From NCBI RefSeq assembly GCF_009663395.1, contig NZ_QKNW01000001.1, positions 1,426,001 to 1,490,000 on the forward strand: a stretch of 64,000 nt of DNA, read 5' to 3'. Of this stretch, positions 1 to 64,000 are shown piece after piece. Position numbers and translations under genes: made by a program. The DNA comes from Halosegnis longus (GTDB taxonomy: Archaea; Halobacteriota; Halobacteria; Halobacteriales; Haloarculaceae). Within the stretch, counting starts at the first letter, position 1, and every line of letters begins with the position of its first letter. The notes under the pieces are model-generated. The model worked only from the letters and a program-made list of their open reading frames with translations, did not search any database and was not told the origin of the DNA.

Positions 1-2
1 CC

Positions 3-1457
3 GCGGCCGACAAGGAGGTGACACAGACCCTCTCGAACGGCGACCCCGACGCCACGACGCCGCTGTCCGTGATGCGTGACGTGGCCGCCAGCGACGAGGC
101 GTTCGCCGAGACCTTCGAGAGTGCTGACACCGACGGCGACGGCGTCCCCGACCGCAACGTCGAGGGCGTCTACGACGCGCTGTACGAGGCCGCTCCCGAC
201 GAGGCGAACAGCGTCATCTACCAGACCGACGACGGCGAGTACGAGGCGCTGCGGCTCGTCATCTCGGTGCAGGGTGGCGCGAGCGGCGACGCCATCCAGA
301 CCCAGATCGGCGAGGTCGCGACCGAACTGGACGGCAACGGACTGGAGTCGACCGCCACGGGCAGCGCCATCCTGAACAAAATCGTCCAGGACGAACTGCT
401 CGATACGGTCATCAACAGTCTCATCATCACGCTGGCGGCGACGTTCGTCTTCCTGATGGCCGCCTACCGGCTCACGGAAGGGAGCGCGACGCTCGGCGCG
501 GTGACGCTGTTGCCCGTCGCCCTCACCGTGACGTGGATTCTGGGGACGATGTATCTGCTCGACATCTCCTTCAACGTCCTGACGGGGATGATTACGAGCC
601 TCACGGTGGGGCTTGGGGTCGCCTACAGCATCCACCTCTCCGAGCGGTACAATCAGGAGTTGGCTCGGACCGGTGACGTGTGGGACTCGATGGAACGGGC
701 CGTCACGGGGACCGGCGGCGCGCTGCTTGGCTCTGCTGCGACGACCATCGGCGGCTTCGGCGTGCTCGTCTTCGCCATCCTGCCGCCGCTCCAGCAGTTC
801 GGGCTCATCACCGGGATGACCATCCTCTATGCGTTCCTCGCGAGCGTGTTGGTGCTCCCGAGTCTGCTTGCCATCTGGACCCGGTTCGTCGGTCCGGCCG
901 ATATCGACGACGACTCGGCGGGTGACGCGGCGACGACGGCAGCCGCCGAGCAGACCGCGACCGGCGACCGAACCGGGACGCGGGATGTCGAACGCACCGT
1001 CGCCGCCCCCGGCGACAGCGTCCCGGTCACGGTCTCCGTGACCGGACTCGGTGGTCGCAGCGTCGTCCACGAGCGAAGCGACGCCCCGGTCACCTTCCAC
1101 GACGCCACGCCCGTCCCGGTCGACACGGCGACGGCCGACGGCTCGCTGTACGTCGCCTTCGAGACCGACGCCGCGACCGTCGAGTACACGGTCGAGATAC
1201 CGGCCGACGCGACCGACGGCGCGAGCTTCGACATCGAGGGTGAGGTACTCGCCGGCGACGAGACGACGACAGTCGAGGGCGAGACGACTATCCAGGTGAT
1301 TCCGGACCTGTTCGAGCGTATCACCGTCGCGGGCGAGGTCTCGGACGCCGACCTCCGGCGGGCCGCAGACCAGTACGAGGCCGGCGACCTCTCGGAGACG
1401 CAGATGGATCGCATCTACCGCGCGTGGGTCCGGGGCGAACTCGCCGAGGAACAGTAA
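3..1457 (+). CDS. RND/MMPL family exporter, C-terminal part (starts before the window)
   Basis: The reading frame is open to the left edge, so the N-terminal half is missing. What remains has an extracytoplasmic loop with a calcium-type DTDGDG run, then a block of hydrophobic segments typical of the second half of an RND/MMPL permease (roughly residues 130-290 counted from the GTG at 18). After the last membrane segment there is a Thr/Ala-rich linker, a beta-rich segment (about 320-430) and a helical tail with the motif DADLRRAADQYEAGDL. Such exporters use the proton or sodium gradient to move lipids or hydrophobic compounds; the substrate here is unknown. The next gene, a TrmB-type regulator, starts 1 nt after the stop and may control it. 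Confidence 0.8.
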   Translation, partial: AADKEVTQTLSNGDPDATTPLSVMRDVAASDEAFAETFESADTDGDGVPDRNVEGVYDALYEAAPDEANSVIYQTDDGEYEALRLVISVQGGASGDAIQTQIGEVATELDGNGLESTATGSAILNKIVQDELLDTVINSLIITLAATFVFLMAAYRLTEGSATLGAVTLLPVALTVTWILGTMYLLDISFNVLTGMITSLTVGLGVAYSIHLSERYNQELARTGDVWDSMERAVTGTGGALLGSAATTIGGFGVLVFAILPPLQQFGLITGMTILYAFLASVLVLPSLLAIWTRFVGPADIDDDSAGDAATTAAAEQTATGDRTGTRDVERTVAAPGDSVPVTVSVTGLGGRSVVHERSDAPVTFHDATPVPVDTATADGSLYVAFETDAATVEYTVEIPADATDGASFDIEGEVLAGDETTTVEGETTIQVIPDLFERITVAGEVSDADLRRAADQYEAGDLSETQMDRIYRAWVRGELAEEQ

Positions 1458-1458
1458 G

Positions 1459-2214
1459 ATGAACGCCGACGGCGCGGTCGAGGCGCTCACCGACCTCGGC
1501 CTGTCGACGTACGCCGCCCGGACGTTCATCGGGCTACAACAGCTGGGCGTGGCGTCGGCGAGCGACATCGCCGCCGTCACGGACGTGCCGCGCTCGCAGG
1601 TGTACGGCGCGACGGACGAACTCGAAGCGCTTGGACTCGTGGACGTACAGGCCGGGTCGCCACAGCGCTACCGGTCGGTCGACCTCGACCGCGCCCACGA
1701 GATTCTCCGGTCGCGGCTCGAAACGACGACCGACCGCGCCTTCTCGTATCTGGAGTCGATTCAGGACGAACAGGAGCCGTCGGACGGACAGGAGGCAATC
1801 TGGACGACCGAAGGAGCCGACAGCATCGCCGCCCGCGTCGCCGCGCTCGCAGACGACGCCGGCGGACGCATCTTCTTCGCGACGAGCCAGCCGCGGCTCA
1901 TCGACGGGAACGTGCTCGACGCGCTTGTCGCCGCCGACGCCCGTGGCGTCGACGTCATCGTCGCGAGCGCCGACGACGAGGTGCGGACGCTCGTCGCCGA
2001 GGCCGGGATTCCGGTCGAGGCGGTCGGCCGCGACGACGAACTCGAAATCAGTATCGGGCGCGTCTTCGTCGCCGACGGCTCGACGGTGCTGTTGAGCGTG
2101 TTGCCGACCGCCGAAATCCCGCACGTCGAGCGGGAGGCTGCCTTCTGGAGCGTCGATACCGGCTTCGCGATGATTCTCGCCGGGCTGGTGCGCGAGCAGT
2201 TCGCCGACGCCTGA
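1459..2214 (+). CDS. TrmB family transcriptional regulator
   Basis: The 251-residue protein begins with a TrmB-type winged helix (about 5-75): the stretch LTDLGLSTYAARTFIGL followed by DVPRSQVYGATDELEALGLV is the recognition region. The C-terminal part (about 110-250) resembles the phospholipase-D-like effector domain of the shorter TrmB proteins, and a sugar-binding extension is absent. It starts 1 nt after the exporter stop, so the two are almost certainly co-transcribed; regulation of that exporter is an inference. Its ligand cannot be told from sequence. Confidence 0.85.
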   Translation: MNADGAVEALTDLGLSTYAARTFIGLQQLGVASASDIAAVTDVPRSQVYGATDELEALGLVDVQAGSPQRYRSVDLDRAHEILRSRLETTTDRAFSYLESIQDEQEPSDGQEAIWTTEGADSIAARVAALADDAGGRIFFATSQPRLIDGNVLDALVAADARGVDVIVASADDEVRTLVAEAGIPVEAVGRDDELEISIGRVFVADGSTVLLSVLPTAEIPHVEREAAFWSVDTGFAMILAGLVREQFADA

Positions 2215-2223
2215 CGCTCCGTC

Positions 2224-3207
2224 CTACCCGTCCAGCGGCTGGAAGCCGAACGCCCCGTCCGCGCCGAGTCGACCCCCGGCGACAGCAAGCAGGGTGTGGG
2301 TCACCAGACAGGCGACGAACGCAATCGTCCCCAGCTTCCCGCCGAAGCCCGCGAGCACGGGGACGGCGGCGGCAAACAGTACTCCCGTCACCACGCCCGC
2401 GAGCGCGACGCTCGCCACGCTCGGGAGCCGGCCGGAGTGGCTCATCCCGGTAAACGAGCCGCAGAAGGCTGCCGCGGCGAGTAGCGTCGTTCCGGGGACG
2501 ACCAGCGAGACGCCACCCGCGAGGATGCCGACGACGCTCGACCCGAAGACGGGGCCGAGTCCACGCAGGCGCGCGAGCAGATACGCCGCCACCGCGCCGG
2601 CGGTCGCCGTCGCGAGACTCCCGAGGACGACGGCGGTGCCCGGTGTCGTCACCGCGTCCGGACCGGAGCCGCTGGCGAGGACGGCCACGCCACAGCCGAC
2701 GAACGCGGTCGTCCCGAGCTTTCCACCGAACCCGTTGAACGCGCGCTGGGCCGCGATGAAGACGACGCCGGCGACGACACTCGCGGCCAGCAGCGCCCCC
2801 CACGAGAGCACGCTCGCGGTCGCCATCCCGACGAACGTGCCACAGTAGGCCGGTGCCTCGTACTGCTGGACGAACAGATGCGCGAGCAGGCCGACGACCC
2901 CGGAGCCGACGACAACCCCGACGCCGGTCTGTGCCACGAGCCGGGTCGCCGGCCCGGCGACGAGTATCGAGGCGAGAAAGCCGGCGTCGGTTCGCGTCAG
3001 GACGAGCGGCGGCTCACCGACGACGTGGGTCGCGAGTTCACGACCGAAGGCGTACGGGACGGCCAGTCCGGCGACAGCGCCGACCGCAAGTCCGACGCCC
3101 CCGTGGCCGACGAGGTGCCGGCCGGCGGCCGCGCCGCTGGCGAGGACCAGCCCCGTCGCTGCGACCGCGAGCATCGCAGTCCCAGTCGCCTGCGTCGTCG
3201 GACGCAC
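2224..3207 (-). CDS. Polytopic membrane protein with an internal duplication, function unknown
   Basis: The 327-residue protein is almost entirely hydrophobic, with about eight to ten predicted membrane segments and few charged residues. It contains two related halves: residues about 94-178 and 216-308 share a CGTFVGM/CGSFTGM motif and, 36-38 residues later, GFGGKLGTTAFV/GFGGKLGTIAFV. The equivalent positions are 127-128 residues apart. This two-fold pattern is common in transporters and channels, but I do not recognise the family. It is convergent with the TrmB gene and divergent from the prepilin peptidase gene. Confidence 0.6.
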   Translation of the reverse strand: MRPTTQATGTAMLAVAATGLVLASGAAAGRHLVGHGGVGLAVGAVAGLAVPYAFGRELATHVVGEPPLVLTRTDAGFLASILVAGPATRLVAQTGVGVVVGSGVVGLLAHLFVQQYEAPAYCGTFVGMATASVLSWGALLAASVVAGVVFIAAQRAFNGFGGKLGTTAFVGCGVAVLASGSGPDAVTTPGTAVVLGSLATATAGAVAAYLLARLRGLGPVFGSSVVGILAGGVSLVVPGTTLLAAAAFCGSFTGMSHSGRLPSVASVALAGVVTGVLFAAAVPVLAGFGGKLGTIAFVACLVTHTLLAVAGGRLGADGAFGFQPLDG

Positions 3208-3261
3208 GCCGGTCGTTTACCGTCGGCGAGCATGACCGTTGTGACTCCGGACCCACAGCGC

Positions 3262-3268
3262 CTTATAC
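3262..3268 (+). promoter_or_regulatory. TATA box of the prepilin peptidase gene
   Basis: The sequence CTTATAC lies about 22-28 bp before the GTG at 3290. This spacing fits a leaderless transcript and supports the GTG as the start. Confidence 0.5.
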
Positions 3269-3289
3269 CGTCCCGGAGACAGTAGGGGC

Positions 3290-4324
3290 GTGACGCTCGC
3301 GACCGCCGCCGAGACGCTGCTGTCCAGCCCGCCGACGGACCTGCTTCGCCTCTCCGTCGTCCCCGTCTTCTTGTGGGCTGCCTACCGGGATATTCAGACC
3401 CGCCGCGTCCGGGACGAACTCTGGGCACCGCTCCTCCTGCTCGGCGTCGTCGCGCTCGCCGTCGACGGACTCGCCGCCGTCGCCGTCGGCGGGCCGCGAC
3501 TCCAACTGTTCGGGATTCATCTCGCGGTCTCGCTCGGCATCGTCGCCCCCCTCGGCTACGTGTTCTGGCAACTCGGCGGCTTCGGCGGGGCCGACGCGAA
3601 GGCGATTATCGTGCTCGCGCTCGTCTTTCCGGAGTTTCCGGTGTATCTACTCGCGAACGGGAGTTTCCCGCTCACGGAGACGCCCCTCGGCGTCTTCTCG
3701 ATGACCGTCCTCTCGAACGCGGTGCTCGTGGGACTGGTCTCGCCGCTGCTGCTCGCGGCGCGGAATCTACTTTCCGGTCGTATCTCCCTTGCCATGTTCG
3801 TCGGCCGACCTGCACGCGTCCCCGAGGTAGCCAACGAATACGGAAGCCTGCTCGAAACGCCGGAAGGACTGACGCGGCGTGGGCTCGACCTCGACGCCCT
3901 CCGGATGTATCTGCGGTGGCGACGGCTGACGCTCGCGGACATCAGACGCGACCCCGATTGCTACCGGAATCCGGCCTCGCTCACCGACGAGACCGGGGAA
4001 CCGACGGACGGGGCACTCGCCGCCGGGCCGGACGTGACCGACGGCTCGCTCCCCGGGTCGGACGCCCCCGCCCCTGTCGTGCGACCAACCGACCCCGACG
4101 ACCCGTGGGGCGCGGCGGCGTTCCTCGCGGCTATCGACTCCAGCGCCTACGGCACGACGCCAGAACAGCTGCGTGCCGGCCTCGACGTGCTCGCCGAACG
4201 CGACACCGTGTGGCTCACGCCCGGCCTCCCGTTCATCGTCCCGATAGCTGTCGGGCTGGTGGTCGGACTCGTCTACGGCGACCTGCTGTACGCGTTGCTC
4301 GCGTTCGTCGGACTGGCACCGTAA
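3290..4324 (+). CDS. pibD: Prepilin/preflagellin peptidase (A24 family, PibD-like)
   Basis: An aspartic membrane protease that removes class III signal peptides from archaellins and type IV pilins. The 344-residue protein has hydrophobic segments at both ends and a soluble loop in the second half (about 190-310). The two catalytic aspartates of the family are visible as D34 in YRDIQTRRV and D102 in FGGADAK. The long insert with MYLRWRRLTLADIRRDP before the last membrane segments is typical of haloarchaeal members. The GTG start is supported by a TATA-like box. A likely substrate in this window is the pilin-like protein at 17169. Confidence 0.88.
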   Translation: MTLATAAETLLSSPPTDLLRLSVVPVFLWAAYRDIQTRRVRDELWAPLLLLGVVALAVDGLAAVAVGGPRLQLFGIHLAVSLGIVAPLGYVFWQLGGFGGADAKAIIVLALVFPEFPVYLLANGSFPLTETPLGVFSMTVLSNAVLVGLVSPLLLAARNLLSGRISLAMFVGRPARVPEVANEYGSLLETPEGLTRRGLDLDALRMYLRWRRLTLADIRRDPDCYRNPASLTDETGEPTDGALAAGPDVTDGSLPGSDAPAPVVRPTDPDDPWGAAAFLAAIDSSAYGTTPEQLRAGLDVLAERDTVWLTPGLPFIVPIAVGLVVGLVYGDLLYALLAFVGLAP

Positions 4325-4340
4325 AAACGGAGTTGCGCCG

Positions 4341-4946
4341 TTAGGCCTCGACTTCCGCCGGCTCGTCGCGTTCGTCGTCCTCGGCTTCCAGCGACTGGAG
4401 CGCTTCGACTGCAGCCTGTTTGTACTCCCCGAGCGGGAGGTCGTACTGCTCGTCGGCCATGCTGCCGTACTCGTTGCCCTCGGCGTCGAACCGCTCGATG
4501 CGGTCGAGCGTCCGGTCTGCCGTCTCGACGACCCAGCGGTCGCGCGTCTCGGCGTCCACGACGTTGATGGACTCGGGCCGGACGGAGACGTTCACGTCAC
4601 CGTCGTCCGTCTCGAACGTCCGCGGCTTGCCGACGACGGCGACGTACGCCGGCGGCTCGATGTCGCGTAAGGCGCTCGCCGCCTCGGGCTGGTACTGCCC
4701 GGCGTAGGTGAAGAAGGTCCCCGTCGGGTCGACGATGCGGCCGCGCCAGTACTCCGAGTCCTCGCCGATGTCCTCGGTTTCGGTGAGGGTGCCGACGATG
4801 AACACGCGGTTGGCGCGCTCGCCCGTCGGGAGGAGCGCGTACACCGGTGCGCGCTCGTCGTCTGATTCCTTGAACGTGTAACTGGCGTCGTTGTACTCGT
4901 GTGCGAACGCGCGGCGCGCGACCTCGCGGGTTGGTATCGAAGACAT
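4341..4946 (-). CDS. rpap3: RPA-associated protein of the rpa3 operon (COG3390 type)
   Basis: The 201-residue protein carries an OB-fold-like region (about 35-120) with VFIVGTLTETEDIG and YVAVVGKPRTF, and an acidic C-terminus. In haloarchaea such proteins are co-transcribed with a cognate RPA and act with it in single-stranded DNA binding and repair. The rpa3 stop codon lies immediately next to this start, so the genes are translationally coupled. A short inverted repeat (AACGG/CCGTT, 4326-4342) overlaps the stop codon and may help end transcription from both sides. Confidence 0.88.
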   Translation of the reverse strand: MSSIPTREVARRAFAHEYNDASYTFKESDDERAPVYALLPTGERANRVFIVGTLTETEDIGEDSEYWRGRIVDPTGTFFTYAGQYQPEAASALRDIEPPAYVAVVGKPRTFETDDGDVNVSVRPESINVVDAETRDRWVVETADRTLDRIERFDAEGNEYGSMADEQYDLPLGEYKQAAVEALQSLEAEDDERDEPAEVEA

Positions 4947-5870
4947 CTACATCGACCTCGCGCGGATGAGTGTTGCCTCGGCATCCGCGCCACCGAGCTG
5001 TTCCATCTCGTTCGCCAGCACGTACCGGCCGAAGGTCGGGCCGGTCACGCGGTAGTAGCGCCCGACGATTTCCGCGGCCATCTCGTCGGCCACGACCGTC
5101 GTGTCGAGCGCGTCCATCGCCATCTGCTTGGCCTCCTCGAGACCGGTGCCGGTGAGCCGCTCGGTCGCCTCCTTGTCGAAGATGACCTCGTGCACCTCGT
5201 CACCGTCGTCGAGGACGCCCTTGATGCGAAGGTCGAACTCGCCGTCGACCTCGCCGTGTTCACTACAGCGGCCGTTCTGGAGCACGCGCGTACAGCCCTC
5301 TTCCGGACACCGCTTGATGAGCCCGCTGCCGGACTGCATATCCACGAGCGCACCCTCGACGCTCACGTCGTCGTCGCCGACCTCGATTTCCTCGTCGAGT
5401 TCCGTGATCGAGGTCGTGCGATTCAGCTTCACCGAGTAGTTGCCGTTGTACTCGTCGGTGACGACGTTGCCGAGCGCGTACGACGCACCCTCGGTCAGCT
5501 CGGGCAGCTCGCTCGTCTCGAAGGCGACGAACTTGATGGTGCCCGACTCGTCGCCGAGCAGTCCCACCTGCGAGATGCTCTCGGAGCGTGGTTCCCACAG
5601 GTCCGCGACCGTCACCCGCAGGTCGACCCACTGTTCGTCCTCGGCGATGTCGGCGACCTCGACCGTCTCGTTGCCGCCGCCACCGAGGTCGTCTCGATCC
5701 ATCCCCGTCTCGTCTAGATAGTTCGAGACGACGGAGCGGCGCGCCTCGTCGGCCGGGATGCGGTACTCGTTGACGAGGGTGTCGAGTCGCTCCTCGATTT
5801 CCTCGACGCTCACGTCGAGTTGGTCTGAAAACTGCTCGTGTATCTCCTTGGCGTGTTGTGTAACACTCAT
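4947..5870 (-). CDS. rpa3: Replication protein A, RPA3 type (single-stranded DNA-binding protein)
   Basis: The 307-residue protein has a helical N-terminal region (1-55), one clear OB fold (about 70-160, with WVDLRVTVADLWEPR) and a second OB-like region holding a zinc site made by C188, C193, C202 and H205. It coats single-stranded DNA in replication, repair and recombination. Length and the zinc finger match the haloarchaeal RPA3 class rather than the longer multi-OB RPA1 or RPA2. It forms an operon with the downstream RPA-associated gene. The start follows a TATA box by about 60 bp, suggesting a leadered mRNA. Confidence 0.92.
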   Translation of the reverse strand: MSVTQHAKEIHEQFSDQLDVSVEEIEERLDTLVNEYRIPADEARRSVVSNYLDETGMDRDDLGGGGNETVEVADIAEDEQWVDLRVTVADLWEPRSESISQVGLLGDESGTIKFVAFETSELPELTEGASYALGNVVTDEYNGNYSVKLNRTTSITELDEEIEVGDDDVSVEGALVDMQSGSGLIKRCPEEGCTRVLQNGRCSEHGEVDGEFDLRIKGVLDDGDEVHEVIFDKEATERLTGTGLEEAKQMAMDALDTTVVADEMAAEIVGRYYRVTGPTFGRYVLANEMEQLGGADAEATLIRARSM

Positions 5871-5929
5871 GGCTTGCTCTGTCTCCGCGTGTTTTCAGTG
5901 GGAGACGTACGACGGTTGGTGCCCGATGG

Positions 5930-5938
5930 TATTTAAAT
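5930..5938 (-). promoter_or_regulatory. TATA box of the rpa3 operon
   Basis: On the minus strand the sequence reads TTTAAATA, a near-perfect archaeal TATA box. It lies 60-68 bp before the rpa3 start, so transcripts should carry a leader of roughly 35-40 nt, unlike most genes here. Confidence 0.5.
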
Positions 5939-5963
5939 TGTGCCTACCGGGGTGAAAGTGAAA

Positions 5964-6512
5964 CTACTCCACGATCTGCTCGCTGCCGGGCCACTCGTCG
6001 GCCAACAGCCCGTAGCGAACGTCGTCGACGACTCCACCCTCGAACCGGTAGTGGTCGCGCGCGACTCCCTCCTGCGTGAAGCCGAGTCGGTCGAGGAGTC
6101 GCCGGGAGTTGTCGTTCGGGCCGAGATGCTGGGCGCGTACCCGCCGCAGTCCGTGCTCGCCGAAGGCGTAATCGAGGAGGAGTGCACACGCCTCTATCGC
6201 GTACCCCTCGCCGTGGTGGTCGGGGTGGAGCCACGCGCCGAGGTTCGCCCAGCCGTGTTCGTCACTGATTGGACCGAGCGAGACGTTGCCGACGCGCGTC
6301 CCCCCGTCACAGACGACGAGGCTCACGCCCTCGGTGCGGTGTTTCTCGAACGTCTCGCGCTCGTACTCGGTCTTCGAGACGGGGCCGTCGAAGCTGTTGA
6401 TGTAGCGGCGTACCTCGGGGTGGTTCGTCGCCTCGTGGAAGAACTCGAGGTCGTCGTCCTCGACGGTCCGGAGGTCGATGCGGTCGGTGGAGAGATACAC
6501 TGGGCCTGCCAT
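5964..6512 (-). CDS. GNAT family N-acetyltransferase, RimJ/RimL type
   Basis: The 182-residue protein matches the RimL-like GNAT class: IDLRTVEDDDLEFF at the N-terminus, an acetyl-CoA-binding loop around WLHPDHHGEGYAIEAC, and LRRVRAQHLGPNDNSRRLLDRLGF near the C-terminus. These enzymes transfer acetyl groups to protein N-termini or small amines. The substrate cannot be inferred. It is a single gene reading away from the small gene at 6609. Confidence 0.88.
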   Translation of the reverse strand: MAGPVYLSTDRIDLRTVEDDDLEFFHEATNHPEVRRYINSFDGPVSKTEYERETFEKHRTEGVSLVVCDGGTRVGNVSLGPISDEHGWANLGAWLHPDHHGEGYAIEACALLLDYAFGEHGLRRVRAQHLGPNDNSRRLLDRLGFTQEGVARDHYRFEGGVVDDVRYGLLADEWPGSEQIVE

Positions 6513-6608
6513 TGGTCGTCTGCCGGCGGACGAGACAAAAGCGTTCGTCGGGCGTGTGGCCCGTTCACGCGCCGACGGATTCTACTGGCCAGCGTCCGAT
6601 GTGTGGGT

Positions 6609-6878
6609 ATGAGCAACAGACGCCGACTCGCGCGGCTGCTCCGGTCGAAGCTCCGTGCTGCGGGCACGGAGTACGAACGCGCGAAAGGCGAGTACGCCGC
6701 CGGGAAGGCGAACCTCCCGACCGACGAGCAGGGGAACGCCCGACTCGTCTGTCGCCGCCACGCAGAGAAACGCGCCGTCCCACTCGACGGCGACGTGCCG
6801 CGGTGTTTCGACGCCGACCACCCCGATTGCGAGGGGTGTCTCGCGGATATCCGCGAGGGCTGCGTCGAGACGTGGTGA
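6609..6878 (+). CDS. Small conserved-looking haloarchaeal protein, function unknown
   Basis: The 89-residue protein starts at the ATG at 6609 within a longer open frame; the upstream part of that frame is antisense to the acetyltransferase gene and was rejected. The N-terminal 35 residues are basic and helical (SNRRRLARLLRSKL), unusual for this acidic proteome. The C-terminal part has cysteines (C48, C67, C74, C85) and histidines, with HPDCEGCLADI, which could bind zinc. It is convergent with the TRAM gene, 1 nt apart. Confidence 0.7.
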   Translation: MSNRRRLARLLRSKLRAAGTEYERAKGEYAAGKANLPTDEQGNARLVCRRHAEKRAVPLDGDVPRCFDADHPDCEGCLADIREGCVETW

Positions 6879-6879
6879 G

Positions 6880-7347
6880 CTACGAGCCCCAGAAGTCCTC
6901 GCGGCTGCCCAGCCGCTCGCGCTGTGCCCGTCCGCCCGTCTCCTCCTCGTCGTCCTCGTCGCTCGCGTCGGCGTCCTCGCCGTCGTCGCCCTCCTCCTCC
7001 TCCTCGTCTTCTTCCAGTTCCAGCCGTTCGAGTTCCTCGCCGCGCGCGAAGTTGTCGAGCACCTTCGTAATCTTGACCCGCGAGCGCGCCTCCGGCAGAA
7101 TGCCGTCGACCATGACGATGAAGCCGTCTTCGGTGCGGCCGACGCCCGCTCCGGATTCGTGGATGTCGTCGACCGTGATGACGACCTCCTCGCCCGGCTC
7201 GACGGGCTGTTGTTTCAGTTCGTTAATCGGCTGACTGTAGTGGTTGCACCACTCGGCCCCGCCGCGGTCACCGTAGTGCGTACACCCCATCCCTTCGATT
7301 CGCTCCTGAAACTGGGGACACTGGTCAGCGAGTGGGCATCCGGACAT
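6880..7347 (-). CDS. TRAM domain protein with N-terminal cysteine cluster
   Basis: The 155-residue protein starts with four cysteines (C4, C10, C22, C34) that could hold a metal. A TRAM domain follows at about 47-107, with the family pattern GEEVVITVDDIHESGAGVGR and GFIVMVDGILPEA (RNA-binding beta barrel as in TrmA and MiaB enzymes). The tail (110-140) is almost pure Asp/Glu and ends in DFWGS. Stand-alone archaeal TRAM proteins are thought to act as RNA chaperones. A role in RNA binding is family knowledge, not shown here. Confidence 0.85.
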   Translation of the reverse strand: MSGCPLADQCPQFQERIEGMGCTHYGDRGGAEWCNHYSQPINELKQQPVEPGEEVVITVDDIHESGAGVGRTEDGFIVMVDGILPEARSRVKITKVLDNFARGEELERLELEEDEEEEEGDDGEDADASDEDDEEETGGRAQRERLGSREDFWGS

Positions 7348-7434
7348 ACCACGTGCCTACGCAGGGTGCGAGTAAACGTTTGTGGGTCACCGCCGGGACG
7401 CAACGCTTTCGCACGCCACCCTCCAACGCACGCT

Positions 7435-8097
7435 ATGTCACGCCGTGGTGAGCCGGTTCCAGAGGCCGCGCCGTTGGTCGGTCTCGTTCTCGCGTTTGGT
7501 ATCGCCGGCTTCGGGGCGCTCTTTGGAACTGCCGAGACGCGGCTCGTCGCGGTCGCCGCCGCGCTGGTCGTCCTCTACGGCTTCACCGCCGTCGGCATCG
7601 TGCGCTCGGGCGACCCGGCCGACGCCATCCCGCCGACCCCCGCGCTCGTCGCCGGTGGCGTCCTCGCCGTCGTGCTCGCCGGCTACGGGCTCGCCACCTC
7701 GTCACCGTCGCTCGCGCTCGCCGTCGCGGCCGTCGCGGCCGTTCCGACCGCCCTCTATCACGCCCGCTACGGCGAGCCGATGAACCCACTCGACCCCGAA
7801 CTCACGCTTCTGGCGGTCGGTGGACTCGCCGCGCTCGTCGCCGGGCTCGGATTACTCACCGGGCAGGGACCAATCGGATTGGCGACGGCTGTCGCGCTCG
7901 TGCTCGCCGGCTTGGACTACCGTCGCCAGCGCGGCGGCCCGCTCTCGGATACGGCCCGGACGCGGGTCGTCGCCGGGCTGTTCGGCGGGACGCTCCTCGG
8001 GATTCTCGGCGGGATTGCCGCGGGCGAGCCGACGCTCGGACTCGTCGCCGGCAGCGTCTGTCTCCTCCTCGGTGCGTTCTTCGCAGTTGGACGGTAA
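7435..8097 (+). CDS. Hydrophobic membrane protein, function unknown
   Basis: The 220-residue protein has six to seven predicted membrane segments. Short charged turns such as YHARYGEPMNPLDPE (about 103-117) and DYRRQRGGPLSDTARTR (about 160-176) separate them. Low-complexity Ala/Val/Leu composition makes any family link weak. The start is the ATG at 7435; the longer in-frame extension overlaps the TRAM gene on the other strand. Confidence 0.6.
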   Translation: MSRRGEPVPEAAPLVGLVLAFGIAGFGALFGTAETRLVAVAAALVVLYGFTAVGIVRSGDPADAIPPTPALVAGGVLAVVLAGYGLATSSPSLALAVAAVAAVPTALYHARYGEPMNPLDPELTLLAVGGLAALVAGLGLLTGQGPIGLATAVALVLAGLDYRRQRGGPLSDTARTRVVAGLFGGTLLGILGGIAAGEPTLGLVAGSVCLLLGAFFAVGR

Positions 8098-8112
8098 AAC
8101 GAGAAAAGACTC

Positions 8113-8148
8113 CTACGCGACCGGGGTTCGCTCGACAACCGTGCCATC
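8113..8148 (-). repeat. Detached second copy of the radical SAM gene's 3' end
   Basis: Read on the minus strand this stretch encodes DGTVVERTPVA and a stop (TAG), the same as the end of the radical SAM gene 158 bp upstream on that strand. Over the 12 shared codons there are five base differences and all are at silent third positions (including TAA versus TAG). It is not attached to any gene now. Confidence 0.7.
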
Positions 8149-8270
8149 GCACCTTTTTGCTGTTCGGGTGCGCTCCGCGCACCACTCCCCGGTAAAATCT
8201 GCACCAAAACAGCAGCCGAGCCTCCCGTCGGTCGGCTCGGTAAAACGTTCCTCCGTTCGGCGTACGCTCG
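8149..8270. other. Structured insert between the two copies of the gene end
   Basis: This 122-bp stretch lies between the duplicated gene ends. It contains a perfect 7-bp hairpin with a 3-nt loop (GGTGCGC-TCC-GCGCACC, about 8167-8183) and a second perfect 7-bp inverted repeat (CCGAGCC / GGCTCGG, about 8216-8240, 11-nt loop). The motif CACCTTTTTGC borders the first copy. There is no convincing open reading frame. It may be a small mobile or integrative unit, or a terminator region. Confidence 0.4.
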
Positions 8271-8306
8271 TTACGCGACCGGCGTTCGCTCGACGACCGT
8301 CCCGTC
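8271..8306 (-). repeat. Functional copy of the duplicated gene end (in the radical SAM gene)
   Basis: This is the coding copy of the 36-bp repeat, ending in TAA. It pairs with 8113-8148. Confidence 0.7.
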
Positions 8307-9284
8307 GTAGGTCGGATACTGCTCGACGATTTCGCCCTCCTCCACGTCGCCCTCCTCGACCATCTCCTCGAGCAGCCACCACGCGAGTTCGACGTGGTCG
8401 GACTTGACGGTGTAGAACTCCTCGGGGACGCCGAGGTCGGCCAGTCGCTCCTCGGTCTCCCACGTCTTGCCGTAGACGAGCGTGCCGTCGTCGGTCACCT
8501 CGTCGAACTCGCGCCGGAGATTGCGGGCCATCCGCTTCAGCCGCGAGCGGTGTTGTGCGGCGTCTTTGAACACGCTCGTACAGAAGTACACCTTCTCGTG
8601 GTCGCCCATCGTTTCGAGGATGTCGTGGCTCCCCTCGACCGCGCTCATGTGGCCGTCCTTCAGCTCGAAGCCCTCCTCCTGCATCCGGCGGTAGTTCCCG
8701 TCGGACATCTCGAACTCGTTGATGTTACAGAAGTCGGCCGCCCCCTCGTCGAGGAACTCGAGGAACTCCTCTTCCGCGCGGATGCCCGGAATCTCGAAGG
8801 CGGGAGTCAGGCCCTCCTCGCGGGCGATGTAGAGAATCTCCTCCCACTCGGTGCCGTGGAGGTCGCCCCACTGCTCGTACGGCGGGTGGAAGCGAATCTC
8901 GTCGAGTCCGGCCTCCGAGAGGCGGCGCATGTTCTCGCGGCCACCCGTGATACCCGTGTAGAGGTGGGTGTGGTGGTCCTCGCCGAACTCGTCTTTCAGC
9001 AGGCGGAGATACCGGCAGGTCTTCTCCATCACCTCCTGGGGTTCACCGCCCGTGATGGAGGTGCCGAGCGCGTCCATCAGATTCGCCTCGGCGATGATGT
9101 CCTCGTCGGATTCGACGGGGCGTTCGTTCGCGTACGTCTGGGTGACGTTCTTCCGGTTCTCGCCGAGCGGGCAGTAAAAGCAGTCGCGCTGGTCGCAGTA
9201 GCCGTACACGAACAGCACCATCTTGCCGCCTTTCGCACACTGCTCACAGCCCTTCGAAATCATCTGTTGTCCCGTCTTACCCAC
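8271..9284 (-). CDS. Radical SAM protein with CX4CX2C cluster motif
   Basis: The 337-residue protein has a radical SAM core. The iron-sulfur ligands appear as C30, C35 and C38 in CDQRDCFYCPLG, a CX4CX2C spacing instead of the usual CX3CX2C. TGGEP (about 88-92) is the SAM-binding GGE motif. Two more cysteines precede the core (C13, C16 in GCEQC). Residues 240-330 form a charged C-terminal extension. Archaeal homologues are annotated only as radical SAM proteins and the reaction is unknown. The last 12 codons are repeated downstream (8113-8148). Confidence 0.85.
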   Translation of the reverse strand: MGKTGQQMISKGCEQCAKGGKMVLFVYGYCDQRDCFYCPLGENRKNVTQTYANERPVESDEDIIAEANLMDALGTSITGGEPQEVMEKTCRYLRLLKDEFGEDHHTHLYTGITGGRENMRRLSEAGLDEIRFHPPYEQWGDLHGTEWEEILYIAREEGLTPAFEIPGIRAEEEFLEFLDEGAADFCNINEFEMSDGNYRRMQEEGFELKDGHMSAVEGSHDILETMGDHEKVYFCTSVFKDAAQHRSRLKRMARNLRREFDEVTDDGTLVYGKTWETEERLADLGVPEEFYTVKSDHVELAWWLLEEMVEEGDVEEGEIVEQYPTYDGTVVERTPVA

Positions 9285-9315
9285 GCAAACGCAAAAGTCG
9301 TGCGTTCACGAGCTC

Positions 9316-9352
9316 CCCCGAAGAGGGGTACCGTGGGTGCCACCCCGAAGAG
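9316..9352. repeat. Pair of 10-bp direct repeats upstream of the DUF373 gene
   Basis: CCCCGAAGAG occurs at 9316-9325 and again at 9343-9352, 27 bp apart, in the 98-bp gap between two divergent genes. The second copy abuts GTTAAC, a TATA-like box about 28 bp before the DUF373 start. The pair could be a regulator-binding site. Confidence 0.4.
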
Positions 9353-9382
9353 AGTTAACGCGGGAGGCTGTACCCACCGACA

Positions 9383-10477
9383 ATGCTGCTGGTGTTGTGT
9401 GTGGACCTCGACGACGACCTCGGTCGCAAGACCGGCTTCGAGACGCCGGTCACCGGACGCGACGCCGTCGAGGAGAGCGCCGTCGCGCTCGCCACCGCCG
9501 ACCCAGAAGACTCCGACGTGAACGTCATCTTCGAGGGGGTCCACCTCTACGACGAACTCGCCGCCGAGGGCGAATCCGTCGAGGTGGCCGTCGTCACCGG
9601 CGAGGCCGCCGGCGACGTGGCCGCCAACCGCAAGGTCGGCAACGAAATCGACCGCATCCTCGCCTCGCTCCAGACCGGCGAGGACGTGCGGGCGGTCGTC
9701 GTCACCGACGGCGCACAGGACGAATCTGTCATCCCCGTGATTCGATCGCGGGTCCCCATCGACTCCGTGCGCCGGGTCGTCGTCCGCCAGGCACAGGACC
9801 TCGAGTCGATGTACTACACGTTCAAGCAGGTGCTCGACGACCCCGAGACGCGAGGGACGATTCTCGTCCCGCTGGGCATCCTGCTGCTCGTGTATCCGGC
9901 GGCCGTCATCGCGAACGTGCTCGATTTGCCGGGGTCGGCGCTGGGACTCGGCTCCGCGCTGTTGGGGCTGTACGTGCTCTTTCGGGGCCTCGGTCTGGAG
10001 GAGTCGGTCGACGCCGTCGCCGAGCGACTCCGCACTGCCCTCTACACCGGCCGGGTGACGCTCGTGACGAGCGTCGTCGCGCTCGCGCTCGTCGCCGTCG
10101 CCGCCGTCCGCGGTGACGCGTCGCTCGCGCTCCACTCGGCGGACGGTCCGGGTGCACCTTTAGAGACGGTCGCCGCGGTCGCGTACGGCGCGGTCGCGTG
10201 GATTGCGGCCGCCGGACTCGTGGCCGCGTTCGGCCGGATCACCGACGAGTACCTGGCCGACAGCTTCCACTGGCGGTATCTGAACGCTCCCTTCTACGTC
10301 ATCGCGATTGCGGTCATCGTCCGGGCGCTGTCGGCGTATCTGCTCGGCTTAGAGTTCGCGACGCTCCCGTATCTGGCCGCCGCGCTCACGGGCGGCACGC
10401 TGCTTGCGGTGTCGAGCACGCTCGCCTTCGCGGTCGCGGAGTCGCGACTCTCGCCCAAACAGCCGTCGACCGACTGA
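9383..10477 (+). CDS. DUF373 family membrane protein
   Basis: The 364-residue protein has a soluble N-terminal domain (1-140) opening with LLVLCVDLDDDLGRKTG, with VIFEGVHLYDEL and the GNEIDRIL region characteristic of DUF373, followed by about six membrane segments (150-355). The soluble half looks like a nucleotide- or metal-binding Rossmann-like fold, and the conserved VDLDDD run suggests metal binding. The function of the family is not known. The next gene starts about 37 bp after the stop. Confidence 0.85.
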   Translation: MLLVLCVDLDDDLGRKTGFETPVTGRDAVEESAVALATADPEDSDVNVIFEGVHLYDELAAEGESVEVAVVTGEAAGDVAANRKVGNEIDRILASLQTGEDVRAVVVTDGAQDESVIPVIRSRVPIDSVRRVVVRQAQDLESMYYTFKQVLDDPETRGTILVPLGILLLVYPAAVIANVLDLPGSALGLGSALLGLYVLFRGLGLEESVDAVAERLRTALYTGRVTLVTSVVALALVAVAAVRGDASLALHSADGPGAPLETVAAVAYGAVAWIAAAGLVAAFGRITDEYLADSFHWRYLNAPFYVIAIAVIVRALSAYLLGLEFATLPYLAAALTGGTLLAVSSTLAFAVAESRLSPKQPSTD

Positions 10478-10514
10478 CCCCGTCGATTTAGTTGTTCGGT
10501 GACGAACACGAGAT

Positions 10515-11192
10515 ATGGACCCGAACACGCGCGTCGACAGCGGACTCGCGCCGCTGCTGGGTGGTCGGGCGCTCACCTTCCCCAAGGGGAGCGTCGTCGC
10601 GCTCGTCGGCCCGCCGGAGTCGCCCACCGACTCCGTCCTCGCGCAGGCGGCCGCCGCGCGCTCGACCACCTACTACACGACGAAACGCGCTCCCAAGTGG
10701 ACGGCAGAGACCATCGCGGCCTCGACCGAGTACCCGCTCGACGTGCGTGTCGAGGGGATCTGTCACGCGCCGCGGGTCAGTCCCGTGCGGCTCTGCCGCG
10801 AGTACGGCGACCCGCCGCAGTACGACGAACTCGACACGACGCCACCGGAGGCCAGCGAGGCCGAAGACGACAGATTCGAGACGCTCTCCGCCCGGCTGCT
10901 CGCCCACGACGGCGACGACACCGGGACCCTCGTCGTCGACGACTTCACCGACTACACCGACGGGACGCGCCGGTGTCTCTCGCTGTTGGACACGATTCGC
11001 TCGGTGACGGAGTCGCTCACGTGGCTCCACGTCGTCCACCCGACGCAGGACCACCCTCACGCCGAGGCCGTCATCACGGCCGCCGACGCCGTCTGCTGGG
11101 TCGAGCGCAACCGCAACGACGAGGCCAAACTCGCCGTTCCGCGACGCCGCGGCGCGGCCCCGGTCACCGACGCCGTCTCCCTCTCGTTTTAG
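10515..11192 (+). CDS. RecA-like fold protein with a degenerate P-loop, function unknown
   Basis: The 225-residue protein has the order of a RecA/KaiC ATPase core: a glycine-rich loop after GSVVALVG at about 24-40 (GPPESPTDS, lacking the Walker A lysine), a Walker-B-like TLVVDDFTDYT at about 135-145, and a C-terminal strand WVERNRNDEAKLAVPRR. The missing lysine argues against normal ATP hydrolysis. It overlaps the end of the prenyl synthase gene (convergent) by 4 nt. The assignment to the fold is my inference. Confidence 0.6.
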   Translation: MDPNTRVDSGLAPLLGGRALTFPKGSVVALVGPPESPTDSVLAQAAAARSTTYYTTKRAPKWTAETIAASTEYPLDVRVEGICHAPRVSPVRLCREYGDPPQYDELDTTPPEASEAEDDRFETLSARLLAHDGDDTGTLVVDDFTDYTDGTRRCLSLLDTIRSVTESLTWLHVVHPTQDHPHAEAVITAADAVCWVERNRNDEAKLAVPRRRGAAPVTDAVSLSF

Positions 11193-12031
11193 CGCTCGCG
11201 CACGACGACGAACTCCGCGAGGTCGCGCAGATAGCCGAGCGCCTGTGATTCGTCCGCGCCGGTGGCATCGAGCGCGTCCAGCGCCGCGTCCGCACGGTCG
11301 CGCGCCAGTTCGTTTGCCGTCTCCGGGTCCACGTCGGTCACCTGCACGAGCGACGGTCGCTCCATCTCCTCGTCCTGGCCGGTCGGCTTCCCCAGCTCCT
11401 CGGGATCGGCCGTCGCGTCGAGCACGTCGTCGCGAATCTGGAAGGCGACGCCGACGCGCTCGGCGTAGTCGCCGAAGGCCGTGACCGTCTCTGGCTCCGC
11501 GTCCGCCGCAATCGCGCCCACCTCCGCGGCCGCACGGAACAGCGCCCCCGTCTTCCGGCGCGCGAGGTTCATGTACTCCGCCTGTGTCGTCGGCTGTGCC
11601 ACGAGCTCCGTCGCCTCTCCCTCGCCGAGTTCGACCATCGCCTCCGAGACGACGCGCATCGCCCGTTCGTCCTCGGAAAAGAGACTGAACGCCTCCCCGA
11701 GTAGCCCGTCCGAGGCGATGATGGCGGAGCCGTGACCGTACTCGGCGTGTGCCGCCGTGACGCCGCGCCGGACGGGAGACTCGTCGATGATGTCGTCGAC
11801 GACGAGCGAGGCGTTGTGGACGAGTTCGATACCGACGCCGAAATCGACCGCCTCGTTGCCGTCGCCGCCCGCAGCCTCACACACCAGCATCGCGAGCGTC
11901 GGGCGGACACGCTTTCCGCCCGACAGGGAGACGTGTTCGACCTGTTCGCGCAGCGCCGCCGGCTCGACCGTGTCGAGCACCGCTTCGAGTCGGTTCTCGA
12001 CGCGCTCGCGACGCTGCTCCAGATACTCCAT
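11189..12031 (-). CDS. idsA: Polyprenyl (geranylgeranyl-type) diphosphate synthase, short form
   Basis: The enzyme condenses isopentenyl diphosphate with allylic diphosphates to make the C20 or longer chains of archaeal lipids. The 280-residue protein shows the first aspartate-rich motif D79-D80-I-I-D83, preceded by small residues A74-S75 (which normally allow chains of C20 or more), and the second motif D201-D202-V-L-D205 in FQIRDDVLDA. GGKRVRP (38-44) binds the homoallylic substrate. It is shorter than the usual ~350 residues, but both motifs are intact. The start at 12031 was chosen because the upstream frame is antisense to the next gene's promoter. Confidence 0.88.
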   Translation of the reverse strand: MEYLEQRRERVENRLEAVLDTVEPAALREQVEHVSLSGGKRVRPTLAMLVCEAAGGDGNEAVDFGVGIELVHNASLVVDDIIDESPVRRGVTAAHAEYGHGSAIIASDGLLGEAFSLFSEDERAMRVVSEAMVELGEGEATELVAQPTTQAEYMNLARRKTGALFRAAAEVGAIAADAEPETVTAFGDYAERVGVAFQIRDDVLDATADPEELGKPTGQDEEMERPSLVQVTDVDPETANELARDRADAALDALDATGADESQALGYLRDLAEFVVVRER

Positions 12032-12122
12032 TGCGTCTCGATAGGAGCGTCCCGTGCAAGTAGGTGACGGAACCGCCCGATAGCGACGGTAGCTTTTCGG
12101 CCGAGCCGTGTCACCTGTGTGC

Positions 12123-12680
12123 ATGGACATCGCCGTCATCTCCGACAGCCACATCCCGACCCGCGAGCCCGAGATTCCCGCCCCGTTCCGCGAGCGCATC
12201 GCCGCCGCCGACCACACGATTCACGCCGGCGACTTCGAGACTCGCGACGTGCTCGATGACCTTCGTGACCTCGCCGCCGACCTCACGGCCGTCTACGGCA
12301 ACATCGACCCCAACGACATCGGGCTGCCTGCCGTCGCCGATCTCCGCGCCGAGGGCGTCCACCTCGTCGTCAGCCACGGCACGCTGAATCCGGTCGAAGC
12401 GGCAGTCCACCAGACCGACGCCACCACTATCGGGAGTGGTCCGGAGGCGTACCGTGCGGCTATCGCCGACACCGCTCGCGTTCGTGCCCGCGCGTGGACG
12501 AGCGCGGATACCGTCGTCGGCATCGGCGGCCACATCCACGAGGTCGTCGACGAGGAGTTCGAGGGGATTCGCGTGCTCAATCCCGGGTCCGTGACTGGTG
12601 CCGACCCTGCCGAGGGGCCGACGATGTTGACGCTCACGCTCGACGCCGGCGACGTGGACGTGACTCTCCACGAACTCTGA
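12123..12680 (+). CDS. YfcE/MJ0936-type metallophosphoesterase
   Basis: The 185-residue calcineurin-like phosphodiesterase has all family blocks: SDSH (D8, H10), HAGDFE, YGNID, VSHGT and GGHIHE. It binds two metals and cleaves phosphodiesters; the natural substrate is unclear for this class. The ATG at 12123 is preferred over an in-frame GTG 15 bp upstream because the sequence MDIAVISDSH matches the usual start of the fold. Confidence 0.9.
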   Translation: MDIAVISDSHIPTREPEIPAPFRERIAAADHTIHAGDFETRDVLDDLRDLAADLTAVYGNIDPNDIGLPAVADLRAEGVHLVVSHGTLNPVEAAVHQTDATTIGSGPEAYRAAIADTARVRARAWTSADTVVGIGGHIHEVVDEEFEGIRVLNPGSVTGADPAEGPTMLTLTLDAGDVDVTLHEL

Positions 12681-12685
12681 ACTCG

Positions 12686-12702
12686 CTGTTTCTGTTTGTT
12701 TT
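12686..12702 (+). terminator. Pyrimidine-rich terminator after the phosphoesterase gene
   Basis: A T-rich run (TGTTTCTGTTTGTTTTA) starts a few bases after the stop codon, as expected for archaeal oligo-T termination. Confidence 0.4.
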
Positions 12703-12743
12703 ACGCCAGACGCAACTCACGCCAGCGACGCGACTCACGACCG

Positions 12744-12751
12744 CAAAAAAC
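12744..12751 (-). terminator. Oligo-T terminator after etfA
   Basis: Six consecutive T residues on the minus strand lie about 22 bp beyond the etfA stop. Confidence 0.4.
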
Positions 12752-12772
12752 AGGAAAGAGAGAGAATCGAGC

Positions 12773-13735
12773 TTACGGCGCTTCGCCGCCGAACTCCTCG
12801 ATGAGTTCGGGAACCACGTCGAAGAGGTCGTCGACGATTGCGTAGTCGGCGATGTCCATGATGGGCGCGTTCGGGTCCGTGTTGATGGCGACGATGGTGT
12901 CGGAGCCCTTCATGCCGGCGACGTGCTGGACGGCACCGGAGATGCCGATGGCGATGTACACGTCGGGCGTGACGACCTTGCCGGACTGGCCGACCTGTCG
13001 GTTCTTCGGGAGCCAGCCGTTGTCGACGATGGGTCGCGACGAGGAGAGGGTCGCGCCGAGCGCGTCGGCGAGTTCCTCCACGAGCGGGAGATTGTCCTCC
13101 TCCTCGATCCCGCGGCCGACGGACACGAGGATGTCCGCGTCGGCGATGTCGACGTCGCCGGAGCCGACCTCCTCGAAGCCGGTGACCGTCGAGCGGACGG
13201 CCGACTCGTCGAGGTCGAAGTCGAAGGCCGCGACCTCTGCGTCGCCCGTGCCCTCCGCTTTCGCCCACTCTGCCGGGCGGATGGTGAGCGCGAACTGGTC
13301 GGCCTCGATATCGACGGTCGTCTCGACCTTCCCGCCGTACTGCTCGCGGGTGATCTCGGGCGTGCCCGAGGCGTCGAAGTCGACGGCGTCTGTGACGAGC
13401 GGCACGTCGAGCTGGCCGGCGACGGCCGGCGCGAAGTCCAGCCCGTTCACGGTGTTGGCCATGAGCACGGCGTCCGGCTCGTGGGCCTCGGCCATCGCGG
13501 TGACGGCCTGCGTGTAGATGTCGTGGTTGAACTCCTCGCCCTCCGCGACGGTGTGGATGGCGTCGACGCCCTCACGGTTCAGCTGGTCGGCGTAGCCGTC
13601 CACGTCGCCGCCGATGACGGCAAGATGGAGTTCGCCGCCGAGGTCATCAGCGAGCTGGCGGCCGGCGGTAATCAGTTCGAACGAGGGGTCGCGAAGCTCG
13701 CCGCGGCGGTGCTCGGTGACGGCGAGGACGGTCAT
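12773..13735 (-). CDS. etfA: Electron transfer flavoprotein alpha subunit
   Basis: With EtfB it forms a soluble heterodimer that carries electrons from flavin dehydrogenases such as acyl-CoA dehydrogenases toward the quinone pool. The 320-residue protein has the variable N-terminal domain (1-190) and the C-terminal FAD domain (about 195-320): LVSVGRGIEEEDNL, SSSRPIVDNGWLP, QVGQSGKVVTPDVYIAIGISGAVQH and INTDPNAPIMDIADY are all family hallmarks. It follows etfB with a 58-nt gap that holds a strong hairpin. Confidence 0.95.
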   Translation of the reverse strand: MTVLAVTEHRRGELRDPSFELITAGRQLADDLGGELHLAVIGGDVDGYADQLNREGVDAIHTVAEGEEFNHDIYTQAVTAMAEAHEPDAVLMANTVNGLDFAPAVAGQLDVPLVTDAVDFDASGTPEITREQYGGKVETTVDIEADQFALTIRPAEWAKAEGTGDAEVAAFDFDLDESAVRSTVTGFEEVGSGDVDIADADILVSVGRGIEEEDNLPLVEELADALGATLSSSRPIVDNGWLPKNRQVGQSGKVVTPDVYIAIGISGAVQHVAGMKGSDTIVAINTDPNAPIMDIADYAIVDDLFDVVPELIEEFGGEAP

Positions 13736-13767
13736 GCTCGGACACCTCCGGTGGAGAGCATGACGTC

Positions 13768-13788
13768 GTCAGACACGGCGTGTCTGAC
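13768..13788. promoter_or_regulatory. Perfect 9-bp inverted repeat between etfB and etfA
   Basis: GTCAGACAC and its exact reverse complement are separated by 3 nt, giving a very stable RNA hairpin in the etfB-etfA spacer. It could set the ratio of the two subunits by processing or partial termination. Confidence 0.6.
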
Positions 13789-13793
13789 TGGAG

Positions 13794-14588
13794 TCATCCC
13801 TCGACCACCCCCGAGTCACGCAGGAAGCTGGCAAGCTCCCCGGCGGTCTCGTCGGCAGAGCCCTCCCAGATGACGGCGTCGCTCTCGCTTTCCGGCTCGT
13901 ACATCGAGGTGAGATCGACCGACGTTTCGAGCACGGACTCCTCCAGTCCGAGGTCGTCGAGCGTCTGCACGTCGAGCGGCTTGCGCTGTGCCTGTCGAAT
14001 CCCGCGCAGCGAGGCGTACCGCGGCTCGTTGATACCCGTCTGGATGGTGAGCACGGCCGGTCCCTCCACGTCGGTCAGCTCCTCGACGCCGCCTTCGAGT
14101 TCACGCCGCACCGAGGAGTCGTTCGCCTCCACGTCGTGTTCGAGGTCGTTGACGACCGCGGCCCACTCGTAGCCGACGCGTTCGGCGAGTGCGACGCCGG
14201 TCGCGCCGAAGGCGTCGTCGCCCGACTGGACGCCCGTCAGGACGAGGTCGGGGTCCTCCTCCTCGACGACGGCCTCCAGTAGCTGGGCCTTGGTGCCGGG
14301 GTCGAGGAACTCCGCGCCGGCGATGGCGTCGTCCCACACGCGCAGCGCGCGGTCTGCACCCTTCGCCAGTGCCATGCGGATGGTTTCGTCGGCGCGTTCC
14401 GGGCCGACGGTGACGGTGACGACTTCCACGTCGTCGTTCGCCTCCGACAGCTGGACGGCCTCCTCGATCGCGTAGTCGTCCCACTCGTTGAGGTCGTATT
14501 CGAGATAGCTCTCGTCGACGTCGAGTCCGTCGATGGTGAACTCGTCGTCCACTTCGGCCACCTCCTTTACAGTGACAAGTACCTTCAT
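13794..14588 (-). CDS. etfB: Electron transfer flavoprotein beta subunit
   Basis: The 264-residue partner of EtfA. The N-terminus MKVLVTVKEVAEVDDEF, the block YDLNEWDDYAIEEAVQL (about 41-57) and VVTVTVGPERADETIRMALAKGADRALRV are typical of the family, and LTGVQSGDDAFGATGVALAERVGYEWA covers the AMP-binding region. The operon order etfB-etfA is standard. The promoter contains an 8-bp inverted repeat that may be an operator. Confidence 0.95.
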   Translation of the reverse strand: MKVLVTVKEVAEVDDEFTIDGLDVDESYLEYDLNEWDDYAIEEAVQLSEANDDVEVVTVTVGPERADETIRMALAKGADRALRVWDDAIAGAEFLDPGTKAQLLEAVVEEEDPDLVLTGVQSGDDAFGATGVALAERVGYEWAAVVNDLEHDVEANDSSVRRELEGGVEELTDVEGPAVLTIQTGINEPRYASLRGIRQAQRKPLDVQTLDDLGLEESVLETSVDLTSMYEPESESDAVIWEGSADETAGELASFLRDSGVVEG

Positions 14589-14610
14589 CGTTCTCGGTTA
14601 CAATTGACGC

Positions 14611-14638
14611 CGGTTCGGGGTTAAGCGTTTCCGAACCG
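14611..14638. promoter_or_regulatory. Inverted repeat over the etfB promoter
   Basis: CGGTTCGG (14611-14618) and CCGAACCG (14631-14638) form a perfect 8-bp palindrome. The 12 bp between them read AAACGCTTAACC on the minus strand, a TATA-like element about 33-42 bp before etfB. A protein binding here would cover the core promoter. Confidence 0.5.
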
Positions 14639-14641
14639 TAC

Positions 14642-15751
14642 TTACTTGTCGTCGATGTCGCCGACGCCCTCACCCGGCAGCGAGATGAGATTCTCCCGAC
14701 CGATGCGGAGCTTCTCGATTTCGTCCGCCTCGTCCATCGCCGACAGCAGCTGTGACACCTTCGCGTTCGACCAGCCCGTCTCCTCGACGATCGTTCCCTG
14801 TTTCATCCGGCCGTCGTTCGCCTCCAACAGCCGGAGGACGCGCTCCTCGTCGGAGAGCAGCTCCGGGTCCGGCTCGCCGTCCTCGCCCACGGGCGCTGTC
14901 TTACCGGACGCTGGCTCGTCGGTGTCGTCGGCCGTGGCGGCACCACCGGCGACGGCTCCCCCGGCCCCGCCGTCGGTCCCGCTTGCGGGCGTCCCGTCTC
15001 CACTCACGTTCGGCTGTCGCTGCCACCAGAGATACCCCCCGGCGAGGATGACCACGATGAGGACACCGATGCCGCCGAGCACCGCAGCCGAAGGCCCGTT
15101 CGGTCCCGGCGTCGACGTGTCGCCCGTGTACGTGATTTGGCCGAGATACCCGGGGGTGAAGCTCTGTCGTCCCTCCCAGCGCAACACGCCGTTGTTGACC
15201 GGGACGGGAGCCGTCTCGACGCTGTACCCCTCGGGCGGGCGAATCACGAGCGCCTGGTCGCTCGCGAGCCCGGGCAGCCACGTTCCGTCGGTCGTGTTGA
15301 ACGCGTCGCCGAGCCGGTAGGTCTCGCCGGTCGTCTCTGCGAAGTTAGCCCACTCGAATCGCAGGGAGAGCCGGCCGATGCGCTGGCCGTCCACGGTCGT
15401 CGTGTTCGCCTCGTACTCGACGGCGCGAATCGACATCTCCCGACCGGGCGCGCCGCGTGCTGCCGCCTCTCTGAACGTCTCCGCGTCGTACGCGAGGTCC
15501 GCCTCGCCGGCCTCGAACCGCGCCGCGAGCCGCTCGAACGCCTCCGTCTCGTTTTCCGTCGCCAACTGGAACTGCGTCGACACCGTCCAGTCGGCGTCGC
15601 CGCTGGGCGTCAACTGCACGTCGAAGGTCGTCGCCGCCGGCCGTAGCTCCTGTTGTGTGGTGTGGCCCGTCGCTACGCCGCCGCCCGCTCCCGCGGAGAG
15701 AGCGAGCGCGACGAGAAGCAACCACAGGAGGGGGCGGCACTCGGACCGCAT
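14642..15751 (-). CDS. Membrane-anchored regulator: secreted beta-rich domain, one TM helix, C-terminal winged helix
   Basis: The 369-residue protein has a signal peptide (about 1-28), an extracellular domain (about 35-215, rich in Asn/Thr glycosylation-type sites), one membrane helix (about 221-243), a flexible Gly/Ala/Asp linker (250-295) and a C-terminal winged helix (about 300-360: LLEANDGRMKQGTIVEETGWSN, KVSQLLSAMDEADEIEKL). This layout is common in haloarchaea, where the outer domain may sense a signal and the inner one bind DNA. The start at 15751 puts the signal peptide first. It is divergent from the secreted-protein gene at 15855, a possible target. Confidence 0.8.
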   Translation of the reverse strand: MRSECRPLLWLLLVALALSAGAGGGVATGHTTQQELRPAATTFDVQLTPSGDADWTVSTQFQLATENETEAFERLAARFEAGEADLAYDAETFREAAARGAPGREMSIRAVEYEANTTTVDGQRIGRLSLRFEWANFAETTGETYRLGDAFNTTDGTWLPGLASDQALVIRPPEGYSVETAPVPVNNGVLRWEGRQSFTPGYLGQITYTGDTSTPGPNGPSAAVLGGIGVLIVVILAGGYLWWQRQPNVSGDGTPASGTDGGAGGAVAGGAATADDTDEPASGKTAPVGEDGEPDPELLSDEERVLRLLEANDGRMKQGTIVEETGWSNAKVSQLLSAMDEADEIEKLRIGRENLISLPGEGVGDIDDK

Positions 15752-15825
15752 GTCTTCGGATGTGCCGGCCGCCAGCAAAACGCTTTCCATCCCACTGACA
15801 CTGTCGTCCCGTGGGAGCGACGGGA

Positions 15826-15834
15826 TTTTTATTA
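15826..15834 (+). promoter_or_regulatory. TATA box of the secreted-protein gene
   Basis: TTTTTATTA lies 21-29 bp before the ATG at 15855, in the 103-bp divergent region. Confidence 0.5.
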
Positions 15835-15854
15835 CGGCCAGCCACAGTAGCTGT

Positions 15855-17144
15855 ATGGCTGGCCCCCGCCGTGTTCCGTCCGGTCGCGGTCTCCTCACCG
15901 CCCTCCTCGCGGTTTCACTCGTCGTCTCCTCGGGTCTCGCGCTCCCCGTCTTCGGAGCACCGACCCCAACCGAGTCGGCCGAACCGACAGAGGTGACCGC
16001 CGACGCTACGCAGCCGGTCGTCCCGCAGGCGAACACCTCCGGCTATCTCGCGCTCGGCCCCGAACGCATCGAGACGAGCCGGATTGTGACCGTCGGGCTC
16101 GACCCGGCGGGTGCAAACGCCGTCACGACCGCCCGCCTTCGCGGCGAGTTCGAATCCGAACGGCTCAGAGAGCGGTTCGCCAACGCCGAAACCGACGAGA
16201 CCCGCCGGCGCGTCATCGAAAACACCAGCGCTCGCATTGAGGCGGAAATCGCCGCACTCGAAGCTCGCCAGCAGACCGCACTCGACGCCTACAACAGCGG
16301 CGAGATTCCCGCCTCGGCGTTCGTCCGCGAACTCGTCGCGGTCGACACGACGGCGAGTGAACTCGGCGAAACCATCGACCAGCTGTACACCTACGACAGC
16401 GCGGTCGGCACCCCGGTCCCGGAACGCGACATCGCCCGGATGAAAGCACGGCTCATCCCGCTGCAGGGACCGGTCCGTGACCGACTCGCCGCGCACATGG
16501 CAGACGGGACGCCCCGACGCGTCCACCTCACGACGGCCGCCGACGGACTGGTGCTCTCGACGATAATCGAAGGGGAGTTCTCGACCCGATACCTCCGTGA
16601 GTCGCTCGTCGGCTCCGCCTTCGATAATCAGTTCACCGACAAGCCAATCAGCATCACCGACGACTTCGTCCCCCGACTGGAGGAGCTGTACCCGTGGGTG
16701 TTCGGCTCCGACCGCCGGTCGAACACCGCCCTGACGAACGAGCCGTACTACGTGCAGGCCGGCATCTACGGGATGGCCGTCAACCACCCGCACGGCGGCT
16801 CCGGTGCCAACGACCTCGTCGTCTACTACGACGCCGACACCGATGCCATCTTCCGTGAAATCCAGCGCAAGGACGTGAGTACGGTCCCGACTGAGTCGGT
16901 CACCGCGACCAACGACGCGTACCGGCTCGTCGTCGAGACGACCCACGCCGACGGTCCCCTCGGCATCCGCGTCGAGAACACGACGACCGGCGAGACCGTC
17001 GAGTCCGGCGTCTATCTCGACGGCGAGGCACTCGGTGTCACTGACGGCGCGACCCACTGGACGGTCACGCCGCGCGGCCCGTTCACGGTCACCGCCATGA
17101 CGCCGACCGGAAACGTCACCGCGACGGTCGGGCCGGACACCTAA
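15855..17144 (+). CDS. Secreted or surface protein, function unknown
   Basis: The 429-residue protein has a Sec-type signal peptide (LLTALLAVSLVVSSGLALPVFG, about 14-36, in two parts with Arg-rich start) and no other strong membrane helix. A helical region (about 95-190) is rich in Glu, Arg and Ala, and the C-terminus (about 340-429) looks like Ig-type beta strands (GIRVENTTTGETVESGVYLDG). It belongs to a kind of haloarchaeal surface protein with only a domain-of-unknown-function label. A pilin-like gene follows 24 bp downstream, so they may be co-expressed. Confidence 0.7.
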   Translation: MAGPRRVPSGRGLLTALLAVSLVVSSGLALPVFGAPTPTESAEPTEVTADATQPVVPQANTSGYLALGPERIETSRIVTVGLDPAGANAVTTARLRGEFESERLRERFANAETDETRRRVIENTSARIEAEIAALEARQQTALDAYNSGEIPASAFVRELVAVDTTASELGETIDQLYTYDSAVGTPVPERDIARMKARLIPLQGPVRDRLAAHMADGTPRRVHLTTAADGLVLSTIIEGEFSTRYLRESLVGSAFDNQFTDKPISITDDFVPRLEELYPWVFGSDRRSNTALTNEPYYVQAGIYGMAVNHPHGGSGANDLVVYYDADTDAIFREIQRKDVSTVPTESVTATNDAYRLVVETTHADGPLGIRVENTTTGETVESGVYLDGEALGVTDGATHWTVTPRGPFTVTAMTPTGNVTATVGPDT

Positions 17145-17168
17145 ATACGGAGCCGCGCCAGACGGCGC

Positions 17169-17633
17169 ATGTCACGGACACGTGCCGTCGCGCCCGCCCT
17201 CGGTGCTATCTGTCTACTCGCCGTTACCCTCCTCACGAGCGTCGGCGTCGGCGCGACCGCGATGGCGTTCTCGCCCGCGGAGCCGGCTCCACAGGCGACG
17301 GTCGAACTCGCCGCTACCGGTGAGGGCACCGTCACACTCACGCACGCGGGTGGCGACCACCTCCGGACGGACGACCTCTCCGTCCACATCGCCGTCGACG
17401 GGGAGTCGGTGCGACACCAGCCTACGATTCCGTTCGTCGGGAGCCGCGGCTACGTCGGTTCGCCATCGGGAGTGTTCAACGCCGCGGGTGACGGGAACTG
17501 GACCGCGGGCGAGCGGGCTAGTCTCCGACTCGCGGCGAGTAACGCGCCCGACCTGTCCGCCGGGGCCACCGTGACCGTGGTCCTCCGAACGGAGCGCGGC
17601 GTGGTGGCGCGGCTGTCGACGACTGCAGTATAA
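17169..17633 (+). CDS. Type IV pilin-like surface protein
   Basis: The 154-residue protein starts with RAVAPALGAICLLAVTLL, the class III (pilin) signal of haloarchaea: a short positive leader followed by a hydrophobic assembly helix. The rest is beta-rich (about 40-150), resembling the DUF1628-type pilin domain, with AGDGNWTAGERASLRLA near the end. A prepilin peptidase gene is present at 3290. Whether it forms a filament or stays as a minor pilin is unknown. Confidence 0.75.
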   Translation: MSRTRAVAPALGAICLLAVTLLTSVGVGATAMAFSPAEPAPQATVELAATGEGTVTLTHAGGDHLRTDDLSVHIAVDGESVRHQPTIPFVGSRGYVGSPSGVFNAAGDGNWTAGERASLRLAASNAPDLSAGATVTVVLRTERGVVARLSTTAV

Positions 17634-17641
17634 ACAGCGGG

Positions 17642-18304
17642 CTACGGTGACGGGACCGGCGATTCGGTTTCGGCGTCAGGTTCCGCCTCCGGGACGGTCG
17701 CGACGGTCGTGATGGCACGGGGGGTTCCGGGTTTGCGCTGCTGGATGTGGTGGTCGAACTCCTCGTAGCCGGCTTCGGTGAACATGCGGTCGCCCTCCTC
17801 CTCGTCGTAAAACAGCATGATGGCGTCAGCGAGCTTCTGGAAGACGACCGAATCCGGGTAGTCCGGCCCGACCACGAGGACGGTGCCGCCGGGCTTGGTG
17901 ACGCGACGGAACTCTTCGAGCGCGGCGACGGGGTTGGGCCAGTACTCGATGGAGCCGGACGACCACAGCTTATCGAAGGTGTCGTCGGCGAAGGGGAGCC
18001 GCTCGGCGTCGCCGCGGTAAAAGCGCACGTCGCCGTCGCGGCCGAACTTGGCGAACGCCTTCGACAGTTGGCCGTCCGACTGGTCGAGTCCGTGCACGTC
18101 GTCGGTGTACTGGAGGATACCCTCGGTCGCGAAGCCGGTGCCACAGCCCACGTCGAGCACGCGGTCGCCGGCGTCGATGTCGAACCACTCTAACGCCTGG
18201 TCGCGCATCTGCTCGTTCCAGATGAACGGGTTGACGGTGTCGTACAGGTTCGAGAAGTACCGGTAGAACACCCGGGCACGCGCTTTGTTCTCCAGGAATC
18301 CCAT
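17642..18304 (-). CDS. SAM-dependent methyltransferase, MPBQ-methyltransferase-like
   Basis: The 220-residue class I methyltransferase has the SAM motif VLDVGCGTGFATEG (about 49-62) and an acidic loop GLDQSDGQL. Its N-terminus ARVFYRYFSNLYDTVNPF and the mid-region resemble the archaeal-type methyltransferases related to plant MPBQ/plastoquinone methyltransferase, so a quinone (methyl-menaquinone) substrate is a reasonable guess. It reads away from the ATP synthase operon. The start is the ATG at 18304; the extension upstream overlaps the operon promoter. Confidence 0.8.
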   Translation of the reverse strand: MGFLENKARARVFYRYFSNLYDTVNPFIWNEQMRDQALEWFDIDAGDRVLDVGCGTGFATEGILQYTDDVHGLDQSDGQLSKAFAKFGRDGDVRFYRGDAERLPFADDTFDKLWSSGSIEYWPNPVAALEEFRRVTKPGGTVLVVGPDYPDSVVFQKLADAIMLFYDEEEGDRMFTEAGYEEFDHHIQQRKPGTPRAITTVATVPEAEPDAETESPVPSP

Positions 18305-18415
18305 TATCCGTGTATCGGCCCCGACGACCAAATGTGTGCGGATTCCCCCGGTCGTGTCGGCGCGCGTTCCGCAACTCCCATATACACTGTGGTACAATCC
18401 CCGCACGATACGAAT

Positions 18416-18748
18416 ATGGCGAGGCCAGATGTTCTCGAAGAGGTCAAGACGGCCGAGCAGGAGGCCGAGGAAATCATCGCGCAAGCCGAACAGAAGCGCG
18501 AGGAACTAATCACCGACGCGCGCCGCGAAGCAGAAGAGATTCGCGAGGACGCCGAAACCGAGGCGACGGAGCTGAAAGAGGAGCGACTCGCCGAGGCCCG
18601 CGAGGAAATCGAGGCCGAGGCCGACGAGATTCGCGAGAAGGGCGAAGCACAACGCGAGAAGCTCACGAACCGGGCGGCCACCCGCGAGGAGGAGGTGGTC
18701 GAGGACATCCTCGGACGATTCACGGAGGCGGTCGATGCTCAGACCTGA
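18416..18748 (+). CDS. atpH: A-type ATP synthase subunit H
   Basis: The 110-residue protein is one long charged helix (EEIIAQAEQKREEL, EEIREDAETEATELKEE), as expected for the peripheral stalk subunit that pairs with subunit E. It is the first gene of the operon and overlaps the start of atpI by 14 nt. Confidence 0.9.
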   Translation: MARPDVLEEVKTAEQEAEEIIAQAEQKREELITDARREAEEIREDAETEATELKEERLAEAREEIEAEADEIREKGEAQREKLTNRAATREEEVVEDILGRFTEAVDAQT

Positions 18749-20933
18749 GCAGATGAGTCGGGTCTCGGTGACGGGGTCCAAACGCGTCATGGACGAGGTC
18801 ATCGAGACCATCCACGAGCTTCGGCTGTTCGACATGACCGACTACGACGGCGAGTGGGAAGGGTTCCAGCCCGGCGACCCCGTCGAGGGTGCAGAAGACG
18901 CCTCCGAGAAGCTGGTCACCGTCCGCTCGCTCGAATCGCTGCTCGACATCGACGGCGACGACTTCGAGGGCGACCCGCTCCGTCTCGACGACGCCGACCT
19001 CGCCGACCGGCTCGCCGCCATCCGCACCGAGGTCAACGCGCTCGACGACCGACAGGACGAACTCGAAAGCGACCTCCGCGAGGTCGAGGAGTCGCTCAAC
19101 GGCGTCGAGCCGTTCGTCGACCTCGGCATCGACCTCGACCTGCTGCAGGGGTACGACAACCTCACCGTCATCGTCGGACAGGGCGACCGCGACGAGGTCC
19201 GGCGCACGCTCGTTGAGACCGACGGCGTCGACCAGTACCAGCTCTTCGGCGACGGCGAGACGCTGGCCGCCTTCGTCGCGCCCGCCGACGCGGCCGTCTC
19301 GGACGCGCTCGTCAGCGCGGACTTCACGCAACTGGAGATTCCCGACACCGACGCCGACCCCGAGGGGTACGTCGCGGACCTCCGCGACCAGAAGGAGAGC
19401 ATCGAGGCCGAACTCGAAGACATCGAAGCGGAGCTCGCCGACCTCGCCGACGAACACGCCGAGTTCCTGCTGGCCGCAGAAGAGCGGCTCACCATCGACG
19501 TGCAAAAACGCGAAGCCCCCCTCTCGTTTGCGACGACGCGCAACGCCTTCGTCGCCGAGGGGTGGCTCCCCTCCGAGCAGTATCTCGACCTCGCCGAGCG
19601 GCTCAAGGACCGCGTGGGCGACCACGTGGACGTCGAGGAACTCGAACAGGCCGAGTACGAGGACGGCCACGCCGCGGACCACGGCACCGAGGAGGTCGCC
19701 GCGGACGGCGGCCACGCGGAACAGCCGATGAGCGACGGAACGCCGCCGGTCGTCCAGGACAATCCCGGCCCGGTCAAGCCGTTCGAGTCGCTCGTCGCCG
19801 TCCTGAACAAGCCGAAGTACTCCGAACTCGACCCGACGATCGTCTTCTTCCTCACCTTCCCGGTGTTCTTCGGGTTCATGATCGGCGACCTCGGCTACGG
19901 GCTCATCTACATGGGCATCGGCTATCTGATGATGCGCTCGCTGGATTCGGACATCATGCGCGCACTCGGTGCGGTCGGGCTGCTCTCTGGTTTCTTCACC
20001 GCTGTCTTCGGTGTGTTGTACGGGGAGTTCTTCGGACTTCACCAGCTCGGATACGCGATCTACCCGAGCGGCAGCGCACCGATGCACAAGGGCCTCCAGC
20101 CGTACTACCAGGAGTACGCGCTCGCGTGGATGATGCTCAGCGTCGTCGTCGGCGTGCTCCATCTCGTCGCCGGCCGCGTGCTCGACTTCGTGAACAACCT
20201 CAAACACGGCGTCGGCGAGGCGTTCATGGAGAGCGGCTCGTGGATTCTCTTCACCGTCAGCCTCTGGGCGTGGATTCTCTCGCACACGGCACTCAGCGCC
20301 AAGCCGGACTTCCTGTTTACCTCCTTCGCACAGGCGGGCCAGACGAATCCCGTCACGGGCGCGACTATCGAATCGAGCGAGGTCGTCTACTCGCTCGGCT
20401 TCAACGGCTTCCCGGCCATCGACGTGTTTTCGGTCGCCGGATTCGCCATCGACGCCGTGCTGCTCGTCGTCGTGGCGTCGCTCGCGCTCGTCATCAAGGC
20501 GGAAGGCGGTATCGGGCTCGTCGAGTCCGTCACGCAGGGCTTCGGTCACGTCATCTCGTACGCCCGAATCGCCGCCGTGTTGCTGGCGAAGGCCGGGATG
20601 GCCCTCGCCGTGAATCTGCTCGTCTTCGGCGCGTATCTGGAGGGCGGTGAGTTCCACCTCATCTTCTTCTCCGACCACGCGCCCGCCGCGGAGAACGTCG
20701 TCTTCTCCGGGCTGGTGAACGTCGATGGCGGACTCGCGATGGTGCTCGGCTTGCTCGCCGGCATCCTGGTGCTCGTGTTAGGCCACATGCTCGTGCTCGT
20801 GCTCGGCGTGACCTCTGCCGGGCTGCAGGCCGTGCGTCTGGAGTACGTGGAGTTCTTCGGGAAGTTCTACGAGGGTGGCGGCCGCGACTACACCCCGTTC
20901 GGACAGGAGCGACGGTACACGGCCGACGAGTAA
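18735..20933 (+). CDS. atpI: A-type ATP synthase subunit I
   Basis: The membrane stator subunit that forms the ion half-channels. The 732-residue protein has a large cytoplasmic N-terminal part with two coiled-coil arms (about 85-120 and 215-250), an acidic/His linker (about 300-335), then about eight membrane helices (from about 370). The essential ion-pathway arginine is expected in SYARIAAVLLAKAGM (about R612). Its length fits the family. It begins inside the end of atpH. Confidence 0.93.
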   Translation: MLRPEQMSRVSVTGSKRVMDEVIETIHELRLFDMTDYDGEWEGFQPGDPVEGAEDASEKLVTVRSLESLLDIDGDDFEGDPLRLDDADLADRLAAIRTEVNALDDRQDELESDLREVEESLNGVEPFVDLGIDLDLLQGYDNLTVIVGQGDRDEVRRTLVETDGVDQYQLFGDGETLAAFVAPADAAVSDALVSADFTQLEIPDTDADPEGYVADLRDQKESIEAELEDIEAELADLADEHAEFLLAAEERLTIDVQKREAPLSFATTRNAFVAEGWLPSEQYLDLAERLKDRVGDHVDVEELEQAEYEDGHAADHGTEEVAADGGHAEQPMSDGTPPVVQDNPGPVKPFESLVAVLNKPKYSELDPTIVFFLTFPVFFGFMIGDLGYGLIYMGIGYLMMRSLDSDIMRALGAVGLLSGFFTAVFGVLYGEFFGLHQLGYAIYPSGSAPMHKGLQPYYQEYALAWMMLSVVVGVLHLVAGRVLDFVNNLKHGVGEAFMESGSWILFTVSLWAWILSHTALSAKPDFLFTSFAQAGQTNPVTGATIESSEVVYSLGFNGFPAIDVFSVAGFAIDAVLLVVVASLALVIKAEGGIGLVESVTQGFGHVISYARIAAVLLAKAGMALAVNLLVFGAYLEGGEFHLIFFSDHAPAAENVVFSGLVNVDGGLAMVLGLLAGILVLVLGHMLVLVLGVTSAGLQAVRLEYVEFFGKFYEGGGRDYTPFGQERRYTADE

Positions 20934-21016
20934 CCCCCGCGTCTTCTCTTTCGACTGACTTAATCACGGCGCTTCGTATTCCGGCGCGTGAGGTGCTCCA
21001 CGACGCGTTTGGGAAG

Positions 21017-21024
21017 GTTTATTT
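21017..21024 (+). promoter_or_regulatory. Possible internal promoter before atpK
   Basis: GTTTATTT lies 37-44 bp before the atpK ATG in the 127-bp spacer after atpI. An extra promoter here would help make the many c-ring copies needed. Confidence 0.4.
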
Positions 21025-21060
21025 GATGGCCGCAACGACTTTGGCCTGTTCGGAAACACA

Positions 21061-21339
21061 ATGTTCGAGATTGCCACCACGCTGTTCAGCAGTATTGCAC
21101 CTCTACTACAGAGCGGTTCCGACGCGGCTTCTTCCTCCCCGGCGCTCACGGCATCCGGTGCCGCAGCGCTGTCCGTCGGGCTTGCGGCGCTGGCAGCGGG
21201 GTACGCAGAGCGAGGTATCGGGTCGGCGGCCGTCGGCGCGATGGCCGAGGATGACAGCCTGTTCGGCCGTGGCCTGATTCTGACGGTCCTGCCGGAGACG
21301 CTCGTCATCTTCGCACTCGTCGTCGTCTTCGTCGTCTAA
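21061..21339 (+). CDS. atpK: A-type ATP synthase subunit K (c-ring proteolipid)
   Basis: The 92-residue protein has a short N-terminal hydrophobic segment, then two membrane helices (about 30-55 and 70-92). The ion-carrying glutamate is E79 in LPETLVIFALVVV. The Gly/Ala-rich first helix and the RGIGSAAVGAMAED loop are typical of c subunits. It is a single two-helix hairpin, so the ring is made of many copies. Confidence 0.93.
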   Translation: MFEIATTLFSSIAPLLQSGSDAASSSPALTASGAAALSVGLAALAAGYAERGIGSAAVGAMAEDDSLFGRGLILTVLPETLVIFALVVVFVV

Positions 21340-21364
21340 ACAGCGCAGCCAACTTTTCCAATCA

Positions 21365-21949
21365 ATGAGCCTTGATACGGTCGTAGAGGACATTCGAGAT
21401 GATGCCCGCGCGCGTGCGGAGGAGATACGCGCAGAGGGTGAACGCCGCGCCGACGAGATCGTCTCGGAGGCGGAGGCGGACGCCGAGGAAATCATCGAGA
21501 CAGCAGAACAGGACGCACAACAGGAGATCGAACGCGAGCGCGAACAGCGCCTCTCGTCGGCCAAACTGGAAGCGAAACAGGCCCGGCTGGAGGCCCGCCG
21601 CGAAGCCCTCCAGGACGTTCGCGAGCAGGCCGGGCAAGCGGTCGCCGCCATCGACGGCGACGAGCGCGAGGAACTGACGCGCACGCTGCTCGATGCCGCC
21701 GCGACCGAGTTCGAGGACGCCTCGACGGTCGAGGTGTACGGTCGCGGCGAGGATGCCGACCTGCTCGAGTCGATTCTCGAGGAGTACGACGGCTTCGAGC
21801 TGGCCGGCGAGACGGAGTGTCTTGGCGGCGTCGTCGTGGAGGCCGAGGAGTCGCGCGTCCGCGTGAACAACACCTTCGACTCCGTGCTCGAGGACGTGTG
21901 GGAGGATAATCTGAAAACGATCTCCGAGGAGCTGTTCGAGGAACGATGA
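21365..21949 (+). CDS. atpE: A-type ATP synthase subunit E
   Basis: The 194-residue peripheral stalk subunit has a long N-terminal helix (about 10-95, Glu/Arg/Ala-rich) and a globular C-terminal domain (about 100-190) with GGVVVEAEESRVRVNNTFDSVLE, the usual E-subunit signature. Its stop overlaps the atpC start by 4 nt (ATGA), showing coupled translation. Confidence 0.92.
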   Translation: MSLDTVVEDIRDDARARAEEIRAEGERRADEIVSEAEADAEEIIETAEQDAQQEIEREREQRLSSAKLEAKQARLEARREALQDVREQAGQAVAAIDGDEREELTRTLLDAAATEFEDASTVEVYGRGEDADLLESILEEYDGFELAGETECLGGVVVEAEESRVRVNNTFDSVLEDVWEDNLKTISEELFEER

Positions 21950-23007
21950 AGCTCGGACAGGAGGACGGGACGGCGAACTACGAGTACGTGACCGCACGTG
22001 TTCGTTCGCGCCGCTCGGCCCTCTTCGACGAGAGCGACTACCGGAAGCTCGTCCGGATGGGGCCAAGCGAGATCGCGCGCTTCATGGAGGAGTCGGAGTA
22101 CGAACGCGAGATGAACGCGCTCGGCACCCGCTTTTCCGGCGTCGACCTGATCGAGTACGCCCTCAACGAGAACCTCGTCAAGCACTTCGACGACGTGCTC
22201 AACTGGGCGGACGGGAAGCTGTACGATTACATCGCCCGATATCTCCGCAAGTTCGACGCGTGGAACGTGAAGACGGTGCTCCGTGGGATCTACTCCGGAT
22301 CGACCCCGACGGAAATCGACGACGACCTCATCGAGGCCGGCGAACTCTCCGATGAGCTGCTCGGCCGACTGGTCGAGGCCAACTCCGTCGAGAACGTCAT
22401 CGAACTGCTGTCCGGCACGCTGTTCGGCGACGCGCTCGAAGACGCCTACGAGCTGTACGAGTCGGAAGGCATCCTCGTGCCGCTGGAGAACGCAGTCGAC
22501 CGCGCCTACTACGCGAATCTCCAGTCGAATCTCCCGCGCAACCCGAACCGCGCGGAGGAGCTGTACATCGAGTTCGTCCAGGCGGAAGTCGACTTCCGGA
22601 ATCTCCGGAACGCCCTGCGTATCGCGCGGTCGGGTGCGGATATCGACCCCGCCGAGTTCTACATTGAGGGCGGTCGGCTGTTCGACGACGACGAACTCCG
22701 CCAGCTGGCGAACAACCCCGATGAATTAGTCGCTCGCGTCCGTGACTCGACGTACGGTGACGAGTTGGACGAGGCGCTCACCGAACTCGACGGCGCACAG
22801 AACCTCATCGCGTTCGAGCACGCGCTCGACGCGGCGCTGCTCGAGTACTCACACACGCTGTCGAACCGCTATCCGCTGTCGGTGTGTCCGGTGCTCGCGT
22901 ACGTGCTCGCGAAGGAACGTGAGGTCGACAACATCCGCGCCATCGCACGCGGTCGCGAAGCCGGGCTCAGTCCCGAAGAGATCGAAACGGAGCTGGTCAT
23001 CGTATGA
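21946..23007 (+). CDS. atpC: A-type ATP synthase subunit C
   Basis: The 353-residue protein is an all-helical funnel that links the central stalk to the c-ring (V-type subunit d family). Typical stretches are YVTARVRSRRSALF near the start and NLRNALRIARSGADI and VDNIRAIARGREAGLSPEEIE later. It overlaps both neighbours by 4 nt. Confidence 0.92.
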   Translation: MKLGQEDGTANYEYVTARVRSRRSALFDESDYRKLVRMGPSEIARFMEESEYEREMNALGTRFSGVDLIEYALNENLVKHFDDVLNWADGKLYDYIARYLRKFDAWNVKTVLRGIYSGSTPTEIDDDLIEAGELSDELLGRLVEANSVENVIELLSGTLFGDALEDAYELYESEGILVPLENAVDRAYYANLQSNLPRNPNRAEELYIEFVQAEVDFRNLRNALRIARSGADIDPAEFYIEGGRLFDDDELRQLANNPDELVARVRDSTYGDELDEALTELDGAQNLIAFEHALDAALLEYSHTLSNRYPLSVCPVLAYVLAKEREVDNIRAIARGREAGLSPEEIETELVIV

Positions 23008-23333
23008 GCCAAGAGATCGGAGTTATCGGCAGCCCGGAGTTCACGACCGGGTTCCGACTGGCGGGGGTGCGCCGCTTTGCGAGCGTCCCCGCCGACGAGA
23101 AGGACGAACAACTCGACAGCGCAGTCGAGGAGATGCTCGAAGACGACGGTATCGGTATCGTCGTCATGCACGACGACGATATGGAGTATCTCTCACGAAC
23201 CGTGCGACAGGACGTCGAAACGAGCGTCGAACCCGTGCTCGTCACGCTCGGCGGTGGGGCCGCCTCCGGCGGTCTCCGCGAGCAGATCAAACGAGCAATC
23301 GGTATCGACCTGATGGACGAGGAGGAAGACTAA
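23004..23333 (+). CDS. atpF: A-type ATP synthase subunit F
   Basis: The 109-residue central-stalk subunit starts with [20 protein letters not shown], the conserved N-terminal pattern of V/A-type subunit F, and has a Rossmann-like fold with [11 protein letters not shown]. The end is acidic. It starts within the atpC stop, and atpA follows after 1 nt. Confidence 0.92.
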
Positions 23334-23334
23334 C

Positions 23335-25092
23335 ATGAGCCAAGCACAGGAAACCGACACCACGCAAAACGGTGTCATCGAGAGCGTGAGCGGTCCGGTC
23401 GTGACCGCCACGGACCTCGCCGCCAAGATGAACGATGTCGTCTACGTGGGCGACGAGGGTCTGATGGGCGAGGTCATCGAAATCGAAGGGAACATCACCA
23501 CCATCCAGGTGTACGAGGAGACCTCGGACGTCGCGCCCGGCGAGCCGGTCGAGAACACCGGCGAGCCGCTCTCCGTCGACCTGGGACCGGGAATGCTGGA
23601 CTCCATCTACGACGGCGTCCAGCGCCCGCTCGACGTGCTCGAAGAGCAGATGGGCGCGTTCCTCGACCGCGGCGTCGACGCGCCGGGCATCGACCTGGAG
23701 AAGGAGTGGGAGTTCGAGCCGACCGTCTCGAAGGGCGACTCCGTCGCCCCCGGTGACGAGGTCGGCGTCGTCGAGGAGACGGTTCAGATCGACCACAAGG
23801 TGCTCGTTCCGCCACAGTACGACGGCGGCGTCGTCGCCGAGGCACACGAGGGCGAGTTCACGGTCGACGAGCCGGTCGTCGTGCTGGAAAACGGCGAGGA
23901 AATCGCGATGCGACAGGAGTGGCCTGTCCGCGAGCCCCGCCCGACCCAGGAGAAGGAGACGCCGAAGACGCCGCTCATCTCTGGCCAGCGCATCCTCGAC
24001 GGGATGTTCCCGCTGGCGAAGGGCGGGACGGCGGCGATTCCGGGACCGTTCGGCTCCGGGAAGACCGTCACCCAACACCAACTCGCCAAGTGGGCCGACG
24101 CGGACATCGTCGTCTACGTCGGCTGTGGCGAGCGCGGCAACGAGATGACGGAGGTCATCGAGGACTTCCCGGAGCTGGAAGACCCGGTTACGGGGAACCC
24201 GCTCATGTCCCGGACGTGTCTCATCGCGAACACGTCGAACATGCCGGTCGCCGCACGCGAGTCCTGCGTGTACACGGGTATCACCATCGCGGAGTACTAC
24301 CGCGACATGGGGTACGACGTGGCGCTGATGGCCGACTCCACTTCGCGGTGGGCAGAGGCCATGCGCGAGATCTCCTCTCGACTGGAGGAGATGCCGGGCG
24401 AGGAGGGGTACCCCGCGTACCTCGCCGCCCGACTCTCGGAGTTCTACGAGCGCGCCGGGAAGTTCACGAACATCAACGACACGGAAGGCTCGATTTCGGT
24501 CATCGGGGCGGTGTCGCCGCCGGGCGGTGACTTCTCCGAGCCGGTGACGCAGAACACCCTCCGTATCGTGAAGACGTTCTGGGCGCTGGACGCGGACTTG
24601 GCCGAACGCCGGCACTTCCCGTCCATCAACTGGAACGAGTCCTACTCGCTGTATCAAGACCAGCTCGACCCGTGGTTCCGCGACAACGTCGCGGACGACT
24701 GGCCGGAACAGCGCCAGTGGGCCGTCGACACGCTCGACGAGGAGAGCGAGCTCGAAGAGATCGTCCAGCTCGTCGGCAAGGACGCGCTGCCGGACGACCA
24801 ACAGCTCACGCTCGAGGTCGCCCGTTACCTGCGTGAGGCGTATCTCCAGCAGAACGCCTTCCACGACGTGGCGACGTTCTCCGAACCGGAGAAGACCTAC
24901 CGGATGCTCGGTGCCATCAAGACGTTCAACGACGCGGCGTTCGAGGCGCTCGAAGCCGGTGTCCCGGTCGACGAGATCACCGACATCGACGCCGCGCCCC
25001 GGCTGAACCGGATGGACACCACCGAAGAGTACGAGGAGTTCATCGACGAACTGGAAGCCGACATCGAATCACAGCTACAGGAGAAGTACTGA
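23335..25092 (+). CDS. atpA: A-type ATP synthase catalytic subunit A
   Basis: The catalytic subunit that makes or splits ATP. The 585-residue protein contains the P-loop GPFGSGKT (237-244), the non-homologous insert of A subunits (about 115-185), [12 protein letters not shown] and the signature [20 protein letters not shown]. No intein interrupts the P-loop, although inteins occur at this site in other archaea. It is followed by atpB after 3 nt. Confidence 0.97.
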
Positions 25093-25095
25093 ACC

Positions 25096-26514
25096 ATGCA
25101 AAAAGAGTACAAGACAATCACGGAGATCAGTGGGCCGCTCGTGTTCGCGGAAGTGGACGAGCCGGTCGGCTACGATGAGATGGTCGAAATCGAGACGCCG
25201 AACGGCGAGACCCGCCGTGGACAGGTGCTCGAATCGACGAGCAAGTTCGTCGCGATTCAGGTGTTCGAGGGAACCTCGGGCATCGACAAGGAGTCCTCGG
25301 TGCGGTTCCTCGGCGAGACGCTCCAGATGCCGCTGACGGAGGACCTGCTCGGACGCGTCCTCTCGGGGTCGGGTGAGCCGATCGACGGCGGTCCCGAAAT
25401 CGAGCCGGACGAGGAGCGGCCAATCGTCGGTGCGGCAATCAACCCGACGGCCCGCGAGTACCCGGAGGAGTTCATCCAGACGGGCGTGAGTTCCATCGAC
25501 GGGATGAACACGCTCGTGCGCGGCCAGAAGCTCCCTATCTTCTCGGGGTCGGGGCTGCCGCACAACGACCTGGCACTCCAGATTGCACGACAGGCGACCG
25601 TCCCGGAAGAGGGCGAAGACGAGTCGGAGTTCGCAGTCATCTTCGGCGCGATGGGTATCACCCAAGAGGAGGCGAACGAGTTCATGGACGACTTCGAGCG
25701 CACCGGCGCACTCGAACGCTCCATCGTCTTCATGAACCTCGCGGACGACCCCGCAGTCGAGCGGACGGTCACCCCGCGGATGGCACTCACGACGGCGGAG
25801 TATCTCGCCTTCGAGGAGGATTACCACGTCCTCGTCATCCTGACGGACATGACCAACTACTGCGAGGCGCTGCGCGAAATCGGTGCCGCACGCGAGGAGG
25901 TGCCGGGTCGCCGTGGCTACCCCGGCTACATGTACACCGACCTCGCACAGCTGTACGAGCGAGCCGGCCGCATCGAGGGGCGTGACGGCTCCGTCACGCA
26001 GATTCCGATTCTCACGATGCCGGGTGACGACGAGACCCACCCGATTCCGGACCTGACGGGCTACATCACGGAGGGACAGGTCATGATGGACCGCGACCTC
26101 CACAGCCAGGGGTACGAGCCGCCGGTGAACGTGCTCCCGAGCCTGTCGCGGCTGATGGACGACGGTATCGGCGAGGGGCTGACCCGCGGCGACCACGCCG
26201 ACGTGAAAGACCAGATGTTCGCGGCGTACGCGGAGGGTGAAGACCTGCGCGACCTCGTGAACATCGTCGGTCGCGAGGCGCTCTCGGAGCGTGACAACCG
26301 CTATCTCGACTTCGCGGACCGCTTCGAGACGGAGTTCATCGACCAGGGCTTCGAGACGAACCGCGACATCGACGAGACGCTCGACCTCGCGTGGAAGCTC
26401 CTCTCGATGTTCCCGAAGACGGAACTCAACCGTATCGACGAGGAGGCCATCGAGCAGCACTACCACGAGGACGCCGCGACCGACGACGAAGCCGAAGAAG
26501 TCACGGCCGACTAA
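25096..26514 (+). CDS. atpB: A-type ATP synthase regulatory subunit B
   Basis: The 472-residue non-catalytic partner of subunit A. Where A has its P-loop, B has [17 protein letters not shown], which cannot hydrolyse ATP. Other marks are [26 protein letters not shown]-type blocks and [26 protein letters not shown]. The last 20 residues are acidic. A 118-nt gap follows before atpD. Confidence 0.97.
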
Positions 26515-26541
26515 CCGCGCGTCTCTTTCTCCTTGTCGTCG

Positions 26542-26556
26542 CGAGCCGCTGGCTCG
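26542..26556. repeat. Hairpin between atpB and atpD
   Basis: CGAGCC and GGCTCG are separated by 3 nt in the 118-bp spacer. It could be a processing or attenuation element that sets the level of subunit D. Confidence 0.4.
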
Positions 26557-26632
26557 GGTGAACGCGCCGGTTCGCGCGCTCGTTGGCCAGCGAAGGAAAC
26601 GACTAACTCCCTCGCGTCGGAATGAGTTGGTA

Positions 26633-27328
26633 ATGGCGACAGACGTCAAACCCACTCGGAAGAATCTGATGGCGATCGAAGATCGCATCGAACTCTCCGA
26701 GCAGGGCCACGACACGCTCGAGAAGAAGCGTGACGGACTCATCATGGAGTTCATGGACATCCTCGACCAGGCGAAGGACGTCCGTGAGAACGTCGACGAC
26801 CAGTACGAACGCGCCCAGCGCGCCATCAACATGGCGCGCGCGATGGAGGGTGACGTGGCCGTCCGCGGTGCCGCCTCGGCGCTCACCGAACACCCCGAAA
26901 TCACGACGGAGTCGATGAACATCATGGGCGTCGTCGTCCCGCAGATCGAGTCCTCGAAGGTGAAGAAGAGCCTCGACGAGCGCGGCTACGGCGTGCTCGG
27001 CACCTCCGCGCGCATCGACGAGGCCGCCGACGCCTACGAGGAGCTCATCGAGACCATCATCCTCGCCGCGGAGGTCGAGACCGCGATGAAGGAGATGCTC
27101 GAAGAGATCGAGAAGACCAAACGCCGCGTCAACGCGCTGGAGTTTACGCTGCTGCCGGACCTGTACGAGGCACAGGAGTACATCGAGCAGAAGCTCGAAG
27201 AACAGGAGCGCGAGGAGATCTTCCGCATGAAGAAGATCAAAGCCAAGAAGGAAGAACAAGAACGCGAGGAGGCGGAAGCCGAAGCCGAGGAGGCAGACGC
27301 CGAGGAGGCCGCGCTCGCCGACGACTGA
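26633..27328 (+). CDS. atpD: A-type ATP synthase subunit D
   Basis: The central rotor subunit, a long antiparallel coiled coil. The 231-residue protein starts with [32 protein letters not shown], the family N-terminus, and has a matching C-terminal helix [30 protein letters not shown]. The end (about 195-231) is a charged tail. The ATG at 26633 is the first in-frame start after the hairpin-containing gap. Confidence 0.95.
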
Positions 27329-27370
27329 CGCGACCAGATTTCTCTTATGTTCGGGCGGTGAGCGGTCCGT

Positions 27371-28603
27371 ATGGTCGCTACCACCGCCCTCGTCGTCGCT
27401 GGCTTACTCGTCGTGAGCGCCTTCTTCTCCGCGAGTGAGACCTCTATCTTCTCGCTCGAGTCACACCGCGTCGCCGCGATGGGCAGCGACGGCACCGGGT
27501 CGGGCGGGACCCTCGCCCGACTGCGGGACGACCCACATCGACTGCTCATCACGGTGCTCGTCGGCAACAACGTCGTCAACGTCGCCATCGCGTCGGTGAC
27601 GACCGCGGCCTTCGTCGGCCAGTTCGGCCCGGAACGCGGACCGCTGGTCGCGACCGCCGTCGTGAGCGTGCTCGTCCTCCTGCTCGGTGAGATTATCCCG
27701 AAGAGCTACGCGGTCGGGAACGCGGAGTCGATTGCACGCGCGGTCGCCCGCCCGATTCGGCTGCTTCAGATCCTGCTCTCGCCCGTCGTGACGGTGTTCG
27801 ACACCATCAACGAGGGCGTACGACGGCTCATCGGCGGGGCACGCGACATCGAGCGACCGTACGTCACGCGCGAGGAGCTGTCGGCGCTCGTCGAACTGGC
27901 GGGCGAGACGGGCGTGCTCGATGCCGACGAGCGCGACCTCATCGGTCGGCTCTTCAGATTTAACGACGTGACGCTCCGTGAGGTGATGGTGCCACACGGC
28001 GACCTCGCCGTCGTGGACGCGGACGCGACCGTCGCGGACGCGCTCGACCGTGCGGCGATCGAACGGACGAGCCGACTCCCCGTCAACGACGGCGAGCGGT
28101 TCGTCGGCCACGTCGACGTGCGCGACCTCATCGACGGTGCCCCCGACACCAGTGTCCGCGAGTTCCTGTTGCCCGTCGCCTACGCCTACGAGGGCCGCGA
28201 GGCCGACGACCTGCTTCGCGAACTCCAGGAGCGACGCATCGAACTCGCGGTCATCACCGACGACGCCGAGCGCGTGCAGGGGCTCGTGACCATCGAGGAC
28301 CTGCTGGAGGAACTCGTCGGCGAGGTGTTCGACGCCGGCGAGCCGCGGCCGGTCTCGCGCATCGGCCCGGGCCGCGCGAGCGTCCGCGGTGATACGGCGG
28401 TCGCGACCGTCAACGACGCGCTCGATCTTGGACTTCCCGACTACGGCGACGGCTCCGTCGCCGACCTGCTCGCGCGTGAACTCGGCGAGTCGCTCGATGC
28501 GGGCGATTCTGTCGCCATCGGGGACGCCCGGCTGACGGTGCGGTCGCTGTCGGACGACGGTCGGGTACAGCGGGCGCTGGTCGAGCGCAGCGAAACAAAG
28601 TGA
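27371..28603 (+). CDS. CNNM/CBS-domain membrane protein (HlyC/CorC family)
   Basis: The 410-residue protein has an N-terminal CNNM (DUF21) membrane domain (about 1-175; LVVSAFFSASETSIFSLESHR is the signature start), a pair of CBS domains (about 195-315: VMVPHGDLAVVDADATVADAL, TRLPVNDGERFVGHVDVRDL-like and VQGLVTIEDLLEELVGEVF) and a C-terminal transporter-associated domain (about 325-405). Relatives move or sense magnesium or cobalt, and the CBS pair binds ATP or related ligands. The exact ion is not known. Confidence 0.9.
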   Translation: MVATTALVVAGLLVVSAFFSASETSIFSLESHRVAAMGSDGTGSGGTLARLRDDPHRLLITVLVGNNVVNVAIASVTTAAFVGQFGPERGPLVATAVVSVLVLLLGEIIPKSYAVGNAESIARAVARPIRLLQILLSPVVTVFDTINEGVRRLIGGARDIERPYVTREELSALVELAGETGVLDADERDLIGRLFRFNDVTLREVMVPHGDLAVVDADATVADALDRAAIERTSRLPVNDGERFVGHVDVRDLIDGAPDTSVREFLLPVAYAYEGREADDLLRELQERRIELAVITDDAERVQGLVTIEDLLEELVGEVFDAGEPRPVSRIGPGRASVRGDTAVATVNDALDLGLPDYGDGSVADLLARELGESLDAGDSVAIGDARLTVRSLSDDGRVQRALVERSETK

Positions 28604-28651
28604 AAATCGGTCGGCGTGCGGTGCGAGATGGGAGTGTGGGTTGGGCCTACT

Positions 28652-30343
28652 TCACATCGCGCCGCCCATGCCACCCATGCCGCCCATGCCGCCGCCCATA
28701 CCGCCCATGCCGCCTGCGCCGGGACCGCCAGCGGGTCCGTCGTCGTCGTCCTCACCGGTCTTGCCCCCGACGAGGTCACCGGCCGCGATGACGTCGTCGA
28801 TGCGCAGAATCATGACGGCCGCCTCGGTGGCGGACTCGACTGCCTGGGTCTTGACTCGGAGCGGCTCGACGACGCCGTCTTCCTCCATGTCGACCACGTC
28901 GCCGGTGTAGGCGTCCAGCCCGGCGGTCGTGGAGCCGTCGGCGTGTTGTGCACGCAGGTCCACGAGCGAGTCGATGGGGTCGAGTCCGGCGTTCTCCGCG
29001 AGCGTGCGCGGAATCACGTCGATCGCGTCGGCGAAGGCCTCGACGGCGAGCTGCTCGCGGCCCCCGACGGAGTCGGCGTACTCACGCAGACCGAGCGCGA
29101 GCTCGGTCTCGGGTGCGCCACCGCCCGGCAGCACCTTCCCCTCTTCGAGGGTCGTGCGGACGACGCCCAGCGAGTCGTCGATTGCGCGCTCGACCTCGTC
29201 GACGACGTGCTCGGTCCCTCCGCGGAGCACGAGCGTGACGGACTTGGCCTCCTCGACGTCCTCGACGAAGACCTTCGTGTCGCCGCCGATTTCCTTCTCC
29301 GCGACGGAGCCGGCGAAGCCGAGGTCGTCCTCGGTGATGTCGTCGAGGTTCGAGACGATACGCGCGCCCGTCGACCGCGAGAGCGCCTTGATGTCGGACT
29401 TCTTGGCGCGGCGCACGGCGAGGATACCCTCCTCGGCGAGGTAGTGCTGGGCCATGTCGTCGATGCCCTTCTGACAGAAGACCACGTCGGCACCGACGGC
29501 CTTCAGCTGGTCGACCATCTCGCGAAGCTGCTGTTCCTCCTGGTCGAGGAACTGCTGGAGCTGGTCCGGGTCCGTGACGTTCACCTCGGCGTCGATTTCG
29601 GTCTCCTTGACCTCGATTGGCGTGTCGAGCAGGGCGATGTTCGCGTCCTCGACGAAGTACGGCATGTTCTCGTGGACGCGCTCCTTGCCGACGATGACGC
29701 CCTCGACGAGGTTGGACTCGCCGACGGAGCCGCCGACGACCGTCTGGACGTTGATGTTGTCCGTGTCGATACCGTCGTCGTCTGCGACCGCGCGCAGCGC
29801 GTCAACGACGAGCGCCGCGAGCGTGTCCTTCGCGTTCTCCGCGCCCTTGCCGGTCATCGCGGTGCCGGCGATCTGTTCGAGCACTTCGGTGTCGTCGGCG
29901 TCGACGTCGATAGCGATATCCTCGAGAATCTCCTTCGCCTTCGAGGCTGCCTCTCGATACCCCTGTGCGAGAATCGTGGCGTGGATGTCCTGGTCGAGAA
30001 GGTCCTCCGCCTTCGCGAGCAGTTCGCCCGCGATGACGACGGAGGTCGTCGTTCCGTCGCCGACCTCGTCTTCCTGTGTTTCGGCGACCTCGACGATCAT
30101 GTTGGCCGCGGGATGTTCGATGTCCATCTCCTGGAGGATGGTGACGCCGTCGTTCGTGACGACGACGTTGCCCGTGTCGTCCACGAGCATCTTGTCCATC
30201 CCCTTCGGACCGAGCGTCGTCCGAACGGACTCGGCGACGGCCTGCCCCGCGGTGATGTTCATCGACTGTGCATCCTTTCCAGACGTGCGCTGGCTGTCGT
30301 CGGAAAGTACGATAAGCGGCTGATTACCCATCTGCTGAGCCAT
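28652..30343 (-). CDS. thsA: Thermosome subunit (group II chaperonin)
   Basis: An ATP-driven ring chaperonin that folds cytosolic proteins. The 563-residue protein has the family blocks [37 protein letters not shown] and [11 protein letters not shown], and ends in a Gly-Met repeat tail ([15 protein letters not shown]), typical of haloarchaeal subunits. The start at 30343 was chosen for the fit to the TATA box. Haloarchaea carry two or three paralogues, so the number of this one is not fixed. Confidence 0.95.
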
Positions 30344-30370
30344 AGACAGTCGAATGAATGTTCGCGATTC

Positions 30371-30380
30371 TATATAAATG
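30371..30380 (-). promoter_or_regulatory. TATA box and BRE of the thermosome gene
   Basis: On the minus strand CGAAG precedes ATTTATATA, about 28 bp before the start. This is a strong, heat-shock-like haloarchaeal promoter. Confidence 0.55.
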
Positions 30381-30445
30381 CTTCGAACGTGGCTACCCAA
30401 AACCGCACGACGGCGCGCTACTCGTTCACACGACCCACCCGCCGA

Positions 30446-31087
30446 TTACGTTTCCGGCTCCTCGAACTCCACGCCGTCGTTGTCCGGGTCGGAGTCGACG
30501 GTGAACTCGATGTCCGCGTCCGCCGGCGTCGCGGGACCGCCGTCGTTGAACTCGTGGTACCCCATCCCCTCCTGTTGCATCTCGTTGTGCTGGCGCTCGA
30601 GATACGAGTACACCGCGCCGTGTGGTGCGCCGTCGATGATCATATCGACCGCCGAGCGAACCACGTCGACCTCCTTCGGACTGCCGATGATGCCGAGCGT
30701 CTTGCCGTAGATGACGACCGACGCGCCCGACAGCTCCTCCATCAGCTCGCGGGTGCGGCCGTTCTCGCCGATGAGCCGGCCCTTCTTGCGTTCGAGGTCG
30801 TTCTGGTTGCGGGTGACCGCGTCGATGTCCACGAGGTCGAACATCCGCATCTCGTTGTCGAGGAGGGTGAGCGCGTCGTCGGGGTGGAAGCCGCGGCCGA
30901 TGGCGCGCACGATGTCCGGCCCGTTGAGCGCGGCAATCGGGTCGCCGACCGCCTCGATTTCGACGCTGCCGGTCTCGGAGTCGATGTTGAGTCGGACCTC
31001 CGCCTTCTCTTCGATTTCGCGCATCGTCTCCCCACCGGCACCGATGAGCACACCGATGCGGTCTTCGGGAATACGAACGTGTTGCAT
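30446..31087 (-). CDS. KH-domain RNA-binding protein, Dim2/Pno1-like
   Basis: The 213-residue protein has two KH domains. The GXXG loops are LIGAGGETM (about 14-22) and LIGENGRTREL (about 104-114), and DIVRAIGRGFHPDDALTLL between them is characteristic of archaeal Dim2/Pno1 proteins that assist maturation of the small ribosomal subunit. The C-terminal 40 residues are acidic and unstructured. It sits downstream of the eIF1A-Rio1 genes on the same strand, separated by two other genes. Confidence 0.9.
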   Translation of the reverse strand: MQHVRIPEDRIGVLIGAGGETMREIEEKAEVRLNIDSETGSVEIEAVGDPIAALNGPDIVRAIGRGFHPDDALTLLDNEMRMFDLVDIDAVTRNQNDLERKKGRLIGENGRTRELMEELSGASVVIYGKTLGIIGSPKEVDVVRSAVDMIIDGAPHGAVYSYLERQHNEMQQEGMGYHEFNDGGPATPADADIEFTVDSDPDNDGVEFEEPET

Positions 31088-31140
31088 ACCCGACGTTGCC
31101 GACCGAGAATGATAAGCGTTCGTTCCGACGCGTTCGACCG

Positions 31141-31638
31141 TCACTCCACCGGTCGCTCGAACAGGTCCTCTGGCTGTGACTCCCCGCCGACCTCGGTCGT
31201 CACCGTCTCGGTCCGCTCGAAGCCGTGGCCTTCCAGGAAGCTCCGCGCCTGCTGATTGCCGGACAACACGCCGGCCCGCAGTCGGTCGACCGACTGAGCA
31301 CGCGCCGCATCGAGAACCTCCCCGAGCAGTGCCGTTCCGACGCCCGCCCGCTGGTGGTCGGGGTGGACGTAGAGGGTGAACAGCTCCACCTCGTCGGCGA
31401 ACGTCTGTTGGGCGGAGCCGAAGCCGACGAGTTCCCCGTCGCGTTCGGCGACGAGAAACAGCAGGTCCTCGCGCTCGCTTACCACCTCGCGCAGGAACCC
31501 GGGGTCGTACAGGCGGTCGACGGCCGTCTCGATCTGGTCGCGCGAAAGCGTGCCGGGGTAGGTGTCCCACCACGCTGCGTCCGCGACCTCGCGAATCGCG
31601 TCCACGTCCTCCGGCGTTGCCGGGCGAATCTCGGGCAT
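31141..31638 (-). CDS. GNAT family N-acetyltransferase
   Basis: The 165-residue protein has the GNAT pattern EIRPATPEDVDAIREVADAAWWDTYPG at the start and the acetyl-CoA loop VHPDHQRAGVGTALL (about 92-106). Substrate unknown. It starts 5 nt after the stop of the upstream wHTH gene, so the two are co-transcribed. The chosen ATG at 31638 is preceded by an in-frame extension that overlaps the upstream gene and was rejected. Confidence 0.88.
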   Translation of the reverse strand: MPEIRPATPEDVDAIREVADAAWWDTYPGTLSRDQIETAVDRLYDPGFLREVVSEREDLLFLVAERDGELVGFGSAQQTFADEVELFTLYVHPDHQRAGVGTALLGEVLDAARAQSVDRLRAGVLSGNQQARSFLEGHGFERTETVTTEVGGESQPEDLFERPVE

Positions 31639-31643
31639 ACCGG

Positions 31644-32510
31644 CTATTCGCACCCCGACGGGTACTCCTTGCGGTCCGACCGCTCGATGCTGTGGACGGA
31701 GCCGTCGGCCTCGACCGTCCCCTGTATCGACGCCCCGCCGGCGCGGTAGGTGACGCCGACGCTCCCGTCGTCGATGTCGTAGTCGATGTTTCCGGCCGCG
31801 AGGAGCCGCCACGACGAGGTGGTCGTCGGGTCGACGCCGTTGTCGTACAGGAACCCCTGCACGGCGGGGTGGAAGACGAACGGCGTCGCCGCCGCGGTGC
31901 GCGACTGGCTCCCACACCGGTCACACCCCCACACCAATTGTGGGCTGTCGCCGTCGTCCACGAACTCGCTGTCGAGCCGGCCGGCGCAGTTGTCACAGAA
32001 GCCGGCGGTCAACTGCTCGAACAGCGTCCGGAGCCAGCGGTCGAGCGCGCCCGGGAGTTCGTCGGTCGCGTACTGGGCGAGTGTCCCCGGCGGGAAGGTG
32101 AAGGCGATCTGCCACGCCTCGCAGTGGGGGCAGGCGAGTCGGGCCACGTCGTCGGCGTAGCTGGCCGTAATCGGTGCGGTCTCACACTCCGGGCAGGGGT
32201 CGTCGACATCCGTCTCCGATAGGGTCGCGTCGGCGGTGTAGGTACCGGCGACGAGTGCGCCGACGACGCGCCGGCCGGCGAGCGTGAGTTCGTAGCCGGC
32301 GTCCGTCTCCCGGACGAAGGTGCCCACCAGCTTCCGGAGGTGGTAGTTGAAGCGGCCGGAGTCCCGTTCCTCCACCGTGTCGCGCAGCGTCGAGAACACC
32401 ATCGGCGGGTCGCCGTCGGCGAGCGCGCGCAGAATATCCACCCGGAGCCGGTTGCCGAGCAGGCCGAACACCTCCTCGGGCGGCTCGTGTTCGATGGCGG
32501 GGTCGCTCAT
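31644..32510 (-). CDS. Winged-helix regulator with zinc-ribbon-like segments
   Basis: The 288-residue protein has an ArsR-like winged helix at the N-terminus (about 10-75: VFGLLGNRLRVDILRALADGDPP, FNYHLRKLVG) followed by domains with three Cys pairs: CPECETAPI (about 99-102), CPHCEAW and CDNCAG, plus CDRCGS. Such proteins are frequent in haloarchaea and thought to be transcription regulators, but their targets are unknown. It lies 34 nt after the rio1 stop and probably shares its transcript. Confidence 0.83.
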   Translation of the reverse strand: MSDPAIEHEPPEEVFGLLGNRLRVDILRALADGDPPMVFSTLRDTVEERDSGRFNYHLRKLVGTFVRETDAGYELTLAGRRVVGALVAGTYTADATLSETDVDDPCPECETAPITASYADDVARLACPHCEAWQIAFTFPPGTLAQYATDELPGALDRWLRTLFEQLTAGFCDNCAGRLDSEFVDDGDSPQLVWGCDRCGSQSRTAAATPFVFHPAVQGFLYDNGVDPTTTSSWRLLAAGNIDYDIDDGSVGVTYRAGGASIQGTVEADGSVHSIERSDRKEYPSGCE

Positions 32511-32544
32511 ACCTCCCCTTCGCATCTGCGCACAAAAACCTCGG

Positions 32545-33396
32545 CTATGGCTCGGGTTCGGGGTCCGTCACGTACGACAGCAGCTCCTCGCCGGTCGCGT
32601 CGTGACCCTGGCGGGTGAAGAAGGCGGCAATGTTCTCACAGTCGCGCTCGAGGAACTCCCGGCTGTTCGGGTGGTGGACGGTGACGGCTTGCCCCAGATC
32701 GAGCACGTATATCTCGTCGTCGTGGACGACGATGTTGTACTCCGAGAGGTCACCGTGGATGAGTCCCGCCCGGTAGAGCCGGCGCATGTACTCGCGGACG
32801 ACCTCGAACGCCGTCTCGGGGTTCTCGACCGACACTTCGTTGAGCCGCTTTGCTCGCTCGCCGTCCCGGCCCAGAAACTCCATCACGAGGACGTTCCGCT
32901 GGACGGCAATCGGGTTCGGGACGCGCACGCCCGCCGCCTGTGCGCGCCGGAGATTCGCGAACTCCTTGCGCGTCCACGCGACGACGACCTTCTTCTTGTC
33001 GGAGCCGATGCCCTCGAATCGCGGGTCGCCGTCGAGATACTCCCGCATCGCGCGGAAGTCGGAGGCGTTGATGCGGTAGATTTTGACCGCCACGTCGTCG
33101 TCGTCGCTGGCGGCGAGATACACGTTCGCCTCCTTTCCCGTCGAGAGCGGGCCGCCGAAGGCCCGGATGTGGCCGTCCTGCACGAGCTTGTACAGCGCAC
33201 CGAGGGTCGCGTCGTCGAAGACGGAGGCTTCGACCTTGAACTGGTCTGCGTCCTTGATGCGCTTCCGGAACTCCTGGAACTCGCGGTCCTGGACGCGGGC
33301 GATGCGGTCGCTCTCGTCGTCGGACACGTCGAGTTCCTCCCACTCGTCGCCGGGCGTGTCGACGTCGTCCGCGTCGATGAGGTCGTAGTCGCTCAC
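32545..33396 (-). CDS. rio1: Atypical serine kinase Rio1
   Basis: An ATPase/kinase needed for late maturation of the small ribosomal subunit. The 283-residue protein has the Rio-type ATP loop [10 protein letters not shown] (about 83-92), the catalytic loop HGDLSEYN (about 216-223) and the metal-binding LDLGQAV. The start is a GTG whose bases overlap the eIF1A stop by 4 nt. This was chosen over the far upstream in-frame start, whose extension is antisense to an alcohol dehydrogenase gene. Confidence 0.94.
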
Positions 33397-33668
33397 AGCG
33401 AGACGTGGCCCTCCTCCCGCAGTCGCTCGGCCGCGCGATTGTCGTAGCGCCACGTCACGTCGGCCTTCTCGTCCTGCCAGTCCCACGGCTCCACGAGCAC
33501 GATGTCGTCGTCGCGAATCCAGACGCGCTTTTGCATCCGGCCGGGGATGCGCGCGGTCCGCTGTTTCCCGTCTGCACACTGCACCGCGACGCGGTTCGCC
33601 CCCTGCATCTGTTCGACGCGGGCGAACACTTCGTCGTCGCCGGGGAGGCGCAACTCCTCGTTGTCCAT
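33393..33668 (-). CDS. eif1a: Translation initiation factor eIF1A
   Basis: The 91-residue OB-fold protein that helps the small subunit find the start codon. Typical blocks are [42 protein letters not shown]. It lacks the long eukaryotic tails, as usual for archaea. It is the first gene of an operon with rio1 and has its own TATA-like box (TTTTAC, about 24-32 bp upstream). Confidence 0.95.
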
Positions 33669-33724
33669 ACCCGAACGTGGACACCGAGACGTAAAACGGT
33701 TCGAACTGCCAACCGGAACGTGCG

Positions 33725-33732
33725 CATTTATC
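33725..33732 (+). promoter_or_regulatory. TATA box of the alcohol dehydrogenase gene
   Basis: CATTTATC lies 25-32 bp before the ATG at 33757, in an 88-bp divergent region shared with eif1a. Confidence 0.5.
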
Positions 33733-33756
33733 ATGATGGGGCCTCCCGGTCCGTGT

Positions 33757-34824
33757 ATGCGCGCAGTTGTCTTCGACGAACCCGGCGAAGAGATGGCCAT
33801 CGAGGAAGTGCCGACGCCCGAGTGTCCCCCGGACGGCGTCGTGGTCGAGACGGAAGCCTGCGGGGTCTGTCGCTCCGACTGGCACGCCTGGCAGGGCGAC
33901 TGGTCGTGGGTCGGCGTCGAATCGAAACCGGGGCTCATCTTCGGTCACGAACCGGTCGGCATCGTCCAGGAGGTCGGCCCGAACGTCGAGTCCATCGAGG
34001 TGGGCGACCGCGTGACGAACCCGTTCAACCTCGCGGACGGCTCCTGTCCGATGTGCCAGCAGGGCCACCAGAACGTCTGTGAGCAGTCCGTCCCGATGGG
34101 CTTCGTCGACTTCTCGAAGGGTGCCTTCGCCGAGGAGTACGCCGTCCACGCGGCCGACACCAACGTCGTCACCCTCCCCGACGACGTGGACCCGGTTGCG
34201 GTCGCCGGTCTCGGCTGCCGTTTCGCCACCGCCTTCCACGGGATTACCCAACGTGCCGACCTCGGTGCGGGCGACTGGGTCGCCGTCCACGGCTGTGGCG
34301 GTGTCGGTCTCTCTGCTGTCCACGTCGCCGACGCGCTCGGCGCGAACGTCGTCGCCGTCGACCTGAAACAGGACGCCCTCGACAAGGCCGCGGAGCTCGG
34401 CGCGAGCCACACGGTCAAAGTGGACGAGGTCGATGACGTTCCCCGCGCGGTGAAGGGGTTCACGCCGCGCAACCGCGGTGCCGACGTGAGCGTCGACGCC
34501 CTCGGTATCGCCCAGACCTGTCGCAACTCCGTCCGCAGTCTCTCCACGCTGGGCCAGCATCTCCAGATCGGACTCACCACCAGCGAGGAAGAGGGTGAGG
34601 TGTCGCTCCCCGTCGACGAAATCGTCTTCGACGAACGCGAGTTCCTCGGCTCCTACGGGATGCCCGCCCACGAGTACGAGGATATCTTCCGGATGATGGA
34701 TGCCGGCACCATCGACCCCGGTGCTATCGTCTCCGAGACGGTCTCGCTCGAAGAGGTGCCAGAGACCATCGCCTCGATGGGCGACTACGACACGGTCGGC
34801 ATCCCCGTCTGTAACGAGTTCTAA
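33757..34824 (+). CDS. Zinc-dependent alcohol dehydrogenase (MDR family)
   Basis: The 355-residue medium-chain dehydrogenase oxidises alcohols with NAD(P). [11 protein letters not shown] holds the catalytic zinc cysteine and GHEPVG the histidine. The structural zinc loop reads [15 protein letters not shown]; the first of the four usual cysteines is an aspartate. The nucleotide-binding loop [15 protein letters not shown] (about 172-186) is intact. The substrate is unknown. It is a single gene with its own promoter. Confidence 0.9.
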
Positions 34825-34827
34825 CTA

Positions 34828-34834
34828 CATTTAT
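34828..34834 (+). promoter_or_regulatory. TATA box of the small membrane protein gene
   Basis: CATTTAT lies 26-32 bp before the ATG at 34860. Confidence 0.45.
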
Positions 34835-34859
34835 CCCGGCCGCCGCCGAGCGTCGGCGT

Positions 34860-35063
34860 ATGGACACCGACGCAGTTCGCGAGTGGCTCGGGTCGCGCGG
34901 CGAGTACGGCGTGTTCGCGCTCCTTCTCGGTCTCGTCGTCGTCGCAACGCGCGACAAACGCATCGCCGCCGGCGTCGCGACCGTCGTGGTCGGACTCGGG
35001 CTCGTCGCCGGCGGGTTGGTCGACACCGCTCTCGAAAAGATGGGGATGAAGGGCGCGCTCTAG
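34860..35063 (+). CDS. Small membrane protein, 67 residues, function unknown
   Basis: Two hydrophobic segments (about 17-29 and 35-54) are separated by the charged turn TRDKRIAA. The protein ends with LEKMGMKGAL. A good TATA box supports expression. The stop overlaps that of the DUF460 gene by 4 nt in convergent direction. Confidence 0.7.
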   Translation: MDTDAVREWLGSRGEYGVFALLLGLVVVATRDKRIAAGVATVVVGLGLVAGGLVDTALEKMGMKGAL

Positions 35064-37039
35064 CTCTGTTCGGTCTGTCGGTCGGCCCGGTGTTCGCTGA
35101 TGAGCTCCTCCACCATCGACTCGGTCTGTTCCTGCTGGCGCTCGGCTTCCGCCTCGCGCCACCCTTCGAGCACCGTCTCCACCTCCGACTCGTCGGCGAC
35201 GGCGAGTTCATCGATTTCCCGAACCGTCACGTCCTCGGCCGGGCCGTACGGGACGGATTCGGCGTGTAACACTTCCTTCGCCTGCTCCGAGAGCGTCCCG
35301 TTTTTCAGGACGACGCGCGGGTCGATATCGGCAAGCAGTTCGGCCGACGACCGCCCCGCACCCGAGGCGTCACGCAGGAGAATCACGTCGTCCTCGGCGA
35401 GCCCGAAGGAGTCGTCCGCGGCCTCGATGTCGCCGACGGTGAACTGCTCGATTGGCTTGACGGGGACGAGGTCGGTCTCCTCGCCGGCGACGCTGGCGAA
35501 GTTGGAGTGGTCCAGCTTCCAGAGCCGCTTCAGCTGTTCGAGCTTCTTTTCGACCTGTTCGGTCTGTTCGCGTTCGGTTTCCAGTTTCTCCTCCAGACGC
35601 TCGTTCTCGCGGCGGAGCCGCGTCACCTCGCGGCGTTCGCGCGCCTCCCGGCGCTCCTCGCGTCGGGCGGCCGATAGCTCCTCCTCGTACTCCTGCAGCT
35701 CGGCGTCCTTCTGTTCGACCGTCTCCTTCAGGCTCTCGACGTGAGACTCCAGTCGGTCGATGCGGTCGCGCAGGTCGTGAATCTCTTGCTCCTCGGCGGT
35801 GAGTTCGCGAGCGCGGTGTTCGGTGCCCTCCTCGTCGTCCTCCTCGTCGATGACCATCCGGTCGATGACGGCCTCGACCGACGCCTCCTCGCTGAGGACG
35901 GTCGCGGTCACCTCACCGCGGTCGAACTGGGGGGGAATCTTGCGCGCGATGCGCTCGAACTGGTCCGCGTGCGCGTCGAAGGCGAACAGCGCCGCCGCCA
36001 GCGCGTCCCGCTCGTGGTCGTTGTCCCACGACGCCTCCCGGGTCCGGTGTTTCTTCTCGTCGACGGGGAGGTCACGCTCGGGTTCCCACCCCGCCGCGTC
36101 GAACGAGCGGCGGAACTTCTCGACCGTCTCGGGCATCGGCTCCACGTCCGCGGCGACGAGCAGCGGGCGACCGCGCTCGATGAGCCACTCGGTGATGTCG
36201 GCGCGGTCGGCCGTCCGCGTCGAGTACACGTCCAGCGGATTCCCGTCCAGGTCGACGAGCGCGACGGCCGTCGTGGTGCCGGGGTCGATACCGACGATGA
36301 CGTGGTCGCGCCGCTTGACGAGCGGCTCGAACTCGATGCCGTCGCGGCGCTCTCGCTCGATTTCCACGCGCACGTCGCCGCTCCGTGACGACGAGACGGG
36401 AATGTCGCTCGGCTTTGCTTCGACGGTGAAGACGGCCTGTGAGTAGCCGCCGTACTTCTCTGTCACGTCCTGCTCGAAGTCGAGATTCGCGTCCGTCAGT
36501 TGGGCCTCGACCTCGCGGCTCCGCTTGCGGACGTTGCCGTGGATGCGTCTGGTGTAGCGGTCCTGACTCCAGCCGCCCTTCCCGGTCGAGCGGCCGCGTG
36601 CGACCTTCACCTCGGTGCGGTCGGCGAAGGCGGTCACCTCCTGGCCGACGTTCGCGGCCGCGAGCCGCGCGGCCGCCTCGGCCTCCTTGATGGGCTGTTT
36701 CCCGTAGGGGACGCCGTGGCGCTTTGCCACCCGCGAGAGGGGTTCCGGCTGTTGGGCACCGGTCACCTGCACCAGCGTCGTCGCCTCGGGGATGTCGCGC
36801 AAAAATCGGACGAGCGCGTCGGTGTCTTCGGCGAGTTCGTACACGTTGTCCGTCGCGACGATGTCCGGCTGCTCGCGGTCGATGAGCCGGCGGAGCTTCC
36901 GGTACGACACCACGTCCCGGTCGACGTTCTCGCCGTCGAAGGCCACGACCGCGTAGGATGGTGCATCACCGCGGATGTCGCCACTCTGGATATCCACCCC
37001 GAAGATGACGCTGTCGAGCGCGGTGGTGCGTGTGCTCAT
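35060..37039 (-). CDS. DUF460 protein: RNase H-like domains plus coiled coil
   Basis: The 659-residue protein has an N-terminal domain (about 1-130; IFGVDIQSGDIRG), a middle domain with an RNase H-like acidic strand IVGIDPGTTTAVALVDLDG (about 245-263), and a long coiled coil (about 415-520, Glu/Arg-rich). The C-terminal 130 residues are globular (about 525-650). The DPG(T) strand recalls RuvC/YqgF nucleases, so nucleic-acid processing is a likely role, but the family has no firm function. It is divergent from tsr3. Confidence 0.85.
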   Translation of the reverse strand: MSTRTTALDSVIFGVDIQSGDIRGDAPSYAVVAFDGENVDRDVVSYRKLRRLIDREQPDIVATDNVYELAEDTDALVRFLRDIPEATTLVQVTGAQQPEPLSRVAKRHGVPYGKQPIKEAEAAARLAAANVGQEVTAFADRTEVKVARGRSTGKGGWSQDRYTRRIHGNVRKRSREVEAQLTDANLDFEQDVTEKYGGYSQAVFTVEAKPSDIPVSSSRSGDVRVEIERERRDGIEFEPLVKRRDHVIVGIDPGTTTAVALVDLDGNPLDVYSTRTADRADITEWLIERGRPLLVAADVEPMPETVEKFRRSFDAAGWEPERDLPVDEKKHRTREASWDNDHERDALAAALFAFDAHADQFERIARKIPPQFDRGEVTATVLSEEASVEAVIDRMVIDEEDDEEGTEHRARELTAEEQEIHDLRDRIDRLESHVESLKETVEQKDAELQEYEEELSAARREERREARERREVTRLRRENERLEEKLETEREQTEQVEKKLEQLKRLWKLDHSNFASVAGEETDLVPVKPIEQFTVGDIEAADDSFGLAEDDVILLRDASGAGRSSAELLADIDPRVVLKNGTLSEQAKEVLHAESVPYGPAEDVTVREIDELAVADESEVETVLEGWREAEAERQQEQTESMVEELISEHRADRQTEQS

Positions 37040-37121
37040 GGAGACGGTTGGTCTGTCGCCCGAATAAATCTCTTGGCGGGCCACGCGAGCGACTTTTGCC
37101 GGCGCGCACCCGAGCGGGAGT

Positions 37122-37619
37122 GTGGACTTACACGTCCGGTACGAGGGCGACGACGACCCCGAGAAGTGTACGGCCCGGAAGCTCGCCCGCTTCGATATGA
37201 CGACGCTCCACGACTCCCCCCGGAGCGTGCCCCCGGGCGTCGTGCTCGACCCCCACGCTGAGCGAGCGCTCTCGCCCGCCGACGAGACGGACGTGCTCGT
37301 CGCGCTCGACTGCTCGTGGGAGACCGCCGACGCCGAGGCGTTCCAACTCGACGGGCCACACCGTGCGCTCCCGTTTCTCGTCGCCGGCAACCCCGTCAGC
37401 CACGGCCGTCCGTTCCGGCTCAACACCGCCGAGGCCTTTGCCGCCGGCTGTTACATCCTCGGCGAGCAGGAACAGGCCGAGCAAATCATGAGCAAGTTCC
37501 GGTGGGGCCACACCTTCCTCGAACTGAACCAGGAACCCCTCCGTCGGTACGCGAACTGTGCAGACTCCAGCGAGGTCGTCGCCGTCCAACAGGAGTATCT
37601 CGACCTCGCGGACGACTAG
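37122..37619 (+). CDS. tsr3: Tsr3: 16S rRNA aminocarboxypropyltransferase
   Basis: The 165-residue protein transfers the aminocarboxypropyl group of SAM to a uridine of the small-subunit rRNA (acp3U-type). Typical blocks are [11 protein letters not shown] (about 15-25), LDCSWETAD (about 63-71), [28 protein letters not shown]-type and [19 protein letters not shown]. The start is a GTG at 37122. It joins Rio1, Dim2-like and L40e genes in the same region. Confidence 0.92.
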
Positions 37620-38632
37620 CGGCCGAACCCTTCCGGCGGGTCCAACGGACTGGTCGGGAGCGACCCGCTCGCCTCGGGGTCGTTGTACCTCCCCGGAGCC
37701 ACGTCGTTCGGCCCGTCGGGGTAGGCGACCGACGCCAGCGTCTGGATGTGGTCGCGACCGACGCCGAGTTCGAACTGCCCGCCGCCGTACAGCGTCAGGT
37801 CGAGTCTATCGGCCAAATCGAGGGTGTCGAACAGCGATTCGACCGTCCCGAACCGGGAGGGTTTGATGTTCAACACGGACGGCTCGAAGGGGAGCGCCTG
37901 CACCGACGGGACGCCCGTAATCGGATAATCCCACGCGACGCGCTCCGTCTCCCGCTCTACGATGTCCATCGTCTCGCCGGTGACAGCGGGGTCTTCGACG
38001 ATCGCGTCGGGGAACGTCTCGAAGACGCGCTCGTAGAAGTCGGCGGACGGCTCCGTATCGACCTCGGTTCCCTCGTACAACCCCTTCAGGTCGAGCACGC
38101 GCACGCGGTCGAGGTCGGCCAACCGCTCCAGTAGCGCGTCGTCCCACTCGAGGGTCGGGTCGAGTTTGAACTCGGCGTCGGGATTCGAATCCAGTAGCGA
38201 CTCGATGCGGTCGAAGCTGTCGAGCCGCGTCGAGACGACGAATCTGACCGGCTCCGCTTGGGTATCGAGCGCCTCGGCGAGCGTCATCTCGGCCTGCGAC
38301 AGCCCCAAGTCGAGGGCCGCAGACTCGAAGGCCCACTGTCGGAACGCTGGCGCGTGGTGTTGGGACGGGTCGTCGGGCCAGAGGTCGGCGTCGTCGATGG
38401 CGTCCGAGAGCCCGTCGAACTCCCACTCGCCGGTGAGGTTCGGCCGGGGGTAGTTGGCGTGATCCTCGGCCTCGTAACACACGTCCTCGCCGCGGCCGAT
38501 ACAGCCGTCACCGGAGAGTTCGACCGTGGTCGTGACGCGGGTGAAGCCGCTCGACACGTCGCGTTCGCGACGCGAGAGCGTGAGCGAGTCAACAGTGACG
38601 GGCAGCGAGTCGACCATCGCGTAGCGGCGCAT
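37616..38632 (-). CDS. Enolase-superfamily-like protein with incomplete active site
   Basis: The 338-residue protein resembles o-succinylbenzoate synthase/mandelate racemase enzymes. [19 protein letters not shown] and IVEDPAV align with the barrel strands that carry the lysine and the first two metal ligands, and LNIKPSRFG with the second lysine. The third metal ligand (usually DE after the P-I motif) appears absent: the sequence reads [12 protein letters not shown]. It may have lost or changed activity. The start is either 38632 or the ATG 15 bp later. Confidence 0.75.
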
Positions 38633-38654
38633 ATCCGGATGGGAGACTCGGAAA

Positions 38655-38661
38655 GGTTTAA
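38655..38661 (+). promoter_or_regulatory. TATA box of the L40e gene
   Basis: GGTTTAA lies 25-31 bp before the ATG at 38686. Confidence 0.5.
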
Positions 38662-38685
38662 CCGCGCGGTTCCGATACATCTGGC

Positions 38686-38835
38686 ATGGCCAGTTTCGAG
38701 GAAGCGGAAGCACGCACGCTGGAGAAGATGATCTGCATGCGGTGTAACGCGCGCAACGCACAGCGCGCCGACCGCTGTCGAAAGTGTGGCTACAAGAAGC
38801 TCCGTCCGAAGGCGAAGGAACGCCGCGCCGCGTAA
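38686..38835 (+). CDS. rpl40e: Large-subunit ribosomal protein L40e
   Basis: A 49-residue zinc ribbon protein of the large ribosomal subunit. It shows the two CXXC knuckles MRCNAR and CRKCGYKK (C17, C20, C31, C34), followed by a basic tail [10 protein letters not shown]. This composition is unusual for the acidic proteome and expected for a ribosomal protein. It has its own promoter and reads away from the enolase-like gene. Confidence 0.95.
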
Positions 38836-38915
38836 TCCGCGTTCTTCTCCGCGCTTTTCCGGCCGACAGCGACGCCACCGAACCCCTTTTGCGCCGCCCC
38901 CGAGAACCGCAGGGC

Positions 38916-39263
38916 GTGAACGCCGTCGAGGAGTGGCAGGCCGAACTTGACACAGCGGGGGAGCTCACCCCCGAGATAGTCGATGCCATCCTCTCGACGC
39001 ACGGCGAGCGCGGCGCGAAGGCGATCGAGGCCGTCGCCGAGGCGCGCGTCAAGGAGTACAACGACTTCACCGTCGTCGTGGGCCACTCCGAGGAGCACGT
39101 CGTCGAGGACGGCGGCTGTCAGTGTCGCGACGCCCAGTACAACCTCGACCCCGACGACCCGACCGAACGCTGCTGGCACGCGCTCGCGGTCGCCATCGCC
39201 CAGCGCGTGGACGAGGTCGACCGCCACGACATGTGGTACTCCGACGTGCGCGAGTTTCTGTAG
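38916..39263 (+). CDS. Small SWIM-type zinc finger protein
   Basis: The 115-residue protein starts at a GTG (38916). Residues about 62-85 match a SWIM finger: CQCRDAQ, then 15 residues, then CWHALA (pattern C-x-C-x(n)-C-x-H). SWIM fingers bind DNA or proteins. The rest is helical with an EVAEARVKEYNDF-like run. The frame extends back into L40e but the GTG is preferred, with T-rich CCTTTTGC 25 bp upstream as a possible promoter. Confidence 0.75.
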   Translation: MNAVEEWQAELDTAGELTPEIVDAILSTHGERGAKAIEAVAEARVKEYNDFTVVVGHSEEHVVEDGGCQCRDAQYNLDPDDPTERCWHALAVAIAQRVDEVDRHDMWYSDVREFL

Positions 39264-39305
39264 CGTGAACGGTGGACTTTCGCCGCCCACGCGCGTAGCA
39301 CGGGT

Positions 39306-40010
39306 ATGGAAATCCCACAGACGGTGCGAGACGCCCTCGCCGACGTTCCTGTCGACGGAGCGACGGCACTGGAGGCCGGAGCCGGCGTCGGCAATGGGAC
39401 GGCCGGCCTCGTCGACGCCGGCGCGGCGCCGGTGTACGCCGTCACCGACCATCCCGACCACGCTGCCGGAGTCCGCGAGCGCGTCCCCGAGGCCGAGGTA
39501 GTGGAGTCCGACCTCCAGTCGATTCCGCTCGACGACGACAGCGTCGACGTGATTCTCGCTCACGGGCTGTTCAACGTCCTGACCAACGAGGAGGCGGCTG
39601 CTATCGCGGCCGAGTTCACCCGCGTGGCCGCGCCCGGGGCGTGGCTGCTCGTGGACGACTACGACCCGATGCCGGAACACGCGCCGATTCGCCGGCTGTT
39701 CGGCGTCGAGAACGCCATCGCCGAACTCGTGGACGGTCGCCCCGCGTACGTCTTCCACCCCGAGGCCGGTCTCCGGCAGCTGTTTGCCGGCCACGGCTGG
39801 GACCACGAGCGCACGAAGTCGCTGTTGGAGCCGGTGCCGTGGCCCGAGGAACTGTTCGAGGCACACCTCGACGCCGCACGGCGGAGCGCCGAACCGCTCG
39901 ACGACGCACTCGCGGAGCCGCTGCTCGCGGAGGCTGAATCGCTACTGGAGGACGCGCCGTCACCGACGAGCCGGATGTACAGCCTGGGGCTGCGTCACTC
40001 GACGCAGTAG
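39306..40010 (+). CDS. Class I SAM-dependent methyltransferase
   Basis: The 234-residue protein has the SAM loop ALEAGAGVGNGTAGL (about 20-34), an acidic motif II EVVESDLQSIPLDDDSVDVILAHG and a motif IV-like LLVDDYDPMP. Substrate unknown. Its end overlaps that of hisH by 16 nt in convergent direction. Confidence 0.85.
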   Translation: MEIPQTVRDALADVPVDGATALEAGAGVGNGTAGLVDAGAAPVYAVTDHPDHAAGVRERVPEAEVVESDLQSIPLDDDSVDVILAHGLFNVLTNEEAAAIAAEFTRVAAPGAWLLVDDYDPMPEHAPIRRLFGVENAIAELVDGRPAYVFHPEAGLRQLFAGHGWDHERTKSLLEPVPWPEELFEAHLDAARRSAEPLDDALAEPLLAEAESLLEDAPSPTSRMYSLGLRHSTQ

Positions 40011-40636
40011 TCGACGAAGTTGCGGAGAATCCGGAGCCCCGTCTCGCCGGACTTCTCGGGGTGGAACTGCGTGCCGAAGACGTTGCCCGCCTCGTTCGCG
40101 ACGATAGCCGGGAAGTCGATGCCGTAGTCGGTCTCGGCGACCACTGCCCGTTCGTCGTCGGGGTCGGCGTAGTAGGAGTGGACGAAGTAGGCGTACTCGC
40201 CGTCGATACCCGCCGTGACGGGGTGGTCGCGCTCGACGGACAGCTCGTTCCACCCCATGTGTGGAATCTTCTGCCCCTCGGCGAAGCGGCGATTTCGCCC
40301 CGGAATCAGGTCCAGACCCTCCACGTCGCCCTGGCCCTCCTTGTCGGCCTCCTCACTCGACGTGAGCAGCATCTGCATGCCGAGACAGATGCCGAAGAGC
40401 GGTCGACCCTCCTCGGCGTACGCGACGAGACCGTCGCGAATCGAGGCGGCGTTTTCCATCCCCTCGGCGAATGCACCGACGCCCGGAAGGACGACGCCGT
40501 CGGCGGCGTGGAACCGCTCGGGGTCGTCGCTGATGGTGACGCTCGCGCCCGCGCGCTCGAGTCCGCGGGTGGCAGAGCGGAGATTCCCCAGTCCGTAGTC
40601 GACGAGGACGATGTCGGCCGTCGTTTGGACGCTCAT
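39995..40636 (-). CDS. hisH: Imidazole glycerol phosphate synthase, glutaminase subunit
   Basis: The subunit supplies ammonia from glutamine to HisF in histidine synthesis. The 213-residue class I glutaminase has DYGLGNLRSA near the start, the nucleophile cysteine in LFGICLGMQML (about C83), and the His/Glu pair in TQFHPEKSG. No other his genes are in the window, so the pathway is dispersed, as usual for haloarchaea. Confidence 0.96.
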   Translation of the reverse strand: MSVQTTADIVLVDYGLGNLRSATRGLERAGASVTISDDPERFHAADGVVLPGVGAFAEGMENAASIRDGLVAYAEEGRPLFGICLGMQMLLTSSEEADKEGQGDVEGLDLIPGRNRRFAEGQKIPHMGWNELSVERDHPVTAGIDGEYAYFVHSYYADPDDERAVVAETDYGIDFPAIVANEAGNVFGTQFHPEKSGETGLRILRNFVDYCVE

Positions 40637-40732
40637 ACCCTCCGTTGGCGGCGGGGGGAGAAGTCGGTTTTCCTCCACCTGTCGGCCGTGAGCATACACG
40701 ATTGTGCGCATCTATATCGAACTAATAGCAAC

Positions 40733-40740
40733 ATTTAACA
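40733..40740 (+). promoter_or_regulatory. TATA box of the phnDCE operon
   Basis: ATTTAACA lies 31-38 bp before the ATG at 40771. The region between 40700 and 40745 is unusually AT-rich for this genome. Confidence 0.45.
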
Positions 40741-40770
40741 TAGCGGTGTCCAACCGTTAGTTGAATTCCG

Positions 40771-41709
40771 ATGACGAATCGGCGCACCTTCCTCAAATCC
40801 GCGGGCATCGCTGGCACAGTTGGACTTACCGGCCTCAGTGGCTGTATCGGATCGTTCGGCTCCGACCCGTTCAACGACGGGACGATCCAGTTCCTCATGT
40901 CGCCGACCGAACCACAAGAGCAGATGCGTGCACAGTACACGCCGGTCCGAAATCAGCTCAGCGAGTCGATCGACATGGCCGACGAGGTCACCATCGACTA
41001 CGCGGCCGACTACTCCGCGACGCTGAACGCGCTGGACTCCCAGACGGCCGACGTTGCAGAGACCGGCCCGTTCGCGGCCGCGCTCGGCGTCAACAACGAC
41101 CAGGCGGAAATCGTCCTCCAGCGGCGGGCCTACGGCGGCTGGACCTACCGCTCCATCATCATCACGCGCGACGGCACGGACATCTCCTCGCTGGAGGACC
41201 TCGAAGGCCGCGACGTGGCCTTCGCCGACCCGCTGTCGGCGTCCGGGTCGCTGTACCCGCTGTTCATGCTGCAGGAGGCCGGCATCTCCGTACCGGACTC
41301 GCCGGGCAGCCCGTCGGGCGCTGACTTCAACCCGACGTGGTCGAGCCACGCGAGCGCGCTCGAAGCGCTCCAGACCGAGCAGGCCGACGCGGCCGGTGTC
41401 GGCTACTTCATCGCCTCCGGCGACAACGAGGACGACCTCGCAGACGGGCTCCAGCTCGTCGATGAACGGACGGGTATCCCGCGTGCGCCCATCGTCGTGA
41501 GCCCACAGCTCACCGACGAGGAGCAGACCGCGATTACCGAGGCGTTCACGAGCGCACCGAACACGATGTACTACGGCGAAGACGGCGAGGAGGGGACGGA
41601 AGACGACATCTGGTTCGACGGCGTCCGTCCGGCGACGGTCGACGACTACCAGCAGGTCATCGACCTCGCCGACTCGCTCGGCTACGGCCAGGACGTCTTC
41701 GAGTCCTGA
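40771..41709 (+). CDS. phnD: Phosphonate/phosphate-type ABC transporter substrate-binding lipoprotein (PhnD family)
   Basis: The 312-residue protein has a twin-arginine motif (NRRTFLK) and a lipobox (LSGC), so it is exported folded and anchored by lipid at the membrane. The PhnD-type fold is shown by IQFLMSPTEPQEQMRAQYTPV, VAETGPFAAALG and AFADPLSASGSLYPLFML. PhnD relatives bind phosphonates, phosphite or phosphate. No C-P lyase or phosphonatase gene is nearby, so the ligand is open. Confidence 0.9.
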   Translation: MTNRRTFLKSAGIAGTVGLTGLSGCIGSFGSDPFNDGTIQFLMSPTEPQEQMRAQYTPVRNQLSESIDMADEVTIDYAADYSATLNALDSQTADVAETGPFAAALGVNNDQAEIVLQRRAYGGWTYRSIIITRDGTDISSLEDLEGRDVAFADPLSASGSLYPLFMLQEAGISVPDSPGSPSGADFNPTWSSHASALEALQTEQADAAGVGYFIASGDNEDDLADGLQLVDERTGIPRAPIVVSPQLTDEEQTAITEAFTSAPNTMYYGEDGEEGTEDDIWFDGVRPATVDDYQQVIDLADSLGYGQDVFES

Positions 41710-41726
41710 GCCGCGAAACGCGCGGC
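41710..41726 (+). terminator. Hairpin between phnD and phnC
   Basis: GCCGCG and CGCGGC flank a 5-nt loop directly after the phnD stop, followed by six As. It may stabilise or end the phnD transcript, leaving less mRNA for phnC and phnE. Confidence 0.4.
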
Positions 41727-41780
41727 AAAAAAGCACAGCATTTTGACTACTGAGGTTACCACGTTACGATAGAGACAAGA

Positions 41781-42545
41781 ATGGCGACAGTTACAGCATC
41801 GGGGCTCACCAAGGTTTACGGCGAGGACACGGTCGCGCTGGACGACGTGTCCTTCGAACTCGAAGACGGTGAGTTCGTCGTCCTACTGGGCCCCTCCGGT
41901 GCGGGAAAGTCGACGTTGCTTCGAATTTTGAACGGACTGACGCAGCCGACGGAGGGGACGCTCGAAATCGGCGGCGAGGAGGTGACCGGCACGCGCTCGG
42001 ACGTGGCGATGGTGTTCCAGATGCATTATCTGGTCGAGTCGATGAGCGCCTACCGCAACTCGCTGACGGGCGCGCTCAACCGGACGGAGACGGTCGACAG
42101 CGTCATCTCGAACTACGAGGAAGCCGACAAGGACCTCGCGCTGGAGGCGCTCGACACGGTCGGACTGCTCGATGAGGCCGACCAGCGCGCCGGCTCCATG
42201 TCCGGCGGCCAACAGCAGCGCGTCGGCATCGCCCGTGCGCTCACGCAGAACCCCGAACTCCTGCTCGCCGACGAGCCGGTCGCGAGTCTCGACCCCAAGG
42301 CCGCACAGGAGGTCATGCGGTATCTGAAGCTGGCCGCAGACGACCGCGATTTGACCTCGGTCGTCTCGCTCCACCAGGTCAACATCGCCCGCGAGTTCGG
42401 CGAGCGGTTCCTCGGACTCCGCGACGGCGAGGTGGTCTTCGACGGCGGCAAAGAGGACCTGACGATGGACGTGGTCGACCGCATCTACTACGGCGACGGT
42501 GACGAGGAGAGCGAGACCGGCGTCGAACACCTGGCTGAAACGTAA
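41781..42545 (+). CDS. phnC: Phosphonate-type ABC transporter ATP-binding protein
   Basis: The 254-residue ATPase has Walker A GPSGAGKS (37-44), the signature MSGGQQQRVGIARAL, and Walker B LLADEPVASLDP. The region FQMHYLVESMSAYRNSLTGAL is typical of PhnC. It powers import with PhnD and PhnE. It is followed by phnE after 2 nt. Confidence 0.94.
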   Translation: MATVTASGLTKVYGEDTVALDDVSFELEDGEFVVLLGPSGAGKSTLLRILNGLTQPTEGTLEIGGEEVTGTRSDVAMVFQMHYLVESMSAYRNSLTGALNRTETVDSVISNYEEADKDLALEALDTVGLLDEADQRAGSMSGGQQQRVGIARALTQNPELLLADEPVASLDPKAAQEVMRYLKLAADDRDLTSVVSLHQVNIAREFGERFLGLRDGEVVFDGGKEDLTMDVVDRIYYGDGDEESETGVEHLAET

Positions 42546-42547
42546 TC

Positions 42548-43558
42548 ATGGCAACAAGCGACATTCAAAACGTCAAGGAGCGAATCGAGAGTCAACAGCT
42601 GGTCCGGCGCATTCTGGGCTTTTTCGGTCTCTTCGTCATCCTCGGATTGACCACGCTGGGGATGGTGTACGTCGAGTTCACGCTGGCGCAGTTCATCCAG
42701 CAGTTCCCTATCTGGCTCGACAGCGTCTCCCGGTTCCTCCAGCCCGACTTTATCGACCTGACGCTCGCCACCCGCCAGGAGGGAATCGGCGGGCTCGGCG
42801 CAATCTGGTACACGCTTACCAATCCGTGGACGATTGTCGAGGCTGCCGGCCAGACCCAACTCAGCGGGAGTCTGCTCGTCCCGGCCGCCATCACGACAAT
42901 CATCGTCGGCTTCACCGGAACCGTCCTCGGCTTCCCGCTCGCGCTCCTGTTTGGCGTGCTCGGCTCCGAGCGCGTGACGCCGTTCCCGTTCAACTTCATC
43001 TTCCGTGGCACGATGTCCGCGATTCGCTCGGTGCCGGCGCTGGTGTGGGTGTTCATCTACATCGCCCTGTTCGGCATCTCTGAGAAGTCGGCCATCATCG
43101 CTATCGCGACCGACACCATCGGGAACCTCGGTCGCCTCTTCACCGACGAACTCGAGGAAATCGACGACGGCCCAATCGAGGCCATCTCCTCGACGGGTGC
43201 CGGCCGGGCACAGACGGTCATCTTCGGTATGCTCTCGCAGGTGTCCACCTCTTTCATCGCGTGGACGCTGTACGTGCTCGAAATCAACACCCGCATCGCC
43301 ATCTCGCTCGGCGTCGTCGGTGCCGGCGGGCTGGGACAGTACATCAAGCTGAAACTCCAGTTCGGCAGCGACCAGGCGTACGCCGCGGCCGCCGCCGGAC
43401 TCATCATGGTGATGCTCATCGTCGTCAGCGTCGAACTCATCTCCTCGCGCATCCGCGCCCGGTTGCGCCCCGGCGAGGACACCGGTAAGGGCCTCGTCGA
43501 GACCGTCCGCGGGCTGTTCGACGGGAACAAGTGGCTCGGCCGCACCGACACGAACTAG
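42548..43558 (+). CDS. phnE: Phosphonate-type ABC transporter permease
   Basis: The 336-residue protein has about six membrane helices. PhnE-type loops include FRGTMSAIRSVPALVWVFIY and SISTGAGRAQTVIFG-like (SSTGAGRAQTVIFGML) and ELEEIDDGPIEAI, the coupling helix region facing PhnC. The periplasmic region at about 65-110 is larger than in many homologues. Only one permease gene is present, so a homodimer is likely. Confidence 0.92.
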   Translation: MATSDIQNVKERIESQQLVRRILGFFGLFVILGLTTLGMVYVEFTLAQFIQQFPIWLDSVSRFLQPDFIDLTLATRQEGIGGLGAIWYTLTNPWTIVEAAGQTQLSGSLLVPAAITTIIVGFTGTVLGFPLALLFGVLGSERVTPFPFNFIFRGTMSAIRSVPALVWVFIYIALFGISEKSAIIAIATDTIGNLGRLFTDELEEIDDGPIEAISSTGAGRAQTVIFGMLSQVSTSFIAWTLYVLEINTRIAISLGVVGAGGLGQYIKLKLQFGSDQAYAAAAAGLIMVMLIVVSVELISSRIRARLRPGEDTGKGLVETVRGLFDGNKWLGRTDTN

Positions 43559-43559
43559 C

Positions 43560-44147
43560 TCAGTAGTCGCCGAGTCGGGACTGTCCCGACTCGCTGTCGC
43601 CGACGCCCGCGAGCTCGGCCGCGCGGGCAATCGCCGTCTCGAACGTCTCTTCCTGACTTCGATCGTACAGCGTCGCCGCCGGATGCACGGAGACGAGCAG
43701 CCGGTAGGCAGACTCGCCGACCCGCACGTCGAACAGGTCGCCGGCTTCGTCCGTCACGCCGACCGACCGCCCGAGCAGGTGCTCGGAGGGGACCTTTCCG
43801 AGCGTGACGACGAGTTCGGGGTCGAGCCGCTCGATTTCCGTCTCCAGATACTTGCGGCAGTTGTCGAGTTCGCCCGTCGTCGGGTCCCGGTTGTCCGGCG
43901 GGCGACAGCGCACGCAGTTGGTGATGCGCACGTCGCCGCGAGCGAGCCCCGCATCGCGGAGCGCGTCGTCGAGCACCGTCCCCGAGCGGCCGACGAACGG
44001 CTCGCCCTGTTCGTCCTCGTTCGCGCCCGGTCCCTCGCCGACGAACAGCAGGTCCGCGTCCGCCGGGCCGACGCCGTTGACGATGCGCGAGCGCGACGCA
44101 CACAGCTCCGGACAGCGTTCACACGCCGTCACGTCCAGTCCGTCCAT
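43560..44147 (-). CDS. udg: Uracil-DNA glycosylase, family 4 (iron-sulfur)
   Basis: The enzyme cuts uracil from DNA after cytosine deamination. The 195-residue protein has the iron-sulfur cysteines C9/C12 with C78/C81/C97 nearby, motif A GEGPGANEDEQGEPFVG and motif B VHPAATLYDRS. The start at 44147 (MDGLDVTACERCPELC) gives the family N-terminus. It forms a group with the DUF99 gene 22 nt upstream. Confidence 0.93.
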   Translation of the reverse strand: MDGLDVTACERCPELCASRSRIVNGVGPADADLLFVGEGPGANEDEQGEPFVGRSGTVLDDALRDAGLARGDVRITNCVRCRPPDNRDPTTGELDNCRKYLETEIERLDPELVVTLGKVPSEHLLGRSVGVTDEAGDLFDVRVGESAYRLLVSVHPAATLYDRSQEETFETAIARAAELAGVGDSESGQSRLGDY

Positions 44148-44169
44148 ACCGACTGCACGCGACCCGCAG

Positions 44170-44721
44170 TTAAGAATCCGCCCGAAATCGCCGCCCGGCG
44201 CGGGCCGCGAGCCGTGCGACTCGGAGGGGTTCGGGCCGACCCCCCTCGGGCGTGAACCCCCGGACAATCGGTTCGGGGTCGTCGGTCCCGACGGCTCGCA
44301 CCCACACCCGCTCGCCGTTGACCGCGACCTGCTCTCGCGGCGGCTGTCGCTCGTAGATACCACGGCGCGCGGCGAGTGCGTCGCCGTCGAACTCGCGGGC
44401 GAGTGCGGCGTCGAGTCCCGCGCTCGCCTCGAAGGAGACAGAGACGACGGGGCGGTCGGCCTGCTCGTGAACCCGGTGGAGGTCGAAGAGATTGAACCAC
44501 GCGGGCGCGATGCCCGCAAGCAGTACGTACTGTGCGTCTGGTCGGTCGAGCCGCGAGAGAAGGGAGCAGGCGGCGTCGGTCGCGTCGAGCCCGCCGACGG
44601 TACAGCGGCCGTACTCCAGTCCGTCGACGCTTCGGTCGGCGCGGACGACCGCCGCGGCGAGGGTCGACTCGCCGTCGCCGGCCGACTCGGCGATACCGAC
44701 CGCCCGGGTGGCCTGCTTCAC
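44170..44721 (-). CDS. DUF99 (endonuclease dU-like) protein
   Basis: The 183-residue protein has the DUF99 pattern: VGIAESAGDG near the start, VLLAGIAPAWFNLFDLHRVHE in the middle and PVVSVSFEASAG. The family is related to endonuclease V and is labelled endonuclease dU. The GTG start lies directly after the DUF5786 stop, and udg follows, which fits repair of deaminated bases. The function here is inferred from context. Confidence 0.8.
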   Translation of the reverse strand: MKQATRAVGIAESAGDGESTLAAAVVRADRSVDGLEYGRCTVGGLDATDAACSLLSRLDRPDAQYVLLAGIAPAWFNLFDLHRVHEQADRPVVSVSFEASAGLDAALAREFDGDALAARRGIYERQPPREQVAVNGERVWVRAVGTDDPEPIVRGFTPEGGRPEPLRVARLAARAGRRFRADS

Positions 44722-44898
44722 TCAGTCGTCGTCCTGCATCTCCTGGAACTGGTCGAGCAGTTCGTCACTGGAGTCCAGATCGAAGGAGACCTCGCCGTCG
44801 TGGTCGTGTTCCGCGGCGTTGATGCCGTCTTCGTCCTCGAAGTCGGTGTCGTACTCCTGATTCTCCTGTTCGGACTCATCATAGCTCCCAAATCCCAT
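44722..44898 (-). CDS. DUF5786-type very acidic small protein
   Basis: The 58-residue protein is almost half Asp/Glu (SYDESEQENQEYDTDFEDEDG) with few basic residues. It is conserved in haloarchaea as DUF5786 but without known function. The start at 44898 leaves out an upstream in-frame part. Its TGA is directly followed by the GTG of the DUF99 gene. Confidence 0.8.
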   Translation of the reverse strand: MGFGSYDESEQENQEYDTDFEDEDGINAAEHDHDGEVSFDLDSSDELLDQFQEMQDDD

Positions 44899-44980
44899 AT
44901 GTATACGTAAGTTACTAATCTGGACGGAAAAGCTCACGGGTCGTCCACAGGCTCAAGCGTCCCCCTCACGTACCCCGACT

Positions 44981-45586
44981 ATGGACCCGATTCCGGTCAC
45001 CGCAGACGCAGAGGTGTTCACCTGCAACGCGTATCTCGTCCCCGGCGAGACGACCACGCTCGTCGACGCCGGCGCGATGGAGGGGGTCGTCGAGGTCATC
45101 GAGTCGCACGTCGAATCGGTCGACGCCGTCGTTCTCACCCACCAGCACGGCGACCACGTCGCCCAACTCGACGCCGTCGTCGACCGATTCGACCCCGACG
45201 TGTACGCCTACGCCGACCACGACCACCGGACCCACGCCATCGACGACGGCGACACCGTCCCAATCGGCGACGAGGCGTTCGACGTGGTGTACACACCGGG
45301 CCACGCCGACGACCACGTCTCCTTGGTCTCCGACGCGACGCTCTTCTCGGGCGACGTCGTCGTCTACAACGACGGAGCCTTCGACGACGGGAGCTTCGGG
45401 CGCACGGACATGGCCGGTCAGTCGCGCGAGCGACTCATCGAATCCCTGCAGGACCTCCTTCCGCACCTCGACGGCGTCGAAGCGATGTACGCGGGCCACG
45501 GCGACCCGTTCACGGGTGACGTGACCGAGGTCGTCGAGCGGGCGCTCGAACGCGCACAGCGCCGCGAGCCGAAGTACCCCGAATGA
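44981..45586 (+). CDS. Metallo-beta-lactamase fold hydrolase
   Basis: The 201-residue protein has the metal motif [10 protein letters not shown] (HXHXDH), later GHADDHVSL and SGDVVVYND, and the final His in AGHGDPF. These enzymes hydrolyse thioesters or other small substrates (glyoxalase II-like). It is followed by trm1 after 34 bp on the same strand. Confidence 0.9.
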
Positions 45587-45620
45587 AACTCCTTTTCGCC
45601 CGCGAGCGGCGACTCGGCGT

Positions 45621-46733
45621 ATGAACGTATCGGAAGGCGGCGTCACCATCGAGGTGTCCGAGACGCGCGACGGCGCGAGCGAGGGGACCGGCGAGGGCGT
45701 CTTCTTCAACCCCACACAGGAGCTGAACCGCGACCTCACCGTCGCCGTCCTCGACACGTGGGCCGAGGAGCAACGCGACGGTCCCGGCACGTATCTCGAC
45801 GCGATGTGCGCCTCCGGGGTCCGCGGCGTCCGCGCGGCGAACGCCGGCTGGGACGTGACCTGTACCGACATCGACAGCGACGCGACGGAGCTTGCGGCCC
45901 GGAACCTCGACCGCAACGACCTCGCGGGCGAGACCGAGCGCACGAACGTCAACGCCCACCTCTACGAGCACCACTACGACGTGGTCGACCTCGACCCGTT
46001 CGGGACGGTCGTGCCCTTCCTCGATGCGGCGTTCAACGGCGCGAGCGAACTGCTGTGTATCACGGCGACCGACACCGCCCCGCTGTGTGGTGCCCACTTC
46101 GAGAGCGGCGTCCGCAAGTACGGCGTCGTCCCGCGCAACACGGAGTTCCACCCCGAGATGGGAACCCGGACCCTGCTGTCGGCGTCTGTTCGGACCGCGG
46201 CCCGGTACGACGTGGCCGCGACTCCCGTCTTCACTCACGCGACCAGCCACTACGTCCGGACGTATCTCGCACTCGATTCGGGCGCGAGCGAGGCGAACGA
46301 CCGCATCGACCAGCTCGGCTACGTCGACTGGTGTAACCACTGCTACTGGCGCGACCACGAGCACGGACTCATCGCCGACCCTGTTGAGGAGTGTCCACAC
46401 TGCGGCCACGCCACGCAAACCGCGGGCCCGCTGTGGCTCGGCCCGACCCACGACCAGTCGTTCGCCGCCGCCGTCCGCGAGAACGTCACCGAGACGATGG
46501 GCGAGGCGACGAAGGCCCGGCGGCTCTGTGACCGCCTCGAAGTCGAGCGCCACGACCCCACCCACTACGACCAACACGAACTGTACGGCAACTGGGGCGA
46601 GTCGGCTATCGGGATGGACGACTTTCTCGACGCGCTCCGGGACGCCGGCCACCCGGCCTCCCGCAGCCACTACGGCGGAACGACGTTCAAGACGCCGGCG
46701 TCGGTCGGCGAGATTCGCGACGCCGTCTTATAA
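45621..46733 (+). CDS. trm1: tRNA (guanine26-N2)-dimethyltransferase
   Basis: The enzyme makes N2,N2-dimethylguanosine at position 26 of tRNA using SAM. The 370-residue protein has the family start [22 protein letters not shown], the SAM loop [30 protein letters not shown] (DPFG catalytic motif) and a zinc site with CNHCYW and CPHCGHA. Confidence 0.95.
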
Positions 46734-46757
46734 CTGACTGCGCGTCGACCACCGGAT

Positions 46758-47552
46758 ATGCGCCGTCTCGCTCGCGACGTGTACGCCGTCGGTCGCCGGG
46801 CCGACGTGTCGACGCTCGCGGGAGCACTCGCGTACTTCGCGTTCGTCGCGCTCGTCCCGCTTGGCGTGTTGTTCGTCGTCGCGATAGCCACGCTGGTCGG
46901 CGAGCCGACCGGCTCGCGGGTGCTCGCGCTCCTCGCTGAGACGCTCGAACCCGGAGTCGGCTCGCTCATCGAGTCGAACGTGCGCGACGCCCGCGGTCGG
47001 TTCGAGGCGACGCTGCTCGGCACGGCGACGCTCGCGTTCGGTGGGGTCCGGCTGTTCCAGACGCTGGAGCGGGGCTTCGCCAGCATCTACGGCGAGCGCC
47101 GCGGGCGGTCGCGGTCGGCGGCCCTCCGAGACGTGGCCGTGGTCGCGCTCGCCGACGGCCTCGCGCTCGCCGTCCTCGGTGTGGCCGGGAGCCACCTCGT
47201 CCACGGCGTCTCTGACGGCTGGGTTGCACCCGTCGGCACCGTCTTCCTGTTCGCCGGACTCGTCTGTGCCGTCCTCCCGACGTTCGCCGTCTTCCCGTCC
47301 GCGTCAGTGGGTGCGCGCGAAGCCCTCCCGGGCGCGGCGCTGTCGGCGGGGAGTTGGACCCTCGCGACGGTCGCCGTCAGGTGGTACGCCACCACCGGCG
47401 GACCGTGGCAGTACGGCGCGCTCGGAGTCGTCGTGCTCTCGCTCGGCTGGCTCTACGTCGGCGGGCTGGTCGTACTCGTCGGTGCAGCGCTCAACGCCGT
47501 GCTCGGCGGCCACGTCGACCCCGACGAGGCGTGGCATCCCGGCGATTATTAG
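46758..47552 (+). CDS. YihY/BrkB family membrane protein (first of a pair)
   Basis: The 264-residue protein has six predicted membrane helices. The family blocks are TLAGALAYFAFVALVPLGVL and WYATTGGPWQYGALGVVVLSLGWLYVGG-type near the end, where GALGVVVLSLGWLYVGGLVVLVGAALNA is characteristic. Function unknown; older links to ribonuclease BN were a mistake. It lies 23 bp before a longer paralogue. Confidence 0.9.
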   Translation: MRRLARDVYAVGRRADVSTLAGALAYFAFVALVPLGVLFVVAIATLVGEPTGSRVLALLAETLEPGVGSLIESNVRDARGRFEATLLGTATLAFGGVRLFQTLERGFASIYGERRGRSRSAALRDVAVVALADGLALAVLGVAGSHLVHGVSDGWVAPVGTVFLFAGLVCAVLPTFAVFPSASVGAREALPGAALSAGSWTLATVAVRWYATTGGPWQYGALGVVVLSLGWLYVGGLVVLVGAALNAVLGGHVDPDEAWHPGDY

Positions 47553-47575
47553 TACGGAGTCGCCCACCACAGGGT

Positions 47576-48850
47576 ATGAACCGCCGTCAGTCCGGCCTGC
47601 TCGACACCGTGGGGACGGTCGTCACCGTGGTCCGGAGCGACCAAATCACCTTCATCGCCGCGAGTCTCGCCTACTACGCGTTCATCTCGCTGCTCCCGCT
47701 GCTGTTGCTCACCGTCGTCGCCGTCAGCGTGGTCGGCGGGCCGGAGCTGGCCGCGACGCTCGGCACCGCGGCCGCGAACTCTTTCGGCCAACAGGCCGGT
47801 GCGCTCGTCGAGAGCGCGCTCGTCAACGCCGCGGGCAGAAGCGGTGCCACCGTCGTCGGGACCGCGCTTCTCGTCTGGTCTGCCCTGAAGCTGTTTCGCG
47901 GGCTGAAGGTCGCGTTCACCACCATCTACGGCACCGTCGACGAGCAGTCGATTCTCGACCAGCTCCGCGACGGCTTCGTCGCGCTCGTCGGCGTCGGGCT
48001 CGGCATCGCGGCGACGGTGGTCGTCGGCTTCGCCGTCGCCCGCGTCGACCGCTCCATCGTCGGTATCGACATGGCGGACGTGGCCGGGACGGGACTGCTC
48101 GTGCTCGGGCTCCTGCTCGTCTTCTTACCCCTCTACTACGTGCTTCCCGACCGCGGCGTGGTGACGGTCCGCGAGGCAGTCCCGGGGGCGCTCGTCGCCG
48201 CCGTCGGCTGGACCGGGCTACAGGTCGGCTTCCGCATCTATGCGGAACAGGCCGCGACCTACCAGGCGTACGGCGTCCTCGGCGGCGTGCTCCTGCTCGT
48301 CACCTTCCTGTACATCGGCGGCATCATCCTGCTCGTCGGCGTCGTCGTGAACGCCGTCCTCGCCGGGCGCATCGACGACCAGAGCGACCTCATCGACACC
48401 GACGCCCACGAGACAGGAGGGAGGGGCTTATCTGCCACGGGTACGACCACTCTCGATGTGAGCGAGGACGCCGACGACCGCGACGGACACGACGACCGCG
48501 ACGAGGAGATTCGCGAACTCCGTGAACGACTCGCCGAGTTCGAAGACGAGGTCGAAGAGCGCACGGTCAAACGCGACGACCTGGAGCGTGACCTCAAGCG
48601 GTACGTCCGCCGGAAAGTTCGCTCCGGGAAAGCCCGCGGCTGGGGACCGTATCTCGTCTTGCTGTACGGGACGGTCATGACGCTCGGCGCGTTCACTCAG
48701 CTTTCGGGCGGGTGGGCCGTCCTCGCGATGCTCGTCATCTGGCTGTCGACGCTCGGGCTGTACGCGCTGATGCTCATCGTCGGCGGGGGACTCTCCGCGG
48801 CACAGCTCCCGTTCAAGCTGCGTGACTCCGTCGCCGACCGGCGGAGATGA
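47576..48850 (+). CDS. YihY/BrkB family membrane protein with coiled-coil and extra C-terminal TM pair
   Basis: The 424-residue paralogue has the same six-helix core (FIAASLAYYAFISLLPLLLL, TYQAYGVLGGVLLLVTFLYIGGII), plus a C-terminal coiled coil (about 300-345; EEIRELRERLAEFEDEVEER) and two further helices (about 360-405). The start ATG at 47576 puts MNRRQSGLLDT before helix 1. Its end overlaps the PAP2 start by 4 nt. Confidence 0.9.
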   Translation: MNRRQSGLLDTVGTVVTVVRSDQITFIAASLAYYAFISLLPLLLLTVVAVSVVGGPELAATLGTAAANSFGQQAGALVESALVNAAGRSGATVVGTALLVWSALKLFRGLKVAFTTIYGTVDEQSILDQLRDGFVALVGVGLGIAATVVVGFAVARVDRSIVGIDMADVAGTGLLVLGLLLVFLPLYYVLPDRGVVTVREAVPGALVAAVGWTGLQVGFRIYAEQAATYQAYGVLGGVLLLVTFLYIGGIILLVGVVVNAVLAGRIDDQSDLIDTDAHETGGRGLSATGTTTLDVSEDADDRDGHDDRDEEIRELRERLAEFEDEVEERTVKRDDLERDLKRYVRRKVRSGKARGWGPYLVLLYGTVMTLGAFTQLSGGWAVLAMLVIWLSTLGLYALMLIVGGGLSAAQLPFKLRDSVADRRR

Positions 48851-49740
48851 GCCACGGGCTCGGTGTCGTCGCCGCGCTGCGTGACGCCCCCGACATCGTC
48901 GTCGTCGGCTTCGCACTCCTCACCCAACTGGGTGACTTCTGGTGGTATCTGTCCGTCCTGACGCTGGCGTACGCCTTCGCCGGCATCCATCCGCGACTGC
49001 GCGGCGAGCGCGTGCGCGAACGCGTCGCCTTCGTCATCGCCGTCGCGCTCGGTGCCCTCGCCGTCACCTATCTGCTGAAGCTGACGGTCGCACATCCGCG
49101 CCCGCCGGGTGCCGAGACCGCCCGTGACCTCGCGTGGCTGCCCGCCTCGCTCGACCCCGTCTGGACGTTCCTCGCGACCAGCGAGAGCTACACGCTCCCC
49201 TCCGGACACGCCACCGGGAGCGCGGCGATATACGGCGCTATCGCGCTCGTGAGCCGATGGGGCAGTCGTCGGCTCCGGTACGGCAGCGCCCTCGTGCTGG
49301 TCGCGCTCATCGCCCTTTCACGGGTCGTCATCGGCGTCCACTATCTCGGCGACGTGCTCGTCGGTCTCGCGGTCGGTGGCGGCTATCTCGCCGTCGTCTG
49401 GCTCGCCACCCGGGGTCGGAAGGTCAAGCGCGCCTTCTCGCTCGCCCTCGCCGTCGCGCTCGTCGGCATGTTCGCGACGCTGACGCCCGAGACGGCTGCT
49501 ATCGCCGGAGCCACGCTCAGCGGGCGTATCACCTGGACCATCGTCGGTGGACGGCTCCCGGCGTTCTCGACGGGCACCGAGGGGGCGGTGACGGCGGTCG
49601 TCGCGCTCGTCGGGGCGGCGCTTGCGGGCGGAGCCGCGTTCGCGGGCGACGCCAGCGTCGTCGTGCTGTTCGTCGCTGCTGCCGGCGGTATCACGCTGAT
49701 TCTCACGTCACCGCTGGCGACACAGCGGCTGCTCGGGTAG
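48847..49740 (+). CDS. PAP2-family membrane phosphatase
   Basis: The 297-residue protein has the phosphatase signature in three parts: KLTVAHPRPPG (about 78-88), TLPSGHATGS (about 116-125) and SRVVIGVHYLGDV (about 158-170). It dephosphorylates lipid phosphates such as undecaprenyl or dolichyl pyrophosphate. The last 120 residues are four more hydrophobic segments. Co-transcribed with the BrkB gene upstream. Confidence 0.92.
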   Translation: MSHGLGVVAALRDAPDIVVVGFALLTQLGDFWWYLSVLTLAYAFAGIHPRLRGERVRERVAFVIAVALGALAVTYLLKLTVAHPRPPGAETARDLAWLPASLDPVWTFLATSESYTLPSGHATGSAAIYGAIALVSRWGSRRLRYGSALVLVALIALSRVVIGVHYLGDVLVGLAVGGGYLAVVWLATRGRKVKRAFSLALAVALVGMFATLTPETAAIAGATLSGRITWTIVGGRLPAFSTGTEGAVTAVVALVGAALAGGAAFAGDASVVVLFVAAAGGITLILTSPLATQRLLG

Positions 49741-49764
49741 CCGTCGGCTGTCGCTTTCTCGCGG

Positions 49765-49770
49765 AAAAAA
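49765..49770 (-). terminator. Oligo-T terminator after glnA
   Basis: Six Ts on the minus strand lie about 19-24 bp beyond the glnA stop. Confidence 0.45.
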
Positions 49771-49788
49771 CGGAGAGGAAAGTCCGCG

Positions 49789-51150
49789 TTAGAACGTTTC
49801 GAGGTAGCGGTCGATCTCCCAGTCGGAGACATCGACGCGGTAGTCGTCGTACTCGGCCGTCTTGGCCTCGAGGAACTTCTCGGCGACGTGGTCGCCGAGC
49901 GCGTCCATCACGAGCTCGTCCTCTTCGAGCGCGTCGAGCGCCTCGCCGAGGTTCGACGGCAGCGTGGTGATGCCGTACTCCTCGCGTTTTGCCTCGTCGA
50001 ACTCGTAGATGTTCTCGCGGACCGGGTCCGGGCAGTCGAGTTCGCGCTCGATGCCGTCGAGACCGGCGTGGATGAGCGCCGCGAAGGCGAGATACGGGTT
50101 ACACGACGGGTCCGGGAAGCGCGCCTCGATACGGGAGGCGGCCGGCACGCGGGCGGCCGGCTTGCGGATGAGCGCGGAGCGGTTGCGGTCGGACCACGCG
50201 ACGTACACCGGAGCCTCGTAGCCGGGGACGAGTCGCTTGTAGCTGTTGACGGTCGGGTTCGTCACGGCCGCGAGCGCCTCGGCGTGGTCGAGGATGCCGG
50301 CGGTGAACTGCTTTGCCGTCTCGCTCAGGTCGAACTCGTCGTCGCCGTCGTGGAAGGCGTTCTCCCCGTCCTCGGTGAACAGCGAGATGTGGGTGTGCAT
50401 GCCCGAACCGTTGATGCGCGGAATCGGCTTCGGCATGAACGTGGCGTGGAGGTCGTGTTGTGCGGCAATCGCACGAACGACCGTCCGGAAGGTCCCGACG
50501 TTGTCGGCCGTCGTCAGGGCGTCGTCGTACTCGAAGTTGATTTCGTGTTGACCCTGTGCGACCTCGTGGTGGGAGGCCTCGATGTCGAAGCCCATCTCTT
50601 CGAGTCCGAAGATGATGTCACGGCGCACGTCCGAGGCGAGGTCCTTCGGCGCGAGGTCGAAGTAGCCGCCGGCGTCGTTCGTCTTCGTCGTCGCGCGCCC
50701 GTCCTCGTCCTCCTCGAAGAGGAAGAACTCCGGTTCTGGGGCGGCGTTGACCTCGAATCCCATCTCCGAGGCGCGGTCGAGTGCGTCTTTCAGAACGTAG
50801 CGCGGGTCTCCCTCGAACGGCTCGCCCGTCGACGTGTTGATGACGTCACAGATGAGACGCGCGGAGTGGCCGTCGCGCCACGGCAGGATGGCGAACGTGC
50901 TCGCGTCGGGCTTGAGCCGCATGTCCGACTCCTGAATACGGACGAACCCTTCGATGGAAGAGCCGTCGAAGTAGATGCCCTCGGTGAACGCCTTCTCCGC
51001 CTGGTCGGCGGGGACCGCGACGTTCTTGACCGTCCCGAGGATGTCCGTGAACTGGAGCCGCAGGAAGTCCACGTTCTTCTCGTCGATTTCGTCCAGTACG
51101 CGCTGTGCTTCCGCCGAAAGGCCGCCGTCCGGTGCAGTGTCCTCCGTCAT
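49789..51150 (-). CDS. glnA: Glutamine synthetase, type I
   Basis: The enzyme makes glutamine from glutamate, ammonia and ATP. The 453-residue protein has the family pattern: [34 protein letters not shown] (active site near the start), [15 protein letters not shown]-type ([18 protein letters not shown]), [20 protein letters not shown] and [13 protein letters not shown]. The start at 51150 was chosen; an extension of 22 codons upstream overlaps the promoter. It is divergent from lrp. Confidence 0.96.
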
Positions 51151-51180
51151 GTTCGAGACAGGTGTACTGAACGTCCCCGG

Positions 51181-51188
51181 TATTAAAG
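51181..51188 (-). promoter_or_regulatory. TATA box of glnA
   Basis: CTTTAATA on the minus strand is 31-38 bp before the glnA start. Confidence 0.5.
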
Positions 51189-51241
51189 CAGTATCTATCT
51201 TCGCAAAACATACCAAGCTCGCTCAGGAACTGGATATTCGT

Positions 51242-51250
51242 AAACTTATA
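51242..51250 (+). promoter_or_regulatory. TATA box of lrp
   Basis: ACTTATAA-like sequence 27-35 bp before the lrp ATG at 51277. Confidence 0.5.
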
Positions 51251-51276
51251 ATGGTGGGGAGGCGTTACCAGGTGTA

Positions 51277-51735
51277 ATGACGTACGAAAACCTCGACCGA
51301 CGGTTGGTGAACGCACTTCTCGAAGACGGCCGCGCCTCGCTTCGCTCGCTCGCCGAGGAACTCGACGTGAGCGTCACCACCGTCTCCAATCACATCTCCG
51401 AGCTCGAAGAGTCGGGCATCATCTCCGGGTACACGCCCGTCGTCGGCTACGACGAACTCGGCTACGACGTCACGGCGATTATCCAGCTCAAGTGTGAAGG
51501 CTCCGCGCTCCCCGACATCACCGAACGGCTCCGCGAACACAGCCAGATGATTTCGGTGTACGAGGTGACGGGCGACCACGACGTTATCGCCATCGGAAAG
51601 TTCACGGACACCGACCACATGAACTCTCAAATCAAGGAGCTGCTCATCGACCCAGACATCAAGGAGTCGAACACGAGCGTCGTTCTCAACTCCGTGCTCG
51701 AAAACGAACAGTTCGCCCTCGACATCAAAGAGTAA
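51277..51735 (+). CDS. lrp: Lrp/AsnC family transcriptional regulator
   Basis: The 152-residue protein has the Lrp winged helix (about 3-60: [43 protein letters not shown]) and a C-terminal RAM domain (about 70-145) with [16 protein letters not shown]. Its place next to glnA is shared with other haloarchaea, where Lrp regulates glutamine synthetase. Control of glnA and itself is likely here. Confidence 0.94.
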
Positions 51736-51788
51736 GCTCTCATGCCGTTGTCCGTCCTTCGAACTCCGGACAGCTACGGGTATACAAG

Positions 51789-52166
51789 CTACAGCAACTG
51801 CTCAAGTTGGTGGCGACGACGGCTCACGTCGAAGTGGAGCCGAACGTTCCCCTGACTCGACAGCCGGTCGAGCACGAGCAGCGGGTCGACCCCCTCGCTC
51901 TCGACAGCTTCGAGCAGCCCTTCGATGTCGTTGCGGTTGAGCGCGAGCGAATCCATCATCCCGAGTGCGAGTGCCATTGCTGCGCCGGCGTCGCCCTCCG
52001 GAAACTCGTCGGAGACGTGCGAGAAGTCCGGCTCGTCGCCGAACTCCGCCGGCTGGCTGGCGAGACACCGCGTGCAGGTCGCGACGTACTCGCTGTCCAC
52101 GTACTCGCGGAGATTCAGCGGGACCTCGTACATCGTCGTCGGGCCGCCACAGTGGTTGCAGTCCAT
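51789..52166 (-). CDS. Zinc-finger-type small protein (DUF6276-like), function unknown
   Basis: The 125-residue protein starts with CNHCGG (C3, C6) and later CTRCLA (C31, C34), a typical zinc ribbon pair. The C-terminal helical half (about 60-120) has MALALGMMDSLALNRNDIEGLLEAVE. Similar proteins are widespread in haloarchaea without function. Confidence 0.75.
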   Translation of the reverse strand: MDCNHCGGPTTMYEVPLNLREYVDSEYVATCTRCLASQPAEFGDEPDFSHVSDEFPEGDAGAAMALALGMMDSLALNRNDIEGLLEAVESEGVDPLLVLDRLSSQGNVRLHFDVSRRRHQLEQLL

Positions 52167-52213
52167 ACCGCGGCCACGGCGGCGAGCAAAAAGGGTGTGA
52201 CTATTCGGCCGGC

Positions 52214-53149
52214 TCAGACGTAGGTGAACCACTCGTCGTGGTCGTCCGTCTCGCGCTCGACGAGGTCGAAGAAGGCGGTCTGAAGCTCCTCGGTGACCGG
52301 GCCGCGGGTCCCCGAGCCGATGGTGACGTTGTCCACCTGCTTGATGGGGGTCACCTCGGCGGCGGAACCAGTAAAGAACAGCTCGTCGGCGGTGTGGAGC
52401 TCGCCACGCGAGATGGAGACGTTGTCGTGGACCTCGTAGCCGCGCTCCTCGGCCAGCGTGATGACGGTGTTGCGCGTGATACCGTCGAGGATGGACTCCG
52501 AGAGCCCCGGCGTGAAGATTTCGCCGTCGCGGACGAGGAAGATGTTCTCGCCCGGTCCCTCAGCGACGTTCCCCTCTTTGTTGAGGACGATGGCCTCGAC
52601 GAAGCCGTTGCGCCGGGCCTCCTCGCCGGCCAGCATGCTGTTGACGTACAGCCCGGTCGTCTTGGCGTTGGTCGGAATCTGACTGGAGGCGTGCTTTCGC
52701 CACGAGGAGACCATCACGTCGATCCCGTTTTCGAGGGCTTCCTCGCCGAGATACGCGCCCCACTCCCACGCGGCGATGGCCACGTCGGTCGGGCAGTCCT
52801 TCGGCGAGACGCCGAGGCTGTCGTAGCCGTAGAAGGCAATCGGGCGGATGTACGCCGACTCGAGCTCGTTGCGGTCGAGCAGTTCCAGGGTCGCCTCGGT
52901 GAGTTCCTCGCGGTCGTACTCGATGTCCATGTCGTACGGCTTGGTGCTCTCGTACAGGCGGTCGAGGTGCTCCTCCCAGCGGAACAGCGCCGTCCCCTCC
53001 TGCGTATCGTACGCGCGGACGCCCTCGAAGACGCCCGACCCGTAGTGAAGCCCGTGTGAGAGGACGTGCGTCGTCGCGTCACGCCAATCGACGAACTCGC
53101 CGTTCTGCCAGATGACACCGTCGTCTTCCATCGCTTCGAACGCGGACAT
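52214..53149 (-). CDS. ilvE: Branched-chain amino acid aminotransferase
   Basis: The PLP enzyme makes leucine, isoleucine and valine from their keto acids. The 311-residue class IV aminotransferase has LHYGSGVFEGVRAYDT, AYIRPIAFYGYDSLG, the PLP lysine in TNAKTTGLYVNSMLA, EGPGENIFLV, and FFTGSAAEVTPI. It has its own TATA box (CATTTAAGG) 23-31 bp upstream, so it is separate from ribB. Confidence 0.95.
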   Translation of the reverse strand: MSAFEAMEDDGVIWQNGEFVDWRDATTHVLSHGLHYGSGVFEGVRAYDTQEGTALFRWEEHLDRLYESTKPYDMDIEYDREELTEATLELLDRNELESAYIRPIAFYGYDSLGVSPKDCPTDVAIAAWEWGAYLGEEALENGIDVMVSSWRKHASSQIPTNAKTTGLYVNSMLAGEEARRNGFVEAIVLNKEGNVAEGPGENIFLVRDGEIFTPGLSESILDGITRNTVITLAEERGYEVHDNVSISRGELHTADELFFTGSAAEVTPIKQVDNVTIGSGTRGPVTEELQTAFFDLVERETDDHDEWFTYV

Positions 53150-53171
53150 ACGGATTCGTCGGTCGCTCGTA

Positions 53172-53180
53172 CCTTAAATG
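53172..53180 (-). promoter_or_regulatory. TATA box of ilvE
   Basis: CATTTAAGG on the minus strand, about 23-31 bp before the start. Confidence 0.5.
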
Positions 53181-53193
53181 TCGCAGAAACTGC

Positions 53194-53853
53194 CTACGCC
53201 AGCCGCGCGATGAGGTCGGCTCCCTCGACGTACGCGAAGCCGTTGCGGTCGGCGTACGCCCGGGCGTCGGCCGGCGAGAGCGCCTCGCCCGTCTCGTCGT
53301 CCAACATCTCACAGACGACGGCCGCGGGCGGCTGGTCGGCCGCGATGGCGAGCGCCACCGCGAGTTCGGTGTGGCCCTGGCGGTCGCCCAGCAGTTCCGG
53401 TGCGGCCCGGAGCAGGTGGACGTGACCGGGGGCGCGGAAGTCGGCCGCGAACTCCAGCGTGTCGGGTGCACGAGCCGACTCCCCGAGCCGCGAGATGGTG
53501 AGCGCGCGGTCGGCGTCGGTGATGCCCGTGAAGCTGTCGCGGTGGTTCACCGTCAGCGAGAACGACGAGCGCTCGTCGTACGCGAGTTCGTGGTCGGCCG
53601 CCGCAGGGTGGTCGAGCTGCTCTTGCATGAACGGGAGCGACCACGCCTCCGCAACCGCATCCGAGAGTGCGACGCAGATGAGCCCGCCCGCGTCGTTGCG
53701 GAGCCGCGCGACCGCGTCGGCGTCAACGGCGTGTGCCGGGTAGATGAGGTCAGTCTCTCCCTCGCGGTCGGCCGCGTCGTGGACTAAGATTGGCTCGCCG
53801 CGGCGGTAGGCCGCGATGGCAGCATCGACGGCCGCGTTACTCTGCTGTGACAC
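53194..53853 (-). CDS. ribB: 3,4-dihydroxy-2-butanone 4-phosphate synthase
   Basis: The enzyme turns ribulose 5-phosphate into the four-carbon unit of riboflavin. The 219-residue protein has [49 protein letters not shown] and [10 protein letters not shown], the blocks of the active site. It overlaps the start region of the gene upstream (riboflavin kinase) by 17 nt, so they are translated together. Confidence 0.95.
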
Positions 53854-54535
53854 GGACCGTCACCTCCTGGTCGTCCGTGAGGCCGAGTTCGTCCCGGAGC
53901 TTGACCGGGGCGATGATCTCCAGCTTGTCGGCGTCGTGGTGGGTGCGCTCGGGCGCGATGACGTGGGCCGTCTCGAAGCTTTCCTCGTCGGTCTCGACGG
54001 TCGCCGGCCAGCAGAACGCCGGCCCGTAGGTGCGGTCGTCACCTTCCCAGCCGTCGATACGCACCGGCTCGAAGCTGTCCATCCGGCTGCGTGCGGCGAC
54101 GGACTCGTCGTCGAGTTCGACGTTGAGCGTGCCGAGGAACGGCTCGTAGCCCAGTTTCTCCTCGAACTGCTCCATGTAGCCCGGAAGAGAGATGTAGTGG
54201 CGACCCTCGCCCATCCCGCTGGTGACGTGGCCGTCGAAGGCGACCGAGAGGTCGCGCTCGAAGATGTGGCGGTACTGCTCGTACTCGCTGCGGAGCACGC
54301 GCTCGCCGTCGTCGGTGAGGGTGACGCGCTGGCCGTCACCGAGCATCTCGCGCTCGATGAGGCCGGCGGATTCGAGCCGCTGGAGCCGGCGGGAGGCGGT
54401 CTGGTTCGAGGCGTCGAGCCGTTCGGCGACGGCCGCACACGTCACCGTGGTCGGGCCGTCGATACTGCCCGCGAGCGCGAGTTCCTTGAGCGTCGTGAGT
54501 TCGTCCGGACCGACGGACGCGACCTGCTCTTGCAT
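53837..54535 (-). CDS. ribK: CTP-dependent riboflavin kinase with N-terminal winged helix (RbkR type)
   Basis: The 232-residue protein has two parts. Residues about 8-85 form a winged helix ([44 protein letters not shown]). Residues about 95-230 form the DUF120 riboflavin kinase ([50 protein letters not shown]-like). The kinase uses CTP to make FMN. Fusions of this type (RbkR) are known to repress riboflavin genes as well. Inverted repeats at its promoter suggest autoregulation. Confidence 0.93.
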
Positions 54536-54538
54536 ACC

Positions 54539-54576
54539 CGAAGGTGGGGCCTTCGCGTAGTTAACCATATCGTTAC
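54539..54576. promoter_or_regulatory. Inverted repeats at the riboflavin kinase promoter
   Basis: CGAAGG/CCTTCG (54539-54555, 5-nt spacer) is followed by AGTTAAC and GTTACT around CATATC (about 54558-54576), an imperfect palindrome that covers the likely TATA position. Both are good operator candidates for the RbkR-type protein. Confidence 0.4.
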
Positions 54577-54601
54577 TGGCACGCATCGCAGAAGTGGAAC
54601 G

Positions 54602-55555
54602 CTACGCCCAGAAGTCGCTGCCGCCCTTCAGCTTCGGCACCCACGTGTCCTCGTCGCGCGAGAGCAGGGTGACGCGGGAGTCGGGCACCTCGCGGAAGGT
54701 GTCGTGCTCGGGGAGGAACTCCCCGACGCGTTCGGTGAAGGCTTTCACCTCCTCGTGGCTCGGCATGTTCTCGTGGCCGAGCCGGCTCCGCGAGTGGCCG
54801 ACGTACATGTACGCCTTCATCTCCAAGAAGTCGATGTCGGCTCGCTCGCACATCACAGCGTACCACTCCGGCGTGTGCATGTTGAAGCCGTCGACCAGGG
54901 TGGTCCGGATGACCGTCCGGGTGTCGTCCTTCTCTGCCAGCACGTCGAGCGTGTCGAGCAGTCGCTCCCAGGCGTCCTCTTCCATCGCGGCGACCGTCTC
55001 GTCGAAGGTGTGGCGGTCGGCGGCGTCGACGGAGACGTACAGCTGGGTCGGGTCACACGCGTCGAGCACCTCGGGCCGCGTGCCGTTGGAGACGAGGAAG
55101 GTCGTGATGTCGCGGTCGTGGAACGCCTCGATGAGCTCCGGCAGATACGGGTACAGCGTCGGCTCGCCGTCCAGCGAGATGGCGACGTGGCGCGGCTCCA
55201 TCGCCTCGTCGAAGACGCGTCTCGGCACCTCGTCGTTGCCGCCGAAGCCGGACAGCAGTTTGCGCTGCAGCTCGATGGACGCGTCCACGACCGCCTCGGG
55301 GTCGTCCCACTCGACCTCGTCGAGTTCGTACGCGTGACCGGCGTGGTCGCGCCAGCAGAAGACGCACCGCTCGTTGCACTTCACCACGGGGGTCATCTGG
55401 ATGCAGCGGTGCGATTGGATGCCGTAGAAGGTGTTCTTGTAACAGCGCCCCTCGCCGCGGAGCGCGTTGGCCGTCCACCCGCAGGTCTGTGCGGCGGTGT
55501 GGTTTTTGCTGTGGTACTCCGGGTCGTCCACCTGTTTCGGCCCGGTGTCGCTCAT
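54602..55555 (-). CDS. taw1: 4-demethylwyosine synthase (TYW1 homologue)
   Basis: The radical SAM enzyme builds the tricyclic base of wyosine in tRNA-Phe from pyruvate and N1-methylguanosine. The 317-residue protein has the cluster motif CNERCVFCW (CX3CX2C), further cysteines CGWTAN, RCYKN and HRCIQM that may bind a second cluster, the SAM motif LDGEPTLYP, and VKAFTERVGEFLP at the end. It is 66 bp upstream of the riboflavin kinase gene. Confidence 0.95.
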   Translation of the reverse strand: MSDTGPKQVDDPEYHSKNHTAAQTCGWTANALRGEGRCYKNTFYGIQSHRCIQMTPVVKCNERCVFCWRDHAGHAYELDEVEWDDPEAVVDASIELQRKLLSGFGGNDEVPRRVFDEAMEPRHVAISLDGEPTLYPYLPELIEAFHDRDITTFLVSNGTRPEVLDACDPTQLYVSVDAADRHTFDETVAAMEEDAWERLLDTLDVLAEKDDTRTVIRTTLVDGFNMHTPEWYAVMCERADIDFLEMKAYMYVGHSRSRLGHENMPSHEEVKAFTERVGEFLPEHDTFREVPDSRVTLLSRDEDTWVPKLKGGSDFWA

Positions 55556-55602
55556 ACCCGACGCTCGCGGGCCGCGGGCCTAAAGCCGTCGCTGTCCGGC
55601 CG

Positions 55603-55608
55603 AAAAAA
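55603..55608 (-). terminator. Oligo-T terminator after the first propeller gene
   Basis: Six Ts on the minus strand, about 15-20 bp after the stop at 55623. Confidence 0.45.
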
Positions 55609-55622
55609 CGAGAATTAGGGGG

Positions 55623-56762
55623 TTAACTCTGGGTGACTTCCGGCGGCAGTCGGAAGACGGCCAGCCCGGAGGAGCCGACGGCGACGTCGGGGTAGACGTT
55701 CTCGCTGTCGGGAGCCGGTCGGCCGTAACGGGCTTCGAGCAGGTTGCTCTCTACCGGAGAGTCGAGCTGCGTCCACTGTGTCTCCGGCGTCTTCTCGAAG
55801 ATGCGCCCGGAGTTGCCGACGACGAGCTTCTTGTCGCCCTCGCGGGTGACGCAGTTGAGCCGCTTCGTCCCGAGCTGGAGCGGCGTCCAGTTGTTACAGG
55901 AACACTCCAGCCGATACAGCTTCCCGCCGCCCGCGGAGACGTACGCGCGGTCGACGTCCTGGGTCTCGTAGCTGATCACGTCGGTCGTGGCGACCTGTGA
56001 GTCCGGGATGCCGATGTCGTCCCACGAGTCCGTCGCGTAGCTGTCGCCGGTGTTCTCCAGCGCGTTCGAGGAGGTGTCGACGACGTGGCCGTACCCCGGG
56101 CGGGATTCGCGCATGTCGATCGCCGCGGCGTTCGACCCCGACGCCGGCTTGACGAGGTTGACGCCGTCCTCCTCGAGGTCCGTAAGTAGGCACTTCTGCT
56201 GTTGGTCGAACGGCATCCGCATCACCTCACCCGAGCCGTTGGACGCGTAGATGACCTCCTCGTCCACGTCGCCGACGACGGAGATTCCCTCCCACGTCGA
56301 GGTCTTGCCCGACGGCGCGGAGTAGTTGTACTTCGTCTTCGTCTCCACGTCGAAGGCACCGAAGGCACCGGAGCCGCCGACGAAGTAGACGCGCTTGCCG
56401 TCGTCGGTTGTGCTGGCGGCCCGCAGCGGCGCACCACGCGTCTGTGGCCCGTTGCTGAACGCCAGTTCCCACTCGTGGGCGGTGACGTCGTAATCCTCCG
56501 GCGTCCCCTTCCCGTTCGTCGCGTAGGTGAGGAGATTCCCGGTCGCGCCGACCGCCACCGGACCGCGCGTGGTCATGGTGACGCTCCGGAGCGTCTTGCT
56601 CGTCGGGACCTGGTCGTCCGCGTACGTCTGCCAGCCCGCCGCCTGCTGGGAGGTCGTGGCGTTTACCGTGCCGAGTGCAGCTGCACCGCCGGCAACTGCG
56701 GTTGCTGCACCGGCTGTCTTCAGTACCGACCGTCGCGTGAACAGTGACTCAGTATCTGACAT
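55623..56762 (-). CDS. Tat-exported propeller-like protein (paralogue A), function unknown
   Basis: The 379-residue protein has a twin-arginine signal (FTRRSVLKTAGAATAVAGGAA). The rest is made of short repeated beta blades with GNLLTYA, YFVGGSGAFGAF, YASNGSGEVMRM and VGNSGRIFEK, in the manner of BNR/YCF48 propellers. Near residue 300 it has the motif CSCNNWTPLQLGTKRLNCV, which the next gene shares. A YCF48-like role in assembly is possible but not shown. The start at 56762 puts the RR motif near the N-terminus; a GTG 9 bp upstream is less likely. Confidence 0.78.
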   Translation of the reverse strand: MSDTESLFTRRSVLKTAGAATAVAGGAAALGTVNATTSQQAAGWQTYADDQVPTSKTLRSVTMTTRGPVAVGATGNLLTYATNGKGTPEDYDVTAHEWELAFSNGPQTRGAPLRAASTTDDGKRVYFVGGSGAFGAFDVETKTKYNYSAPSGKTSTWEGISVVGDVDEEVIYASNGSGEVMRMPFDQQQKCLLTDLEEDGVNLVKPASGSNAAAIDMRESRPGYGHVVDTSSNALENTGDSYATDSWDDIGIPDSQVATTDVISYETQDVDRAYVSAGGGKLYRLECSCNNWTPLQLGTKRLNCVTREGDKKLVVGNSGRIFEKTPETQWTQLDSPVESNLLEARYGRPAPDSENVYPDVAVGSSGLAVFRLPPEVTQS

Positions 56763-56799
56763 TGTCTGCACCCTCTATCCGTTGCGACACAGGATTAGC

Positions 56800-56808
56800 A
56801 TATAAAAC
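56800..56808 (-). promoter_or_regulatory. TATA box of propeller gene A
   Basis: GTTTTATAT on the minus strand, about 38-46 bp before the ATG, in an unusually AT-rich spacer (56763-56880). Confidence 0.5.
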
Positions 56809-56880
56809 TATAACACCAATACTTGGAAATAAAGAAATTTCTAACGGACGAGAGCAAACAGACTGCCGAATCGTGGGGGA

Positions 56881-57840
56881 TTATCGTTCGAGTATCGTTC
56901 CGGAGTTTCCGACGAGGATGTCCGTTTCGCCGACGGTTGCATCGAGGAGCGTGTTCCCGGTCGGGGTGTCGGTGACCGAGAAGCCGTCCGCGTCGCGGTC
57001 GAACGCGCGGCCGCTCTCGCCGGCCCCGAGCACGCGCGTGCCGTCGCGTGCGAGTCCGCGAATCGCCTTGCTCCCCGCCTGCAGCGGGGTCCACAGCGAG
57101 CAGTCGCAGTCGCGTCGCCACAGCCGTCCGGTGGCCGCGCCGACGAAGACCCGGTCGGGACCGCTGGCGACATCGTACGTCGACGCGGCCGAGTCCGCGA
57201 TACCGACCCGCGTCCACGTCTCGCCGGCGTCCGTCGTCTGGTACACCCCGCTGTTCGAGGAGACGGCTCGGCCGCGTTCGGGACCGTGGAAGTCGACTGC
57301 CCGAATCGTGTACGAGCCGCCCGTGTCGCTCGTACTCCACGACATGCCACCCTCCTCCGTGTCCGCGCGCGCGCCGACGTACACCTCGCCCGACGACTTC
57401 GTGAGATACACCCGCTCGCCGCCGGCGGGACCAGTGACCGCGACGTCGGTGAACGTCGGGGAGACGTTCGGCGGCTTGTGCGAGGTGACGGAGCCGTCAG
57501 CACGGTCGTACGCACCGACGGCTCCGGACGACCCCGCGACCCACAGGAGTCGCTCGTCGTCGGTGGCGTCGACGCCGTAGAGCGTTTTCTGCCCGCCGGT
57601 CGGTCCGGTCGTGTCGTAGACGGACCACGAGCCGCCGCTGCGTTCGACGACGCGCCTGCTCGACCCGACCGCGTACGCGTTTGCACCCGCACGCGTGACG
57701 GCGTTGAGTGTCTTCCCGGTTCCAGAGTCGACGCGCTCCCAGTCGCCCGCGAGGACGTCACTCGCTCCCAGCGTGGCCACGCCAACCGCTGTCGTGCCTA
57801 CGCTCGCGAGCACCGTTCGACGCGACGCCGGCGTATCCAT
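56881..57840 (-). CDS. Tat-exported propeller-like protein (paralogue B), function unknown
   Basis: The 319-residue protein has a twin-arginine signal (ASRRTVLASVGTTAVGVATLG) and blade-like repeats: AYAVGSSRRVVERSGG, LLWVAGSSGAVGAY, SNSGVYQTTDAGETWTRVG (a classic BNR/Asp-box), FVGAATGRLWRRD and LVGNSGTILER. The motif CDCSLWTPLQAGSKAIRGL matches paralogue A. The Asp-box supports a sialidase/YCF48-type propeller. The start at 57840 is favoured by the TATA box; a TTG 15 bp upstream is less likely. Confidence 0.78.
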   Translation of the reverse strand: MDTPASRRTVLASVGTTAVGVATLGASDVLAGDWERVDSGTGKTLNAVTRAGANAYAVGSSRRVVERSGGSWSVYDTTGPTGGQKTLYGVDATDDERLLWVAGSSGAVGAYDRADGSVTSHKPPNVSPTFTDVAVTGPAGGERVYLTKSSGEVYVGARADTEEGGMSWSTSDTGGSYTIRAVDFHGPERGRAVSSNSGVYQTTDAGETWTRVGIADSAASTYDVASGPDRVFVGAATGRLWRRDCDCSLWTPLQAGSKAIRGLARDGTRVLGAGESGRAFDRDADGFSVTDTPTGNTLLDATVGETDILVGNSGTILER

Positions 57841-58131
57841 CAGTCGCTCCAACACAAGAATCTATATAAAAAGGACGGGGTGAGTTTCCGGCCGTTGAGA
57901 CGATACGTCTCGAGGAATTCGGTCTGTTAGGCGTAGTGGCCGGCTATTCCGACTGTCGCTGCTGAAAGGACAGATTGCTATTTCGGCGCGTGAGGGTGTT
58001 ATTCGACAGCCTACGTACCTTAGCTTTCCGTGTCGCTCACCTTCGTTCGCTCTCGCGTCGTGCAAGATTGACTCACGCCGTTCGCCAATCATCTCCGCAA
58101 GCCCCTTTATCACCCACAGGAAACGAGAGCC
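57841..58131. other. Long spacer between propeller B and argS
   Basis: This 291-bp gap carries the minus-strand TATA box of the propeller gene (TTTTTATATAGA, 57862-57873) and, at its other end, CTTTATC (58105-58111), 21-27 bp before argS. The middle 200 bp show no convincing open frame, tRNA or strong hairpin. Confidence 0.5.
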
Positions 58132-59862
58132 ATGTTCATCGCCTTCCGCGAGGAGGTTGCTGCCGTCCTCGCCGACGCACTCGACGACCGCGGCTATCCG
58201 AGCGACGACCTCGGACTCGAGGAGCCGCCCGAGGAGTTCGACGCCGTCCTCGCCTCCTCGGTCGCCTTCCGACTCGCCAGCGAAGCCGGCGCGCCACCGC
58301 CGGAGGTCGCCGGCGAACTCGCCGACGCGGTCGACCTCTCGGAGACCACCTACGTCGACTCGGTCGCGACCCAGGGGCCGTACGTCAACTTCACGCCGGG
58401 CGAGGCGTACTTCGCCGACGCGCTCGCCGTCCGCGAGGAGAGCGGCCGCCTCGACTCGACGGGCGACTCCGTCGTCGTCGAACACACCAGCGCGAACCCG
58501 ACCGGCCCGGTCCACGTCGGCCGGGCGCGCAACCCCATCGTCGGGGACGCCGTCGCGAATCTGCTCGAATACGCCGGCAACGACGTGGACCGCCACTACT
58601 ACGTCAACGACGCCGGCCGCCAGATGGCTGTCTTCACGTGGGCGTACGAGACGTTCGACGAGTCGGAGCTTCCCGAGCCGGAGCGCGACCGCATCGAGTA
58701 CGACATGGTGCGCTACTACCGCAAGGGCAACGAGTTCCTCGACTCCGCCGACGAAGCCGCCGTCGAGGCCGCCGAGGCCGAAATCGAGTCGATTCTCCAG
58801 GGGTTAGAGGCGGGCGACGACGACACCTACGAGCGCGTTGGCGAGGTGGTCGATGCGGTGCTCGGCGGGATGAAGGAGTGTCTCGCGCGCCTGCCGGCGA
58901 CGTTCGACGAGTTCGTCAAGGAGACCCGGTTCATGAAGAACGGCGACACCGACGACGTGGTCGCCCGCCTGAAGGAGCTGGACGAGGCCGTCTACGAGGA
59001 GGACGCGTGGCAACTCGACTTGGACGGCTTCGAGAAGAACCTCGTCTTTCTGCGGTCTGACGGCACCTCGCTGTACACGACCCGCGATTTGGCCCACCAC
59101 GAGTGGAAGTTCGACAACTACGATCGCGCGGTCACGGTGTTGGGCGAAGACCACAAGCTCCAGGCCGGCCAGCTGAAGGAGACGCTCGGGCTGCTCGGCA
59201 ACGACACCGACCAACTGGAGTCGGTCATCTACTCGTACGTGAACCTCCCGGAGGGGAAGATGTCGACGCGTGCGGGCACGGGCATCGACCTCGACGACCT
59301 GCTCGATGAGGCAATCGTTCGCGCCCGCGACGAGGTGGAATCCCGACTCGACACGCGCGACCGCGACGACGACCTCGACGAGACGGACATCGAGCGCATC
59401 GCCCGCCAGGTCGGTATCGGCGCGGTTCGGTACGACATCGTGAGCAAGCAGCCGACGAAGGCCATCACCTTCGAGTGGGAGCGCGCCCTCGACTTCGAGG
59501 CCCAGTCCGCGCCGTACGTCCAGTACGTCCACGCGCGGTGTTGTGGCATCCTCGATGACGCCGGCGAGGTGCCCGACGGCGACGTGGCGGCGCTCACCGA
59601 ACCGGAAGCCCGCGAGCTGCTGCGTGAAATCGCGCGGTTCGAAGGCGTCATCGACGGGGCCGCGGCGGACCTCCAGCCCCACCGGATTGCGACCTACACG
59701 CGCGACCTCGCGGAGGCGTTCAACGCCTTCTACCGCGAGTGTCCAGTACTGTCGGCCGAGGAGGACGTGCGCGACGCCCGCGTCGCGCTCGTGGCCGCGG
59801 CTCGCCACACGATGGCGAATGCACTCGACGTTATCGGCGTTGAAGCGCCGGTGTCGATGTAA
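58132..59862 (+). CDS. argS: Arginyl-tRNA synthetase
   Basis: The enzyme charges tRNA-Arg. The 576-residue class I synthetase has the HIGH-type motif HVGRARN within [17 protein letters not shown], the KMSKS-like KMSTRAG (about 378-384), and the C-terminal anticodon-binding region (about 460-576) with YVQYVHARC. The N-terminal additional domain (1-110) is present, so it is full length. Confidence 0.97.
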
Positions 59863-60009
59863 TCAGAGGGGGAGAACGAAGCCGCCGGAGTTGATGAGCG
59901 TCCCGCCGGCGAACTGGACGGCGGCCGCGCCGAGACCGAGCGCGAGCAGCAGGAAGATCACAATCCACGACAGCGGGATGCTCGTATCGACGTTGTCTGG
60001 GTCGGGCAT
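59863..60009 (-). CDS. Small single-span membrane protein, 48 residues
   Basis: Translation of the minus strand from the ATG at 60009 gives a polar start (MPDPDNVDTSIPLS), one strong hydrophobic helix (WIVIFLLLALGLGAAAVQF) and a short tail GGTLINSGGFVLPL. The frame ends 1 bp from the argS stop, and codon use is typical for this genome. The function is unknown. Confidence 0.6.
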   Translation of the reverse strand: MPDPDNVDTSIPLSWIVIFLLLALGLGAAAVQFAGGTLINSGGFVLPL

Positions 60010-60067
60010 ACCTCCCGTGGGGGGACGCGAGGCTTAAATCCTCACGACTCGGCGCAAGCGGTCAACA

Positions 60068-60077
60068 GGTACTTACG
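60068..60077 (+). promoter_or_regulatory. Promoter element of the release factor gene
   Basis: GGTACTTACG lies 23-32 bp before the ATG at 60100; this is a weak TATA-like match. Confidence 0.35.
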
Positions 60078-60099
60078 ACGCATTACCGTAGCGCGTGTA

Positions 60100-61353
60100 A
60101 TGAGCCAGCAGGAACAGGAGAAGTCGGACAAACAGAAGTACGACTTCCGAAAGGTCATCGAGGAGCTACAGGAGTACGAAGGCTCCGGCACGCAGTTGGT
60201 GAGCATCTACATCCCCGAAGACCGGCTCATCTCCGACGTGGCCGCACACATCACCCAGGAACACTCCGAAGCGTCCAACATCAAGTCCAAACAGACCCGA
60301 ACTGCCGTACAGGACGCCCTCACGTCGCTGAAGGACCGCCTCAAGTACTACGACGTGCGCCCGCCCGAAAACGGGATGGTCATGTTCTCCGGGGCGATCA
60401 ACAGCGGCGGCGGCCAGACGGACATGATTACCCGCGTCCTCGAATCGCCGCCGGACCCGGTCGAGTCGTTCCGCTACCACTGCGACTCGGCGTTCCTCAC
60501 CGAGCCGCTCGAACACATGCTCGCGGACAAGGGGCTGTTCGGACTCATCGTCTTGGACCGACGCGAGGCGAACGTCGGCTGGCTGAAAGGGAAACGCGTC
60601 GAGCCGGTGAAGTCGGCGTCGTCGCTCGTCCCCGGCAAGCAGCGGAAGGGTGGCCAGTCCGCCCAGCGATTCGCCCGCCTCCGACTGGAAGCCATCGACA
60701 ACTTCTATCAGGAGGTCGCGGAGATGGCAAACGACCTGTTCGTCGCCAAGCGCCACGAAATCGACGGCATCATCGTCGGCGGTCCCTCGCCGACGAAAGA
60801 CGAGTTCCTCGACGGCGACTACCTCCACCACGAGCTCCAGGACAGCGTCCTCGGGAAGTTCGACGTGTCATACACCGACGAGTCCGGACTGTACGACCTC
60901 GTCGACGCCGCAGAGGACGTGCTGGCCGAGACGGAGGTGATGAAGGACAAAGAGCAGATGAACGAGTTCTTCAAGGAGCTACACGACGGGGAGAAGGCCA
61001 CCTACGGCTTCGAGCAGACCCGTCGCAACCTCATCATGGGCTCGGTCGACCGCCTGCTCATCTCCGAGGACCTCCGCGACGACGTGGTCACCTACGAGTG
61101 TTCCAACGGCCACGAGGAGCGGGAAGTCATCGACCGCCGGAAGAACACCCCCGACCACGAGTGTAGCGAGTGTGGCGAGACCGTCAAGGGCGACGACGAA
61201 AATCGCGAGGACGTCATCGAACACCTCATCGACATCGCCGAACAGCGCGGCACGGAGACGAAGTTCATCTCGACGGACTTCGAGAAGGGCGAGCAACTGC
61301 TGACGGCGTTCGGTGGGATTGCCGGTATCTTACGCTACTCGACTGGCGTCTAA
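60100..61353 (+). CDS. prf1: Peptide chain release factor aRF1
   Basis: The factor recognises all three stop codons and frees the finished protein. The 417-residue protein has the stop-codon motif NIKS in ASNIKSKQTR (about 61-70), the catalytic GGQ in RKGGQSAQRF (about 180-190), and a C-terminal domain with a small zinc-type cluster (CSNGHEER, CSECGE). It is full length. Confidence 0.97.
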   Translation: MSQQEQEKSDKQKYDFRKVIEELQEYEGSGTQLVSIYIPEDRLISDVAAHITQEHSEASNIKSKQTRTAVQDALTSLKDRLKYYDVRPPENGMVMFSGAINSGGGQTDMITRVLESPPDPVESFRYHCDSAFLTEPLEHMLADKGLFGLIVLDRREANVGWLKGKRVEPVKSASSLVPGKQRKGGQSAQRFARLRLEAIDNFYQEVAEMANDLFVAKRHEIDGIIVGGPSPTKDEFLDGDYLHHELQDSVLGKFDVSYTDESGLYDLVDAAEDVLAETEVMKDKEQMNEFFKELHDGEKATYGFEQTRRNLIMGSVDRLLISEDLRDDVVTYECSNGHEEREVIDRRKNTPDHECSECGETVKGDDENREDVIEHLIDIAEQRGTETKFISTDFEKGEQLLTAFGGIAGILRYSTGV

Positions 61354-61401
61354 GCCGGCGCGCTTCGACACCCGTTTACCGCCCCCGCCACTCGTGTCGG
61401 T

Positions 61402-62328
61402 ATGACACTTGCCGTCACCTTCCTCGGGACGAGTGGGGCCGTTCCGACGGGCCAGCGGAACACGAGTTCGGTGTTTCTTCGCCGCGAGGGAGACTGCTTC
61501 CTGTTCGACTGTGGCGAGGGGACACAGCGACAGATGATGCGCTTCGGCACCGGCTTCGGCATCGACCACATCTTCCTCAGCCACACGCACGGCGACCACG
61601 TGCTCGGACTGCCGGGCCTGCTCCAGACGTGGGACTTCAACGAGCGCGACCGAGCCATCGCCATCCACACGCCGAACGGCACCCGACAGTTGGTCCGAAA
61701 CCTCACGAGCGCGACCGGCGCGCGCCCCTCCTACCCCGTCCGCATCCACGAGGTCGGTCCCGGCGACACCGTCCTCGACGCCGAGGAATACGAGGTGCGC
61801 GCCTTCGAGACGGACCACCGCGCGAAGTCCGTCGGCTACGCGCTCATCGAGGACGACCGCAAGGGGCGGTTCGACCGCGAGCGCGCCGAGGAACTGGGCG
61901 TCCCCGTCGGCCCGAAGTTCTCGACGCTCCACGCCGGCGACCCCGTCGAACTCGACGACGGTACGGTCGTCCACCCGGACGAAGTGGTCGGCGAGCCGCG
62001 CCCCGGCCGGACGGTCGCGTACACCGGCGACACCCGACCAATCGGCGCGACCGTCGAGGCGGCCGCCGACGCCGACCTGCTCATCCACGACGCGACCTTC
62101 CTCGACGACCGGCGCGAGCGCGCCGGCGAGACGGGCCACTCGACGGCCGTCCAGGCCGCCGAAATCGCGAACCGCGCGAACGCGAAGCGGCTCGCCCTGA
62201 CACACGTCTCCTCGCGGTACGCCGGCCACGAGTACGACATCGAGGACGAAGGGAAGGCCTACTTCGACGGCGAGGCGTTCCTCCCCGACGACGGCGACGA
62301 CATCGAGATTCCGTACCCCGACGAGTAA
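61402..62328 (+). CDS. rnz: Ribonuclease Z
   Basis: The enzyme trims the 3' trailer from tRNA precursors. The 308-residue protein is a metallo-beta-lactamase with HTHGDHVLGLPGLL (HXHXDH), the N-terminal FLGTSGAVPTGQRNTSS, the exosite-bearing region FDRERAEELGVPVGPKF, and later YTGDTRP and THVSSRYA. It has the length of the short (archaeal) form. Confidence 0.96.
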   Translation: MTLAVTFLGTSGAVPTGQRNTSSVFLRREGDCFLFDCGEGTQRQMMRFGTGFGIDHIFLSHTHGDHVLGLPGLLQTWDFNERDRAIAIHTPNGTRQLVRNLTSATGARPSYPVRIHEVGPGDTVLDAEEYEVRAFETDHRAKSVGYALIEDDRKGRFDRERAEELGVPVGPKFSTLHAGDPVELDDGTVVHPDEVVGEPRPGRTVAYTGDTRPIGATVEAAADADLLIHDATFLDDRRERAGETGHSTAVQAAEIANRANAKRLALTHVSSRYAGHEYDIEDEGKAYFDGEAFLPDDGDDIEIPYPDE

Positions 62329-62376
62329 CCACCCCGACCGCGCCACGCCTTTCTTTCCGCCCGGCGTTGCCCGGGT

Positions 62377-62709
62377 ATGGACCGCCACGACGCAGTCGAG
62401 CGCTACTACCACACCATCGACGCCGACGAGTATGAGCAACTGCGCGCGCTGCTCGCCGACGATTTCGTCCACGACCGCGGGGATATGCGACTCGACGGAG
62501 CCGACGCCTTCGTCGCGTTCATGCGCGGCGAGCGTCCCGACCCCGAGACGAGCCACGAACTCACCGCCATCTACGAGAGCGACGCCGGCATCGCTGCTGA
62601 AGGGACGCTCAGACGCGCGTCCGGCGAGGCGATGTTCTCCTTCGTGGACACCTTCCGCTTCGAAAACGAGAAGCTGTACGCGCTGACGACCTACACGCAC
62701 CCGGCGTGA
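62377..62709 (+). CDS. NTF2-like (SnoaL-type) protein
   Basis: The 110-residue protein has the cone-like NTF2 pattern: VERYYHTIDADEYEQLRALLADDFVHDRG near the start and FSFVDTFRFENEKLYALTTYTHPA at the end. Such proteins are isomerases, dehydratases or binding proteins; the ligand is unknown. Its end is 1 nt from the serS stop on the other strand. Confidence 0.85.
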   Translation: MDRHDAVERYYHTIDADEYEQLRALLADDFVHDRGDMRLDGADAFVAFMRGERPDPETSHELTAIYESDAGIAAEGTLRRASGEAMFSFVDTFRFENEKLYALTTYTHPA

Positions 62710-62710
62710 G

Positions 62711-64000
62711 CTACTCCTTTTCGCCCGCGCCGACCGCCGACTCGCCCACCGGCTCCGACCCCTCGATGGTGTCGGTCCCCATGTACGGCTGGAGCACCTC
62801 GGGCACCGCGACGGTGCCGTCGGCGTTCTGGTAATACTCTAAGATTGCGACGACGACTCGCGGGACGGCGACCCCCGACCCGTTCAGCGTGTGGAGATAC
62901 TCCGCCGACTCGTGGCGCTCCGGCCGGTACTGGATGCCCGCCCGCCGCGCCTGGAAGTCGTGGAAGTTCGACACCGACGACACTTCGAGCCACCGCCCGC
63001 CTTCCTCGGGACCGTCCTCGTCGTCGTTGCCCGGTGCCCACACCTCGATGTCGTACTTCTTCGCCTGCGTGAACCCCATGTCGCCGGTACACATCTCTAA
63101 CACGCGGTACGGGAGTTCCAGCGCATCGAGCACCGAACACGCCTCCGCGACGAGTCCCTCGAACCGGGCCGCGCTCTCTTCCGGGCGGACGAAGTTGACG
63201 AGTTCGACCTTGTTGAACTGGTGTGACCGGACCATCCCGCGGGTCTCGGTGCCGTGTTCGCCGGCCTCGCGCCGGAAGTTCGGCGAGTACGCCTGCTTTT
63301 TCAGCGGGAGGTCGTCGTCCAGCAGAATCTCGCCGCGGTACATGTTCGTGACGGGCACCTCCGCGGTCGGGAGCAGCCAGAGGTCGTCGTCGTCGTACGG
63401 TTCGTCGTTGTCGCCGCTCAGCCGGTAGGCGTCCTCCACGAACTTCGGGAACTGGCCGGTCCCCTGCATCGAGGCCGAGTTGACCGGAATCGGCGGGAAC
63501 ACGTCCTCGTACGACTGCTCGCGGTGCGTTTCGAGGAAGAACTGGATGAGTGCGTGCTCCAGCATCGCGCCCTCGCCTTTCGTGAAGTAGAAGCCGCCGC
63601 CCGACACCTTCGCGCCGCGCTCGAAGTCGAGGATATCCAACTCCTCGCCGATGTCGTAGTGTGGGACGACCTCATCGGGAAGGGTACGCAGGTCCTCGAA
63701 CCCTTCACGCCGGAGTTCGACGTTATCCGATTCGTCGTCGCCGACGGGGGCCTCCTCGACAGGGATGTTCGGGAGCGTGAGCAGCGCGTGTTCCAACTCC
63801 GCTTCGAGTTCGTCGGCGCGCTCCTCGACGGCCTCGATTTCGGCTTTCAGCTCGCCTGACCGGTCGATTGCATCCTGTGCTTCCTCCTCTTTGCCCTCCT
63901 GTTTGAGCTGGCCGATACGCGATGAGATATCGTTGCGCTCCTTCCGGAGGTCATCCCCCTTCGATTTGAGTTCGCGCCACTCCTCGTCGATTTCGAGCAC
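62711..64000 (-). CDS. serS: Seryl-tRNA synthetase (N-terminus beyond the window)
   Basis: The enzyme charges tRNA-Ser. The visible 429 residues have the long N-terminal coiled coil (LKSKGDDLRKERNDISSRIGQ onward, to about residue 80), motif 2-type FRREAGEHGTETRGMVRSHQFNKVELV (about 240-265) and motif 3-type SGVAVPRVVVAILEY (about 378-390). The frame runs off the window; about 30 residues before the coiled coil are missing. It is the bacterial-type class, not the rare methanogen form. Confidence 0.96.
   Translation of the reverse strand: MLEIDEEWRELKSKGDDLRKERNDISSRIGQLKQEGKEEEAQDAIDRSGELKAEIEAVEERADELEAELEHALLTLPNIPVEEAPVGDDESDNVELRREGFEDLRTLPDEVVPHYDIGEELDILDFERGAKVSGGGFYFTKGEGAMLEHALIQFFLETHREQSYEDVFPPIPVNSASMQGTGQFPKFVEDAYRLSGDNDEPYDDDDLWLLPTAEVPVTNMYRGEILLDDDLPLKKQAYSPNFRREAGEHGTETRGMVRSHQFNKVELVNFVRPEESAARFEGLVAEACSVLDALELPYRVLEMCTGDMGFTQAKKYDIEVWAPGNDDEDGPEEGGRWLEVSSVSNFHDFQARRAGIQYRPERHESAEYLHTLNGSGVAVPRVVVAILEYYQNADGTVAVPEVLQPYMGTDTIEGSEPVGESAVGAGEKE

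Follow-up and report, generated by a model that had tools for sequence, protein, structure and literature searches.

Why does a gene carry its own 3' end twice? In the 64,000-nucleotide stretch of Halosegnis longus DNA analysed here (hereafter the window), the final 12 codons of a radical SAM gene reappear behind a 122-bp insert. The initial annotation had described this repeat with five silent differences, and the description is exact: the two copies lie 158 bp apart, 31 of 36 bases are identical, and each of the five changes (GAC/GAT, GGG/GGC, GTC/GTT, ACG/ACC, TAA/TAG) is silent. We call the functional copy L (GACGGGACGGTCGTCGAGCGAACGCCGGTCGCGTAA), the displaced copy R (GATGGCACGGTTGTCGAGCGAACCCCGGTCGCGTAG, at 8113-8148) and the element between them E. 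The locus is organized as follows.

8271..9263, minus strand: gene for a radical SAM protein (330 aa, Pfam PF04055), host of the doubled end
8271..8306, minus strand: L copy, final 12 codons of the functional gene, DGTVVERTPVA and stop
8149..8270, minus strand: insert, 122 bp, the complete element as repeated within the Halosegnis longus genome (about 83% identity to the copies at C1:234588 and C1:1704051)
8215..8238, minus strand: hairpin 1 (GAGCCGACCGACGGGAGGCTCGGC), behind which a T run lies at 8206-8209; read from the sequence and placed by the match to the R1 covariance model
8149..8202, minus strand: core of E (R2 core-model match, E-value 1.3e-11)
8113..8148, minus strand: R copy, displaced second end, DGTVVERTPVA and stop, beginning at the foot of E
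8098..8112, no strand assigned: spacer that separates the R copy from the convergent gene and contains a T-rich stretch
7435..8097, plus strand: convergent neighbour gene (220 aa, no Pfam match), not duplicated

Orthologues of the radical SAM gene are present in 49 of 59 relatives. Aligning the flanks on the left and right of the insert gave a score of 49, against a 99th percentile of 31 in 1652 cross-pair controls; the control maximum of 70 probably reflects orthologous loci paired by chance. Halosegnis rubeus, assembled independently, has the same arrangement (L010/L155) with L and R differing at 4 of 36 positions, and the duplication in the window is therefore not an assembly artefact. That the pattern as a whole is a coincidence or artefact has a negligible probability: the repeat in the window is indeed short, but the arrangement, examined against controls, recurs at many genes and in many independently assembled genomes.

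The insert belongs to a dispersed family of non-coding hairpins in Halobacteriales. A DNA search of the 2.77-Mb Halosegnis longus genome returned further copies, the best two 83% identical over about 120 bp. A first covariance model (R1), built from 14 copies, gave 26 matches in this genome at E-values up to 1 (16 of them below 1e-3) and 8-51 matches per genome in eight relatives at E-values up to 0.1. A core model (R2) matched 19 of the 157 phylum genomes surveyed, every one of them from Halobacteriales like the window, a lower bound given the strict filters. About 30 Halobacteriales genomes appear in the survey output; under the same filters no sampled genome outside Halobacteriales yielded a match. 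A scan of viral contigs with TTTTTCRCCCAYGTTTTTGC produced three matches, and the one inspected (L235) looked like chance and lay outside the context of E. The initial annotation had rightly seen no evident gene in the insert, and the searches it proposed, for insert copies, for other doubled gene ends and for relatives with and without the insert, returned copies in the own genome and in relatives, other gene ends doubled beside E, and empty sites. It had named a unique insert, or one present in all relatives, as grounds to abandon its proposal; the insert is neither.

The two 7-bp inverted repeats first noticed are real, yet they understate the structure, since the right half of the window insert forms a 54-nt hairpin whose foot covaries. 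Its core reads GCA-GA-TTTT..GAGTGG-hairpin 2-ACCCGA..AAAAA-GG-TGC, with feet, GCA (8200-8202) and TGC (8149-8151), that pair with each other and change together from one family member to the next. The upstream part of E consists of hairpin 1 and the T run. Family members follow the core NNA-NN-T(4-5)..GAGYGG-hairpin-CCCGA..A(4-5)-GG-TNN. Paired feet were found in 77 of 97 copies (shuffle mean 20, maximum 32) and comprise GCA/TGC, CCA/TGG, CGA/TCG, GAA/TTC and GTA/TAC; such base pairing between the 5' and 3' feet of a hairpin is a property of IS200/IS605-type elements. The strongly covarying foot and the conserved GAGYGG/CCCGA motif suggest a candidate dedicated protein, which weighs against the template-switching account favoured below. 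E has no coding capacity (122 bp in the window, similar or shorter elsewhere), and an Rfam search of six E loci returned a single tRNA match and no RNA family for E. At L254 (G029:C1:672861) about 50 bp are inserted between T5CGCCCACG and the hairpin. At L248 (G029:C1:397571-397677), a locus absent from the matches listed for the first covariance model, a very short E accompanies a gene end encoding ERDPVVSY and stop, repeated in tandem as two 95-bp units.

Gene ends are doubled beside many members of the family. We aligned the 260 bp on the left of E with the 260 bp on the right for 111 copies from nine genomes, taking the 99th percentile of the 1652 cross pairs as the cut-off. Twenty-six copies exceeded it, and real cases score between 49 and 186. 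In almost all 26 the left copy corresponds to the 3' end, stop codon included, of an ORF lying upstream, and the right copy begins within a few bases of the right foot of E (an apparent offset of +65 at L134 arises from a model end placed too early). The doubled ends, as judged from their sequences, include those of GyrA, RfcS, the PolD large subunit, a DHH-family protein, PurE, HMG-CoA synthase, IleRS and the radical SAM protein. Among 44 further copies, mostly of other families and from loci not used in finding the rule, 17 passed a score of 34 and about 16 are gene ends, again including those of radical SAM and IleRS genes. Repeats range from 29 to 167 bp, with a few nucleotides of filler between foot and R, and the far junction almost never falls in plain spacer; selective retention would be our guess at the reason.

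Several genomes contain tandem arrays of gene end plus E, the expected outcome of recombination between end copies. One such array lies behind the radical SAM gene of Salinibaculum litoreum (L032/L208, G019:C1:2703787-2705417), where about ten near-perfect 171-bp units of gene end and E follow one another and the last unit differs slightly. Two simpler descriptions of the repeat were discarded. R is not the tail of an ORF crossing E, as the residues upstream of it are KKV, EKGG or KR depending on the locus and the frame is not constant; nor is the arrangement a simple tandem duplication of gene end and E, as no complete E follows the final R in the cases examined.

The radical SAM gene itself offers a comparison across genera. 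Of 80 named loci, roughly 16 have a recognisable E close to the end of the gene; the duplication is present in 11 of these and in none of the 64 that lack it (Fisher p ~4e-10). Carriers include Halosegnis rubeus, Halomarina, Halorussus, Halobacterium, Haloarcula, Haloferax, Natrinema and Salinibaculum, and the second copy starts at different points even within one genus, so that several independent events are needed. Empty sites reveal what R was before insertion. The gene of G064 (L243) is 95% identical to that of G062 (L242) and lacks the insertion, and its native stop and flank, TGAGCAGTCGTCCCGAACGCGAGCG, stand after the second copy in G062. Likewise, G059 and G060 (L241/L239) are empty sites for G029 (L022), in which the native flank TACTGCCGA follows R. 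As the empty sites carry the same end and flank, R with its flank is the former native gene end. Two ends of one gene flanking E, with the native end displaced, are found at L242/L243, at L022/L241, at L213 and at IleRS.

Copies of E that show no duplication point to a function at gene ends. Of 73 such copies, 54 lie 0-8 nt from the stop codon of a real convergent gene, a few more adjoin what look like tRNA 3' ends, and the same gene ends are found beside E again across genera. (Sequence resembling a tRNA 3' end adjoins E at L043, L089, L084 and L310, the last with a 22-bp tRNA-like stretch on both sides.) E places a T run close behind the stop codon, as haloarchaeal intrinsic terminators do, and a T5C run has been proven to terminate transcription in Haloferax volcanii (PMC7237163). 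On the strength of these convergent-stop positions and the proven T5C run, E, each arm of which has a T run at its foot, is most likely a bidirectional transcription terminator, as predicted from sequence. In the window, hairpin 1 and the T run at 8206-8209 appear terminator-like for the radical SAM gene. The T5C terminators of H. volcanii likewise lie close behind stop codons and sometimes include a hairpin (PMC7237163), whereas E forms a conserved family of two-sided hairpins and is accompanied by duplicated gene ends.

How, then, does a terminator-like hairpin come to double a gene end? Several insertions have identical copies, at L069 (68/68), L148 (81/81) and L102 (46/46), and at L106 and L108 the full or nearly full identity of R extends past the stop, through hairpin 1 and T5CGCCCAC, to the foot of E. 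The duplication can hence arise locally, without import. We lean towards an account, which we hold to be probable if narrowly so, in which E is a dispersed hairpin terminator whose insertion doubles the gene end, presumably by template switching, with recombination between lineages later on. A new copy of E would land behind a gene with a far joining point that may fall inside the coding region, so that the last 30-170 bp of the gene would be repeated beyond E. On the near side the gene would retain its complete end and terminator, and the old end with its old flank would remain as R. The copying step may be template switching, in replication or repair, from another E in the same cell; E would be kept where it has become a working terminator; and later homologous recombination with relatives, with L and R as homology arms, would bring in the silent differences.

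Template switching from a resident E is favoured because the filler is variable, E is of host type, reverse transcriptase is absent and Y1 transposase usually so. Beyond the foot, the junction holds a few nucleotides of variable filler. A point against template switching is that no clear microhomology was visible by eye where R starts. The E beside a radical SAM gene finds its best match in an E beside another gene of the same genome (0.72-0.90) and scores lower against the radical SAM E of other genera (0.58-0.70), the only exception being the close pair Halosegnis longus and H. rubeus (0.93). All six E-bearing genomes tested lack a reverse transcriptase (PF00078); a Y1 transposase (PF01797) is missing from four of them (Halosegnis longus, G019, G029 and G034) and present in G002 and G039. 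Two engines were rejected on these grounds. Reverse transcription of an mRNA end had some appeal, since R can stop where transcription terminates, and fails for want of a reverse transcriptase in the six genomes; an IS200/IS605-like engine fits the foot pairing, and is contradicted by the missing Y1 transposase in four of six genomes and by the flanking repeats.

A candidate dedicated transposase could instead insert E behind T5-NNNNNA terminators and duplicate a very long target site, 30-170 bp with the gene end inside it, an outcome comparable to casposons at the 3' end of EF-2. Such an enzyme would fit a right foot that is fixed, covariation of the foot pairing with the left triplet, the extension of R to the left foot at L106 and L108, and the strong enrichment of T5CRCCCAY in G019 and G029. 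We nonetheless consider it unlikely: repeats of 29-167 bp with a few nucleotides of filler before R are unlike the products of known transposases, Y1 is missing from four and reverse transcriptase from all six of the genomes tested, and no coding partner element was found. A broader proposal, put forward tentatively, is that E might represent a new class of prokaryotic mobile element, in which a candidate host factor would recognise the paired foot and GAGYGG/CCCGA, essential genes would be invaded by supplying a second, replaceable 3' end, and the displaced end could serve as a homology arm for crossing between genera.

At some loci the two ends come from different lineages. In the radical SAM gene of Haloarcula amylolytica (L213), the functional end is a foreign LSASNPQSEQSAVGD-stop, and R encodes LSNGADAGRATADD-stop, the end found in other Haloarcula species; the E variant and the junction GGTACTCGCGGCA are common to L213 and G029, although these belong to different genera. 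In one genus (g26, L274-L278), IleRS of G065 keeps EPLAAAEASD-stop, whereas G039 has a different functional end, FEADQREASEQASGD-stop, and an R that ends native-like in EPLAAPEASD-stop. G068 has the same E-R junction as G039 with a decayed R, and in G066 and G067, which lack E, the new end directly abuts a remnant of the old one. Across L274-L278 the IleRS C-terminus has been replaced serially. G029 shows the reverse, with L relative-like and R divergent up to the stop. As this pattern is opposite to that of L213 and IleRS, crossover points inside the gene end vary. By sequence comparison, the Haloarcula amylolytica radical SAM gene and the IleRS locus are demonstrably chimeras of different lineages.

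These chimeras bear on the proposal that the mobile unit is a foreign gene end plus E, for example as a circle, which integrates at a matching end by homologous or site-specific recombination, so that one end is foreign from insertion onwards. It is backed by the foreign end of L213, by the junctions common to G029 and L213 and to G039 and G068, by the native-like R of G039, and by all-silent differences at many loci. Yet copies are identical at L069, L148 and L102, and at L108 the identity includes the terminator sequence; the sequence of E tracks the host genome and not the gene; no integrase-like partner was identified; and in the window L is closer to relatives than R (three differences to the nearest orthologue against four), for which reason we do not assign an imported end there. 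We regard the proposal as doubtful. The suggestion in the initial annotation that one end came from a related genome holds for the radical SAM gene of L213 and for IleRS (L141/L274). Identical copies elsewhere show that import is not required, and in the window the functional end, not the displaced one, is nearer to relatives.

Both copies have evolved as coding ends, as the initial annotation had also argued. In trimmed codons, 24 comparisons gave 41 silent L-R differences and 3 others, a count that leaves out the chimeric L141; a neutral R would give about 39% silent (p ~4e-14). This ratio needs recombination between lineages, which is demonstrated at two genes only. In our reading, L and R start out identical and come to differ once the gene end has been exchanged with relatives; the main rival view is that a foreign end arrives with the insertion itself. 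The silent changes could also mean that R has a function of its own, perhaps as an RNA or a recombination site, and is kept by selection in an old, vertically inherited duplication, and R of the window matches that of H. rubeus at 35 of 36 positions despite an adjoining spacer identical at only 9 of 16. This is very improbable given that R is eroded in the sister species G003 and G004 and absent at the radical SAM gene in G001 and G005, that its start points differ within one genus, and that the frame from E into R is not constant. The sister species G004 (L012) and G003 (L013) retain an eroded E and remnants of R at the same radical SAM end, a picture of second-copy decay.

The literature we searched, not exhaustively, contained no description of gene-end duplication by E. 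The nearest published architecture is that of fungal mitochondrial gene hybrids formed by mobile ORFs, in Allomyces atp6 and Glomus atp6, atp9, cox2 and nad3 (PMC3630166). In both systems an incoming end replaces the gene end, the element sits in the middle and the native end is displaced beyond it; differences between the ends are often synonymous and the new end is foreign. Fungal mobile ORFs, however, carry a homing endonuclease gene and span several hundred bp to about 1 kb (PMC3630166), whereas E has no such gene, is 54-120 bp of non-coding sequence in archaeal chromosomes, and its duplicate can be local.

The model of the initial annotation is largely right, but its likening of the insert to integrative elements at tRNA genes gained no support: nothing resembling an integrase or att site was found. 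Integrative elements at tRNA gene 3' ends and casposons at the EF-2 gene 3' end (PMC6614799) share with E the use of conserved gene 3' ends and a gene left restored or intact. They encode an integrase or Cas1, and their att or target duplications are defined. E has no coding sequence, and the repeats beside it (29-167 bp) vary in length and start in place of a fixed att core. A retroelement origin finds no reverse transcriptase in the six E-bearing genomes.

The foot pairing of E resembles the pairing of guide and cleavage site in REP and IS200/IS605-type elements. REP/REPIN sequences and the haloarchaeal IS200/IS605-derived PATEs are, like E, short, palindromic, dispersed, non-coding and intergenic (PMC3119063). 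PATEs are reported there to lack target duplication, whereas E has gene-end repeats, and the portion consulted describes haloarchaeal PATEs, MITEs and SMRs as short and dispersed with no account of gene-end duplication (PMC3119063). The window genome lacks a cognate Y1 HUH transposase, as do three of five further E-bearing genomes that were tested, and the flanking duplication likewise sets E apart from IS200/IS605 elements.

E reveals a recurrent, order-wide route by which a non-coding hairpin of about 100 bp allows the C-termini of essential archaeal genes to be doubled, swapped between lineages and tandemly amplified. Its empty and filled sites form natural pairs for studying template switching in archaeal replication, or a new transposition enzyme, and E itself is a candidate terminator family of haloarchaea. 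For haloarchaeal phylogenies it carries a caution: some variable C-termini are imported.
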